A program made the translations under genes and the position numbers. Of a stretch of DNA of 46,908 bases, positions 1-46,908 are shown one piece after another. The notes under the pieces were generated by a model that worked only from the letters and a program-made list of their open reading frames with translations, made no database searches and had not been told where the DNA came from. Position 1 is the stretch's first letter, and every line of letters begins with the position of its first letter. The stretch is from Patescibacteria group bacterium (GTDB taxonomy: Bacteria > Patescibacteriota > Patescibacteriia > CAIXNZ01): assembly GCA_028714455.1 (NCBI GenBank), contig JAQTMG010000007.1, positions 1 through 46,908 on the forward strand. Reading direction: 5' to 3'.

Positions 1-127
1 ATTATAGATATTTATTTTTACTTATAAAATTCATTAAATTGCCTGATTTTTAAGCATTTTTGGCTTTAAAATCAGCAAAAAAATGGCTAATTTTAGCCAT
101 TTTTTGTTATTTTATGCGTATGTACTA

Positions 128-156
128 TTGACAAGCCTTATTTTTTATGGTATTAT
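128..156 (+). promoter_or_regulatory. sigma70-type promoter, TTGACA-N17-TATTAT
   Basis: TTGACA at 128-133 and TATTAT at 151-156 with a 17-bp spacer, upstream of an AGGAGG site and the ATG at 185. Confidence 0.8.
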
Positions 157-184
157 ATATGATTAAAAACAGGAGGTAAAAATT

Positions 185-385
185 ATGGAAATGGTAAATG
201 GCGGATTTGTTCGCGAACCAACCAAAGACACCTCCGAAAAGCCACAACGTAAATCCGGACATTGCCCAAACTGTGGCTCAAGAGCCATAGACAATCTCGG
301 CCCAGATCGTTGTCACTGCCGCTCATGCCATAACCATGGGCCGAACCGCGATTTCAGAGCCAGCCCCTCACAGAATGTAATGTGA
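185..385 (+). CDS. small zinc-ribbon-like protein (66 aa)
   Basis: SD aggagg just upstream; CPNC...CHCRSC cysteine pattern; own promoter and terminator. Confidence 0.75.
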   Translation: MEMVNGGFVREPTKDTSEKPQRKSGHCPNCGSRAIDNLGPDRCHCRSCHNHGPNRDFRASPSQNVM

Positions 386-398
386 GGGGTCTTTTTTT
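364..398 (+). terminator. intrinsic terminator overlapping the CDS 3' end
   Basis: CCCCTCACA-N8-TGTGAGGGG followed by a T-run; the stop codon lies inside the 3' arm. Confidence 0.85.
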
Positions 399-473
399 AT
401 CCCGCACCAGTCGGTGCGGGATTTCGCTTTATAAAATACTCCCGGGAGCACCAGTTCTAACACATTAATTGCT

Positions 474-1382
474 TCATTTAAATTTATAATAAACACTCTC
501 CCCTAATCTCAAATCCACGTAATCCAATCGATTCAAATTACTTCTTTTTATTTTTTCATCAATCAAAAGTTCAAGGCGGTTATACTGATTATCAGCCGTG
601 TCAGAAAGATTTAACATAATATACCAGCCAGAATCCAAGTTGGCTGTTATGAACTTGGGCATATTATTGGGCACCGTGATATTTTTGATTTTTAGATAAT
701 CTTTCTGGCTGAATTTTTCCTGCAGCTGAAATATGAAATCAACATTTTCAGGCAACAAAACTTTATCGCCCAAATTTATATTTTGATTTGAAGTATTTAA
801 CACTTTCAAAAATGAATCGGGTATTGTCTCCTTGGTCTCGTCTGGTTGCGAATTAGTGTTGAGCTGAAAAATTTTAGGCATGACCAATTTATAGAATTTT
901 TTTATGACGATGCCGTTTTTGTCAACCAAATATTCCTGATCATTGGTTATCCATTTTATCGCGGCTTCTTTTTCCTGCAATTCAATTTTAATTGTGTTTG
1001 GTAAAACCCTGTCAATTTTTAAATCGTTTAAAAGTACATACTCGCCAATTCTTCTTTTCAATTCATTTTTACTAAAGATAAAAATATTCTTATTACTGAA
1101 GATAAGCAGAGTTCTGCCGCTTAAATAATTATTGGTAATATCCAGAATATCATCCGTTGAGATAATCTGGTTGCCCTGGATTTCGATGTTAGAAATTTTG
1201 TAAAAACCGGAAAAAAGGAAAAAATAAACTCCGAAAATTATAACTAAAAGCAGAACTGAATTAATAATGTTAAAAAAAGTAAATTTTAAAAAATTGGCTT
1301 TTATTCTAAAAGGCCGCCTGGCTCTTAATTTTCTGTTTACCCTAAACCTTCTCTGCCCGAGAATATTTTTGCCAAAGCTCAT
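474..1382 (-). CDS. ftsQ: cell division protein FtsQ-like (POTRA domain)
   Basis: N-terminal basic region, single TM segment, POTRA-like 'FYKISNIEIQGNQIISTDDILDI'. Confidence 0.75.
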   Translation of the reverse strand: MSFGKNILGQRRFRVNRKLRARRPFRIKANFLKFTFFNIINSVLLLVIIFGVYFFLFSGFYKISNIEIQGNQIISTDDILDITNNYLSGRTLLIFSNKNIFIFSKNELKRRIGEYVLLNDLKIDRVLPNTIKIELQEKEAAIKWITNDQEYLVDKNGIVIKKFYKLVMPKIFQLNTNSQPDETKETIPDSFLKVLNTSNQNINLGDKVLLPENVDFIFQLQEKFSQKDYLKIKNITVPNNMPKFITANLDSGWYIMLNLSDTADNQYNRLELLIDEKIKRSNLNRLDYVDLRLGESVYYKFK

Positions 1383-1390
1383 TGTAGGCT

Positions 1391-2119
1391 CTATTTATTT
1401 AATAAATTCGATAATGCTTTATTGATAAGATAGGAATAAATCGCTGGTTTGCCAAACCTTTGGATTGAGACTTCTTCGGTTTTGAAACCAGATTTTAAGG
1501 TAAATGTCTGCCCATTTTCATTCTCTTTCAAGCCAGCGGCCAGATAGTCCGGCTCATCCATAATGCCAAAAGTTAAAACGTTTCCAGTCCCTCCCCTCAT
1601 TAAATCAAGAATTTCTTTATAGTCAATGTTTGCAAGTAATGTCCCCTCCCCTATCATGCCAGCCAAAAGCTTATAAACTTCTGGGAATTTTTCTTTATAA
1701 TTAATGCTTCGTTCAAAATCAGTAAAAATTATGACATCGGGAGATGGAATTATTTTTTGTAATTGCTTAAATTCATTTTCATTGTCGGCCGTGAATTCCA
1801 GAACTAAAACTTTTGGCGGATTTTTATCGCCCAAAGCCCTAAACCCATCGATGAATAATTCCAACCACTTTAGATAAGAAGAAAAACCGGCGCGCAAATT
1901 TAAGATTGACAACGGCAAGCCGATTTCTGAATTATAACCTTTGAAACTGCCGCGTGCCAAAAAATCAGCTGACTGAAGTCCGCTGACAATATCATCTTTA
2001 ATGCTGGCGCGGAAATTTTGACCGCAGACAATGACTGTCTGCGGCTTATATTTTTGTAAATAATTTTTTGCTTGTTGGCCAAGTATAAAAAGACCAGCCG
2101 CCCGAAAAATTTTTCTCAT
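1391..2119 (-). CDS. Mur ligase (MurF-like) central-domain homologue lacking the P-loop
   Basis: 'GYNSEIGLPLSIL' resembles the MurF N(x)NNEIGVPLTLL motif; the expected GxxGKT(S/T) position reads 'CGQNFRASIKDD'. Confidence 0.55.
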   Translation of the reverse strand: MRKIFRAAGLFILGQQAKNYLQKYKPQTVIVCGQNFRASIKDDIVSGLQSADFLARGSFKGYNSEIGLPLSILNLRAGFSSYLKWLELFIDGFRALGDKNPPKVLVLEFTADNENEFKQLQKIIPSPDVIIFTDFERSINYKEKFPEVYKLLAGMIGEGTLLANIDYKEILDLMRGGTGNVLTFGIMDEPDYLAAGLKENENGQTFTLKSGFKTEEVSIQRFGKPAIYSYLINKALSNLLNK

Positions 2120-2120
2120 A

Positions 2121-3422
2121 TTATTTTTTTGAGATCTTGTCGCGGTTGCCCATGTACGGCCTGATAACTTCTGGAATCGTAATTGAGCCGTCTGGATTTT
2201 GATAATTTTCCCAGAGCGCGATTAAAATGCGCGGCGAAGCTAAACCAGTGTTGTTTAAAGTATAAGCATATTTCACTTCGCCTTCTTTGGTTTTGTACTT
2301 CAAATTCAAGCGGCGCGCCTGCCAGTCAGTTAAAAAAGAATCGGAATGAGTTTCAGCGTAAGCATTGCGCGATGGCATCCAGGTTTCCAAGTCATACATC
2401 TTGTATTTGCCAACACCCATGTCAGCCGTGCAAACCGATACCACGTGATACGGCAGTTTTAAATCCTGCAAAATTTCTTCAGAGATGCCCCTTAATTCAT
2501 CCAGATATTTCAAGCCGATTTTCAAATCCGCCTGGCAAATTACCACCTGTTCAACTTTCATAAATTCATGCAAGCGATACAAACCCTTCGTATCTTTGCC
2601 GTAGCTGCCAGCTTCTGAACGATAGCAAGTTGAAAAGCCGCAGTATTTCAATGGCAGCTCTTCTTCTTTTAAAATCTCATCGGCGCGGTAAGCCAAAAGT
2701 GCGGGCTCTGAAGTACCTGATAAATAAAGTGGCTCGGAAATTAATTCTCCGCTGTCCTGCTTGCCGGGATTTTGAATTTGGTAAATTTCATCTTTAGAAG
2801 CTGGAAAATGTCCGCTGCCCGTCAAAGCCATGGAGCGAACTAGGGTTGGCGTAATAAACGGCGTAAAACCCTTGGCGATTAATTTATTCAAAGCATAATT
2901 CAAAAGCGCCAGGTGCATTTCAGCCGCTTCATTTTTTAAGTAATAACCGCGAAAACCAGAAACTTTCACTCCCCTTTCCAAATCAATCAAGTCTAAATCT
3001 TTGCCTAATTGAATGTGATCTTTAATGGCGAATTTAAACTTGGGAATCTTGCCCCAGGTGGCGATTTCTTTATTATCTTTGTCGTCTTTGCCAACCGGCG
3101 TATCTTTAGAAACGACATTGGGCACGCGCAGCATTATCATTTCGTACTCTTCAATAATTTTCTTGGATTTGGCTTCCAAATCAACTATCTCATCTTTAAT
3201 TTCCTTGCCTTCGCTCATGACTTTCTCATTGCGCTGTTTAGGATCTTTGAGTAAACTGGCAATTTCATTTCTGCGCTTGCGCAATTCATCAATCTTGGCA
3301 ATAGATTCGCGCCTCTGATCATCCAGTTTAAGCAGTTGTTTAAAATCAATCTCCACGCCCTTTTGTTTGCTGACTTTTTCCAGTTCCTTAAGGTTTTCGC
3401 GGATAAAATTGATGTCTAGCAT
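2121..3422 (-). CDS. serS: seryl-tRNA synthetase
   Basis: N-terminal coiled coil, class II motifs 'TGSGHFP', 'YLSGTSE', 'CYRSEAGSYGKDTKGLYRLHEFMKVE'. Confidence 0.95.
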   Translation of the reverse strand: MLDINFIRENLKELEKVSKQKGVEIDFKQLLKLDDQRRESIAKIDELRKRRNEIASLLKDPKQRNEKVMSEGKEIKDEIVDLEAKSKKIIEEYEMIMLRVPNVVSKDTPVGKDDKDNKEIATWGKIPKFKFAIKDHIQLGKDLDLIDLERGVKVSGFRGYYLKNEAAEMHLALLNYALNKLIAKGFTPFITPTLVRSMALTGSGHFPASKDEIYQIQNPGKQDSGELISEPLYLSGTSEPALLAYRADEILKEEELPLKYCGFSTCYRSEAGSYGKDTKGLYRLHEFMKVEQVVICQADLKIGLKYLDELRGISEEILQDLKLPYHVVSVCTADMGVGKYKMYDLETWMPSRNAYAETHSDSFLTDWQARRLNLKYKTKEGEVKYAYTLNNTGLASPRILIALWENYQNPDGSITIPEVIRPYMGNRDKISKK

Positions 3423-3495
3423 ATATTTTAAATTATGAATTATGAAATATGAATTTAGAATTATGGTAAATTGTATGTGGTAATTTTAGCAAAAA

Positions 3496-3524
3496 TTGAC
3501 ACTTTTGCCAAGCCAAGCTAAAAT
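3496..3524 (+). promoter_or_regulatory. sigma70-type promoter, TTGACA-N17-TAAAAT
   Basis: TTGACA 3496-3501, TAAAAT 3519-3524, 17-bp spacer. Confidence 0.75.
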
Positions 3525-3594
3525 TAAGCTGGGGGCGAGATACGTCCCTTTTGTTATTTAAAAAACGCCATAAAAAAATAAAAGGAGGGGTAAG

Positions 3595-5172
3595 ATGTGC
3601 GGAATCATTGGTGAGGTTTTTTTCAATATTCCCAAAGAAAGGACAGAATATCCAACCGCTGAAAGACCTGCCGTCCTTTTACGAGCACTGCAGCACCGAG
3701 GCGAGGAATCCAGCGGACTCACGGCAACTGACGGAACTAATGTGGGCACGCGTAAGGGGTTTGGCACTGTTATCGAGGCTCTTGATAGAGAATGGAAAAA
3801 AGAACATTATGCCTTGGGATCAGTGGGTCATGTGCGCTATTCAACCACTGGTAGCGGCATACCGCCGGAACTGCGCGGAAAAAAACTCACCCGAGAAGAT
3901 GAGAAGAAGTACACTGGCGCTCTTAACATTCAGCCTTTTTTTCTTGAACCCGAGGCTTGGCCTGGCAAAATGGCTCTCGTGCACAATGGCAATCTGACCA
4001 ATGCTGATGAGCTCAAAAAATTCCTAATGGACAGGGAGGTCATTTTCAAGGCCACTAGCGACACTGAAGTTATCGTGCGCCTTATCGCCTTTTACATCAG
4101 AAAGTACAAGAATATTCCAAAAGCGATAAAAGCAGCTATGACAAAAATGCGTGGCGCCTATTCCTGTCTTTTTCTGACCAACCAGGGCATCTGGGCCTTC
4201 CGAGATCGGCTTGGTTTTAGACCGCTCAAAATCGCCAAGACAGCTGACAGTTACATTTTTGCTTCTGAACCTTGTGCCTGGCATGGCGTAGAAGCCAGAT
4301 ATTTACGCAATGTTAAGCCCGGTGAAATAGTCGAAGCCAAAATAGGCAGAAAAGGTTTAAAAAACTATCGCATACGGCGCAAAAATGAACGTGCTTTCTG
4401 TATCTTTGAAGATGTCTATCTCCAAGCCATTTACAACGAACGGGTGGCCGAGATACGCAGGCTCATGGGAAAATTCCTTTTCAAGGCAGCACTCGAAGAA
4501 TTTGCCGCTGATGGAAAAAAATTCAAACCTGGTCTGGTCATTCCGGTCATGAATTCTGGTGAAGGAGCCGCCCTTGGTTTCCATGAGGCACAATCGGAAT
4601 TTTTTCCCGGACACTCCTATTATTACCCCGTGATTTACAAAAATCCCACGGTGGGCAGGACTTTCCTGGAGCCGCGTCAAATTGACCGAGTCAGGAAAAA
4701 CAAGCGCAAGTACTTCAGACTTTTCATGCCGACCGCCGAGATCATAAAAAAGATCGCCGAGCGCGAAGGAGAAATCTGGCTCTATTTCATTGACGATTCG
4801 CTCATCCGCTCCAACGTGGCCAAAACACTGATCAAAAAAATCATCAGAGAGGAGCTGAAAAAAAGTTTCCCGCATCTTTATCCGCGGATCAAGATTGCCT
4901 GGTTACTCTCTTCGCCACCGTACAAATTTTCCTGCTACTTCGGCATCGATACCTATGAGCGCTCACAGCTGATCGCCGCCAACATGGATATCAAACAAAT
5001 CGCTCGTCACATCGGCGCCACCAAAGTTATTTACCTGCCGCTTAATGACATGCTGGAAGCCGCCGCAGAGTTCCACAATCTCAAAAAATGCGACTTTTGC
5101 CATGCTTGTTTCTCGGGCAAGTATCCGATTCCCATCAATCCAAAACAAGACAAAATGGTCTTAGCCGCCTAA
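3595..5172 (+). CDS. amidophosphoribosyltransferase-like protein (class II glutamine amidotransferase plus divergent PRTase domain)
   Basis: MCGIIGE N-terminus with Cys2; 'LQHRGEESSG'; 'HNGNLTN'; PRTase-like 'FIDDSLIRSN'; C-terminal 'CDFCHACFSGKYP'; SD aaaggagggg. Confidence 0.85.
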   Translation: MCGIIGEVFFNIPKERTEYPTAERPAVLLRALQHRGEESSGLTATDGTNVGTRKGFGTVIEALDREWKKEHYALGSVGHVRYSTTGSGIPPELRGKKLTREDEKKYTGALNIQPFFLEPEAWPGKMALVHNGNLTNADELKKFLMDREVIFKATSDTEVIVRLIAFYIRKYKNIPKAIKAAMTKMRGAYSCLFLTNQGIWAFRDRLGFRPLKIAKTADSYIFASEPCAWHGVEARYLRNVKPGEIVEAKIGRKGLKNYRIRRKNERAFCIFEDVYLQAIYNERVAEIRRLMGKFLFKAALEEFAADGKKFKPGLVIPVMNSGEGAALGFHEAQSEFFPGHSYYYPVIYKNPTVGRTFLEPRQIDRVRKNKRKYFRLFMPTAEIIKKIAEREGEIWLYFIDDSLIRSNVAKTLIKKIIREELKKSFPHLYPRIKIAWLLSSPPYKFSCYFGIDTYERSQLIAANMDIKQIARHIGATKVIYLPLNDMLEAAAEFHNLKKCDFCHACFSGKYPIPINPKQDKMVLAA

Positions 5173-5176
5173 ACCA

Positions 5177-5207
5177 AAACCCGTGTACATCTGTGCACGG
5201 GTTTTTT
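5177..5207 (+). terminator. intrinsic terminator
   Basis: AAACCCGTGTAC-ATCT-GTGCACGGGTTT plus T-run. Confidence 0.85.
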
Positions 5208-5216
5208 CTATCTAAA

Positions 5217-6692
5217 TTATTTCTCCGGCCTCATGGTCGGGAAAAAGACCACGTCACGAATTGAGAGCTGATCGGTTAAAAGCATAAACAAACGGTCAAT
5301 GCCCAGGCCAAAACCTGCCGTAGGCGGCATGCCGTGCTCCAGGGCGCGGATAAAGTCCTCATCAATCATCTGCGCTTCCTTATCCCCTGCCTCGCGCATC
5401 TTCATCTGGACTTCGAAACGCTGTCTTTGATCAATCGGATCATTTAATTCCGAGAAGGCATTGCCAACCTCGGCGCCCAAAACCAGGACTTGAAAGCGCT
5501 CGGTTCTATTGGGATGCGCTGGATCTTTTTTAGCCAAAGGCGAAACAGCCACGGGATGGTTGAATAAAATTGAAGGCTGGATAATATCTTTGCGGATAAA
5601 TCTTTTGTAAACGCCGTCAATAATTCTGCCAAAACTGGTCACCCCGTTTTTTTGTAAGGCCTTCATTTCAGCGGCTAGTTCAGCATCATTTTCGGAAACA
5701 AAATCCAATAAATCAGCGGCGTAATTATCTTTATCCAAATCCACGCCTGTTTTTTCTTTAAAAATTTCAACGTAATTAATTTTCGGCCAGGGTTTTTTAA
5801 AATCAATAGCTGCGCCCTGATATTCAAATTTTAGCGTGCCAAAAGTATTTTTAATGATCTTGGTGTACATATCCTCAATCATTTCCATTAAATCATTCCA
5901 ATCAGCATAAGCCCAATATAATTCCAACTCGGTAAATTCCTGCAAATGCTGGGGACTCATACCCTCGTTTCTAAAAACTCGACCCAGCTCATAAACCTTT
6001 TCATAACCGCCGACAATCAGGCGCTTCAAGTGCAATTCCAAAGAGATGCGCAAATAAAAATCAACGTCAAGAGTGTTGTGATGAGTGACAAATGGTTCGG
6101 CTTCAGCGCCGCCTGGCACTTCTTCCAAAACAGGAGTCTCCACTTCAATAAAGCCATCATTGTCTAAATAGCTTCGAAACTCTTTGATAAATTTGGCTTT
6201 CTTAATAAATAAATCCCTAACATCCTGATTCATGATCAAATCAAGATAACGCTCGCGGTAGCGGGTTTCTAAATCTTTGAGGCCATGCCATTTTTCTGGC
6301 AAGGGCAAAATCGCCTTGGCCAGCAAAGTAAATTTTTTCACCAAAATTGATATCTCGCCTTTTTTGGTTTTGAAAATCTCGCCTTCCACGCCGATAAAAT
6401 CACCAAGGTCGATTTCTTTCATGAAAAATTTATAATCCTTCTCCCCTACTTTTTCCTGCTGCAAAACAATCTGCATCTTGTTTGTTTCATCTTGCAGATG
6501 GCAAAAACAAATCTTGCCCATGTCTCTTTTAGTCATGAGCCGGCCGGCGGTTTTAATCTTGGCGCCGATCTTAGCCGAAATAGCTTCCTTTAAACTCTGC
6601 TTCTTTTCAAATTTATCGGGATATGGATTTACACCCGAGGCCATGATTCTTTGCAGTTTTTCTAAACGGATTTTGCGTTCATCTTGAGCCAT
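5217..6692 (-). CDS. lysS: lysyl-tRNA synthetase (class II)
   Basis: 'RYRERYLDLI', 'EVETPVLEEVPGGAEAEPF', 'VYELGRVFRNEG', 'GFGLGIDRLFMLLTD'. Confidence 0.95.
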   Translation of the reverse strand: MAQDERKIRLEKLQRIMASGVNPYPDKFEKKQSLKEAISAKIGAKIKTAGRLMTKRDMGKICFCHLQDETNKMQIVLQQEKVGEKDYKFFMKEIDLGDFIGVEGEIFKTKKGEISILVKKFTLLAKAILPLPEKWHGLKDLETRYRERYLDLIMNQDVRDLFIKKAKFIKEFRSYLDNDGFIEVETPVLEEVPGGAEAEPFVTHHNTLDVDFYLRISLELHLKRLIVGGYEKVYELGRVFRNEGMSPQHLQEFTELELYWAYADWNDLMEMIEDMYTKIIKNTFGTLKFEYQGAAIDFKKPWPKINYVEIFKEKTGVDLDKDNYAADLLDFVSENDAELAAEMKALQKNGVTSFGRIIDGVYKRFIRKDIIQPSILFNHPVAVSPLAKKDPAHPNRTERFQVLVLGAEVGNAFSELNDPIDQRQRFEVQMKMREAGDKEAQMIDEDFIRALEHGMPPTAGFGLGIDRLFMLLTDQLSIRDVVFFPTMRPEK

Positions 6693-6762
6693 ATTTTGAT
6701 TCTTACGATTAGTAATTATAATGTAATTTTACCTAAATTTAAGGAAAAGGTCAAAAAGATAA

Positions 6763-6927
6763 GGCGAAAACGGCGTTAATGTAGAGACGCGAGATCTCGC
6801 GTCTCTACAACGGGTTTTAAAAACGACGTAGAGACAGGGTATGCCCTGTCTCTACAATAACGACAACACACAAACGTAGAGACGCATAGCAATGCGTCTC
6901 TACAACGGCGGCAACACCGTTTTCGCC
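6763..6927. repeat. composite repeat: outer inverted repeat enclosing three 28-bp palindromes
   Basis: GGCGAAAACGGCGTT (6763-6777) against AACACCGTTTTCGCC (6913-6927), 14/15 complementary; palindromes at 6781-6808, 6828-6855 and 6876-6903. Confidence 0.9.
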
Positions 6928-6934
6928 AGAATCA

Positions 6935-6960
6935 AAAAGGCCGAATAAATCCGGCCTTTT
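6935..6960 (-). terminator. intrinsic terminator downstream of greA
   Basis: AAAAGGCCG...CGGCCTTTT with flanking T/A-runs. Confidence 0.65.
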
Positions 6961-6977
6961 GCTTTATGAAATCTTAT

Positions 6978-7442
6978 TTACTTTACATCCAGTATCTTAT
7001 ATTCAATTATACCTGCCGGAGCATCAAGATTGACTTTATCGCCCACTTTTTTGCCCAAAAACGCTTCGCCAGCCGGCGATTCATTGGAGATAAACCCCTT
7101 GAGCGGATCTGCCTCGCTTGGGCCAACGATAGTGAATTCTTTTTCCTGCCCATCAAATTTGACGTGAACCGTGCAACCGACCTCAATGCATTTCTTTTTG
7201 CCTTTTTCACCAGAAATTATGACGGCGTTTTTAATCACCTCTTCAAGCTCCCTTATTTTAGCTTCGTTCATGCCCTGCTCGTCTTTGGCCTCCTGATATT
7301 CGGCGTTTTCCGATAAATCGCCAAGTTTTAAGGCCTCTTCAATTCTTTCAGTGATTTCTCGGCGCTTGACGGTTTTTAAATCGTTAAGCTCTTTCTTGAT
7401 TTTTTCCAACCCCTCGGGCGTAAAATATTTTTCATCACTCAT
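6978..7442 (-). CDS. greA: transcription elongation factor GreA
   Basis: 'YFTPEGLEKIKKELNDLKTVKRREITERIEEALKLGDLSENAEYQEAKDEQ'. Confidence 0.95.
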   Translation of the reverse strand: MSDEKYFTPEGLEKIKKELNDLKTVKRREITERIEEALKLGDLSENAEYQEAKDEQGMNEAKIRELEEVIKNAVIISGEKGKKKCIEVGCTVHVKFDGQEKEFTIVGPSEADPLKGFISNESPAGEAFLGKKVGDKVNLDAPAGIIEYKILDVK

Positions 7443-7535
7443 GGAAATGGTAATTTTATTTTTAAAATATATTAGTCAAAATAACAAAACGTTTAGTTTT
7501 AGTCAAGCACTTATCCACACAAAATATTCTATGTT

Positions 7536-9476
7536 CTAAATTCTATTATTCTTATAAACACCAAAATACCAGTTCAGCATATCATAAGTTATCGGCACAC
7601 AGGCGCTGCTGCCTTCGCCGCCTTCTTCAACCAAAACCGTGATAGTGACTTCGGGATTTTCGTATGGCGCAAAACCCGTAAACCAGGCCATGGGCTGTTT
7701 GACAGTGCTCCATTGGGCGGTGCCTGTCTTGCCGGCGGCCGAAACGCTTAGGGAGTCCAAAAGCGGAGCGCTGCCGTCAGTGACTGTCTGGCGCATCGCT
7801 TTTTTGACAATCTCCAAATTTTTCTCGTCGACCAAATTCTCGCGCAAGATAACCGGCTTTATCTCTGCTTTCTGTCCGCCATTTGGCGTGATTTCTTTGA
7901 CCAGATGCGGCTGATATAAAATTCCGCCATTGGCAAAAACCGCGGTATAGTTGGCGATCTGTATAGGCGTAGCCAATAAATCACCTTGACCGATTGAGAC
8001 ATGATAAGTATCGCCTATATACCAGTCCTCATTTTTGGTCTGCTTTTTCCAATTGGGGTCAGGCACCAAACCGCTTGATTCGCCGCTCAAATCAATGCCT
8101 GTTTTTTCTCCCAAGCCAAATATTTTAAAATATTTCTCGAGATTATCAATACCCAAACCCTTAAAGTCTTTGTAACCGCCGCCTATCTCGTAAAAAAAGG
8201 TGTTGACTGACCAGGCAATAGCGCGATAAACATTGGTCAAGCCATGTCCGGCTGCTGACCAATCTGGAAAAAACCAGCGGTCTTCAACAGTAATGCCTCC
8301 CGTGCTCATAACAGTGGTTTTATCAGTAATAACGCCTTCCTGCAGAGCGGCCGCGGCCACAACCGGTTTAATCGTTGAACCCGAAGGATATTCACCCTTA
8401 ATCGATCTGTCAAATAAGGGCTGGTTTTCATCACCTTCCAACTTTTGATAATCATCGACCGATATGCCGTTGGCAAAGAGATTGGGATCGTAATCGGGCA
8501 AGCTGACTAAGGCCAGAACCTCGCCGCTATTGGGATTTAACATGATTAAACTGCCTCGTTTTTTGCCCAAAGCCCGCAGATGCTGGCTTAAAACTTCTCT
8601 GGCTTTTTTCTGCACTCGTTCGTCAATGGTGAGAGTCAAATTTTCTCCATTGACGGCCTCCTGATGCGAAATGACTTTTTTCTCCTGACCGGCCGCGTCG
8701 ACTTCAACAGCATCTTTGCCATATGTTCCGCGTAAAATAGACTCATAGCTCAATTCCAAGCCCGTCTTGCCGATATAATCATTTAGCAAATACCCCTCGC
8801 TGTTTTTTTCACTAAATTCCGAGTCAGAAAGTTTACCCTCATAACCGATGAGATGGGAAAATTCGTAAGGATAAAGATATTGTCTCTCAACGCGAGTTTC
8901 AATATACAGTCCGACGATTGATTTTGATTTAATTTCCAGCGACAGCGCCTGTTGATAATCAATGTCGTCCAAAACCGGCACCATGTACTTAAAATTTTTC
9001 GGATGCTTATCAATCTCACCGGTAATATCCTCGCTTTTAAGGCCGAGAATTTGCGCGATGGCATTAATCTGGTCGGCTCGCTTAGCCGGATTTAAAGATA
9101 AATCTTTGGGCAGAATAAGTGCTTCGAAAATCGGATTATTTTTGATTAGTGGCTGGCCCTGGCTATCATAGATAACTCCACGATAAGCCAGAATTGGTTT
9201 TTCTCGGCTGCGGTTATTTTCCGCCAGATTGCCATAATAAGCGCCGTGGTAAATCTGTAAATACGCCGCGCGAAACAGAAGAATCGACATGGCCACAAAA
9301 ATCAAGGCTAAAAGTATGTTCAGCTTTTTATTTGATAAAAATTTTCCAAGAAAACCGACTTTTCTTGTATTCAAAACCGGCTCGGATTCCGAGGTTGAAA
9401 GATTATTTCCGTAAAAAAAATCTTCATCGATTTCCTTGGCGTTTTTATAATTTCGATTTATGATGCTGGAGTTCAT
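7536..9476 (-). CDS. mrdA: penicillin-binding protein 2 (start moved to internal Met at 9476)
   Basis: 'GEYPSGSTIKP' SxxK, 'KTGTAQ' motif; Met33 of the ORF gives an ATGA overlap with mreD; the upstream 32 aa overlap mreD. Confidence 0.9.
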   Translation of the reverse strand: MNSSIINRNYKNAKEIDEDFFYGNNLSTSESEPVLNTRKVGFLGKFLSNKKLNILLALIFVAMSILLFRAAYLQIYHGAYYGNLAENNRSREKPILAYRGVIYDSQGQPLIKNNPIFEALILPKDLSLNPAKRADQINAIAQILGLKSEDITGEIDKHPKNFKYMVPVLDDIDYQQALSLEIKSKSIVGLYIETRVERQYLYPYEFSHLIGYEGKLSDSEFSEKNSEGYLLNDYIGKTGLELSYESILRGTYGKDAVEVDAAGQEKKVISHQEAVNGENLTLTIDERVQKKAREVLSQHLRALGKKRGSLIMLNPNSGEVLALVSLPDYDPNLFANGISVDDYQKLEGDENQPLFDRSIKGEYPSGSTIKPVVAAAALQEGVITDKTTVMSTGGITVEDRWFFPDWSAAGHGLTNVYRAIAWSVNTFFYEIGGGYKDFKGLGIDNLEKYFKIFGLGEKTGIDLSGESSGLVPDPNWKKQTKNEDWYIGDTYHVSIGQGDLLATPIQIANYTAVFANGGILYQPHLVKEITPNGGQKAEIKPVILRENLVDEKNLEIVKKAMRQTVTDGSAPLLDSLSVSAAGKTGTAQWSTVKQPMAWFTGFAPYENPEVTITVLVEEGGEGSSACVPITYDMLNWYFGVYKNNRI

Positions 9477-9994
9477 CGTTTGATTAAAAAAGCTAAATTT
9501 AATTTCCTGGTGGTGAACTGGCCCAGGATGAAAACAAAGGCCATGAGCAAAGAATTCAAGATTATCTGCCAAAACAAATCGTAGAAAAAAAACTTGTCGA
9601 GCGAGATGTAGATCATGGTCAGGTTTAATTTATAAAAAATAAAATTCAGAAAAATGAGTAAAAATCCGTAGGACACGCTAGAGAGAACTATCAGAATTAA
9701 ACTGGTGAACAAAGAAAAATTGATAAAAACATTTTTATATAAAAAATTCGCTCCCAACAAAATTAACAAGTAAATCAAGATGAATGAACCGAAGGGCAGA
9801 TAAGAATAAATATTCAGAAATAAACCGATAAAAGCGGCAAAGATAAAACTCAAATTAAAGCCCCAGACAATGAGCAAAAAAATCACAAAAACCAAGAGCA
9901 CGTTCATGTTAGCAAAAAATCCCAGATTCGGCATGAGGGTCTGGGCAAATAAGGCGGCTAAGAAGGAGATGATAAAATAATAAAAATATTTCAT
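9473..9994 (-). CDS. mreD: rod shape-determining protein MreD-like
   Basis: Multi-TM protein between mreC and mrdA. Confidence 0.7.
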   Translation of the reverse strand: MKYFYYFIISFLAALFAQTLMPNLGFFANMNVLLVFVIFLLIVWGFNLSFIFAAFIGLFLNIYSYLPFGSFILIYLLILLGANFLYKNVFINFSLFTSLILIVLSSVSYGFLLIFLNFIFYKLNLTMIYISLDKFFFYDLFWQIILNSLLMAFVFILGQFTTRKLNLAFLIKR

Positions 9995-10806
9995 TGATTA
10001 TAAATCTTGGGAATTATGACTGACAAAATTGTTATTTCGCCGTAATCGGCCAGAGGATTTATGGTAGCGGATTTGAATAATTCGTTTTCATAGCTAATAA
10101 TCCTATTGACCTGGCCAATGACTAAACCTCGAGGAATGTCATTTTCCTGGCCCGAAGTAATTATCACGTCTCCCGCCTGTAAATCCGTGTCTTGGGGAAT
10201 CAATTCTAGCTTTATGCTTAGCCCAAATTCGCCATTGGCCAAACCCATCGGTTTATTTAAACTTTCCTTGCCTGCCGATAATTGGCTCAATTGGTCGGTG
10301 AGCAGTAAAATCGTGGCTGTATTTTCTTTAAGATCAAATATCTTGCCAATTATGACGCCATTATTAACGACGACCGGCAGACCCAGGCGCAATCCATCAA
10401 CTCTGCCCCTGTTAATTATCAGGGTGTTGGTACGCGCCAGATCTCGGCCAATTACCTTGGCCACGACATAGTCAAAGTCCTTGTCTTTAACAAAGCCGAG
10501 TACCTGCCTCAACTGTTCATTTTCTCTCTGTAAATCTTTTAACTGGCTATTTTCATAAGTCAGCTGCGCTATCTCGTCTTTCTGCGCGATACTCTCTTTT
10601 TTCAAATCCTGCGCTTCCTGAAAATTTACAAATGAATATTTCAGCTTGGTCAAAAAGGTATAAGTCTGATTTTGAAAATTGCCGGCTACACCAAGAAAAT
10701 AATCTTCGACAATGGCCAGAGCTCCGAGATAATGCAAAAAAACGAGCAGTATAATAACTGCCGCAACATAAAATTTAATATATCGATTTTGTCTTTTTTC
10801 GATCAT
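9991..10806 (-). CDS. mreC: rod shape-determining protein MreC
   Basis: TM plus coiled coil, 'VAKVIGRDLARTNTLIINRGRVDGLRLGLPVV'. Confidence 0.9.
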   Translation of the reverse strand: MIEKRQNRYIKFYVAAVIILLVFLHYLGALAIVEDYFLGVAGNFQNQTYTFLTKLKYSFVNFQEAQDLKKESIAQKDEIAQLTYENSQLKDLQRENEQLRQVLGFVKDKDFDYVVAKVIGRDLARTNTLIINRGRVDGLRLGLPVVVNNGVIIGKIFDLKENTATILLLTDQLSQLSAGKESLNKPMGLANGEFGLSIKLELIPQDTDLQAGDVIITSGQENDIPRGLVIGQVNRIISYENELFKSATINPLADYGEITILSVIIPKIYNQ

Positions 10807-10809
10807 AAA

Positions 10810-11862
10810 TTATGGCGACTCTTCAGAGGTTGAGGGGCAGGCGATTGTTTTTAATAAATCGGCATCATCAATTAAATAACCGGTGCCGCGGACAACCGCG
10901 GTCAATGGATCTTCGGCCACATAAACTGGAATCTGCATAATCCTAGAGATCGCTTTATCCAAACCTTTAAGCAAAGCTCCGCCTCCGCTCAAGACGATTC
11001 CCCTTTGATAAATATCAGCCACCAGTTCTGGCGGCGTCGTTTCCAAGGTTGCTCTAATGTTATCGATAATCGTTCTGACTGATTTTGAAAGTGCCTCCCG
11101 AATCTGCGTGTCATTGACAATGATTTCCCGCGGCAAACCCGTGACCAGATCTCGGCCCCTCATCTCCGCCTCCAAAATTTCTTCCTGTTCGGTCGCGGAA
11201 CCAATCTTTATTTTTATTTCTTCGGCGACTTTTTCACCAAGCAACAGATTGAATTTACTGCGCGCGTACTGAATAATATTTTTGTTCATCTCTTCACCGG
11301 CAATCTTTATTGATTTCCAGGTAACCACGCCGCTCAAGGAAATAACGGCTATCTCGCTGGTGCCGCCGCCGATATCAACAATCATGTTGCCTATCGCTTC
11401 TTTGATGGGCAAACGACAGCCGATGGCCGCGGCCATAGGTTCTTCAACCAGATAAACGTCTCTGGCTCCGGCCGAATAGGCCGCGTCCTCAACAGCTTTC
11501 TTTTCCACCTCTGTCACGTCCAAAGGCACGCCGATAACCACGCGCGGTCTGGCAAATAAATTAAATTTTCCTTCATTAACTTTTTCAATAAAATATTTGA
11601 GCATCTTTTCGGTGACTTCAAAGTCGGAGATGACGCCCTCGGAAAGCGGCTTAATCGCGGCTATGTGTCCTGGGGTTTTGCCGATCATCTTTTTGGCCTC
11701 ATTGCCGACCGCCATAATCTGACCTGTTTTTTGGTTTATCGCGACCACAGACGGCTCATTGATAATAATGCCTCTATCCTTGACATAGACAAGCGTATTG
11801 GCTGTCCCCAAATCAATGCCAATGTCCTTGGTAAATCTTCCTAAGAGTCGATCAAATATCAT
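10810..11862 (-). CDS. mreB: rod shape-determining protein MreB
   Basis: 'DIGIDLGTANTLVYVKDRGIIINEPSVVAI', actin-fold phosphate loops. Confidence 0.97.
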   Translation of the reverse strand: MIFDRLLGRFTKDIGIDLGTANTLVYVKDRGIIINEPSVVAINQKTGQIMAVGNEAKKMIGKTPGHIAAIKPLSEGVISDFEVTEKMLKYFIEKVNEGKFNLFARPRVVIGVPLDVTEVEKKAVEDAAYSAGARDVYLVEEPMAAAIGCRLPIKEAIGNMIVDIGGGTSEIAVISLSGVVTWKSIKIAGEEMNKNIIQYARSKFNLLLGEKVAEEIKIKIGSATEQEEILEAEMRGRDLVTGLPREIIVNDTQIREALSKSVRTIIDNIRATLETTPPELVADIYQRGIVLSGGGALLKGLDKAISRIMQIPVYVAEDPLTAVVRGTGYLIDDADLLKTIACPSTSEESP

Positions 11863-11874
11863 AATGTGTAATGT

Positions 11875-13122
11875 TTATAATTTGAAATAATTTTTTAGCT
11901 TGGTCAATTTGACCAATTCGGCCTTGTCAGAATTTCTCTTCTTAATTTCTACACTGGCCTCTTTATCGGTTTTTTCGCTTAAGATTAGCCTAATTGGCAG
12001 ACCTATCAAATCGCTGTCATTCAACTTAACGCCCGCTGATTCATCACGATCGTCATAAAGAACTTCCAGACCCATTTTAGTTAAATCATCATATAATTTA
12101 TCGGCCTTTTTTGCAAGTGAGTTATCTTTGGCTATCAAGAGCAAATGAACCTGATAAGGAGCGACATTTTCAGGCCAAATGATTCCTTTGCCATCATTAT
12201 TGATTTCAACCAGCGTGCCCATGATCCGACTCGGCCCAATGCCATAACAACCCATGATTACATCCTGCATCGCGCCCTCTTTATCCTTGAATTTAAAGCC
12301 AAAGGCCTCGGTAAATCTATTGCCCAATCTGAAGATATTGCCTGTCTCAATTGATTTCAACTCTTTAAAATTTTCTTTTTTCATTTTACAGACCTCGCAT
12401 TCTGTGATTTCATCAATCACTTCTTTGTTATAAGCGATCTTGCATTTTTCGCAAAGATAAATCGTATCTTCGCCATTTTGAGCCAGTGTCTGAAATTCGT
12501 GAGAATATTTGGAAAAAGCGCCGCCGCTGGAAAGCGTTATATAAGTAATTTTATCAAGGCCCAATTGTTTAAAAATCTTAAAATAGGCTTGCTTCACTTT
12601 TTCATAATAAGAATCGAGGTCTTTGGCATCGGCATGAAATGAATATAGATCCTTCATCCTAAATTCTCGACCACGAAGTAATCCTGACTTGGCTCTGGCC
12701 TCGTTGCGATATTTTGTCTGGATCTGATAGATATATTGGGGCAAATCCTTGTAGGAAAAAATAAACTTTTTGGCAAGCGGTGTCACCACTTCTTCATGAG
12801 TAGCGCCGAGCGCGTATTCTTTGTCTTCAATTCCGGTCAATTTAAAAAGCGCGTCAAAATTTTCCCAGCGATTAGTTTTCCCCCAAATCTCTTTTGGAGT
12901 CAAACCAGGCATTAAAATTTCCTGGCCGCCTATCGCGTTCATTTCATTTCTGATAATATTTTCAATTTTATTCAAAACCCGAAGCCCCAGCGGCAAATAA
13001 GTATAAACACCGGCGCTCAATTTATCAATAAAGCCCGCCCGAATCAAAAGCGAGGCGTTTAAACTCACCTCTTCCGAACCGATTTCTTTTTTAGTTTTTG
13101 TAAATAGTTCCGATTGTCTCAT
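11875..13122 (-). CDS. proS: prolyl-tRNA synthetase lacking the large INS editing domain
   Basis: 'LLIRAGFIDKLSAGVYTYLPLGLRVL', 'RNEARAKSGLLRGREFRMKDLYSFH', 'GCYGIGPSRIMG'; short CxxC...CxxC segment where INS is expected. Confidence 0.93.
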   Translation of the reverse strand: MRQSELFTKTKKEIGSEEVSLNASLLIRAGFIDKLSAGVYTYLPLGLRVLNKIENIIRNEMNAIGGQEILMPGLTPKEIWGKTNRWENFDALFKLTGIEDKEYALGATHEEVVTPLAKKFIFSYKDLPQYIYQIQTKYRNEARAKSGLLRGREFRMKDLYSFHADAKDLDSYYEKVKQAYFKIFKQLGLDKITYITLSSGGAFSKYSHEFQTLAQNGEDTIYLCEKCKIAYNKEVIDEITECEVCKMKKENFKELKSIETGNIFRLGNRFTEAFGFKFKDKEGAMQDVIMGCYGIGPSRIMGTLVEINNDGKGIIWPENVAPYQVHLLLIAKDNSLAKKADKLYDDLTKMGLEVLYDDRDESAGVKLNDSDLIGLPIRLILSEKTDKEASVEIKKRNSDKAELVKLTKLKNYFKL

Positions 13123-13511
13123 ATTTTTAAACTCGGTTTAACTTTATAGCTTAAGAAAAATAATTCCAATAACGCCAGGGCCAGTATCAGCAGCGCCAAA
13201 TTCCACCAGGCAAAAATTTCCAGATGTTTCAAAAACAGACTAATCACCACTAATAAGGAAAACCAGACGCCCTGCCGAAAAGAAGCGGTCACCTTTTTAA
13301 AAACCAGATGATCGTGGGTGAAAATTAATCTAAAAAAAAGACCGAGTATGGAAAAAGCGCCTAAAAGCGAAAGAAAGAGACTCAAATAAAAAAAGAAAAG
13401 CGCCATCACTCCCCCGCTGGTCGGGTCAAAAAAATAAATCACGGCTTGCAGTGCCAGGCAACAGGCCAGCGTGCCAAAAAGCATTAAAAAAATGTATCTC
13501 TTGAGAGACAT
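13119..13511 (-). CDS. conserved membrane protein (about 4 TM)
   Basis: Hydrophobic segments; 4-bp overlap with proS start. Confidence 0.6.
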   Translation of the reverse strand: MSLKRYIFLMLFGTLACCLALQAVIYFFDPTSGGVMALFFFYLSLFLSLLGAFSILGLFFRLIFTHDHLVFKKVTASFRQGVWFSLLVVISLFLKHLEIFAWWNLALLILALALLELFFLSYKVKPSLKI

Positions 13512-13594
13512 AAAGTAATTTGTTATTTACATCTTAGCATAAAAAGAATATTTTGACAAACGTAAAATTTGTTTTGTCTTAGCCAATTTTAGCC

Positions 13595-13885
13595 CTAAAC
13601 TATAAATTTAATATCAAGCATCGCCTTGTAGCCCAATTTTTTATTTACATTGTACATTATTCTTTCTTTGCGCAGATTTATTTCTTGCATAACCACTGAA
13701 ACAAGGCAAGCCACGGTCAGCACTTTGTTTTTTAAATAAAGCGGCTTTATTTTATTTAAAACTTGCTTGCCCATCTCTTCGCGAATGACATTGCTAAATT
13801 CTTCAATGGCCAAAGAATTCTTTATGTTCTGTTCAAGACCCGACTGCGCCACTCTTTTTTTTAAAACATTCTTGATGTGTTGCAT
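13595..13885 (-). CDS. DUF721/DciA-like protein
   Basis: 'LVSVVMQEINLRKERIMYNVNKKLGYKAMLDIKF' C-terminus resembles the DUF721 family. Confidence 0.5.
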   Translation of the reverse strand: MQHIKNVLKKRVAQSGLEQNIKNSLAIEEFSNVIREEMGKQVLNKIKPLYLKNKVLTVACLVSVVMQEINLRKERIMYNVNKKLGYKAMLDIKFIV

Positions 13886-13886
13886 A

Positions 13887-14870
13887 TCATTTTTTAACCG
13901 TGCGTTTAACCTCGAGCGGATTTTTTCTGCGTTTAAGCAATCTTACGATTATAACCGCTATTATTACTGTTAAAATGATCAGCAGCGCAAAAACTATGGC
14001 AATGTGCCAAGGTATAACCCAAAAATCTATCTGATTAATTAGATTTGGGCTATCTGAACCAATCGGAATTGATAAAATGGCTGTATATTTGCCAATGGCA
14101 AAATTCTCCCATTCATTTTCAAACTGTTCCCAAAAAGCATTGCCGCTGTTTTCACCCACGCTAAACCATTGAACTTTAAAAGTTCTCACCTGACCGGGTA
14201 AAACCGCGTTGTTATTCTTATTAAGATCAACGCTCCCGCGTTCAAGGCCAAACATATCTTTAATCACTATTTTACCCTGCGGTCTCAAATGAATATTACC
14301 AGTGTTATTAAGATTGTAGCTAAATTCAATCGGCAGAGCATTGGAAAACCCTGGACAAGAAAAACTCGCCAGTTCGGCTGACTCCTGAATTTCACCGCTC
14401 ACTTTCATAAAAATAAGAATTCCGATTCTGCTGGCGATTGTTAGGCCTGATTTATTTTCTGGCGCCGCAGATGAAATTTGGTTGACAAATATGGCGGCAT
14501 AATGGCCACCCGATTTGGCATAAGCAGGCACATTTATGGAAAAAGAAATATCAGCAATGCCATTTGGCAAAATAGTAATGCTGCTATTTTGAAATTGAAT
14601 CCAGCCGACTAAATCAACATCTTCACCGCCAGTAACAAATTGCGGATTGCCGTCGGGTCCGGCTGAAATAAATTTTTGGGCGGAAATAGTGTAAACCGCT
14701 GCCTGATCAGAATCATTTTTTATTTTCAATGTTTGCTTGATAACATCTCCCCTTTTCGCTTCAATTTCCATTATTGTCGGGGAAACAGTCATGGCATTAG
14801 TCGAATATGAAAAAAGCACACCCAAGAGAGTGGAAATAATTATGCTCATTAAAATATATGTTTTTTTCAT
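13887..14870 (-). CDS. exported DUF916-like protein with C-terminal TM anchor
   Basis: Signal peptide, 'VSPTIMEIEAKRGDVIKQTLKIKN', 'SGGHYAAIFVNQ', C-terminal TM followed by a basic tail. Confidence 0.65.
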   Translation of the reverse strand: MKKTYILMSIIISTLLGVLFSYSTNAMTVSPTIMEIEAKRGDVIKQTLKIKNDSDQAAVYTISAQKFISAGPDGNPQFVTGGEDVDLVGWIQFQNSSITILPNGIADISFSINVPAYAKSGGHYAAIFVNQISSAAPENKSGLTIASRIGILIFMKVSGEIQESAELASFSCPGFSNALPIEFSYNLNNTGNIHLRPQGKIVIKDMFGLERGSVDLNKNNNAVLPGQVRTFKVQWFSVGENSGNAFWEQFENEWENFAIGKYTAILSIPIGSDSPNLINQIDFWVIPWHIAIVFALLIILTVIIAVIIVRLLKRRKNPLEVKRTVKK

Positions 14871-14873
14871 AAT

Positions 14874-15932
14874 TTAAAAATTGGGTACGGCTGTAATAAT
14901 TTCTTTATCTAAATAAACCCCAGAGCTTTCGGGTTCAGCCGCGCCAACGGCCTGGCAATTATAAAATGTGGCTGAAGTTGATTGGTCGAAATATTTAAAT
15001 ACAATATCTTGCGGCCCAAGCGGATAAGCCTTCAGGGTTATTTTGTTCTGATCGTTTAATATACTGCAATCGGCCTGATTAATTTCATCATCGCTATTAT
15101 TGTCACTTATTTTTGGCACCACGCCAGAGTCAATGGTCGTGGCCAGGCCATAACTATCAATTTTCGGCTTAACGCGGCTGTCTTCAGTTAAACCCGAGAT
15201 CGTCCCCTCTCCGTTCTTTAAAACCCCGCCAGCGCTCATTAGGATCGAATAGCCAGTGGAATTATTAGCATTGGTCGTAGCCAAATAGCCGCAGGTTTTA
15301 ATGTTTTCTGGGCTTAAAGTACCCAAATCGCAAAAATCAGAGGAAATTTTTAGGGTTAAAAACGTTTCATCATTTGAGAGCTCCTGACCGCTTTTGCCTA
15401 TGGTTATTGAGGCGGAGTCGTTGTCTACTACGGTATCAGCGCCTTCGTCTGTGCCGCCGAAAATACCGTCAGAACCCAGGGCAATTGCCGAAACAGAAAT
15501 TGAATAAGTGCCTGCCCTGGCCGGAGTCAAAAGATGCCCATTGGAAATTGTGAGAGAAATAATATCAGAATTATCAATTGAATTTTGCATCACCAATTGC
15601 AAATCCTGGCCGTTGACGCTAAAATTTTTGATTTTTAATTCATTGTCACCTTGAGTGATTTTAAAATCTTTTTTAACTAGCTTTGAAATATCAAAACCTT
15701 CAGGAAAATTTATTTTCAACCCGTTAAAAGTTCCAACTCCATTTTTTGTGGAAAAATTTATAGCAACTTTGTCAATTTTTGTTCCAGGTTCAAAAACAGC
15801 ATTACCTTGGCCGTCAAAAAAGTTTATAGTCAATTCATTGAAGGCAAAACAAAAAACGCCGGTTAGAAAAACCAAAAGAGTAATGGCGCAGGCATAAATA
15901 ATTTTTCGCAGAGATTTTTTATCCACGGCCAT
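14874..15932 (-). CDS. exported beta-rich hypothetical protein
   Basis: N-terminal signal/TM; Ser/Thr/Gly/Asp-rich extracellular composition; operonic with the DUF916-like gene. Confidence 0.6.
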   Translation of the reverse strand: MAVDKKSLRKIIYACAITLLVFLTGVFCFAFNELTINFFDGQGNAVFEPGTKIDKVAINFSTKNGVGTFNGLKINFPEGFDISKLVKKDFKITQGDNELKIKNFSVNGQDLQLVMQNSIDNSDIISLTISNGHLLTPARAGTYSISVSAIALGSDGIFGGTDEGADTVVDNDSASITIGKSGQELSNDETFLTLKISSDFCDLGTLSPENIKTCGYLATTNANNSTGYSILMSAGGVLKNGEGTISGLTEDSRVKPKIDSYGLATTIDSGVVPKISDNNSDDEINQADCSILNDQNKITLKAYPLGPQDIVFKYFDQSTSATFYNCQAVGAAEPESSGVYLDKEIITAVPNF

Positions 15933-16004
15933 AAGTTATTAAAAAGAGAAATAATAATGCGATAATTATACTACAATTTTTGACTTTTTTCAATTTAAAA
16001 ACGA

Positions 16005-19000
16005 CTAAACGCGAAATTCGCAGATATTCTTAAAATCGCACCATTTACAAACATGCTGGCTGGGCGTGGCGCTAAAATCAGAAGCGCGGATTGCTTCCAT
16101 GCGCTTAATGATTTCCTGCCTGACTTTTTCCTTTTCTTTTTCCGCGCCCAAAAATTCCAAAGTAGAATTATTGTCAATATAGTAGAAAATCAATTTGTTG
16201 ACTTTTTCTTTCATCACTTCTTCGGCCGCGATCTGGTAAATCAAAAGCTGCATTTTATTTTCAGGAGAAATTGTTTCCTCTTCCTTGGCTTCGCCAGTTT
16301 TATAATCAATCAAAACTATTGAGCCGTCAGGCAAGCGGTCGATTCTGTCAATCACGCCCTTGATTGAATAATCGCCGACTTTCAGAAAGAAGGTTTTTTC
16401 CACGGCCTCGGTCTGGCAGGGCTGATCTTTAATCTTGTCGTAAAAAGTTTTCAAGCTCTCCCCTGCTTTTTTAAAATACTTTTCGCGCTGCTCTTTTGAA
16501 GAATACCATTCATCATTCCATTTGGCCTGGAAAATTTTCTTTAATTCGTCAAAACTAATCAAATCCTCAATCTTCGTTTTGGCCGGTTTCTTTTTTGTAT
16601 CGCCAAATAAATCCGCTTGTTTATTTTCCAGCTTTTCAAAAATGCGCTTAAAAAATTCCTCCAGGGTTTCGTGAATACTTTTGCCATAGGAAAAAACACC
16701 CTTGCCAAAAACTGGCACACGCAAAATAAAGCCCAGTTTATACTGATATGGGCATTTGCCAAAAGCAGCCAGTTGCGAATAGGAAAAACGATCTGGCAAT
16801 TTATATTCTGTTTTTTCTGGTTTAACTACTGGTTTAAATTTGGTCAGTTCTAATTCACCGGCAAAAAGCGCGGCTTTGGCTAATTTAAATTGCGGATTTG
16901 TCTCGGCCAGTTCTGATAAAAATCTTGAAATCTTTCTTTTTCTGGAGCCGCCGTAATCATCAGCCGAGGTTAAAAATAATCCCGCCTTGGCACGCGTCAT
17001 GGCCACATAGAATAATCTTCTTTCTTCTTGCAAATGAATATCGCCCTCGGGAATAATTTCTTTGACTAATTCGTCAGGCAGCTCAATAGCATCAGCGCGC
17101 TCGCCAGTTGGAAAACGGCGGTCAATCAAATTTGGAATAAAAACATATTTAAATTCCAAACCCTTGGCCGAGTGCACGGTCATAATTTTGACCATATCTG
17201 GTCCGGCTTCAAAATCAACGCTTAAAGCACCGCTCTCGCCTGACTCCAGCTCCAATTCCATTTCTTCCATGAATAAATTCAGCCGAGCGCCACTCACGGC
17301 CTCCTCAAAGGCCTGTATTCGCTTATAAAACTGGTTTATATAAGAGATGGCCAAATTACTCTCATATTCGTCTTTGGCCACCAATTTCTCCAAATAACCA
17401 GAATCTTCCAAAAAGGCCTTTAAAATTTCGCCAACGGTTTTTTGCTTGGCCAGCTGGCTATGCTTTTCAATCAGCCCGAGAAAACGGTTAACTTCTGAAA
17501 TTGTCTTGGCTTCAAGTCCATGGACGGCTGAAATTTCTTTCATTATTTCATAAAGCGATCTGGATTTTTTATAGGCCTCGTGATTAATCTGAATAACATC
17601 GGCCGGCGCAATCTCAACCACTGGTGAAGTTAAAATGCGATAAACCGAAGGCGATTCATGATAATTATCCAGAAGCTGAAAATAAGCCATGATGTCCAAA
17701 ATAACCGACTTTGAATATAAGCCGCGCAAAGCCATGAATTGATATGGAATACTTGTCTTGCGTAAAAAATTAATGAAAGGCGTAGCCGAATCATTGGAGC
17801 GCACCAAAATCGCAAAATCACTCCAATTTGATTCTTTGTCCTTCTTTTTCAGCTCAACTATTTTTTTAATAATGGCGTTCACTTCATCATCAGCTGTCTT
17901 TTCATGAATATGTTCAACTATGCCCTTGCCAATATTTTCAGCAGATAATCGTTTATCAATTTTCTTAAGTTCAGAGCCCTTCTTACTCACCTTCCCCTTT
18001 TTGCCCTTTTCTCCCTTTTGATTCAATTGGTATTCCAAGCGGTTCGGATTGTTAAGTTGTATAAAATTATAAGCCAGATCCAAGATATTTTGAGTCGAGC
18101 GATAATTTTTAGTCAAGACAACTTCCTGACTTTCGGGAAAATCCTTTTTGAATTGTAAAATATTGGAAACCGAAGCCCCGCGGAATTTATAAATTGACTG
18201 GTCATCATCGCCAACCACGGTCAGATTCTTTTTTGAGCCGCATAACATTTTAATCAAATCATATTGAGCAAAATTTGTGTCCTGGAATTCATCAACTAAA
18301 ATATATTGAAACTGGTCCTGATATTTTTTCAAGATATTGGGCCTCTCACGAAAAAGTTTAAGTGTGTAATTTATCAAGTCGCCAAAATCCAAACAATTAT
18401 TAGCCAAAAGTAATTGCTGATAAACATGGTAGGCCTCGGCCACCTCTTTATTTTTCTTGGCCTCTTGTCCCAAAAGTTCATCACTCATGGTTGAATCAGC
18501 ATTGGCCTTCATTTTTTCGGCAAAGGCCAGATATTGGTCAGGATAAATTTCTTCATCTTTAGCTCTGGAAAAATGTTTGATTAAGGCGTGAATAAATTTC
18601 GTGGGATTACCCAGCGGCTTGTAATAATCCAAATCAAATTTGTCCAAATTTTCGCGCACCAAAAGCCACTGCTTGGTTTCATCAAGCAGTTTGAAATCAT
18701 TGGGTAGACCAATATCCAGGGCGTGTTGTTCCAAAATTTTCTGGCAAAAAGCATGAAAAGTAGAAATCCACAAATCCACATAACCATAGGGCAAAAGTCG
18801 ATCAACTCTTTCTTCCATTTCCTGCGCGGCCTTTTCAGTGAAAGTCAGAGCCAAAATCGCATCGGTCTTCACGCTTTTATCCAAAATCAAATGCGCAATG
18901 CGCTGAGTAATAACCATTGTTTTGCCCGTACCAGCGCCTGCCACAATCAAAAGCGGGCCACTACCGAACGTAATGGCCTTTTTCTGCGCTGGGTTAAATT

Positions 19001-19019
19001 GTTGCTTTTCTAAGGACAT
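16005..19019 (-). CDS. UvrD/PcrA-type helicase fused to a PD-(D/E)XK nuclease with a Cys cluster
   Basis: 'VAGAGTGKT', 'DDDQSIYKFRGA', 'TVHSAKGLEFKYVF', C-terminal 'GVIDRIDRLPDGSIVLIDYKTG' and 'CKWCDFKNIC'. Confidence 0.92.
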   Translation of the reverse strand: MSLEKQQFNPAQKKAITFGSGPLLIVAGAGTGKTMVITQRIAHLILDKSVKTDAILALTFTEKAAQEMEERVDRLLPYGYVDLWISTFHAFCQKILEQHALDIGLPNDFKLLDETKQWLLVRENLDKFDLDYYKPLGNPTKFIHALIKHFSRAKDEEIYPDQYLAFAEKMKANADSTMSDELLGQEAKKNKEVAEAYHVYQQLLLANNCLDFGDLINYTLKLFRERPNILKKYQDQFQYILVDEFQDTNFAQYDLIKMLCGSKKNLTVVGDDDQSIYKFRGASVSNILQFKKDFPESQEVVLTKNYRSTQNILDLAYNFIQLNNPNRLEYQLNQKGEKGKKGKVSKKGSELKKIDKRLSAENIGKGIVEHIHEKTADDEVNAIIKKIVELKKKDKESNWSDFAILVRSNDSATPFINFLRKTSIPYQFMALRGLYSKSVILDIMAYFQLLDNYHESPSVYRILTSPVVEIAPADVIQINHEAYKKSRSLYEIMKEISAVHGLEAKTISEVNRFLGLIEKHSQLAKQKTVGEILKAFLEDSGYLEKLVAKDEYESNLAISYINQFYKRIQAFEEAVSGARLNLFMEEMELELESGESGALSVDFEAGPDMVKIMTVHSAKGLEFKYVFIPNLIDRRFPTGERADAIELPDELVKEIIPEGDIHLQEERRLFYVAMTRAKAGLFLTSADDYGGSRKRKISRFLSELAETNPQFKLAKAALFAGELELTKFKPVVKPEKTEYKLPDRFSYSQLAAFGKCPYQYKLGFILRVPVFGKGVFSYGKSIHETLEEFFKRIFEKLENKQADLFGDTKKKPAKTKIEDLISFDELKKIFQAKWNDEWYSSKEQREKYFKKAGESLKTFYDKIKDQPCQTEAVEKTFFLKVGDYSIKGVIDRIDRLPDGSIVLIDYKTGEAKEEETISPENKMQLLIYQIAAEEVMKEKVNKLIFYYIDNNSTLEFLGAEKEKEKVRQEIIKRMEAIRASDFSATPSQHVCKWCDFKNICEFRV

Positions 19020-19051
19020 GTTCAGATTATTTTAAAAATATTTTATTAAGT

Positions 19052-19618
19052 TTATTTATTTAAATTTTTTGGATTATTTTTATCAAATTGCCAATTTACC
19101 GGATTATTGGCGATATATCCTTTTATGCGAGCATAATCCTCGTCGTTTTTGATGATATGTTCGTAATAATTATCTTGCCATAGAAAATCTAAATCGTTTT
19201 TGTGACAATTTCGCGAAACAGCGCCCTTAAACGTGTTGATAATTGACGATAATGATTTCGGTTTTAAGGGTCCGAATCGATTCGTCGTAGAGACGCGGTG
19301 CACCGCGTCTCTACAATTTTTCAAATCAAAATCATTATCTTTGATTACAATTATACCGTGAAAATGGTTAGGCATTATTACAAATTCGTCTAATTCAATA
19401 TAGGGCCTTAATTTTTGTGTTTTCAACCATTCATCCAAAACAATTTGACCAATTTTCGACAAATAAACATTATTATCCTTATCACTAATTTCACCTTAAC
19501 AACATCTTCTATCTTTTGTGCAAATGGTTACATAATAAAACCCCTCATCCGCGTAATTCCAATGGCCCAGACGTGTTGTTGCGATTCTGAATTTATTTTT
19601 AAAATACTCGTCCCCCAT
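19052..19618 (-). pseudogene. Y1 (REP-associated type) transposase pseudogene with in-frame TAA at 19496-19498
   Basis: Continuous frame from the ATG at 19618: MGDEYFKNKFRIATTRLGHWNYADEGFYYVTICTKDRRCC*GEISDKDNNVYLSKIGQIVLDEW...MPNHFHGIIVI. Confidence 0.85.
19287..19314. repeat. 28-bp perfect palindrome inside the transposase reading frame
   Basis: GTAGAGACGCGGTGCACCGCGTCTCTAC, encoding RDAVHRVST on the minus strand. Confidence 0.95.
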
Positions 19619-19624
19619 TTTATA

Positions 19625-20695
19625 TTATTGATACGCCCTAAATTTTTCTAAAAATTCTTTGGAAAGTAAACGCAAGCCCTTATTCAAATAATCTTTTTTA
19701 AATCTATTCAAATAAACATTGGTCAAACTTTTTTTCATTGGGCTGCCGACCAGTTCCATAAATCCCTGACCAGAAATTTCCTTACCATTCATTTTAGCTT
19801 TTACATCAACACCGCCTTCCCAATAGTTAAGTGTGCCAAAAACCATTTCCTGACTTCTATTGTATGGCTTAGTTTGTAATTCAATGCCAAAGTCGGGTAA
19901 ATAAATTTCATATTCCAAATTATAAGCCGCGCCCGTTTGAGTGCTGATAAATTTCTTGCCCTTTTCTTTGATTAAAATGTCATTGCTGGTCAGAATTTTA
20001 TTTTTTCTATCAATCATGCTCGCGTGATAGGTTCTGACTTTATCGCCATAAACAAAAATGAGTATATCCAAACCATTGGCCAGCTGAACAGAAAACCAAG
20101 TCCACTTATCATCGCCAGTCAATGGCGTTTGCGCCCACTGGTGGTCCATCCAGGACAAGCCTTCGACTTCCTGCCAAGTATTCCCTATTTTAACCATGCC
20201 TTTTGTTTTCAAATTGGTTAAAGAATAATAATAGGTTGTCTTTACTTCCAAATCCATGAAGCCGCGTTTATTCACCAAAAGAGGTTTCTTTGTTTGCTTT
20301 AAATTCAAATCAATCAATTCGTTGACAACATGGTAATTAAATAACTTCGGCTCTTCAATCAGACAGGTATTGTCGTAATTTATCCAAAGAAGCGGTTTGG
20401 TAAAACTATTGGGGTCGACCAGACAAATCGGATTTATTTTCTCAACAAATTTATGCCTATCATTATCAGTCAAAAGATAATGCGAAAAATACAAGGTCTT
20501 GACCGGAATCTTGCTCAAAAAAGGAATATGCACCAGTTTGGGCTTGGTGGCAAAAATGGTGTTCATGTACGAAAAACTACGCCCATCCTTGGTCTTTAAA
20601 TTACCATTAAAATACCACCATTCAATAATGTGATCATGTTTTTGCTCGTCTTTGGGGAATTTCAGGGGTTTAAATTTTTCTTTGTATTGAGGCAT
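19625..20695 (-). CDS. CrtC/AttH-like lipocalin-fold protein
   Basis: 'HIIEWWYFNGNLKTKDG', 'GLSWMDHQWAQTPL', 'GQGFMELVG'. Confidence 0.75.
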   Translation of the reverse strand: MPQYKEKFKPLKFPKDEQKHDHIIEWWYFNGNLKTKDGRSFSYMNTIFATKPKLVHIPFLSKIPVKTLYFSHYLLTDNDRHKFVEKINPICLVDPNSFTKPLLWINYDNTCLIEEPKLFNYHVVNELIDLNLKQTKKPLLVNKRGFMDLEVKTTYYYSLTNLKTKGMVKIGNTWQEVEGLSWMDHQWAQTPLTGDDKWTWFSVQLANGLDILIFVYGDKVRTYHASMIDRKNKILTSNDILIKEKGKKFISTQTGAAYNLEYEIYLPDFGIELQTKPYNRSQEMVFGTLNYWEGGVDVKAKMNGKEISGQGFMELVGSPMKKSLTNVYLNRFKKDYLNKGLRLLSKEFLEKFRAYQ

Positions 20696-20732
20696 AAGAT
20701 GTGCTTATTTTATCAAAAAAACGAGAAAAATA

Positions 20733-20760
20733 AAAGCCGCTTCCGGAAAGAAGCGGCTTT
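20733..20760 (-). terminator. intrinsic terminator
   Basis: AAAGCCGCTT-N8-AAGCGGCTTT, T-run on the minus strand. Confidence 0.8.
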
Positions 20761-20765
20761 CTCGT

Positions 20766-20939
20766 TCATCTACCGAGGTGATGACAGTAAAGCAAAATGA
20801 GGACGATTGGAAAGCCAAAGGCGGCAATCCAAATGTAAATCCAAAAAATCTTCTTGGCAACCTGCGACTTACGGATCTGTTCGAAAAGCCGATCCAATTC
20901 GCTTTCCCGCTCCTTGGCCACTGTCAAACTTCCCGCCAT
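20766..20939 (-). CDS. 57-aa small membrane protein (below the ORF-track cutoff)
   Basis: MAGSLTVAKERESELDRLFEQIRKSQVAKKIFWIYIWIAAFGFPIVLILLYCHHLGR; SD aaaggaggg upstream; terminator downstream. Confidence 0.75.
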   Translation of the reverse strand: MAGSLTVAKERESELDRLFEQIRKSQVAKKIFWIYIWIAAFGFPIVLILLYCHHLGR

Positions 20940-20956
20940 TTTAGACCCTCCTTTTT

Positions 20957-21499
20957 TTAGAGTGCCATTATTTTTTTCTTATCCTTTTGCCATTCATTTT
21001 TTAAAAGTTCCATATAATAGGTATCATAAAATTTATCGTTACGATATCTATCTTCCTTTTTAATCCCGGCTAATTTAAACCCCATGTCCAAATATAAATT
21101 TATAGCACGCTGATTATGTGCGTAAACATTCAGGGAAATTTTGTGTAGCTCTAGCTTCTCAAAACCGTATTTTAAGATAGTTCGCATGGCATCTGTGCCA
21201 TATCCACTATTCCAATACCTTTTATCGCCAATAAAAATTCCAAAAGAAGCATTCTTGTTTTTGGGGTTTAAATGAAGCCCTACATTCCCAATGTATTTTT
21301 CGTCAAGTGTGTTTATGGCAAACCCCTTTTCATTTTTATCTTTATTAGTCTCTCTAATCCATTTTCTTTCCATCTGCAACGTTACCCTACCCATGCTCAA
21401 AAATTTTCTTACGGAGGGATCAGCCATCCATTTAACAATGCGAGGAGCGTCGCTTAATTTAAGTGGTCTTAAAATAACTTTTCTGCCACGCAATATCAT
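20957..21499 (-). CDS. GNAT family (RimJ/RimL-like) N-acetyltransferase
   Basis: 'ILRPLKLSDAPRIVKWMADPSVRKFLS', 'GYGTDAMRTILKYGFEKLELHKISLNVYAHNQRAINLYLDMGF'. Confidence 0.9.
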   Translation of the reverse strand: MILRGRKVILRPLKLSDAPRIVKWMADPSVRKFLSMGRVTLQMERKWIRETNKDKNEKGFAINTLDEKYIGNVGLHLNPKNKNASFGIFIGDKRYWNSGYGTDAMRTILKYGFEKLELHKISLNVYAHNQRAINLYLDMGFKLAGIKKEDRYRNDKFYDTYYMELLKNEWQKDKKKIMAL

Positions 21500-22365
21500 A
21501 TATTAAATAAATTTTTAGCGTTATTAAAAGTTTGTTCAGCTACTTCTTCGAATTTCAATCCTTTTAATTCAGCAATTTTTTCAGCTACATAGCGCACATA
21601 TTGCGGTTCATTTACTTTGCCGCGAAATGGCACTGGCGCTAAATATGGCGAATCGGTCTCTATTAAGATTTTATCCAAAGGAATTTCTTTCGCTACTTGT
21701 TGAAGCTCTTTAGCATTTTTAAAAGTTACAATGCCAGTAAATCCAATATAAAATCCCAAATCAATAAATTTCTTTGCTTGCTCTAAATTTCCACCAAAGC
21801 AATGAATTACTCCTTTTGGCTCGGGGCCCAGAGCTCCGAGCTCCGAGCTTAAAATTTCAAGCATCAAATCATAGGCCTCGTAATTTTTGCCTTCCTCTCC
21901 CCGGCAGTGCAAAACCAGGGGCAAGTTTAATTCTTTAGCCAATTTAATAAATTGTTTAAAAACTTCTATCTCGAGTTGTTTGGCTTTTTCAATATCGTGC
22001 TTTTCTGGTTTTAAATAATAAAAATCTAAACCCGTCTCGCCAATGCCAACAATTTTTTTGCTCGACTTCGCCAAATCAAAATACTTTTTATAGTCAAAAA
22101 TTTCCTTTTTTACTGTGAGTAATTTTTCCTCACCGTTAACAAATATTTTTTCTTTAATATCATCGACTAAATGTTCCGGATGACAGCCAATCACTGCCCA
22201 GACGCCATCAAATTTTTCCGCAATTTCAATGGCTTTCTGGCTTGTTTCAAAATTTGAACCGACATTAATAAAATAAATACCTGACTCCAAAGAGCGCTTA
22301 ACCACATTTTCAAGATCATTATCAAAGACCTTAAAATTTATATGAGCGTGAGTATCGAATAACAT
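21496..22365 (-). CDS. tatD: TatD family deoxyribonuclease
   Basis: 'LFDTHAHINF', 'VIGCHPEH', 'GIGETGLDFYY', 'LIETDSPYLAPVPFRGKVNEP'. Confidence 0.95.
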   Translation of the reverse strand: MLFDTHAHINFKVFDNDLENVVKRSLESGIYFINVGSNFETSQKAIEIAEKFDGVWAVIGCHPEHLVDDIKEKIFVNGEEKLLTVKKEIFDYKKYFDLAKSSKKIVGIGETGLDFYYLKPEKHDIEKAKQLEIEVFKQFIKLAKELNLPLVLHCRGEEGKNYEAYDLMLEILSSELGALGPEPKGVIHCFGGNLEQAKKFIDLGFYIGFTGIVTFKNAKELQQVAKEIPLDKILIETDSPYLAPVPFRGKVNEPQYVRYVAEKIAELKGLKFEEVAEQTFNNAKNLFNI

Positions 22366-22430
22366 AAATATGAAATATGAATTACGAATTATGAATTGAG
22401 ATTTCGTATTTCATAATTCAGAATTCATAA

Positions 22431-22940
22431 TTAGATTACAGAGTGGATCATTTTTAAGACCTGCGGCAATAACAGTTGTAAAATTCGAGAAACATTTATA
22501 AACCAGGGTGTTAGAGTTGAGGCCTGTAACACCGTGGTGAACCAATCAGATATTGGAAATCTGGCTATCACAAATAAAGAAAGCCCGATAACCAGCAAAC
22601 CCTCAAAAAATCCCAGCACACCGCCGATTAAACGGCTGACAGTTTTTAAAAATGGAATCACTTCCAGGAAATTGAAAATCTTATCCAGGACGTAAAAACC
22701 AAAACCGATCAGCCGATTGACGATCAAAAAGATGAAAATAAAGGCAAAGATCATCATAAGATTCTGATGGCCGAAAATTCCTGTCAGCCACATACCCAGT
22801 GGTTCATACCAAAGCCCGGCAAAAAAAGCGCCGGCAAAAGTGCCCACGATTGCGCCCAGCGTATGAATCACGCCAAACCAAAGTCCGAATAATACAAAAC
22901 CGCCCAGAAAAATTAATAATATTACATCAAAAATTGTCAT
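22431..22940 (-). CDS. CvpA family membrane protein
   Basis: Multi-TM, 'FDVILLIFLGGFVLFGLWFGVIHTLGAIVGTFAGAFFAGLWYEPL'. Confidence 0.75.
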   Translation of the reverse strand: MTIFDVILLIFLGGFVLFGLWFGVIHTLGAIVGTFAGAFFAGLWYEPLGMWLTGIFGHQNLMMIFAFIFIFLIVNRLIGFGFYVLDKIFNFLEVIPFLKTVSRLIGGVLGFFEGLLVIGLSLFVIARFPISDWFTTVLQASTLTPWFINVSRILQLLLPQVLKMIHSVI

Positions 22941-22960
22941 AAAGTTATTGTTATATTATT

Positions 22961-24523
22961 TTAAGTTAATCTTGGAAATAAGGCCTCGGCTTTTTTAGTC
23001 TTTTGTCCTTCAGGCAATCTTCCCCACTCTCTTAAATCGCTTGGCTTTTTCTCTTTTTCCTTTTCCGCGTCAAAACCAATCACCTCAAGTATATTATCCG
23101 CCTTTTGCGGCATAAAGGGAATTAACATAATGGCTGCCTGGCGAATCGTTTCTAAAAGATTATAAATAACATCAGCCAACTGGTGTTTATCGCTCTTGGC
23201 CAATTCCCAGGGTTTTTCCTTATCAATATACATATTCGCTTTTCTGATATTCTCCCAAATCACACCCAGTGCTTCGTCAAATTTCAAACTCTTCATAAAA
23301 AAATCATAGCGTTCCCAATCGGTTTTTAAATCAAAAGCAAAATATTTATCGCCATTGGCATTGGCCTCGGGCACTTTGCTCTCAAAATATTTTTCATTCA
23401 TGGCCACCACGCGCGAAACTAAATTACCCAGCTCATTAGCCAAAGCGGCATTATAAATATTATTCAAGCGCTCTCTGCTAAAATCGCCGTCAGTGCCAAA
23501 GCCAAATTGCGAGAGCAAAAGATAGCGAGTGGCATCAGCACCATATTTTGTCACCAGTTCATCAGGATTAATAACATTGCCGATTGTCTTACTCATTTTC
23601 TGGCCATCAATAGTGAAAAAGCCATGAGCAAAAATTAATTTTGGTAAAGGCAAGCCCAGAGCCAAAAGCAGAGCCGGCCAGATTACAGCATGAAATTTTA
23701 AAATATCTTTAGCCATTAAATGCACATCAGCTGGCCAAAATTTCTTATATAATTTTCCCTTAGTGCCGCCTAAAGCTGAAATATAATTTATCAAAGCGTC
23801 AACCCAGACATAGGCCGTTTGCTCCTTGTCAAAAGGCAGTTGTATCCCCCACTTCACATTTTGGCGGGAAATGGCCACATCTTTTAAGCCAACTTTTATT
23901 AAACCCAGTACTTCATTTTTTCTGGCCTCTGGCAAAATATTAAGCTCGCCCTTTTCAATTAAATCTTTCAGGGTTGCGGCATAATCGGAAAGTCGAAGAA
24001 ACCAATTCTTTTCTTTTACTTTTTCGCATTCTTTATTGTGGTCGAGGCACTTACCATTTACAAGTTCTGTCTCTGTCTTAAACGCCTCGCAAGCCACGCA
24101 ATAAAGTCCTTCGTACTCACTTTCATAAAGACAATCATTACCAAGCGGTGTCTTGGCTGATTTTAACTGCTTCATAAAATCTACAACTACTTTTTCATGT
24201 CTTTTTTCCGTAGTGCGAACAAAATCATTATTAGAAATATCCAGCCGATCCCAGGCCATCTGAAACTGCGCGGCTTTTTGGTCAACAAATTCCTGGGGTG
24301 TCATTTTATTTTTTTCCGCGGCTTGAGCGATTTTGGCACCATGTTCATCGGTGCCAGCCAAAAAATAAACATTGTCCCCGCCCAACATCATGCGAAAGTA
24401 GCGCGCCAAAACATCAGCCGCGATTGTGGTGTAGGCATGGCCAATATGAGGCACATCATTCACATAATAAATGGGCGTGGTTACATAAAATTTATTCTGT
24501 TTTTCTTTTTTTATTTTTGGCAT
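22961..24523 (-). CDS. metG: methionyl-tRNA synthetase
   Basis: 'TTPIYYVNDVPHIGHAYTTIAADVLARY', 'GLYCVACEAF', 'GQKMSKTIGNVI'. Confidence 0.96.
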   Translation of the reverse strand: MPKIKKEKQNKFYVTTPIYYVNDVPHIGHAYTTIAADVLARYFRMMLGGDNVYFLAGTDEHGAKIAQAAEKNKMTPQEFVDQKAAQFQMAWDRLDISNNDFVRTTEKRHEKVVVDFMKQLKSAKTPLGNDCLYESEYEGLYCVACEAFKTETELVNGKCLDHNKECEKVKEKNWFLRLSDYAATLKDLIEKGELNILPEARKNEVLGLIKVGLKDVAISRQNVKWGIQLPFDKEQTAYVWVDALINYISALGGTKGKLYKKFWPADVHLMAKDILKFHAVIWPALLLALGLPLPKLIFAHGFFTIDGQKMSKTIGNVINPDELVTKYGADATRYLLLSQFGFGTDGDFSRERLNNIYNAALANELGNLVSRVVAMNEKYFESKVPEANANGDKYFAFDLKTDWERYDFFMKSLKFDEALGVIWENIRKANMYIDKEKPWELAKSDKHQLADVIYNLLETIRQAAIMLIPFMPQKADNILEVIGFDAEKEKEKKPSDLREWGRLPEGQKTKKAEALFPRLT

Positions 24524-24524
24524 A

Positions 24525-25160
24525 TTAAATTATATTTTTCTCGATTAAATAATCTTTTATTATTTCAAAAATTTGCTGATGTCCATTAGTATTTGGGTGC
24601 ACGCCATCATCTAATAATTCTTTATAATTTTTGCTAATTAAATTACTAAATACATCGATGAAACCAAGATTATTTTTCTCACAAAATTTTCTGACTGCAT
24701 CATTATATTTTGTGATTGAATCATTTTTATATGATTTATCCTTGGCCCAGGCGATCGGATCTGATTTTGATTCATCAACCGGACATAAGCCCACAAAAAA
24801 TATCTTACCAGAAAACTTATTGGCCAATTTCAATAATTTATCTAAATTTTTTTCAAATACTTTCATCTCCATTTTTACTTTACCATTTTTAATCTGCGAA
24901 TCGTTTTCACCAATCGCAATAATAATTACCAATTCTTCCTTCCCTTCTTCTTTTTTTCTATATTTGCATTCATTTTCAAATCTCATTAAAAGATCTTCTG
25001 AAGTATTGCCTGATATACCTAAATTATAAACCAAATGATAGTAATTTGGGTCTGCTGCAATCTTTTCATCAACATATTTGCGCAATCTTTGTGCCCAGCC
25101 GCCCTCCTTATCCCAAGCACCATAAGTTATACTATCGCCGAAAATTAATATTCTAGACAT
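24525..25160 (-). CDS. SGNH/GDSL hydrolase (start moved to MSRILIFGDS)
   Basis: 'ILIFGDSITYGAWDKEGGW', 'GENDSQ', 'DGVHPNTNGHQ'. Confidence 0.88.
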   Translation of the reverse strand: MSRILIFGDSITYGAWDKEGGWAQRLRKYVDEKIAADPNYYHLVYNLGISGNTSEDLLMRFENECKYRKKEEGKEELVIIIAIGENDSQIKNGKVKMEMKVFEKNLDKLLKLANKFSGKIFFVGLCPVDESKSDPIAWAKDKSYKNDSITKYNDAVRKFCEKNNLGFIDVFSNLISKNYKELLDDGVHPNTNGHQQIFEIIKDYLIEKNII

Positions 25161-25164
25161 AAAA

Positions 25165-25443
25165 TTATTTTTTAAACTTTTTTTGAGCCTCAAGTGCTAG
25201 ATTTATGCAATCATCTGGATCATAGCCCAAATCATCGCACCAGCAAATCATTGAAGCAATAACATTGCCTAATTCTTTTTTTAACTCCAAATCATTATGT
25301 TTATCTGAATCTTTGGCAGCATTTCTTTCCCAGCGGCAAATATCGCCAAAAACCTTGCCTAAACGAACAATTATCTGGGATAAATTTAATTTCTCTTTGC
25401 CCCAAATTTCTCGGCTGTTTTTTAAAATTTGTTTCGTTTCCAT
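25165..25443 (-). CDS. MazG-like nucleotide pyrophosphohydrolase family protein (start moved to METKQIL)
   Basis: All-alpha protein, 'LKKELGNVIASMICWCDDLGYD'; upstream ORF extension runs into a repeat. Confidence 0.55.
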   Translation of the reverse strand: METKQILKNSREIWGKEKLNLSQIIVRLGKVFGDICRWERNAAKDSDKHNDLELKKELGNVIASMICWCDDLGYDPDDCINLALEAQKKFKK

Positions 25444-25456
25444 AATTTTTATTATT

Positions 25457-25537
25457 GGGCGAAAACGCCAAAAACGTATTTTGTAGAGACGCATTGCAAT
25501 GCGTCTCTACGGCGTTTTACGCCGGGCGTTTTCGCCC
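25457..25537. repeat. composite repeat with one 28-bp palindrome
   Basis: GGGCGAAAACGCC 25457-25469, perfect palindrome 25483-25510, GGCGTTTTCGCCC 25525-25537. Confidence 0.92.
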
Positions 25538-25563
25538 CTCAACCTCATTAACATCACCCAACT

Positions 25564-25713
25564 TCATTCAACTATTGCCACAAATCCCCCCTTTGTCACA
25601 TCTTTTTCAAGGACTGACAAAACTTCTTCAATGTTTGTTTCCAAAATCTTAACATTTGATAAAACTTTTTTATCAGCCAAACTTTCTTCAATTATCACAC
25701 CCTTATAATTCAT
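25564..25713 (-). CDS. 49-aa small ORF whose C-terminus resembles that of RsmI
   Basis: MNYKGVIIEESLADKKVLSNVKILETNIEEVLSVLEKDVTKGGFVAIVE; colinear DNA similarity of 25578-25636 with 26474-26532. Confidence 0.45.
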   Translation of the reverse strand: MNYKGVIIEESLADKKVLSNVKILETNIEEVLSVLEKDVTKGGFVAIVE

Positions 25714-25758
25714 AAAATTATTAAAAAGTGAAAATCCTGGTCATTGTCATCCTGGATC

Positions 25759-25780
25759 GGCATGACGCACTTTAGTGCGT
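25759..25780. repeat. terminal hairpin of Y1 transposase unit (left)
   Basis: GGCATGACGCACTTTAGTGCGT: 7-bp stem ACGCACT/AGTGCGT, TT loop. Confidence 0.75.
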
Positions 25781-26319
25781 TACTGATTAAACGGAGTATA
25801 ATCAATTACTGGATAATTTTCAAAACAGTCGCATAAAAACTCTTTGCCATATGTCTTTAAGTAATCTCTATAGCTCGACCATTCATATTCGTATGTATCC
25901 TCCACGTAACCATGTTTTACAGGGTTGTGGTGATTATAATTTATATGCGTCCAGAAGCTATTCTCGTCACCAATAATCTTTTCTCTATACTGATACCAAA
26001 TTTTTCTTCCTTCCTCATTTTCAAATTTATTTAATAAAAATGAGCTTTTACCATTTATTTCCTTAATCAATAAAGATAATTTTTTACCCTCGGGCATCTC
26101 AATAACTAATTGGTAATGATTATCAAGTATCACCCATGAATATAGCTTTACTTCATATTTATTTATTGCTTTAAATAAACAATCCACTAATAAATTTTTC
26201 TTTTCGCTATTATTAAAATACTTTATCCCCCCTAATGTCCTTGAAACAATAAAATAAATTGTGTTATCCAAATAAATATGCGGAGGTCGATGAATATTTC
26301 TTTCAATTGGGTAAATCAT
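25780..26319 (-). CDS. Y1/IS200-like (REP-associated type) transposase homologue
   Basis: 'IYFIVSRTLGG', 'SWVILDNHYQLVIEMPEGKKLSLLIKEING', 'HINYNHHNPVKHGYVEDTYEYEWSSYRDYL'. Confidence 0.85.
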   Translation of the reverse strand: MIYPIERNIHRPPHIYLDNTIYFIVSRTLGGIKYFNNSEKKNLLVDCLFKAINKYEVKLYSWVILDNHYQLVIEMPEGKKLSLLIKEINGKSSFLLNKFENEEGRKIWYQYREKIIGDENSFWTHINYNHHNPVKHGYVEDTYEYEWSSYRDYLKTYGKEFLCDCFENYPVIDYTPFNQ

Positions 26320-26331
26320 ATTTAGATAGTA

Positions 26332-26353
26332 ACAGTCTAAAGACTGTCATGCC
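26332..26353. repeat. terminal hairpin of Y1 transposase unit (right)
   Basis: ACAGTCTAAAGACTGTCATGCC: 7-bp stem ACAGTCT/AGACTGT, AA loop, GTCATGCC foot. Confidence 0.75.
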
Positions 26354-26377
26354 GACTGTCATGCCGACTGTCATGCC
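26342..26377. repeat. 12-bp tandem repeat x3
   Basis: GACTGTCATGCC three times without mismatch. Confidence 0.95.
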
Positions 26378-26401
26378 AAAAGACCCGCACGATTCGGCTA
26401 T

Positions 26402-26439
26402 GCCTGCCCCGAGCAAGGCCGAGGGGCTCACCATGACAA
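26402..26439. repeat. dispersed repeat copy 1 (GCCTGCCC...GGGCTCACCATGACAA)
   Basis: Shares both ends with 33024-33060; only the centre differs. Confidence 0.75.
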
Positions 26440-26459
26440 TAAAGGCTCGCCACGACAAA

Positions 26460-27125
26460 CTAACCAATCACCACCACAAACTCCCCCTTTGTCACATCTT
26501 TTTCTAATTTATTTAAAACCTCTTCAATATTTCCCCGATAAATTGTTTCAAACTTTTTGGTTAGCTCTCTACAAACAACAACTTGCTTATCACCCAAGCC
26601 CAATTCTTTAAGTTTATTCAAGGTTTTTAAAATTCTGTGCGTTGATTCGTAAAAAACCGAAGTGAATTTGTTATTAATAATTTCTTTTAAAATTGTTTCT
26701 TTGCCTTTTTTGTGCGGCAAAAAACCATAAAAAACAAATTTATCAGTCGGCAGGCCAGAGATTGAGAGCGCAGAAATCGCCGCGCAAGCGCCTGGGATTG
26801 GTTCTATTTTTAATTCTGGAATTTCTTGCAAAACCAATTCAATGAGCTTATTGCCTGGGTCAGAAATACCTGGCGTGCCGGCGTCAGAAACCAGGGCCAA
26901 GTCCTTGCCTTGTTTTAATAAATCAATAATCTGATTGACTTTGGCCATGCCCGAATGTTGAAAATATGAAATGGTCGGTGTCTTGATTTCATGACGGTCC
27001 AATAGAATCCGAGTCACGCGCGTGTCCTCGCATAAAATAAAATTAACTTCTTTTAAAATTCTAATCGCGCGAAAACTAATGTCTTCCAAATTCCCGATCG
27101 GTGTCGCTACTATGTATAATTTCAT
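26460..27125 (-). CDS. rsmI: 16S rRNA (cytidine-2'-O)-methyltransferase RsmI
   Basis: 'LYIVATPIGNLEDISFRAIRILKEVNFILCEDTRVTRILLD', 'VSDAGTPGISDPG'. Confidence 0.96.
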   Translation of the reverse strand: MKLYIVATPIGNLEDISFRAIRILKEVNFILCEDTRVTRILLDRHEIKTPTISYFQHSGMAKVNQIIDLLKQGKDLALVSDAGTPGISDPGNKLIELVLQEIPELKIEPIPGACAAISALSISGLPTDKFVFYGFLPHKKGKETILKEIINNKFTSVFYESTHRILKTLNKLKELGLGDKQVVVCRELTKKFETIYRGNIEEVLNKLEKDVTKGEFVVVIG

Positions 27126-27709
27126 ATCGGATAATTGATTGTATCTTTACCATCAATAAAATCATGTACTCTGGCCATATACTTATCACCGTCAAGTAGC
27201 GCCAAACCCAACTCGGCCAAAATCATTCTTAAATTGGGCTCGTGAATCGCGCTTTCTTCTTCGCGTTCGGCTAAAAATTCAACCTCCAAAAGGCGGGCCA
27301 GCTGCTCAATGAATTGCAGGCAAATTACGTATTTATAACCTTTGAACTCATAAACAAATTCTTGCTTGTGTTTCAACGTCCCTCTTTCCCTATTATTGGT
27401 CATCATACTATCTAAAACCAATTCCCAGTGCTTAAAGTGATCCATTGATTGCAGCGGAATTTTAATCTCTCTTCTGCAAATTTTAGTAATCAGGCCTTTT
27501 TTGAAGACAAACTCAATGGTCTTGTCCGAATGCCTTAAACGCAAATCATTCCGATCTTTATCTTTCCAAAAATCAGTATAAATGCTTTCCGTGTTAATTA
27601 ATTTGAACTTATCGTTGCTATTCAGATATTCTTTCAGCTCATTGTACTTTTCTTCGGACAATATGGCCTTTAATTCGATTTCGTAAAAAGCCTCTGGTTT
27701 TAAATTCAT
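27122..27709 (-). CDS. CYTH-like domain protein
   Basis: N-terminal 'YEIELKAIL' (ExExK), 'DLRLRHSDKTIEFVFKKG', 'LLEVEFLAE'. Confidence 0.7.
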   Translation of the reverse strand: MNLKPEAFYEIELKAILSEEKYNELKEYLNSNDKFKLINTESIYTDFWKDKDRNDLRLRHSDKTIEFVFKKGLITKICRREIKIPLQSMDHFKHWELVLDSMMTNNRERGTLKHKQEFVYEFKGYKYVICLQFIEQLARLLEVEFLAEREEESAIHEPNLRMILAELGLALLDGDKYMARVHDFIDGKDTINYPI

Positions 27710-27843
27710 AGCAAAATTACATAATTATTTATTATGGAGTTATTTTAGCAAAAAAAAGGTTTTATTTCAAATTAACATTCTCTTCTAAAAACGCTCGTAA
27801 TTATTAAGAAAACGAACGTATAAAAAGCTCCCTGGGGTTTGGG

Positions 27844-27944
27844 GGCGCAACTAAGCGTCGCGGGCGTTGCGCCAAAACGAGCTATATGCACTAGCGCATT
27901 TGCGACCCCAAAACTTTTTGGTTCTTTTTGGTTACAAAAAGAAC
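27844..27944. other. structured intergenic region with two hairpins
   Basis: GGCGCAAC/GTTGCGCC (27844-27873) and GTTCTTTTT-GGTTAC-AAAAAGAAC (27921-27944). Confidence 0.5.
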
Positions 27945-28025
27945 AGATATTCAGCACAAACAATTATTTAAATAGATGAATATTTATTGTGCAGAACAAT
28001 TCAATCGTTCTCTTTCGCTAAATCA

Positions 28026-28053
28026 AAAAAACGCCCGAATTAAGGCGTTTTTT
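28026..28053 (-). terminator. intrinsic terminator
   Basis: AAAAAACGCC...GGCGTTTTTT. Confidence 0.8.
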
Positions 28054-28063
28054 GTTTTGGTTT

Positions 28064-28168
28064 TTACTCCTCATCATCCGTATCAGCCGTGGTCGGCGCG
28101 TGATAAATATAGTCCTGATCACAGGTGCACGGGTCGTTTTCGCAAACTGGACAAATTTCGTCGCTCAT
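28064..28168 (-). CDS. 34-aa Cys-containing small protein (below the ORF-track cutoff)
   Basis: MSDEICPVCENDPCTCDQDYIYHAPTTADTDDEE followed by a terminator. Confidence 0.55.
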   Translation of the reverse strand: MSDEICPVCENDPCTCDQDYIYHAPTTADTDDEE

Positions 28169-28259
28169 AACTAGATAGAAAGATTAAAATATTTTAATTA
28201 CTGATATAATAAATTATTTAAAATAATTGTCAAGAGGAGTTGTGCATAAATATGAGCCG

Positions 28260-28288
28260 TTGACTAGCTATCAATCCTGTGCTAATTT
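28260..28288 (+). promoter_or_regulatory. sigma70-type promoter, TTGACT-N17-TAATTT
   Basis: TTGACT 28260-28265, TAATTT 28283-28288. Confidence 0.55.
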
Positions 28289-28320
28289 TAGATAAAGTTC
28301 ATTTCAAAAAGGAGGAAAAA

Positions 28321-28773
28321 ATGTTAAAACAAAAACAAGTGAGAGAGCTCGAGAAGACCCACAAAATTCCCTGCTCTTCCGACCGTTACTTCATTATTAC
28401 GCTGGACATAGAGTCGGCCATGCCCACAAAGAAAGAGCTTGAAATGCTCAAATCCTATCGTGAATACATAGTGAGGCGTCTCTATAATAAGGCCAGTGCC
28501 ATCTTGGATATGAAATTACCTGCCGAGTCAGGTCATAATACGACGTCTTTTCTTAAGGGCGATTACTGGTCATCGAATGGCAAGCGCGGCTGGTGCTATA
28601 GCAGGATTTCATGGAGGCAGGGCCCTACCTTTTTCCCTACCGAGGATACGGCAAAACCCTTTCCGCCCCCATGGACACTCCTACAAGTCCTGGACCATAT
28701 TAATGAAATGAATAACAAGCCATTTGCTCCCTGGGAAACCTGGAAAAAAGTGCACGAAAAAATTTTTCGTTAA
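28321..28773 (+). CDS. hypothetical protein, 150 aa
   Basis: SD aaaggagg at correct spacing; promoter upstream and terminator downstream; internal Met15 of the ORF used as start. Confidence 0.75.
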   Translation: MLKQKQVRELEKTHKIPCSSDRYFIITLDIESAMPTKKELEMLKSYREYIVRRLYNKASAILDMKLPAESGHNTTSFLKGDYWSSNGKRGWCYSRISWRQGPTFFPTEDTAKPFPPPWTLLQVLDHINEMNNKPFAPWETWKKVHEKIFR

Positions 28774-28778
28774 AAAGA

Positions 28779-28806
28779 AAAGCCCCCCGATTCACCGAGG
28801 GGCTTT
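28779..28806. terminator. bidirectional intrinsic terminator between convergent genes
   Basis: AAAGCCCC...GGGGCTTT with A/T-runs on both sides. Confidence 0.8.
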
Positions 28807-29554
28807 ATTTTTTCTTTGCGAAAATAAAAAATCTTGCGTAAGTAAATTCCAGCCGACCTTTTTGCTCCAATTTTTCTTGTAATTTTTCCAAATAAATTAA
28901 GTGAGTATCTACGCTAAAATTATCAACTGCCCAGGGTATAGCTTTTAAAAAATAAACAACCGCTCCAACGTCTTTGAAAATTATTTTTCCTTTCCACTCC
29001 TCGGATCTTAAAATTTCAAAACCAATATCTGTCATTTTCTTTTGAACGACACTCAACACATTATCTTGCCATTTTGGTTTAGCACCAAATTCAGTCAATA
29101 AATCAAACAAATTATCTCCCCCGACTTGTTGAGTAAGGAAAAAGCCACCCCTTTTCAAAACTCTAAAAATTTCTTGAAGACGAAGCCCGCCGTGACGATT
29201 TAATACTAAGTCAAATTCTTCATCAGCAAAAGGTAAGATATCCACTTCATTTGCCTCTAAAACTTCAACTCCAAGCGGTTCAAGCCTTTTCTTTGCGACA
29301 GCTACATTTGGCATATATCCTTCTATCGCCACGGCGCGCTTAGAAAATGGAGCAAACGAAGAAAAGATCTCGCCACCGCCAGTTGCCACGTCAAGGACGA
29401 CAGAGGATTTTTCAACAAGCTTTTTAGCTAAATTTTTATAATCCCATGGCGGCTCTTCTTCGATTATTCTGTCTTTTATATATGAAAAATCCCAGCCCTT
29501 AAAAATGGCGGCCTCGTCTTTTTTCCATTGTTCAATAATATCTTTTGATTTCAC
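28805..29554 (-). CDS. class I SAM-dependent methyltransferase
   Basis: 'VVLDVATGGGEIFSSF', 'LPFADEEFDLVLNRHG', 'EIFRVLKRGGFFLTQQVG'. Confidence 0.88.
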   Translation of the reverse strand: MKSKDIIEQWKKDEAAIFKGWDFSYIKDRIIEEEPPWDYKNLAKKLVEKSSVVLDVATGGGEIFSSFAPFSKRAVAIEGYMPNVAVAKKRLEPLGVEVLEANEVDILPFADEEFDLVLNRHGGLRLQEIFRVLKRGGFFLTQQVGGDNLFDLLTEFGAKPKWQDNVLSVVQKKMTDIGFEILRSEEWKGKIIFKDVGAVVYFLKAIPWAVDNFSVDTHLIYLEKLQEKLEQKGRLEFTYARFFIFAKKK

Positions 29555-29621
29555 GATTATTCTAATAATTTATCAACCACAATCAAGATACTTTTATATC
29601 TTATACTCTAATTTTTTCAAA

Positions 29622-30596
29622 TTATCTTATTATCTGAATTTTAACTCTATTCAAATCATTTTGACTCGGAATTTTTTCAAGCAAACCATTTTTGGCGCCC
29701 ATCTTGGTAATTGTGCCAGCCGAATTTAAAATGGCCAGGCGCAAACCAAAATCCCAGTCATTTCTCAAAATCAGGCCTGCGCAAAAAGCCGAGCCAAAGG
29801 CATCGCCTGCGCCAGTAGTATTAACAACAGGCACATTCAAAGCCTTAGCATAATAAATTAAAGTGCCATCGCTTAAATAGGCGCCATTTCCTCCGTCTGT
29901 CACAATATTATAGCCAGCGCTCATTTTATCAATAGCTTTCAAAATTGAACGCACATCTTTTTTGCCAGTCAATTTTTGCGCCTCTTCTTTATTTAAATTA
30001 AAAACATAAGCGTCTTTTATTAGGGATTTTAATTTACTGGCACCAAGTTTTAATTCATCGGCACCGGGATTCCAGGCGATATTGATTTTATTCTTTTTGG
30101 CAAAAATAAAAATTTTCTTAAGCAGGTTTATATTGCCAGCCAAAGATGAAATGTAAAACCACCTTGTCTTCAATTTACTCCAATTAAAGTCCTCTTCGTT
30201 AAAATTGGCGCTAGCGCCGCGATAGACCAAAACCGTACGATCACCGCCGCTTACGACTAAAATCGTGGAATAGGCCGTTTTATGCGCTTTATCAGTGCTT
30301 AAATTATGGATATCAACCCCGTTGTGGGCCAAAATGTGCATAATCTCCATGCCATAAATATCATGGCCAATTTTGGAAACGATTGATGGTTTTAAGCCGA
30401 GATTTGAAAAGGTGTAGGCAGAATTAGTCGCTCCCCCGCCAGTGTCAAAATAAATATCGCCAATTTCCACTTTTGAACCGTAAGAAAAACATTCACCCAT
30501 ACCGCCCTTGAATTGAGGCGTTTTAATTAATTTAAAACCTCTGGAAATTAGAAAAACATCCTTGGTCGAAGCGCCTATCGAAATTACATCAAACAT
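29622..30596 (-). CDS. PfkB family carbohydrate kinase (start moved to MFDVISIG)
   Basis: 'GGGATNSAYTFSNLGLKPSIVSKIG', 'NTTGAGDAFGSAFCAGLI'. Confidence 0.93.
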   Translation of the reverse strand: MFDVISIGASTKDVFLISRGFKLIKTPQFKGGMGECFSYGSKVEIGDIYFDTGGGATNSAYTFSNLGLKPSIVSKIGHDIYGMEIMHILAHNGVDIHNLSTDKAHKTAYSTILVVSGGDRTVLVYRGASANFNEEDFNWSKLKTRWFYISSLAGNINLLKKIFIFAKKNKINIAWNPGADELKLGASKLKSLIKDAYVFNLNKEEAQKLTGKKDVRSILKAIDKMSAGYNIVTDGGNGAYLSDGTLIYYAKALNVPVVNTTGAGDAFGSAFCAGLILRNDWDFGLRLAILNSAGTITKMGAKNGLLEKIPSQNDLNRVKIQIIR

Positions 30597-30627
30597 ATTA
30601 TTTGAATTATGAATTATGAAATATGAA

Positions 30628-31542
30628 TTATAAATTTTTGTTCCATAAATCGATAAAGTACTGGAAATTTTTGGCAATCAAATCAATGGCTTGTTTTTTG
30701 GTTAATTCTTTTTTTAGATATTTTTGTAAGGGCGGGAAGAAAATTGTTCTGCCCACGGCAAAACCAATTATGTCATTAAAACCAGAAGCAACTTTTAGCC
30801 AGAAGCTCACCAGTGCTTTTGACCCGGCGCGACCCAGTACGATTATTTTCGCATCCTTTTTATTATTAGCTTTGACGGTGGCAATCAATTTTTGCCAATC
30901 GCTTTTGCGGTACATGGCTTCCAGCTTCCAAATGTCCGGTTCAATTTGGGACTTACGAATCTCATAAATCGCTTTGCGCGTTAAAATCGGGCGTAGCTGT
31001 AAATCATATTTTTCTTCAGTGCGATAAGTTTTTAGCTGTGCTTTTGTCGGCGGCACCAAAAGTTCAAAGAGAAAACCGATTTTTTTCTTGGCGCAAAAGT
31101 CATTAAGCTTTTTTAAATTTTTCAGCTGGATTTTATTGGCTTCTTTATCGGCTGGATTATAACGCACCAAAACTTTGGCGTAATCTGGTTTAAATTTCAA
31201 AATATGCTGACCAAATTTAGTGCCATATTCGAAATCAAAAACATTTTGACCGCTTTTTTCTACGGTCAATAATCTGATCACGTCTAAAGTAGCGGCAGCC
31301 CTTTGGATTTCACTGCCAAATTCTTCGTCAACTAAAATCCCCAGGGCTTCCTTGTTTTTACTCTTACTCCAAACATTAACAAAAGCCTGCCAAATCATTC
31401 GCTTGGCTGATTTAACTTTATTTCGTTGTGCTTTTGATAGCGGCTCCTTATAGCTAAAAAGTCCCTTGCTAAAAGTAGCGCGGTGATCAAAGGGTAAAAT
31501 GTAAAGTTGTTTCGGATTATTCATAATTACGAATTTATTCAT
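30628..31542 (-). CDS. DUF2090 / IolC C-terminal-like aldolase-fold protein
   Basis: 'LYILPFDHRATFSKGLF', 'ILVDEEFGSEIQRAA', 'FLFELLVPPT', 'GFAVGRTIFFPPL'; the start may be Met7 (31524). Confidence 0.75.
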   Translation of the reverse strand: MNKFVIMNNPKQLYILPFDHRATFSKGLFSYKEPLSKAQRNKVKSAKRMIWQAFVNVWSKSKNKEALGILVDEEFGSEIQRAAATLDVIRLLTVEKSGQNVFDFEYGTKFGQHILKFKPDYAKVLVRYNPADKEANKIQLKNLKKLNDFCAKKKIGFLFELLVPPTKAQLKTYRTEEKYDLQLRPILTRKAIYEIRKSQIEPDIWKLEAMYRKSDWQKLIATVKANNKKDAKIIVLGRAGSKALVSFWLKVASGFNDIIGFAVGRTIFFPPLQKYLKKELTKKQAIDLIAKNFQYFIDLWNKNL

Positions 31543-31594
31543 GAATTATGCAAAAAATAATTCTATATTCTTTGTTCTGTATTCTCTATTATTC

Positions 31595-31638
31595 GGGCGA
31601 AAACGCCCTGTACAATGTCAATAAGGGTGTTTTCGCCC
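31595..31638. repeat. outer inverted repeat without an internal palindrome
   Basis: GGGCGAAAACGCCC 31595-31608 and GGGTGTTTTCGCCC 31625-31638. Confidence 0.88.
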
Positions 31639-31642
31639 CGCC

Positions 31643-32590
31643 TTAAATTAATCTTTTAACAGCTTTTATTATAGCATTCTTATTCAAACCGTATTTATCT
31701 AAAAGTTGTTGGGCTGTTCCCGATTCTCCGAATTTATCGGGCATGCCAATAATTTCCATCTTAACCGGATAATTTTGGCTTAAAACCTCTGCCACCGCAC
31801 TGCCCAATCCCCCGTTTACTTCATGTTCTTCAATGGTCACAACTCTTTTTGTCTTTTTGGCTGATTTAATAATTGTACCCCTATCAACCGGTTTAATCGT
31901 GTGACAATTTATAACTTCTGCTGTAATTTTTTGTTTAGCCAATTCCTCGGCTGCTTTGAGCGCTTCGGCAACCATTGGCCCACAAGCGATAATAGTCACA
32001 TCCTTGCCCTGCCTTAAAATTTCAGCTCGGCCAATTTGAAATCTTGATTGCTTAGCAGTAATTACTGGCGTTTTTTCACGGCCGAAACGAATGTAAATCG
32101 GACCCTTGAATTTTGCCGCGGCCATAACTGCTTTTTTTGTTTCTAAATAATCGCATGGCGCGATGACTGTCATGTTTGGTATAGCTCTCATCGTAGCCAA
32201 ATCTTCCAATGCCTGATGAGTTGCACCGTCCTCACCAACGTTCAAACCCGCGTGAGAACTAACAATCTTTACGTTGGCTTTATTATAACAAATCGAAATG
32301 CGAATTTGTTCCCAATTCCGGCCTGGCGAAAAAACCGCGAAAGAACTCATGAATGGTATTTTGCCTTCCAGCGCCAGGCCGGCGGCAATGCCTGCTAAAT
32401 TTTGCTCGGCCACTCCAACTTCCACAAAGCGCCGGGGATATTTTTTGCCAAAATCAATTGTTCGAGTTGATTCTTCCAAATCAGCGCACAAAACAACCAC
32501 ATTTTTATTTTTCTTTGCCAATTCCAAAAGCGCTTCGCCATAGCCATCACGGCAAGCTTTGTATTCTGGTTGTTTTAGTAAGTTAATCAT
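31643..32590 (-). CDS. transketolase, C-terminal subunit
   Basis: 'DLEESTRTIDFGKKYPRRFVEVGVAEQNLAGIAAGLALEGKIPFMSSFAVF', 'HAGLNVGEDGATHQALEDLA'. Confidence 0.95.
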   Translation of the reverse strand: MINLLKQPEYKACRDGYGEALLELAKKNKNVVVLCADLEESTRTIDFGKKYPRRFVEVGVAEQNLAGIAAGLALEGKIPFMSSFAVFSPGRNWEQIRISICYNKANVKIVSSHAGLNVGEDGATHQALEDLATMRAIPNMTVIAPCDYLETKKAVMAAAKFKGPIYIRFGREKTPVITAKQSRFQIGRAEILRQGKDVTIIACGPMVAEALKAAEELAKQKITAEVINCHTIKPVDRGTIIKSAKKTKRVVTIEEHEVNGGLGSAVAEVLSQNYPVKMEIIGMPDKFGESGTAQQLLDKYGLNKNAIIKAVKRLI

Positions 32591-32604
32591 TTTAATTTAT
32601 TTGT

Positions 32605-32640
32605 CATTGTCATCCTGAGCATAGCCGAAGGATGGCAATG
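32605..32640. repeat. imperfect hairpin repeat
   Basis: CATTGtCATCCT...AGGATGgCAATG. Confidence 0.6.
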
Positions 32641-32641
32641 C

Positions 32642-32974
32642 TTATTTTTTCTTGTTTTTCATATATCCCCTCCTACCCCTTGCTAGACGAAATAATTCAT
32701 TTTCGTCACCACGCATTAATGCCTCTTTCTTTTTACGCGTCCATCCCTTAATTTGCTTTTCTCTAACAATCGCTGAATCAATATTTTGAAAACTTTCTAA
32801 ATATTTTAATATTACTGGCCTGCGATTATAAGTATAATGCTTACTATCTTCATCATTATTATGTTCCCAAATTCTTCTATCAATATTGTTTGTAACCCCA
32901 GTGTAATATGATTTATCCGAACATTCTACGATGTAAACGTAATAAGATGTAAGACTTCTTAACATAATATTCAT
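32642..32974 (-). CDS. GIY-YIG nuclease family protein (start trimmed out of the upstream repeat)
   Basis: 'YYVYIVECSDKSYYTGVTNNIDRRIWEHN'; the ORF-track N-terminus MVSPSINSGQALKF is repeat-derived. Confidence 0.88.
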   Translation of the reverse strand: MNIMLRSLTSYYVYIVECSDKSYYTGVTNNIDRRIWEHNNDEDSKHYTYNRRPVILKYLESFQNIDSAIVREKQIKGWTRKKKEALMRGDENELFRLARGRRGYMKNKKK

Positions 32975-33023
32975 TAATGTCCCGTCATGGTTTAGTTCGA
33001 CTGCGCTCACTATAAACTTTAAG

Positions 33024-33060
33024 GCCTGCCCTGAGTTTATCGAAGGGCTCACCATGACAA
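33024..33060. repeat. dispersed repeat copy 2 (GCCTGCCC...GGGCTCACCATGACAA)
   Basis: Shares ends with 26402-26439. Confidence 0.75.
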
Positions 33061-33061
33061 A

Positions 33062-33877
33062 CTAAACCAATTCCTTAAGTGCTTGTTTAGCCTCCTCAAG
33101 TGAAGGCGCTTTGCCGTGCCATTCCCACTTGTTCTCCATAAAACTAACGCCTTTACCCGGAACCGTGTGCGCAATAATTACCCTTGGTTTTCCTTTAATT
33201 TTTTTCGCTTTATTAATGGCAGTCAAAATTTCCTGCATGTTATTGCCGTCAATCTGTTGAACATGCCATTTGAAAGCTAAATATTTTTGATGCAAATGAG
33301 TGAGCGGCATTATCTTTTCTGTAAATCCATCAATCTGAATCATGTTACGGTCTAAAATAAAAATTAAATTATCCAATTTATATTTGGCCGCTGTCATAAT
33401 CGCCTCCCACGTCTGGCCCTCATCATGTTCGCCATCGCTGGTGAGGCAATAAATAAAATGTTTTTGCTTATTCATTTTGGCGGCTAAAGCTTTGCCAACA
33501 GCGACAGAAACGCCTTGCCCTAATGGGCCGGCTGAACATTCCAAAGCCGGCATATCAATATAAGACGGGTGACCCTGAAGCGGTGAACCCAATTTTCGCA
33601 AGGTCATTAATTTGGCCACTGGAAAATAACCGCTGCGCGCCATTGCCGCATAACGAATCGGCACGATATGGCCACAGGACAAAATCAAACGGTCACGCTT
33701 ATCCCAAAGCGGCTTTTTCGGATTGTGATTTAAAATATTAAAATAAAGAGCGGCAAAAATATCAGCCATGCCCAAAGAGCCGGCACTATGTCCAGAACCG
33801 GCTTTAGCCAACATTTTAATCACGTCAATGCGCAAAGTGTTGGCGATTTTTTTTAGTTCAGCTATATTATTTGCCAT
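33062..33877 (-). CDS. transketolase, N-terminal (ThDP-binding) subunit
   Basis: 'KAGSGHSAGSLGMADIFAALYF', 'GPLGQGVSVAVGKALA', 'SDGEHDEGQTWEAIMTAAKYKLDNLIFILDRN'. Confidence 0.95.
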   Translation of the reverse strand: MANNIAELKKIANTLRIDVIKMLAKAGSGHSAGSLGMADIFAALYFNILNHNPKKPLWDKRDRLILSCGHIVPIRYAAMARSGYFPVAKLMTLRKLGSPLQGHPSYIDMPALECSAGPLGQGVSVAVGKALAAKMNKQKHFIYCLTSDGEHDEGQTWEAIMTAAKYKLDNLIFILDRNMIQIDGFTEKIMPLTHLHQKYLAFKWHVQQIDGNNMQEILTAINKAKKIKGKPRVIIAHTVPGKGVSFMENKWEWHGKAPSLEEAKQALKELV

Positions 33878-34283
33878 TTTTTTTCTTATTTTTGTCCAGA
33901 TAAAGCGAACAATGGCAATGACCCATTAATTCAACTTCGCCCATATAAAAATAACACGGGCAAACAATTTTTTGATCCGCCATTTCATTGCCTGTTTGGA
34001 TTCGGCAAGGGCAATATGGCTGTTTGCCGCCAAGAAGTGATTTCGCTTCTGACTCGGCCAACATTTTTAAAACTTCTTCGTCGGGGTTTAACTCAATTTC
34101 ATTCTGATATTTTGTGGCGTTCATCCACCTAACTTGTCTTGACCAAGCGTCTTTAAAAAATTCATAATTAATTTTGTTTTCTGGAATTTCTTCAAAGCAC
34201 TTTGTTTGCTGGCAAATCGGGCATTCAGGAGGCTCATCGCCCTTGTGAATATAACCGCAAACTTTACAGCGATATATCTTCAT
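33867..34283 (-). CDS. rubredoxin-like domain fused to ferredoxin-thioredoxin reductase catalytic-like domain
   Basis: 'YRCKVCGYIHKGDEPPECPIC' followed by CPC-X14-CPC-X12-CHC ('PYCPCRI...VCPCYF...HCHCSLY'). Confidence 0.87.
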   Translation of the reverse strand: MKIYRCKVCGYIHKGDEPPECPICQQTKCFEEIPENKINYEFFKDAWSRQVRWMNATKYQNEIELNPDEEVLKMLAESEAKSLLGGKQPYCPCRIQTGNEMADQKIVCPCYFYMGEVELMGHCHCSLYLDKNKKKNGK

Positions 34284-34285
34284 AA

Positions 34286-34921
34286 TTATTTAATTATTTT
34301 TTTAAAAGTTTTTATATTATTAATATTGTTTAAAGAATAACCGGCATACAAAATATTTGCGCCTGCTTTTATAATTTGTTTAGCATTTTTTAAATTCACT
34401 CCCCCGTCAACGCCGATGTCAATTTTTTTATTTAATTTTCTTAGAGCTCTGATTTTATTTAAGACTTTAGGCATAAATTTCCTGCCGCTCCAACCCGGAT
34501 TTACTCCCAGAAGTAAAACTTTGTTCAAATATGGTAAAAATTCTTTTATTTTTTCAACCCTTGTACCCGGGTTAATCGCTAAACCCGCATTAATTTTTTT
34601 CTTTTTCAAACAAACAATTAAATTATCAATAACGTCAGAATATTTTGTGGCTTCATAATGAAAAATCACGCTTTTCAAATTTCTCACTCTCTGCCACTTG
34701 CCAATTTCTCGCAACGGATCTTTAACCATCAGATGCAACTCAAAATTAACCTTAAGAACTCTACCAACCTCATCAACCTTATAAAACGTCTTATTGCCCA
34801 CAAACTTCCCGTCAGCGCAATCAATCTGGACAAAAGAAAAATATTTTTCTAAAAACTTAACCCTATTTTTAAACTCACTAAAATTCTTAACCAAAATTGT
34901 GGGGATAATTCTTACCTGCAT
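34286..34921 (-). CDS. rpe: ribulose-phosphate 3-epimerase family protein
   Basis: 'VQIDCADGKFVGN', 'FELHLMVKDP', 'GVNPGWSGRKFMPKVLNKI', 'IGVDGGVN'. Confidence 0.88.
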   Translation of the reverse strand: MQVRIIPTILVKNFSEFKNRVKFLEKYFSFVQIDCADGKFVGNKTFYKVDEVGRVLKVNFELHLMVKDPLREIGKWQRVRNLKSVIFHYEATKYSDVIDNLIVCLKKKKINAGLAINPGTRVEKIKEFLPYLNKVLLLGVNPGWSGRKFMPKVLNKIRALRKLNKKIDIGVDGGVNLKNAKQIIKAGANILYAGYSLNNINNIKTFKKIIK

Positions 34922-34943
34922 AATTTCGTGTTATTCGTGAATA

Positions 34944-35417
34944 TTATTTCGTGATTCTGACTTCATTATTTTCTATCTTCCTTATTTTAGCCAAGCGCCT
35001 CTTGTGTCTTGACGCATTGCTAAATTTTGTGTCCAGCCAAGCCTTAACAATTTTTTTAGCCAAATCAAATTTTAAATTCCAACCAGATAAGCATAAAACA
35101 TTGGCGTCATTATGTTCTCGTGATAGTTTTGCGTCTTTTATATTATCAATTGAGACAGCGCGGATTCCCTTAACTTTATTAGCCACGATGCAAACGCCAA
35201 AAGATGTGCCGCAGATCAAAATGCCTTTAGAGTTTTTATTTTTAGCTACTGCCTTGGCTACGGCAAACCCAAAATCGGGGTAATCATCATTTTTATCAAA
35301 TTTATAAGCGCCCAAATCTTTTAGCTCAAAATTCAAACCGAGCAAATATTTCTTTATCTGCTCTTTTAATTTAAAACCTGCGTGATCTCCACCCAGGTAA
35401 ATCACAGTCTTTTTCAT
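34944..35417 (-). CDS. rpiB: ribose-5-phosphate isomerase B / LacAB family
   Basis: 'YLGGDHAGFKLKEQIKKYL', 'DYPDFG', 'GILICGTSFGVCIVANKVKGIRAV'. Confidence 0.93.
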   Translation of the reverse strand: MKKTVIYLGGDHAGFKLKEQIKKYLLGLNFELKDLGAYKFDKNDDYPDFGFAVAKAVAKNKNSKGILICGTSFGVCIVANKVKGIRAVSIDNIKDAKLSREHNDANVLCLSGWNLKFDLAKKIVKAWLDTKFSNASRHKRRLAKIRKIENNEVRITK

Positions 35418-35434
35418 ATATTTATTATATCACA

Positions 35435-35459
35435 AAAACCGCCCAAATGGACGGTTTTG
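35435..35459 (-). terminator. intrinsic terminator
   Basis: Minus strand AAAACCGTCC-attt-GGGCGGTTTTT. Confidence 0.75.
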
Positions 35460-35462
35460 CTA

Positions 35463-37394
35463 TTATAATTCTACTATTTCATTTTCATTGACGTTTTTCT
35501 CTTTTTGGTCATTTTTTAACAGATCGACGGAATGCGAAATTTTTATCTTTGGCGCCGTTTCTTCTGCTTTTTCAGGTATTGGTTCAATCTTTTTTCCAAC
35601 CGGCTTTTTAAATTCTTCTATTTTCTTCTCTTCAATTTTTGGCTTAACTAATTCTTCTGTTTCTTTTATCGGCTCACTCTGTATTTCAGGTTTAGTTTCT
35701 GCTTTCGGAGCTGGCCTTGGCTGCTCAATTTGCCTGCCTTTAAAATCTCTCGTTTGTTTGGGTATTTGAGACAAAGAAATCGGTTCTACTTTTTCAACGG
35801 GAGCCATTTTTGGTTCTGCAGAAACTTCGCTTATCTTCCCCCTTCTGGCGCCTTTTAAACAATCTTTGCAAAAAACTGGCCTGATATTATCTGGTTTAAA
35901 AGGCACGCTGACGCTTTTTTTACAATTAGCGCAAATTGCTTCATACCAACCTTCAGCTGGTGTTTTGGGCTTTTCTTCACGGCGTTCAGCTGGCCTGGGT
36001 CCTCGATCCCGTTCCTGGCCGCCTCTTGGCGGGCCAGATTGTCTGCTCTCGTCTCTACGGGGCGGCATACCTGACTTTGCTTCTTCACTTGATTTACTTT
36101 CACTCCATCGTTTTATTTTATCTTCAACTATATCCAGCGGCTTTGAATAGCGCTCTCTGGAAACTTTAATTACTTTTTCCTCATAACCCATTGAACCGCG
36201 GAAAATCGGAGGCAAGCCCCTGGCTGAAAACGGTTCAGAAGCGATACCGTCAATCATCAATTTTGTGTAATATTCGTATTTCGGTAGGTTAACTAAATCT
36301 TCCTGCACCAAATCCGGAGCATATTCTTTTTCCAAAAATTCTGCGTCAGCCGCGCCGACTCTAAAATTAATCAATGTGCCGACGTTGCCGAAAACGGCCG
36401 GTTGAACAACTTCACCAAGCTGCTCAATATATTGGTGAGCGATATTCAGACAAAGATGATATTTTCTGGCCTCGGACAAAATATCAGCGAATGAATCAGT
36501 GGCAAAATTTTGAAACTCGTCGACATACAGATAGAAATCTTTTCTTTCCTCTTCGGGAATATCAACGCGACTCATGGCCGCCAGCTGCAACTTAGTTACC
36601 ATCATAGAACCGAAAAGAGCCGAAGCGTCTTCACCGATTCTGCCCTTGGAAAGATTCAAAATCAATATTTTGCCTTCATCCATGCATTTTCTTAAGTCAA
36701 TGGACGATTGCACCTGACCGACTATATTTCTAATCAAAGAGGTTGATAAAAACTGACCGACTTTATTTTGAATAGGCGCGATGGCTTCAACTTGAAATTG
36801 GCCGCCGTACTTTGTATATTCTTCCATCCAGAACTGGCGCACAACCGGGTCTTGCACCTTAGACACAACCTTATTTCGGTATTCTTTATCAACCAATAAA
36901 CGATTAATGCCAAGCAAGGTGCTATCGGGATATTCCAGCAAAGCTAAGATGGCGTTGCGGAGTAAATATTCCAAACGGGGGCCCCAGGAATCCGCCCAGA
37001 GTTTTTTAAAAACGCCGATTAAGCCTGAAGCGACGAGGTGGCGGTAATGCGGGTCCACCTTTTCCAGCACGTTAAAAGAGATGGGATATTCGTAATCAGA
37101 AGGGTTAAAATAGATAACATCATTTATTCTTTCGGAAGGAATCCAGGAAAGCATTTTCTCGGCCGTGTCGCCGTGAGGATCAACGTAACAAACGCCATTG
37201 CCTGAAATAACATCGGCATAAACCATGTTCTCAATCAGAGTCGTTTTGCCCATGCCGGTTTTTCCGATTATATAAATGTGGCGGCGCCTGTCGTCTTTTT
37301 TAATGCCAAAAATGCGATCGCGATTTCTAAAAGTCGCGACGCCCAGCGGCGTGATGCCGCTCTCTATGAAACTTTGTATTTTTTGATCTTCCAT
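35463..37394 (-). CDS. VirD4/TraG-like DNA-transfer type ATPase with C-terminal CxxC zinc-ribbon segment
   Basis: 'IIGKTGMGKTTLIENMVYADV', 'VDPHGD', 'LYVDEFQNFATDSFADILSEARKYHL'; 'ANCKKSVSVPFKPDNIRPVFCKDCLKG'. Confidence 0.85.
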   Translation of the reverse strand: MEDQKIQSFIESGITPLGVATFRNRDRIFGIKKDDRRRHIYIIGKTGMGKTTLIENMVYADVISGNGVCYVDPHGDTAEKMLSWIPSERINDVIYFNPSDYEYPISFNVLEKVDPHYRHLVASGLIGVFKKLWADSWGPRLEYLLRNAILALLEYPDSTLLGINRLLVDKEYRNKVVSKVQDPVVRQFWMEEYTKYGGQFQVEAIAPIQNKVGQFLSTSLIRNIVGQVQSSIDLRKCMDEGKILILNLSKGRIGEDASALFGSMMVTKLQLAAMSRVDIPEEERKDFYLYVDEFQNFATDSFADILSEARKYHLCLNIAHQYIEQLGEVVQPAVFGNVGTLINFRVGAADAEFLEKEYAPDLVQEDLVNLPKYEYYTKLMIDGIASEPFSARGLPPIFRGSMGYEEKVIKVSRERYSKPLDIVEDKIKRWSESKSSEEAKSGMPPRRDESRQSGPPRGGQERDRGPRPAERREEKPKTPAEGWYEAICANCKKSVSVPFKPDNIRPVFCKDCLKGARRGKISEVSAEPKMAPVEKVEPISLSQIPKQTRDFKGRQIEQPRPAPKAETKPEIQSEPIKETEELVKPKIEEKKIEEFKKPVGKKIEPIPEKAEETAPKIKISHSVDLLKNDQKEKNVNENEIVEL

Positions 37395-37398
37395 GTTT

Positions 37399-39051
37399 TT
37401 ATTCTATCGAGGGCAAGTTGGCCGGCGGCTCTTTTTTCTTGATGCCAGATTTGCGTTCATTAATATTTTTAACCGCCTGTTTTTTTAATTCCGTTTCATC
37501 CTGGCTGGCGAGTTCTGCCGCTCTTTGTTCATGCTCCTTGCGCGATTCGACATATTCTTTTTTATCTACGGCAAATTGCCTTTCGAACTTATCGTTATCA
37601 TAATCAAATTTCGGAGTGAAGGCGGTTTTCTCGCCGGCAAACTCATCGGCTTTAGCCGGCGGCTGAACCACGGGCACCTCGTCTAAAGTAGGCAAACCAA
37701 CTGGTGCGGCGGCTTTCTTGAACGCGGTCATTTTCAACAACGGCGCTTTAACGTACATGGACGGGAAATGCCAGAGTGAAGCAAGCTCTTCACTGCAAAG
37801 CGGCTTGGCTTTCAAGCCAATGATATTATCTCTCTTGCGATAAGCCGCTATAATCGTATTTCTTCTAGAATTGCGCCTGTAGTTTCTTAAATAATAAAAT
37901 GGCGTATTTGTCCCTGTTTCTTTCAAGGCCGGCTTCAGACCGTTGGAATTCATGTCTGTCCATTGTTTAATGGCGCCGATTACCGCGTTCACGCCAACAG
38001 CCTTATTCATGTGTTTTTTTTCTGCCACATAAATAAAACGGATTTTTGTATTGAAAGCCAGTTTTGATATCTTGCGCTCAATTCCTTCCAAAAGTTCACG
38101 CTGATAAGGAGACAATCTCAACATGGCCGCGTCTGCCTTATCTTCTTTTTTTTCATCGCCTCCCGTCCAAGAAATACCGGCTAGTTCTTGGGTAAATTCA
38201 CTAAGCAAAGTGGAGGTACCCGAAAGCGCCGTGCCAATCATGCCCGGAGATGGAGCCTTTTCTTTAATCTGCAACATTTTATTGATAAGTTTCTGACCTC
38301 CCTTTCGGCCCCAACCGACCTCAAGAGGTTTCAGCAAATACTGAATCCAGATGTGTTCACCAGGACCAATGGAACTCAAGGTTTCGAGTAAAGCGGCCAT
38401 GGGATCAACAAAGACTTGCTCGCCGAAACGATCTTGAAATTTAAGATAACTTTTTAAAGGATAATAGACTTCTTTGGCGCTAAGAGTAAATTCGCAGGCC
38501 CACATATCATGAGTCTCGTTGGGATAATTTTTAGGCACTAAATTTACGTAGTCCTCAACTTCCGTGATCTCCGCGTCGGGATACTGGCCATAAACCGCCG
38601 CCTCCACTAAATTTCTTAGATGTTTTGGCGATCTAACTAAAAACTGAACGTTGCCTTCTATGCTTATTAATTCGCATGAGAAAGAGAGTTGAAATTCTCC
38701 GTCAATATAGGTTTGCCACCAGTTGAATGTCCCGTGAGCGCCTTGCAAGTGATCGAAAAAATTCTCCATGGCCTGAACGCTTTGTTCGTTTCTCTTCGGC
38801 ACATCAATTGCCAATAAGACCGTGGAGATATTATTGTCATACCATCTATCATTTATATATTGTATGTATTCGGGCCAGAGCAGATATTTTAAGAAAATAA
38901 TAATGAACAAAATCCAGAGCTGGTAGACGAACATTAAATTCCAAATTATTTCCCACGTGCTCATGTAGGAAAACTGGTTGAAAAAATCAACAAGATATTG
39001 GTTTATAACGTTGATATCTATCATAATTTTATTGATTATATTATACCACAA
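37399..39051 (-). CDS. membrane-anchored partner of the VirD4-like ATPase (uncharacterised)
   Basis: N-terminal TM; overlapping context and same orientation as the ATPase. Confidence 0.6.
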   Translation of the reverse strand: MWYNIINKIMIDINVINQYLVDFFNQFSYMSTWEIIWNLMFVYQLWILFIIIFLKYLLWPEYIQYINDRWYDNNISTVLLAIDVPKRNEQSVQAMENFFDHLQGAHGTFNWWQTYIDGEFQLSFSCELISIEGNVQFLVRSPKHLRNLVEAAVYGQYPDAEITEVEDYVNLVPKNYPNETHDMWACEFTLSAKEVYYPLKSYLKFQDRFGEQVFVDPMAALLETLSSIGPGEHIWIQYLLKPLEVGWGRKGGQKLINKMLQIKEKAPSPGMIGTALSGTSTLLSEFTQELAGISWTGGDEKKEDKADAAMLRLSPYQRELLEGIERKISKLAFNTKIRFIYVAEKKHMNKAVGVNAVIGAIKQWTDMNSNGLKPALKETGTNTPFYYLRNYRRNSRRNTIIAAYRKRDNIIGLKAKPLCSEELASLWHFPSMYVKAPLLKMTAFKKAAAPVGLPTLDEVPVVQPPAKADEFAGEKTAFTPKFDYDNDKFERQFAVDKKEYVESRKEHEQRAAELASQDETELKKQAVKNINERKSGIKKKEPPANLPSIE

Positions 39052-39073
39052 AATTTGACTTTGTTAGCTAAAA

Positions 39074-39107
39074 TAAAAGAAACCCCGTGAAATTGGAGGT
39101 TTCTTTT
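39074..39107 (-). terminator. intrinsic terminator
   Basis: AAAAGAAACC...GGTTTCTTTT. Confidence 0.75.
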
Positions 39108-39125
39108 ATTTATTTGAGTTTTTCT

Positions 39126-40199
39126 TTATTTAGCTAGCGAATAGCGCCCGTCTTCGAGTCGAGCAAATTTGTCTTTGTTCATTAGGGCGAGAGCAATGGT
39201 GGTTTTTTGAACCATTCTTTGCTTCAAGACCTCGTCTTGCAGTTCTTTTTTGGCTATAGCGCCCTTATCTTTCAAAATTCTCTCAATTATATCGGCAACT
39301 GTGCCTTCTTGGTAGCCCCAGTCGCTTAAGGCGTAAGTGCCTCTTCCGACTAAAACATACTTATCGTCAAGAATTAGTTCGTTATGGACAGTGGCCGGGC
39401 AAGCTTTTTTACTGTCAAAATTGGCCGCATTGATTAAGTCCGCTACTTCTTTAAAATGTAACGGCTTTTTTTCGCGCAACATGATTAAATAAGCTTTATC
39501 AGTCATTCTTTTCGGCTTAATAGTGGACCAGTCGGCAAGCCCCCATTGCTCTAAGATATTTCTGCCTAAATCGTTTCTTAATCTCAAGAGCGCTTCAATT
39601 ATGGCCTGGTTATCACCGGAGGCTTTATTAATTTGTTCATAGAGATTATGCGACTGAAATTTTTCATGTAAATCGTTGAGCTGAATCGGCGAGTTTTGCT
39701 TGGCAATAAATTCCCTTAAGGCTTCACCTATTTTTAATATCTCATCCAAATTAATGGTTTTGACATGCCAAATAGTGTGATAATCTTCCAAATCGTCAAC
39801 GATTGAGAATTTTGAACCCAAAATATGGCCCATCAGGAAATAAAGCGCTTTTTCCTCGTCAGCTTCTTGCTTGGCTAACAATTTTTCGGCTAAATGGTTT
39901 TCCGACATCAAACCGCCATGAGCCAAAAGATAGGCTTCAATCTGGTTTTGCACGTCAGAAATCGGCAGTTTATTTTTTTCGTAATCTAAATTTAAAAGTT
40001 TACGCAGGCCTTCTTTCTCAATTTGTCTGACCCTCTCGCGAGTAATATTATAAAGTTCCCCTATTTCCTCTAGGGTTGCTTCTGGAAAATTAGCCAAGCC
40101 GTTTCTCTTCTGTAAAACTTCTCTTTCTCTTTCCTGTAAATTCGAAAGTAAAGAGTCAGTCAGCTCCGCGTAACAAATTGTTTTTATTTTAGTTGACAT
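39126..40199 (-). CDS. sigma-70 region 4-like HTH fused to a C-terminal HARE-HTH
   Basis: 'REREVLQKRNGLANFPEATLEEIGELYNITRERVRQIEKEGLRKL' and 'MLREKKPLHFKEVADLINAANF...YVLVGRGTYALSDWGY'; no region 2 recognised. Confidence 0.8.
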   Translation of the reverse strand: MSTKIKTICYAELTDSLLSNLQEREREVLQKRNGLANFPEATLEEIGELYNITRERVRQIEKEGLRKLLNLDYEKNKLPISDVQNQIEAYLLAHGGLMSENHLAEKLLAKQEADEEKALYFLMGHILGSKFSIVDDLEDYHTIWHVKTINLDEILKIGEALREFIAKQNSPIQLNDLHEKFQSHNLYEQINKASGDNQAIIEALLRLRNDLGRNILEQWGLADWSTIKPKRMTDKAYLIMLREKKPLHFKEVADLINAANFDSKKACPATVHNELILDDKYVLVGRGTYALSDWGYQEGTVADIIERILKDKGAIAKKELQDEVLKQRMVQKTTIALALMNKDKFARLEDGRYSLAK

Positions 40200-40255
40200 A
40201 ATATTTATGTAAAAGCATTAGACAAACTTTTCGCTTGCCTAAAAATTCATTCTTA

Positions 40256-40284
40256 AGTATAACATATAAAAAAAATTCTGTCAA
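40256..40284 (-). promoter_or_regulatory. sigma70-type promoter, TTGACA-N17-TATACT
   Basis: -35 at 40279-40284 and -10 at 40256-40261, minus strand. Confidence 0.75.
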
Positions 40285-40304
40285 GGACCCGAGGGTTATA
40301 TTTA

Positions 40305-40333
40305 AGCATAACTGAAATTATTATATTTGTCAA
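40305..40333 (-). promoter_or_regulatory. second upstream promoter candidate, TTGACA-N17-TATGCT
   Basis: -35 at 40328-40333 and -10 at 40305-40310, minus strand. Confidence 0.5.
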
Positions 40334-40343
40334 ATTTGAACCA

Positions 40344-40365
40344 AAAAGAGAGCAAAAATGCTCTC
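40344..40365 (-). terminator. intrinsic terminator downstream of secF
   Basis: Minus strand GAGAGC-attttt-GCTCTC-TTTTT. Confidence 0.7.
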
Positions 40366-40390
40366 TCTGGCAATAGCTTATAAAAATTGG

Positions 40391-41365
40391 CTAAGATTGG
40401 GACTTTTTCATGGACCAGTCAAATTTTTGCCAAGCCACCAAAATCTGCGAGGCAATGAAAATCGAGGAGTAACCGCCGAAGAAAATACCGATTAGCAATG
40501 GCAAAACAAAATCATTGATTACGCCGCCACCAAAGATCAATAAGGCCAGCAACGCTAGCTCAACCGTAACGATGGTATTGATAGATCTGGCCATAGTTTC
40601 CCAGATACTTTTTTCCACAATCTCTTCAAATTCTCCTTCGTACTTATGGAGATTTTCTCTAACCCTGTCAAAAACAACGATTGTGTCATTAACCGAATAA
40701 CCCAAGATGGTTAAAAGAGCGGCCACAAAAGGCGTGTTGATTTCAAACCCGAAAAACTTTCCCAGTATAACAAAAATACCGATAGTAACAAAAATATCAT
40801 GGACCAGGGCCAAAATCGCGGCCACGCCATATTTCCAAGAATTGACCGGATAAGAAACCTTTCTAAAAGAAATGGCAATATAAATAATAATTGAAATAAC
40901 AACCAATATAACGGCGTAAAAGGCCTTGGTTTTTAATTCCTCGCCAATGGAAGGGCCTATGGATTCAAAGCGAGTCTCTATCACCATGTTGTCATTTGTA
41001 GAGGCAACCTGAATGTTGGTATTTCCGCTGCCCTCGACTTTAACATTGTTCGTCTCACTGCCAGTACTACCCTGCAGGGCGGTAAGTACTTTCTGGTGTA
41101 TTTCTTCACCGGTATTCTGAAATCTTAAGACATAGCCGTTGTCGCCGATAGATTGGATTTTTAAACCTTTAAGGTCAAGACTATTTAATTCACCTTGCAC
41201 GGCAGAGACAGCTGGTCTTTCCTTGGAATATTGAATTTCAAGCAAACTGCCGCCGGTAAAATCAATGCCCAAATTCAAGCCCCACATAATCCAAAGTAAA
41301 ATGGCGATAAGCGTAAGTGTGCCGGAAAATGCCAGAAAGTAATTGCGATATTTGATAATTTTCAT
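40391..41365 (-). CDS. secF: protein translocase subunit SecF
   Basis: 'LGIDFTGGSLLEIQYS', 'GYSVNDTIVVFDRVREN'. Confidence 0.96.
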   Translation of the reverse strand: MKIIKYRNYFLAFSGTLTLIAILLWIMWGLNLGIDFTGGSLLEIQYSKERPAVSAVQGELNSLDLKGLKIQSIGDNGYVLRFQNTGEEIHQKVLTALQGSTGSETNNVKVEGSGNTNIQVASTNDNMVIETRFESIGPSIGEELKTKAFYAVILVVISIIIYIAISFRKVSYPVNSWKYGVAAILALVHDIFVTIGIFVILGKFFGFEINTPFVAALLTILGYSVNDTIVVFDRVRENLHKYEGEFEEIVEKSIWETMARSINTIVTVELALLALLIFGGGVINDFVLPLLIGIFFGGYSSIFIASQILVAWQKFDWSMKKSQS

Positions 41366-41387
41366 ATTTTTTAGTTTATTCTTAATT

Positions 41388-43439
41388 CTATGTTCTTTGT
41401 TCTAAATTCTTATTTTTCTGCCTCAAAAACAGCCAATTCAATCTATTGGTAAATCCCCAACCATTCACTGTTCTCATAAATGTTTTGGTGATAGTGATGG
41501 CGGAAAGCATTGATAAAATTACGCCGATAAACAGAGTCAGGGCAAATCCCTTGATTATGCTGGTGCCAAACCAATACAAGAAAAAGCAGGAAAGCAAGGT
41601 GGTATAATTGCCATCGCGTATGGATGGCCAGGCGCGTCTAAACGCCTCTTCAGTAGCCGAAGCTAATGGCTTACCCTGCCCAAGCTCTTCTTTCAAGCGT
41701 TCAAAAATTAGAACGTTGGCATCAACAGCCATACCGACTGACAAGACAAAACCGGCAATACCCGAGAGCGTCATAGTCACCGGCACCAATTTGTAAATGG
41801 CCAAGTTGATTATGGTGTAAATAATTAAAGCTACAACCGAAAGCAAGCCAGGCAGACGATAATAAAAAATCATGAACAAAGCAATAAGCAAAAAGGCCAA
41901 AAGCGCGGCATTTAAACCTTTGCCGACAAATTGCTGGCCCAAGCTGGCGCCCACTGTTGATTGGCTGACTAAATTGATTGGCACGGGCAAAGCACCGGCG
42001 TTTAAGCGGCGCGCCAAGATCTTGGCTTCGTCTAAATTAAATTTGCCGGAAATGACGGCTTTGCCGCCTGTTATTTGCGAATTAACAGTCGGCGTGGAAA
42101 TGGCCTGACCGTCAAGATAGATTGCCACAATTTTGCCAACATTACGGCCAGTAATTTCAGAAAATAATTTCGCGCCCGCGTCTGTAAATTCCAGAGTGAC
42201 TTCGGGCTCATTTGTTTCTGGATTTATCTGCACGGCTGCCTTTTTCAAATCCTTGCCAGTCAGACCGGTGTAGGCAAATTGGTCCTTGGGCAAGATATCG
42301 CTTTCAGTTTCTTTTTTAATTAAAATTCTAAAGACTTGATAGGTGGGAGTCTGTCTCTCCGCTTCTTTATAAATCAAATGGTAGCCAAATTCTGTTTCCA
42401 CTACGTCTGAAATCGTGCCGACTTTCTGCGCGAAAACAACATCCTCAAACGCTTTAACCATCATGCCTTTGCTAAACCAGCCTAATTCACCGGCTGATTG
42501 GTCAGCGCCCGGTTCAGTAGAATTGGCCTTGACTAGGGAGGCAAAATTTTGCGGAGTTGCTTGCGCTTTTAAATCCTGAATTTTTTTCAGAGCGTCTTCT
42601 TTGGAAAGATCGCTTGTGCAACTCGTGGCGCCCTTAAAACAGATCAAGACATGAGCCGCTTTTACTTCGGTCTCGCTCTTATTCTCGCCTCTTTTCAAAA
42701 CATTGTAACCTTCGCTATTTTCAAAAATTTTATAATATATCTCGCCAACGCCGACTTGTTTAACCGGTGTCAAAAATTCACTGTGTGTGCCTCCGTCTTT
42801 TATAAATCCCAAATCGCCGCCGGCAGAACTGGTAGCCGTGTCTTCTGATTTTTGCCTGGCCACGTCTGAAAATGTCGCTGGCGCTTTGAGCACCTGGCTT
42901 AAAATATCTTGGGCTTTTTTCTTGGCGTCAGCATTAAATTTTTCCAAGTCAGCTTTTTGAACGGCAGTCAAAGTTGTTTGCGGTGCCGCCTGTTCTTTAA
43001 ATTCCAAAAGCGGCGTCTCACCAATCATTTGAATCGCCTGATTAACGTCTTTAATCCCGGCTAGTTCCACAACCACTCTGTATTTGTCACCCGATTTGGT
43101 CGTCTGAACCAGCGGTTCGGCCACGCCAAAAGCATTGACGCGTCTTTCAATAACGTCGCGCACGCCGGCTAAAGAATCGTTTCTATCGCCAGCCGGCACC
43201 TTGGAAACGTCGGCTTCGTAGATAAGTTGAGACCCGCCCTGCAAATCAAGACCTTCCGTAAAAGGCCTGTTCCAAAAATGTCCGAGCTTTATGCCTAATT
43301 TTGCATTAATAAAATCGATTGGCTTATCAAAAAGAGGCGGATAGACAAAAAAACCGCCTAAAATAGCTACAATTACGATTAAAATGAGATAGATGCGTAC
43401 TCGCATGCGCGGACTAAGAGCGCCTGTATTTCTAGCCAT
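41388..43439 (-). CDS. secD: protein translocase subunit SecD with internal parvulin-like insertion
   Basis: 'GLDLQGGSQLIYEADVSK', 'GRNVGKIVAIYLDGQAISTPTVNSQITGGKAVISGKF', 'SVGMAVDANVLIFERLKEEL'; insertion of about 235 aa. Confidence 0.96.
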   Translation of the reverse strand: MARNTGALSPRMRVRIYLILIVIVAILGGFFVYPPLFDKPIDFINAKLGIKLGHFWNRPFTEGLDLQGGSQLIYEADVSKVPAGDRNDSLAGVRDVIERRVNAFGVAEPLVQTTKSGDKYRVVVELAGIKDVNQAIQMIGETPLLEFKEQAAPQTTLTAVQKADLEKFNADAKKKAQDILSQVLKAPATFSDVARQKSEDTATSSAGGDLGFIKDGGTHSEFLTPVKQVGVGEIYYKIFENSEGYNVLKRGENKSETEVKAAHVLICFKGATSCTSDLSKEDALKKIQDLKAQATPQNFASLVKANSTEPGADQSAGELGWFSKGMMVKAFEDVVFAQKVGTISDVVETEFGYHLIYKEAERQTPTYQVFRILIKKETESDILPKDQFAYTGLTGKDLKKAAVQINPETNEPEVTLEFTDAGAKLFSEITGRNVGKIVAIYLDGQAISTPTVNSQITGGKAVISGKFNLDEAKILARRLNAGALPVPINLVSQSTVGASLGQQFVGKGLNAALLAFLLIALFMIFYYRLPGLLSVVALIIYTIINLAIYKLVPVTMTLSGIAGFVLSVGMAVDANVLIFERLKEELGQGKPLASATEEAFRRAWPSIRDGNYTTLLSCFFLYWFGTSIIKGFALTLFIGVILSMLSAITITKTFMRTVNGWGFTNRLNWLFLRQKNKNLEQRT

Positions 43440-43498
43440 ATTTATGATAAAAATTAATACTAATTAAAATAAAAATACCTCTTGGAAAAGGTAAATAA

Positions 43499-43527
43499 AT
43501 TGTAATACAATTTGTATTTTATGACAA
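43499..43527 (-). promoter_or_regulatory. candidate secDF promoter, TTGTCA-N17-TACAAT
   Basis: Minus strand hexamers 17 bp apart upstream of secD. Confidence 0.5.
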
Positions 43528-43546
43528 GAGCAGAATTATAGCAATA

Positions 43547-43575
43547 TTGACAAAATTAACAGAATATGATATAAT
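43547..43575 (+). promoter_or_regulatory. perfect consensus sigma70 promoter TTGACA-N17-TATAAT
   Basis: TTGACA 43547-43552, TATAAT 43570-43575. Confidence 0.85.
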
Positions 43576-43674
43576 TTACAATCGGCATAATCTATAAATA
43601 TACCGATTTGTACATATAAAAAATAAAGGGAATAAACCACGAACCATAAACCAGCATAAACTAGGAGGTTTAGA

Positions 43675-44082
43675 ATGAAAAGGATTTTTATTTTGGCAAT
43701 CATTTGCCTGGCCAGCTGCGGCGCCGCTGTCAATGAACGCGAAATCGCGCACGTTGACCCGGTTATGCAGTCCACGCTCGAAGCCAAGATCTGCAACGTT
43801 GATCTGTTATTTTACGAAGGCTATGATTCGGCCCGGAATGAAGAATTCTGGTACCGAGTCGATTTGAGTAACTACGAGTACCGCGACGCCGAGATTTTGA
43901 TCACCTACAAAAACGGCGATCAGGGACCGGCGTTGAAGGCATTTCTGGGTGAAGAAGAGAACGGCCATCAATTCAATATCAACATCGAAAACGGTGAAAA
44001 AATCATCATCGATGTGGACAGGCCCGACAGTAACGGCGTCATCCAGGATTGCGACGCCCAGGAATTTGAGCTGAAACTCTAA
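43675..44082 (+). CDS. predicted lipoprotein, 135 aa
   Basis: SD aggagg; signal peptide with lipobox LASC. Confidence 0.8.
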   Translation: MKRIFILAIICLASCGAAVNEREIAHVDPVMQSTLEAKICNVDLLFYEGYDSARNEEFWYRVDLSNYEYRDAEILITYKNGDQGPALKAFLGEEENGHQFNINIENGEKIIIDVDRPDSNGVIQDCDAQEFELKL

Positions 44083-44093
44083 AAGGAGGAATC

Positions 44094-45083
44094 ATGAAAA
44101 AAATATTTTTTCTGCTTCTTGTGTTCCTTTTCATCGCCTTCATCGCCTGCGGCGGACCGCAGACCATGGACGGCCAAGATGTCAGCGAGGCCAAGGCAAC
44201 CGCACAGTGCAATGGCAACGGCACCTGCGATGCCGGAGAAACCGTGGCCAGTTGTCCCGCCGACTGCCAGGTATCGCAAACGTGCGATAACAACGGCGTG
44301 TGCGGTTCAGGCGAGACGGCGGAAAATTGTCCGGCCGATTGCCGGATCAACCCGCCGACTGATCACGTGACCGGCACTCTGGATTTCGCCGGAGTGGCGA
44401 TCACTCTTGACTTCACGGCCCAGATGATCACCTTTCAGAATCAAAACCCGTATATGGTCAAGCTGGCGGGATTTTTCAATGGCCTGATTTTAGAGCCGGG
44501 CCAAACTAGATCGGAAGGTGCCGGCCTGACCATCGACCAACAGGTTTATATTCAAGCCTGGTTGGGCGACGCGGCCATTGCCTACCCTTCCCTACATGGC
44601 GGTGACCCCGACATCTCTGGCTCCTTCTTTCTGAAAGCGAGTAGCATGTCGGTTAACCTGATCTATGGCCAGGGCTATGTTGCTCTGGTTCAGGCGGGCA
44701 ACACAGTCACCTGTCAATTCTCCGGACGCTACGGCGAAATCAACCCGGAGACAGGCAAAAGCGACCCGACACTGCAAAGGAACAACACAATGTATTGCCT
44801 CAACAGCGGTTCGGGCGCGGTCAAAGTGGAATTATTCCACCTTAAATTGGTTGGCAGCGAAAAATACAACACCGACGCCAACCTAGTATCATTCAACGCG
44901 ATCAGTTCCCAGACGGGCCAGATCAAAACGGTCGACTGGGACTACATCATCAACGACGTCGTGGCCATCCGAGTCATTAATCTGACCAACGGCAACACCA
45001 CGGTCTCGGGTTACTACATCAACGTAACCCTGAATCAGGCCTATAAGCTACCTGACTCAACAGAGATAAATATCCTGGAATAA
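44094..45083 (+). CDS. predicted lipoprotein with two Cys-rich GETxxxCPADC repeats
   Basis: SD aaaggagg; 'FIACGG' lipobox; CNGNGTCDAGETVASCPADCQ and CDNNGVCGSGETAENCPADCR. Confidence 0.82.
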   Translation: MKKIFFLLLVFLFIAFIACGGPQTMDGQDVSEAKATAQCNGNGTCDAGETVASCPADCQVSQTCDNNGVCGSGETAENCPADCRINPPTDHVTGTLDFAGVAITLDFTAQMITFQNQNPYMVKLAGFFNGLILEPGQTRSEGAGLTIDQQVYIQAWLGDAAIAYPSLHGGDPDISGSFFLKASSMSVNLIYGQGYVALVQAGNTVTCQFSGRYGEINPETGKSDPTLQRNNTMYCLNSGSGAVKVELFHLKLVGSEKYNTDANLVSFNAISSQTGQIKTVDWDYIINDVVAIRVINLTNGNTTVSGYYINVTLNQAYKLPDSTEINILE

Positions 45084-45100
45084 TCCGGGTAAACAAAACA

Positions 45101-45138
45101 GCCCCTCACCTTTTGCTAACAAAAGGTGAGGGGCTTTT
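45101..45138 (+). terminator. strong intrinsic terminator
   Basis: GCCCCTCACCTTTT-GCTAAC-AAAAGGTGAGGGGC followed by TTTTCTT. Confidence 0.9.
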
Positions 45139-45165
45139 CTTATCTGCAAAAAAATTTAAAAAAGG

Positions 45166-45708
45166 TTATTTATTATTTTTTCCAACAGCCGGCAACTCAT
45201 CTAAATCGGATTCCCCGATGGCAAAAATTAATTTACTTTCAAGCGGTTTACCTTCTTTTGCCATGATAGCTAAAGCACAAGCGCGATGCATGCCCTCAAC
45301 AACAAAAATCTTTCCGTTTTTGAGTTTCAAGGCAGTTATCACAGAATCTTTGGGATAATTTTTCATTATTTCCTGGACGTAAGAGAGATTCGCAACGTCA
45401 CTTCTTTCGACTAGCTCTTTAAACGATTTTGTCTTTTCTTTATCATAATATCTTGCTATCCATGTTCTGAAGGGCCCGCCATACCAATTCAAAATAACAT
45501 GACTGGGATCGGTTATTTCATAAAATCCCCAAGATGTCTTGGCGCATTCGAAGCGTTTAGCGTAACCATTCAAACGCCAATCTGCCCATGAGGCATATCC
45601 CCTTTCTTTGGCTAAATTAATCCAGCCCTGATTATTTCCCTCATTTTTATACCATTCCAAAAAAACTTCCTCCCATTCGCATTTTCTTATGAGTTTAATA
45701 TTTTCCAT
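45166..45708 (-). CDS. ParB/Srx-fold-like protein (tentative)
   Basis: 'VITALKLKNGKIFVVEGMHRACALAIMAKEG' resembles the ParB/Srx nucleotide-binding signature. Confidence 0.4.
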   Translation of the reverse strand: MENIKLIRKCEWEEVFLEWYKNEGNNQGWINLAKERGYASWADWRLNGYAKRFECAKTSWGFYEITDPSHVILNWYGGPFRTWIARYYDKEKTKSFKELVERSDVANLSYVQEIMKNYPKDSVITALKLKNGKIFVVEGMHRACALAIMAKEGKPLESKLIFAIGESDLDELPAVGKNNK

Positions 45709-45709
45709 T

Positions 45710-46153
45710 CTATTTTATTTTGGTTAAATCACCATTTAAAATAATGGGTTTCATACCCAATATCTCCTCGCCAAAAGATACATCGGGAATTCTATTTAAA
45801 AGAAAAATTTTCTTTCTATTATGAAATGCCAAACCCATTTCCAAAAAAGTATTAGCGCCGATGTAACCGTCAATATTATTTTTACGATAATTGAGGACCA
45901 AGATCGCTTCTGAAATCATAACTTTTTCAAAATGATCGCGCATGGCCCTTTCTTTAGTATCCCAGACCCAATCTTCTTTATCACCGCTTCCCTTCCTTAA
46001 CTCATAATATTTTTCTACTGACATCGCCTTTCCGGCTCCGTCTGATACCTCGACCGGAGGCAATAAAACTTCGTGGCCGAGATCTTCTAAATTCTTGGCT
46101 GATTCTTTCATTTCTTTAAAAAAGGCGATGCTGCCACAAATTGTTATTTTCAT
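45710..46153 (-). CDS. nucleoside 2-deoxyribosyltransferase-like protein
   Basis: 'MKITICGSIAFFKEMKESAKNLEDLGHEVLLPP', 'YIGANTFLEMGLAFHNRKKIFLLN'. Confidence 0.72.
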   Translation of the reverse strand: MKITICGSIAFFKEMKESAKNLEDLGHEVLLPPVEVSDGAGKAMSVEKYYELRKGSGDKEDWVWDTKERAMRDHFEKVMISEAILVLNYRKNNIDGYIGANTFLEMGLAFHNRKKIFLLNRIPDVSFGEEILGMKPIILNGDLTKIK

Positions 46154-46155
46154 AA

Positions 46156-46362
46156 TTAGTTGAGATCTAATAAATTATTTGCTTGTTCCAAATCTTTTTC
46201 GCTCACATACAAATCCGCACCAGCAACCTCACCTAAATAAGCGGCTGAAGCATTTTTTCCGCCTTTTTGCATAACACATTTAATACCGTTACTGGCCAAA
46301 AAATTTCTGGCCAATTCTGCTTCGGCAATGGAAGAGAAAGATTTGAGTAAAGTTAATTCCAT
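46156..46362 (-). CDS. DUF2007-like protein
   Basis: 'LLKSFSSIAEAELARNFLASNGIKCVM...ADLYVSEKDLEQANNLL'. Confidence 0.7.
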   Translation of the reverse strand: MELTLLKSFSSIAEAELARNFLASNGIKCVMQKGGKNASAAYLGEVAGADLYVSEKDLEQANNLLDLN

Positions 46363-46375
46363 AAATATTTAAATT

Positions 46376-46849
46376 TTATTTTTCAAGAGCTTTAAACGCC
46401 TCATTGGCATAAAACTTGACGACAGGCACAATGCCGAATTTCGGATCCCCTAGTTCCTCTTTAGTAAACCACCTAATGTCATTATGCTCATCCTTATTAT
46501 GCACAAACTTATCAGATTTGGCCATGGCAAAATAATTAAGCGCAATATGCCTATGCGCCGATGTCTCGCCAAAATTATGAATATCCACATAAGCCGGCGA
46601 ATAAAGCGGTTGCCAATTAACCCAACCAGATTCTAATAATTTCGGCTTTGGCGCAATAATTTCAACATCCAAACCGCATTCTTCTTTAATTTCTCTAAAA
46701 AGCGCTTGGTCCGGATTTTCATCTAGTTCAATATGGCCGCCGACAGACAGCCACAAATTTAATTTTTTGTGATGTATCAAAAGAATTTTGCCATCATAAA
46801 CAATCCAGGCGTTAACAACAAAATCAATTTTTTCGTGAATATGAGGCAT
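46376..46849 (-). CDS. NUDIX hydrolase
   Basis: NUDIX-like box 'GGHIELDENPDQALFREIKEECGL'. Confidence 0.9.
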   Translation of the reverse strand: MPHIHEKIDFVVNAWIVYDGKILLIHHKKLNLWLSVGGHIELDENPDQALFREIKEECGLDVEIIAPKPKLLESGWVNWQPLYSPAYVDIHNFGETSAHRHIALNYFAMAKSDKFVHNKDEHNDIRWFTKEELGDPKFGIVPVVKFYANEAFKALEK

Positions 46850-46908
46850 AAATTATTTTATTATTTTTGTTCTTATATTTCTTTTTCTATCCATTTCAAA
46901 TAATCTTC

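Follow-up and report, generated by a model that had tools for sequence, protein, structure and literature searches.

RAYT-associated double-foot REP palindromes nested in an outer inverted repeat between lysS and greA of a Patescibacteria genome

Described REP systems and the lysS–greA locus

REPs linked to REP-associated tyrosine transposases (RAYTs) have been described in several forms. For TnpA_REP subclass 2.4 (Quentin et al. 2018, PMC6006769; Bertels RAYT group 4), a 'double foot', GTAG...CTAC, and a REP within the transposase gene have been reported. GTAG-tagged REPs (Di Nocera et al. 2013, PMC3733652) carry an unpaired GTAG at one end and usually have loops of 2–4 nt, and REPINs or BIMEs (Bertels and Rainey 2011, PMC3116915) are inverted pairs of asymmetric REPs. 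Turnover of REP classes is known from syntenic RAYT genes of related strains, which are flanked by different classes (Nunvar et al. 2013, PMC3686654). In TIRtrons and TIRYT elements, inverted repeats adjoin the repeats of tyrosine transposases, and a composite of a REP and an unrelated hairpin has been noted in Pseudomonas (PMC3733652). RAYT chemistry on single-stranded REPs has been established for other groups, and the characterised TnpA_REP proteins contact a loop or bulge (PMC8266576). RAYTs examined in vitro recognise their REP through this feature; the way in which REPs disseminate is an open question in the field.

The locus considered here occupies positions 6763–6927 of a 46,908-nt stretch of DNA (the window), and its host genome is putatively a member of Candidatus Falkowbacteria. 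We consider it probable that the locus is a cluster of three double-foot REPs belonging to the RAYT/TnpA_REP subclass 2.4 system and enclosed by a larger hairpin of inverted repeats, that each family of REP centres is a copy lineage tied to a RAYT lineage whose own gene contains the matching REP in frame, and that RAYT cuts, joins, or exchanges the REPs. An earlier note on this DNA had reported three palindromes with the same arms and different centres, within an outer inverted repeat between lysS and greA, and the sequence was as described. The outer arms, read from the sequence, were GGCGAAAACGGCGTT (6763–6777, plus strand) and AACACCGTTTTCGCC (6913–6927, plus strand), a 15-bp inverted repeat complementary at 14/15 positions. 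All three 28-bp units inside it had identical arms, GTAGAGAC and GTCTCTAC, with differing 12-nt centres. These were a perfect palindrome with the family E centre GCGAGATCTCGC at 6781–6808, found by pattern search, a family B unit with one T-G pair (AGGGTATGCCCT, 6828–6855), and a family C unit with one A-A mismatch (GCATAGCAATGC, 6876–6903), none assigned to a strand. The term palindrome therefore holds fully for one focal copy and is slightly generous for the two that carry a non-Watson-Crick pair.

Both neighbouring genes lie on the minus strand, greA at 6978–7442 (GreA_GreB_N and GreA_GreB domains) and lysS at 5217–6692 (tRNA-synt_2 domain). A terminator-like hairpin of greA, AAAAGGCCGGATTTATTCGGCCTTTTT (6935–6960, minus strand, read from the sequence), was found directly upstream of the element with respect to transcription, and a candidate lysS promoter, TTGACC-17-TAAAAT (6726–6754, minus strand), downstream of it. 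The layout was the same in the sister genome G001, which lacks the element, so that the greA terminator is followed directly by the lysS promoter. Placed between terminator and promoter, the unit sits where disturbance would be least. Both sides of the focal unit were flanked by CTTTTTGA, compared to a single TTTTTGA in G001. In G002, a genome of the window's genus, a GGGCGAAAACG hairpin with a different palindrome starts at this site ahead of the contig end. Folding, a check proposed in the earlier note, was strong for the minus strand as RNA (−95.1 kcal/mol, z −12.1) and for the plus strand as DNA (z −11.3). An Rfam search of the window at gathering thresholds returned no match.

Several features agree with subclass 2.4 as described in the text of PMC6006769, namely GT[AG]G as 5′ foot and the complementary C[CT]AC as 3′ foot, which together form the palindrome base, an in-frame REP within tnpA_REP between the HuH and Y motifs, the Y motif YIxNNP, and dispersed copies. 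Features that this text does not describe are the Patescibacterium host, centre families within one genome tied to several co-resident RAYT lineages, a strict length of 28/29 bp without a loop, centre replacement at orthologous sites, and nesting within outer hairpins. With the GTAG-tagged REPs (PMC3733652) it shares the GTAG foot, stem variants that keep pairing, and positions near gene ends, in dimers and clusters, and within genes. In contrast to these, the GTAG here is base-paired to CTAC and a loop is absent, and the canonical arrangement of an unpaired GTAG and a stem with a 2–5 nt loop or bulge was not found. The CGTC-tagged REPs (Di Nocera) were also considered and set aside; many arms contain CGTC, but the CGTC-tagged families are without a transposase, whereas a RAYT is linked here. 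As with REPINs (PMC3116915), the units are RAYT-linked, non-autonomous, clustered, and form long hairpins; however, instead of two asymmetric inverted REPs with a spacer, three symmetric units stand in series within another inverted repeat. Unlike in the class turnover of PMC3686654, the exchange affects solo intergenic sites, and within the palindrome only its centre. Unlike TIRtrons and TIRYT elements, no transposase gene was found between the GGGCGAAAA repeats of the outer hairpins. A literature text search with the string GTAGAGACG gave no REP paper among the matches listed. The repeat is of a known kind and as a family ordinary; what is new is its loop-free symmetry, its nesting, and its centre swapping, and it is the loop-free symmetry and centre exchange that carry the interest.

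REP copies, centre families, and RAYT genes

The pattern GTAGAGAC-N(4–30)-GTCTCTAC occurred five times in the window and in none of 100 dinucleotide shuffles. The genome-wide search for the arms that had been suggested earlier returned 27 perfect-arm copies in the 893-kb genome (16 contigs), always with a 12-nt centre, and three more that had diverged; a control pattern gave 0. The identification of these repeats as RAYT-associated double-foot REPs goes beyond the earlier note, as do two more window copies, one of them inside a transposase gene. The latter has the family A centre GCGGTGCACCGC (19287–19314, unstranded) and lies in frame within a RAYT gene. The other, of family C (25483–25510), is the single REP of a second composite (25457–25537, unstranded) with the outer arms GGGCGAAAACGCC and GGCGTTTTCGCCC. 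Centres in the window's genome (G000) fell into discrete families and were not random: A (GCGGTGCACCGC), B (AGGGTATACCCT and close variants), C (GCATTGCAATGC), D (ACGGCGCGCCGT), and E (GCGAGATCTCGC). Family E occurred in this genome only at the focal locus and was found inside RAYT genes of G004 and G006, two genomes of the same family. The same REP arms were present in 25/144 relatives with many further centres, nearly all self-complementary.

Across the six centre pairs of 28 distinct 28-mers, covariation was strong against shuffles and slid controls, with 55 cells altered on both sides (a mean of 12.7 in shuffles, of which 0/500 reached 55) and 99% of centre cells paired. Covariation of the centres, which the earlier note had reported for three units and proposed to examine in many aligned copies, thus survives. 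Three 29-bp REPs of G079 (C82:5975, C98:8364, and C106:4976; L128, L196, and L197) were identical except for the unpaired base at their centre (A/T or G). Near diverged REPs at L102 and L105, a third palindromic repeat, GCTSGAACACTTAAGTGTTCSAGC, was seen.

Domain and profile searches identified a subclass 2.4-like RAYT gene in the window (19052–19618, minus strand) with the motifs PNHFHG, WQDNYYEHI, and YIANNP. Its open reading frame 19052–19462 is a Y1_Tnp / REP-associated tyrosine transposase fragment, and the frame runs on upstream through a single in-frame TAA nonsense codon (19496–19498). The gene scored only 64 against the 80-bit cut-off of NF047646, because the searched part starts after its stop codon. 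Between its HuH and Tyr motifs the gene carries the REP at 19287, in frame. A profile built from such RAYTs (A1) was used to search the genomes and gave four genes in the window's genome; in all of them (4/4) a REP stood in frame at this place, with centre A in one gene, B in two, and C in one. Sister genomes had RAYT genes with the centres C, D-like, E, B, and others. The conserved motifs were PNHxH, WQ, YYEHI, and YIAxNP, and the proteins contained NH[IFV]H, WQ, and YIxNNP and belonged to the Y1_Tnp / REP_Tyr_transpos family. Several relatives deviated at one position of the Y motif (e.g., YIAHNP, YIALNP), and some had NHLH. A RAYT with the same REP was also present on the Candidatus Falkowbacteria contig CAIXNZ010000013.1.

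Among the 144 relatives, REP and RAYT occurred together in 22, REP only in 3, RAYT only in 14, and neither in 105 (odds ratio 55, Fisher p 1e-13, phylogeny not corrected). The three REP-bearing genomes in which no RAYT of A1 type was detected were G001, G082, and G105. The centres themselves also linked the two, as for 39/53 solo centres a counterpart with no more than two mismatches was present inside a RAYT of the same genome (8/5040 permutations as high). RAYTs of different genomes with the same centre tended to group in the tree, as seen for the pairs with centres C and E and for both with GGTTAACC centres; the family B RAYTs gave no clean grouping. Within 1.5 kb of most RAYT loci the internal REP was the only one, and flanking REPs were found at a few, so that most of these genes differ from classical REPtrons, in which REPs flank the RAYT gene.

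A second, different RAYT (25780–26319) was observed at 25757–26355 of the window, between the arms of an imperfect inverted repeat of 35 nt (TCGGCATGACGCAC...). A 31-nt sequence was repeated on both sides of it (25578 and 26474), as if it had been inserted into a gene with duplication, and beside it GACTGTCATGCC was present three times in tandem (26342–26377).

Centre replacement and loop-free symmetry

When flanks were compared across species, three occupied sites proved orthologous; in an unpolarised comparison, 3/3 differed in centre and kept the arms and host stem. C3:57362 (centre A) corresponded to C66 of G002 (centre C), and C16:2357 (centre A) to C110 of G002 (centre E). At the third site, C90 of G002 (centre GCGCCATGGCGC) corresponded to C42 of G001 (centre AGGGTATACCCT), and the adjacent 17-nt spacer was identical. 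Between C16:2357 and C110 the whole interior, including the spacers, was inverted relative to the flanking genes. L028 was considered as a further copy of the L083/L090 site, and its flanks did not support orthology. Wholesale centre replacement between sister species was observed at these three fixed sites, a small number; the way in which centres are exchanged or regenerated we infer. Such in-place replacement, seen in one bacterial family, documents REP exchange in nature, and the donors, sites, and candidate enzymes are defined.

An in-gene palindrome was found in 43/80 named RAYT loci from many phyla, mostly near mid-gene. The search required only eight outer pairs and allowed lengths of 22–40 bp, and the length was 28 or 29 bp in 43/43 loci. 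These loci yielded 38 distinct 28-mers, with complementarity at the innermost pair in 38/38 and at the next pair in 31/38. RAYT loci of the relatives had palindromes of 28 bp (47), 29 bp (13), 30 bp (1), and 34 bp (2), with the innermost pair complementary in 43/47; the base-shuffled control yielded one sequence in all. A hairpin needs a loop, and the innermost base pair cannot form in one. Since this pair is also complementary, selection on folding alone does not suffice. The earlier note had offered two alternatives, that folding is selected or that some mechanism regenerates palindromes. These remain the right question, and it is the first that falls short when taken alone. These REPs have neither loop nor bulge, and a large, multi-phylum group of RAYTs has a cognate repeat of this kind, 28 or 29 bp long, within the enzyme's own gene. 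Recognition would then be strand-symmetric, or the palindrome would be rebuilt whole on copying.

RAYT, an HuH/Tyr single-strand endonuclease, would recognise the folded REP at its GTAG/CTAC feet, cut there, and join REP copies into other hairpin sites or exchange them. The centre at a fixed site would thereby be replaced whole by another self-complementary centre, and the spacers would stay. Several observations stand against this reading: three genomes with REPs yet no detected RAYT of this type, the nonsense codon of the window's RAYT, the scarcity of flanking REPs at RAYT genes, the missing loop or bulge, and a nesting that is limited to one family. That RAYT activity is the cause of REP spread and exchange is likewise our inference from sequence, and the palindromes may be kept perfect partly or wholly by fold-back or template-switch copying. 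A bolder reading, which we offer tentatively and regard as fairly unlikely, is that double-foot REPs spread as half-palindromes or exchangeable cassettes. RAYT would swap or rebuild the whole loop-free 28-bp palindrome at a fixed site, and new centres would be self-complementary by construction and not through selection on folding. If this were true, recognition would be strand-symmetric, unlike that of the RAYTs characterised in the cited work. Loop-free symmetry together with in-place centre exchange makes the mechanism of REP dissemination directly testable.

Outer hairpins and alternative explanations

The earlier note had described the locus as a composite element. The outer repeat does enclose REPs, but the two layers are separable, and the outer hairpin also occurs without REPs, as at 31595–31638 of the window (GGGCGAAAACGCCC / GGGTGTTTTCGCCC, unstranded), or with other repeats. 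An outer inverted-repeat score of at least 20 was found at 33/35 intergenic REP sites in the window's family (one duplicated pair included), compared to 2.7% of random and 9% of intergenic points in the window. These points served as controls because GGGCGAAAA is common to different loci, which makes the pairing of own versus cross flanks a weak test. Most outer stems start with GGGCGAAAA/TTTTCGCCC, followed by variable complementary bases, and others are terminator-like, with an A-tract and T-tract. The intrinsic-terminator pattern of a GC-rich stem followed by a T-tract is present at several host stems and absent from the focal outer hairpin. Orthologous positions in sister genomes held other repeats, of the GTCACCCTGAG... 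and GTCATTCAGAGC... types, in a similar stem, or none. In further families that carry these REP arms, no outer hairpin was found. Nesting is therefore a property of this lineage and not of RAYT, and on the same ground the idea of outer hairpins as a general RAYT target was not upheld. The outer repeat was also rejected as a RAYT transposon end, as no GGGCGAAAA ends were found at the other Y1 genes examined and the second RAYT of the window has a different inverted repeat.

Four other explanations were weighed against a RAYT-driven exchange of REPs. The perfect dyads and conserved arms would suit a dimeric regulator that binds between lysS and greA, but this is highly improbable and was rejected because copies are dispersed over unrelated sites, lie inside RAYT genes, and vary in presence between sister species. 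Inverted-repeat copying, by fold-back or template switch from arm onto arm or from half-site to full palindrome, could both keep palindromes perfect and change their centres, with RAYT only as their original source. The complementarity of the innermost and next pairs, neither of which the search required, speaks for it, as do quasi-palindromic single-arm variants (GGGGTATACCCT, ACGGCGCGCCAT, and GTGGCATGCCGC) alongside fully symmetric relatives, and the interior inverted against its flanks at one site is what recombination between outer arms would give. At orthologous sites, however, centres jump to families that exist elsewhere (A to E, A to C), so a donor copy is needed and not self-copying alone, and we consider this account possible but rather doubtful.

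The other two explanations concern the outer hairpin. Its arms could be the GGGCGAAAA terminal inverted repeats of a 165-bp MITE-like element, moved by another transposase with the REPs as passengers. Species do differ at single sites in whether they have the whole hairpin (focal versus G001; C3:83780; C12:4896), the same TIR-like foot recurs at many loci, and CTTTTTGA stands on both sides of the focal unit against one TTTTTGA in G001. The three longer-spaced GGCGAAAA pairs examined, however, contained no transposase with such ends, the other two empty sites had no consistent target duplication, the interior and inner stem differed at every locus, and REPs were also found in unrelated stems (L022, L034, L038, L092, L099, and L113), which together make a MITE unlikely. 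It is quite conceivable, if short of probable, that the outer hairpins are intrinsic terminators or 3′-end stabilisers with insertion-tolerant loops, in which case their enrichment would reflect selection against insertions elsewhere and not targeting. Terminator-like host stems with an A-tract and T-tract (L022, L034, L038, L084, L099, and L113), a site where a minimal GGGCTTTTCGCCC-TTTT hairpin in G001 corresponds to an expanded one in the window's genome, and positions occupied by different repeats in different species are consistent with this. Against it, a separate terminator already stands beside the element at the focal and several other sites, and REPs with the same arms in other families are not in hairpins.

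Other repeats and composites were noted in the course of the analysis. A widespread repeat (GTCATTCTGAGCGAAGC... / GTCACCCTGAG...CTCGAAGGGTG), possibly the REP of the second RAYT lineage, was seen in similar hairpins in the window's genome and sister genomes (L100, L153, L160, L165, L168, L173, L176, and L286). In another family, the same arms lie within a repeated unit of ~130 bp beside a TCATTCTGAAT motif, with no hairpin (L180–L188, G077). Two composites of one genome, L023 and L030, had >40 bp of outside flank in common, in inverted orientation, a duplication that exceeds the element.

Follow-up and report, generated by a model that had tools for sequence, protein, structure and literature searches.

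REPtrons consist of a RAYT (TnpAREP) gene, which encodes a Y1 transposase with a Y---NP signature, flanked by inverted REP hairpins (PMC6006769, PMC8266576, PMC3116915). The transposase is present in few copies, and compact inverted hairpin pairs (REPINs) are dispersed. A motif of the Y-NHH-NP type is the signature of class 2 RAYTs (PMC6006769). In the group 3 REPs, IS608 and ISDra2, loop bases are contacts or key positions (PMC8266576). REPIN pairs are typically of one type in P. fluorescens SBW25 (PMC3116915); certain REP families occur solely as heterodimers, a preference which "has no obvious explanation" (PMC3733652). A search of open-licence papers found no REPs described in Patescibacteria. 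The patescibacterial family described here bears on the choice of hairpins by RAYTs and on the spread of REPINs.

The window, i.e. the whole stretch of 46,908 nt analysed here, comes from a tiny-genome Patescibacterium and contains the features listed in Table 1. The protein encoded by its 540-bp ORF is, judged from sequence and predicted fold, a REP-associated tyrosine transposase (RAYT). It matches Pfam Y1_Tnp and the NCBIfam equivalog NF047646 (REP-associated tyrosine transposase; 89.3 bits, cut-off 80), which is also matched by 10/10 proteins of the alignment. TnpAREP 4er8 was the only Y1 structure found by profile search and the best fold match in Foldseek (TM 0.69/0.75), the AlphaFold model having a mean pLDDT of 92. 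The catalytic tyrosine Y128 (encoded at 25936-25938) lies within Y-NHH-NP (Y128-N-H-H-N-P), so the Y---NP signature is present; the Y---Q signature is absent. In the motif N67-H68-Y69-Q70 the HUH position reads HYQ (H68 to Q70, encoded at 26110-26118), with the first His kept and the second replaced by Gln. HYQ is common to five proteins, from four genomes of the window's family and one of another family, which are monophyletic (support 96/91) and nested among proteins with an intact HUH. Defence models gave no match.

A second Y1 gene of the window (19052-19462, minus strand, motif YIANNP) has an in-frame GTAGAGACGCGGTGCACCGCGTCTCTAC palindrome which separates the HUH motif from the Y motif (about 19287-19314). 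An in-gene palindrome in this position is described for RAYT subclass 2.4 (PMC6006769). The ORF encodes 136 aa from a TTG start, and its N terminus looks short.

Table 1 Features at the transposase locus (positions in the window; L and G numbers denote loci and genomes of the comparison)
Feature	Position	Strand	Evidence
Downstream (C-type) hairpin TAAC-GCA-CTAAAG-TGC-GTC + foot ATGCC	25759..25782	-	Sequence, inverted repeat, fold; same element in L012, L016, L017
Upstream (G-type) hairpin TAAC-AGT-CTAAAG-ACT-GTC + foot ATGCC	26330..26353	+	Sequence, inverted repeat, fold; same element in relatives
GACTGTCATGCC x3 in tandem (second stem half + foot, triplicated)	26342..26377	+	Sequence; GTCATGCC matches at 26346, 26358, 26370
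RAYT/TnpAREP-type Y1 transposase, 179 aa	25780..26319	-	Pfam Y1_Tnp, NF047646, 4er8 by profile and Foldseek, AlphaFold
Palindromic frame GGGCGAAAACGCC..GGCGTTTTCGCCC with GTAGAGACGC-type REP (25483-25510) in loop	25456..25539		Sequence, inverted repeat, comparison with relatives
rsmI 3' end remnant beyond unit	25570..25650	-	Identity to G002 rsmI tail

The transposase gene has one hairpin on each side, TAACGCACTAAAGTGCGTCATGCC downstream and TAACAGTCTAAAGACTGTCATGCC upstream, inverted to each other. Both are predicted to fold into a 6-bp stem (ACxxxC/GxxxGT) with a TAAA loop and the foot CATGCC, each with a folding z of about -3, and they lie within a 35-nt inverted repeat of 74% complementarity (arms 25757-25791 and 26321-26355). 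In shuffles of a 900-bp segment, an inverted pair of 6-bp hairpins with the same loop arose in 2/20,000 cases, and pairs sharing at least four foot bases in 0/20,000; the window pair shares 8 and is not a chance occurrence. The preliminary description had placed inverted hairpins directly beside the ORF, the left one touching its stop codon, and both statements hold: the stop codon itself supplies the TAA with which the downstream hairpin is written, as it does in the relatives L012 and L017. Its foot, given as GTCATGCC, stood in part, in that CATGCC is present and the GT belongs to the 6-bp stem; the unpaired foot is therefore CATGCC(GA). The Rfam search in this analysis gave no match.

Most probably the 595-bp unit is a REPtron, i.e. 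a RAYT gene that has its own inverted recognition hairpins, and its REP class lacks the GTAG foot. The preliminary description, too, had proposed a RAYT with its own REP-like hairpins in a unit of about 595 bp, and the proposal is supported by the protein family and by the hairpins which flank transposase genes, and are dispersed, in relatives.

These relatives are Candidatus Falkowbacteria / Parcubacteria MAGs, three of them found in the genome-collection scan. Whole genomes were searched by hairpin pattern, and the stretches around the matches were examined. The pattern TAACNNNCTRAAGNNNGTC has 2 copies in the window's genome (G000), both in the unit, 6 in G002, 6 in G004 and 38 in G006, the last three genomes all having an HYQ transposase; 0 to 2 copies were found in the rest of the family, and the reversed-pattern control gave 0 to 1 matches per genome. 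Class-wide, 20/381 genomes match, several of the matches being isolated with unpaired stems and looking like chance. The further hairpin copies that the preliminary description had suggested looking for are thus present in genomes of relatives, and the pattern search of the window's whole genome found no paired-stem copy beyond the two bracketing hairpins. Inverted hairpins of the same type flank the transposase genes of relatives, and hairpins are found beyond the transposase locus in G004 and G006, and in G002 via a second locus. No true empty site was found. G018 has 15 hairpins, most of the examined pairs having near-identical spacers (L142, L165-L170), and no transposase detectable at E < 0.001, so that the presence of hairpin and transposase is not strictly coupled; its hairpins form an orphan REPIN population.

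Pairing was found in 98.2% of cells over the six stem pairs of 37 distinct hairpins, three of these pairs being fixed by the pattern and hence paired by construction; in the three pairs left free, which alone can vary, 4/111 cells were unpaired. Stem covariation was 0.471; shuffling gave 0.123, and slid controls did not exceed 0.07. The foot CC, free in the pattern, was present in 43/43 fully paired and 4/13 unpaired distinct hairpins (p = 9e-8). Since the hairpins were found with a fixed pattern, only the free positions are informative in the Fisher and covariation tests. Stem pairing, covariation and foot CC together show that the hairpins are structured elements which possess a foot and did not match the pattern by chance, and the occurrence of the same hairpins as dispersed pairs in relatives points to a REP-type family that would be mobile.

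An alternative reading is that the unit is a domesticated or inactive RAYT relic, whose HYQ site no longer supports transposition and whose hairpins persist only as a flanking structure or in a host role. The single copy, the lack of dispersed hairpins in the window's genome and the loss of the second HUH His throughout the HYQ subclade fit such a relic. However, all five HYQ lineages have open frames and retain Y128, and in G006, where the closest RAYT of the group is itself HYQ, the 38 hairpins have varied flanks. Gln can also replace the second His in some HUH enzymes; to our knowledge, there is no biochemistry on the HYQ clade. A relic is considered unlikely. The REPtron is single in the window's genome and may be idle there.

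Compact inverted hairpin pairs with the feet outward, i.e. REPINs, occur in G003, G004, G006, G018 and G264, and are arranged like the transposase unit, a short spacer taking the place of the gene. All 29 of the 29 REPINs examined are heterodimers, and in 28/29 the middle stem position is C in one arm and G in the other; when arms were paired at random, homodimers were as few in 16/20,000 cases. The window unit follows the same rule with the arms GCA and AGT, and the 3-bp stem segment reported earlier to covary between its ends is borne out in this form, the middle position being C at one end and G at the other. Four family units have a pattern-matching hairpin on both sides of the gene, and in these the upstream hairpin is the G arm and the downstream one the C arm. 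The idea that a REPIN with unequal arms is kept from folding into a single long hairpin found no support, as DNA folding favoured the long hairpin in 8/10 REPINs, by about 1-6 kcal/mol. A separate observation is another REPIN family in G003 (L195, L202), ACCGACGGCTTTAGCCGTCGATCGCCTCCTAAAGGAGACGGT, with TTTA/TAAA loops and unequal arms, found inside GGGCGAAAACGGC frames and probably served by a RAYT of the L020/L028 type.

The consistent difference between a C-type downstream and a G-type upstream end would also be expected of the left and right ends of an IS200/IS605-like insertion sequence, the whole 595 bp of which moves by itself, and the gene has an intact end immediately on either side. 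The protein, however, scored 18 bits with the IS200 transposase model (cut-off 55) and has Y---NP, not Y---Q. The hairpins of IS608 and ISDra2 share one orientation, whereas those of the window are inverted. The unit is found in one copy in each genome, with 49-55% identity between genomes, so that the unit as a whole has not undergone a recent burst; no other Y1 match in the window's genome exceeds 35% identity, and these matches are short. We regard a self-moving insertion sequence as improbable. An ordinary role of the hairpins in transcription termination or mRNA stabilisation, with an incidental likeness, was already disfavoured and is hardly credible, for although one hairpin begins at the stop codon, the two share loop and foot, are inverted with one upstream of the gene, have no T run after the stem, and recur as inverted pairs across genera (chance < 1 in 20,000).

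Within the REPtron family, stems and feet vary between subfamilies and the TTTA/TRAA loop is conserved. Loops of the types TTTA, TAAA, TGAA and TTCA were found in 69/100 hairpins within 300 bp of 33 related transposases of the class; among the 25 commonest loops of the 36 hairpins 500-1400 bp away there was one such loop. The foot of the hairpin family is TC-NNN-CC, and the tetranucleotide GT[AG]G is absent. The GTAG-contact residue R104 is lost in the HYQ clade, a change to which no meaning is attached here, since most HUH relatives which keep the arginine are also without an obvious GTAG foot. As loop bases matter in group 3 REPs, IS608 and ISDra2, a reading of the loop by the transposase is plausible here. 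At L149 (G201), RAYT hairpins lie on both sides of the gene and the second arm holds an extra inner palindrome, CACACTTCAGCCTGAGTATGATTCGCCTCTGGCGAAAAAGTGTG, possibly an insertion inside a REP arm.

An outer inverted repeat surrounds 21/29 REPINs, compared with 16% expected from re-dealt flanks, although the G018 copies in this count share outer arms and spacer, may thus have moved together and weigh less. Re-dealt flanks were as high in 0/20,000 cases with 30-nt flanks and 11/20,000 with 45-nt flanks. The outer arms vary (AAAAATCAGCCC and AAAAATCCGCT, which are terminator-like, GGGCGAAAACGCC, ATAAAATTTTAAATTT, GGGCGGCTGGGTGCG), and on either side the REPIN foot begins, in most cases, about 4-10 nt inward of them. 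Nesting of this kind need not reflect an insertion preference; selection for harmless sites could produce it too. The window unit itself was considered as an insert in a hairpin loop and set aside, its only flanking match (ATTGTCAT/ATGACAAT) being 8 bp long, a length reached by 10% of random pairs.

The frame GGGCGAAAACG[CG]C follows rsmI in G002, G003, G004 and G006, and an rsmI remnant in the window's genome, with differing palindromic inserts. The unit sits between the intact rsmI (27125-26460) and this remnant, which over 69 nt matches the rsmI tail of G002 with 84% identity (intact window rsmI tail, 77%). Since the remnant is the closer of the two to the G002 tail, and the frame found immediately behind rsmI in relatives here comes after the remnant, the unit seems, from comparison at this one locus, to be part of a longer segment acquired at the end of rsmI. 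The remnant, a diverged duplicate of the rsmI C-terminal piece, is fused to a short ORF (MNYKGVIIEESLADKKVLSNVKILET...) which has no Pfam match. A near-empty copy of the frame, with a 17-nt loop, lies at about 31595-31640 of the window. In its dispersed form, GGGCGAAAACG[CG]C..G[CG]CGTTTTCGCCC, the frame accommodates, within the family, four or more palindromic inserts in its loop that are unrelated to one another, occurs also in L190, L195, L196, L198, L205 and L214, and looks from these sequences like a shared docking site.

By analogy with TnpAREP, we infer that when the locus is single-stranded the transposase would bind the hairpin of the appropriate strand through the TTTA/TRAA loop and the unpaired foot, and that Y128 would cut next to the foot. 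Compact foot-hairpin-spacer-hairpin-foot pairs would be cut and pasted in this way, and in relatives they would often end up in the loops of other hairpins. More tentatively, a patescibacterial RAYT/REPIN system may exist in which the enzyme would read the TTTA loop and not a GTAG foot, C/G arms would be obligate in each REPIN, and target structure would guide insertion into single-stranded loops of about 14 nt in terminator-like hairpins, these loops being docking sites common to several unrelated REPIN families, a possibility to which we give rather less than even weight. The family combines a fixed loop with a foot and stem that vary, a two-arm rule that is nearly strict, an altered HUH and an apparent structural target, and with a small protein and short oligonucleotides each of these properties is testable.

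Compared with the described systems, the locus differs from textbook RAYT/REP in having HYQ instead of HUH and, instead of the GT[AG]G foot, a varying foot with a conserved loop. A further departure is the tendency of REPINs to be nested in other palindromes. Cognate hairpins of RAYT/REP systems are often, not always, dispersed in the same genome; here they are dispersed in relatives. Non-GTAG hairpins also flank RAYTs of subclasses 2.6 and 3, those of 2.6 having copies elsewhere in the genome (PMC6006769). Subclass 2.6, however, is known mostly from Bacteroidetes; its members carry short insertions that separate aC from b4, and their HuH-Y distance has a median of 82 aa (about 60 aa here). 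The Y---EQ type signature of class 3 is absent from the present protein (PMC6006769). The group 3 REPs of Stenotrophomonas and Marinomonas are likewise perfect short palindromes, in which single loop bases are essential for activity and GTAG substitutions are partly tolerated; unlike the present hairpins they keep the GTAG motif, and no arm-pairing rule was found in the accessible part of that source (PMC8266576). In contrast to the REP heterodimers of PMC3733652, the arms here differ in their middle stem pair, which flips between C-G and G-C, and the ends of the transposase unit are distinguished in the same way. The CGTC-tagged REPs of the same source, which have a stem of 8-9 bp and lack a dedicated transposase, were rejected as a match, since the present hairpins have a 6-bp stem and are transposase-associated; CGTC in the left window hairpin is the stem end plus C. 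With IS200/IS605 (IS608, ISDra2) the locus shares the single-strand Y1 fold and, presumably, hairpin recognition with loop contacts. As subclasses 2.6 and 3 are also without GTAG (PMC6006769), the missing foot, with the absence of dispersed copies in the window's genome, keeps the element from being classed as a canonical REP, not from being a RAYT, and because of its protein family and layout it is classed with the RAYTs.
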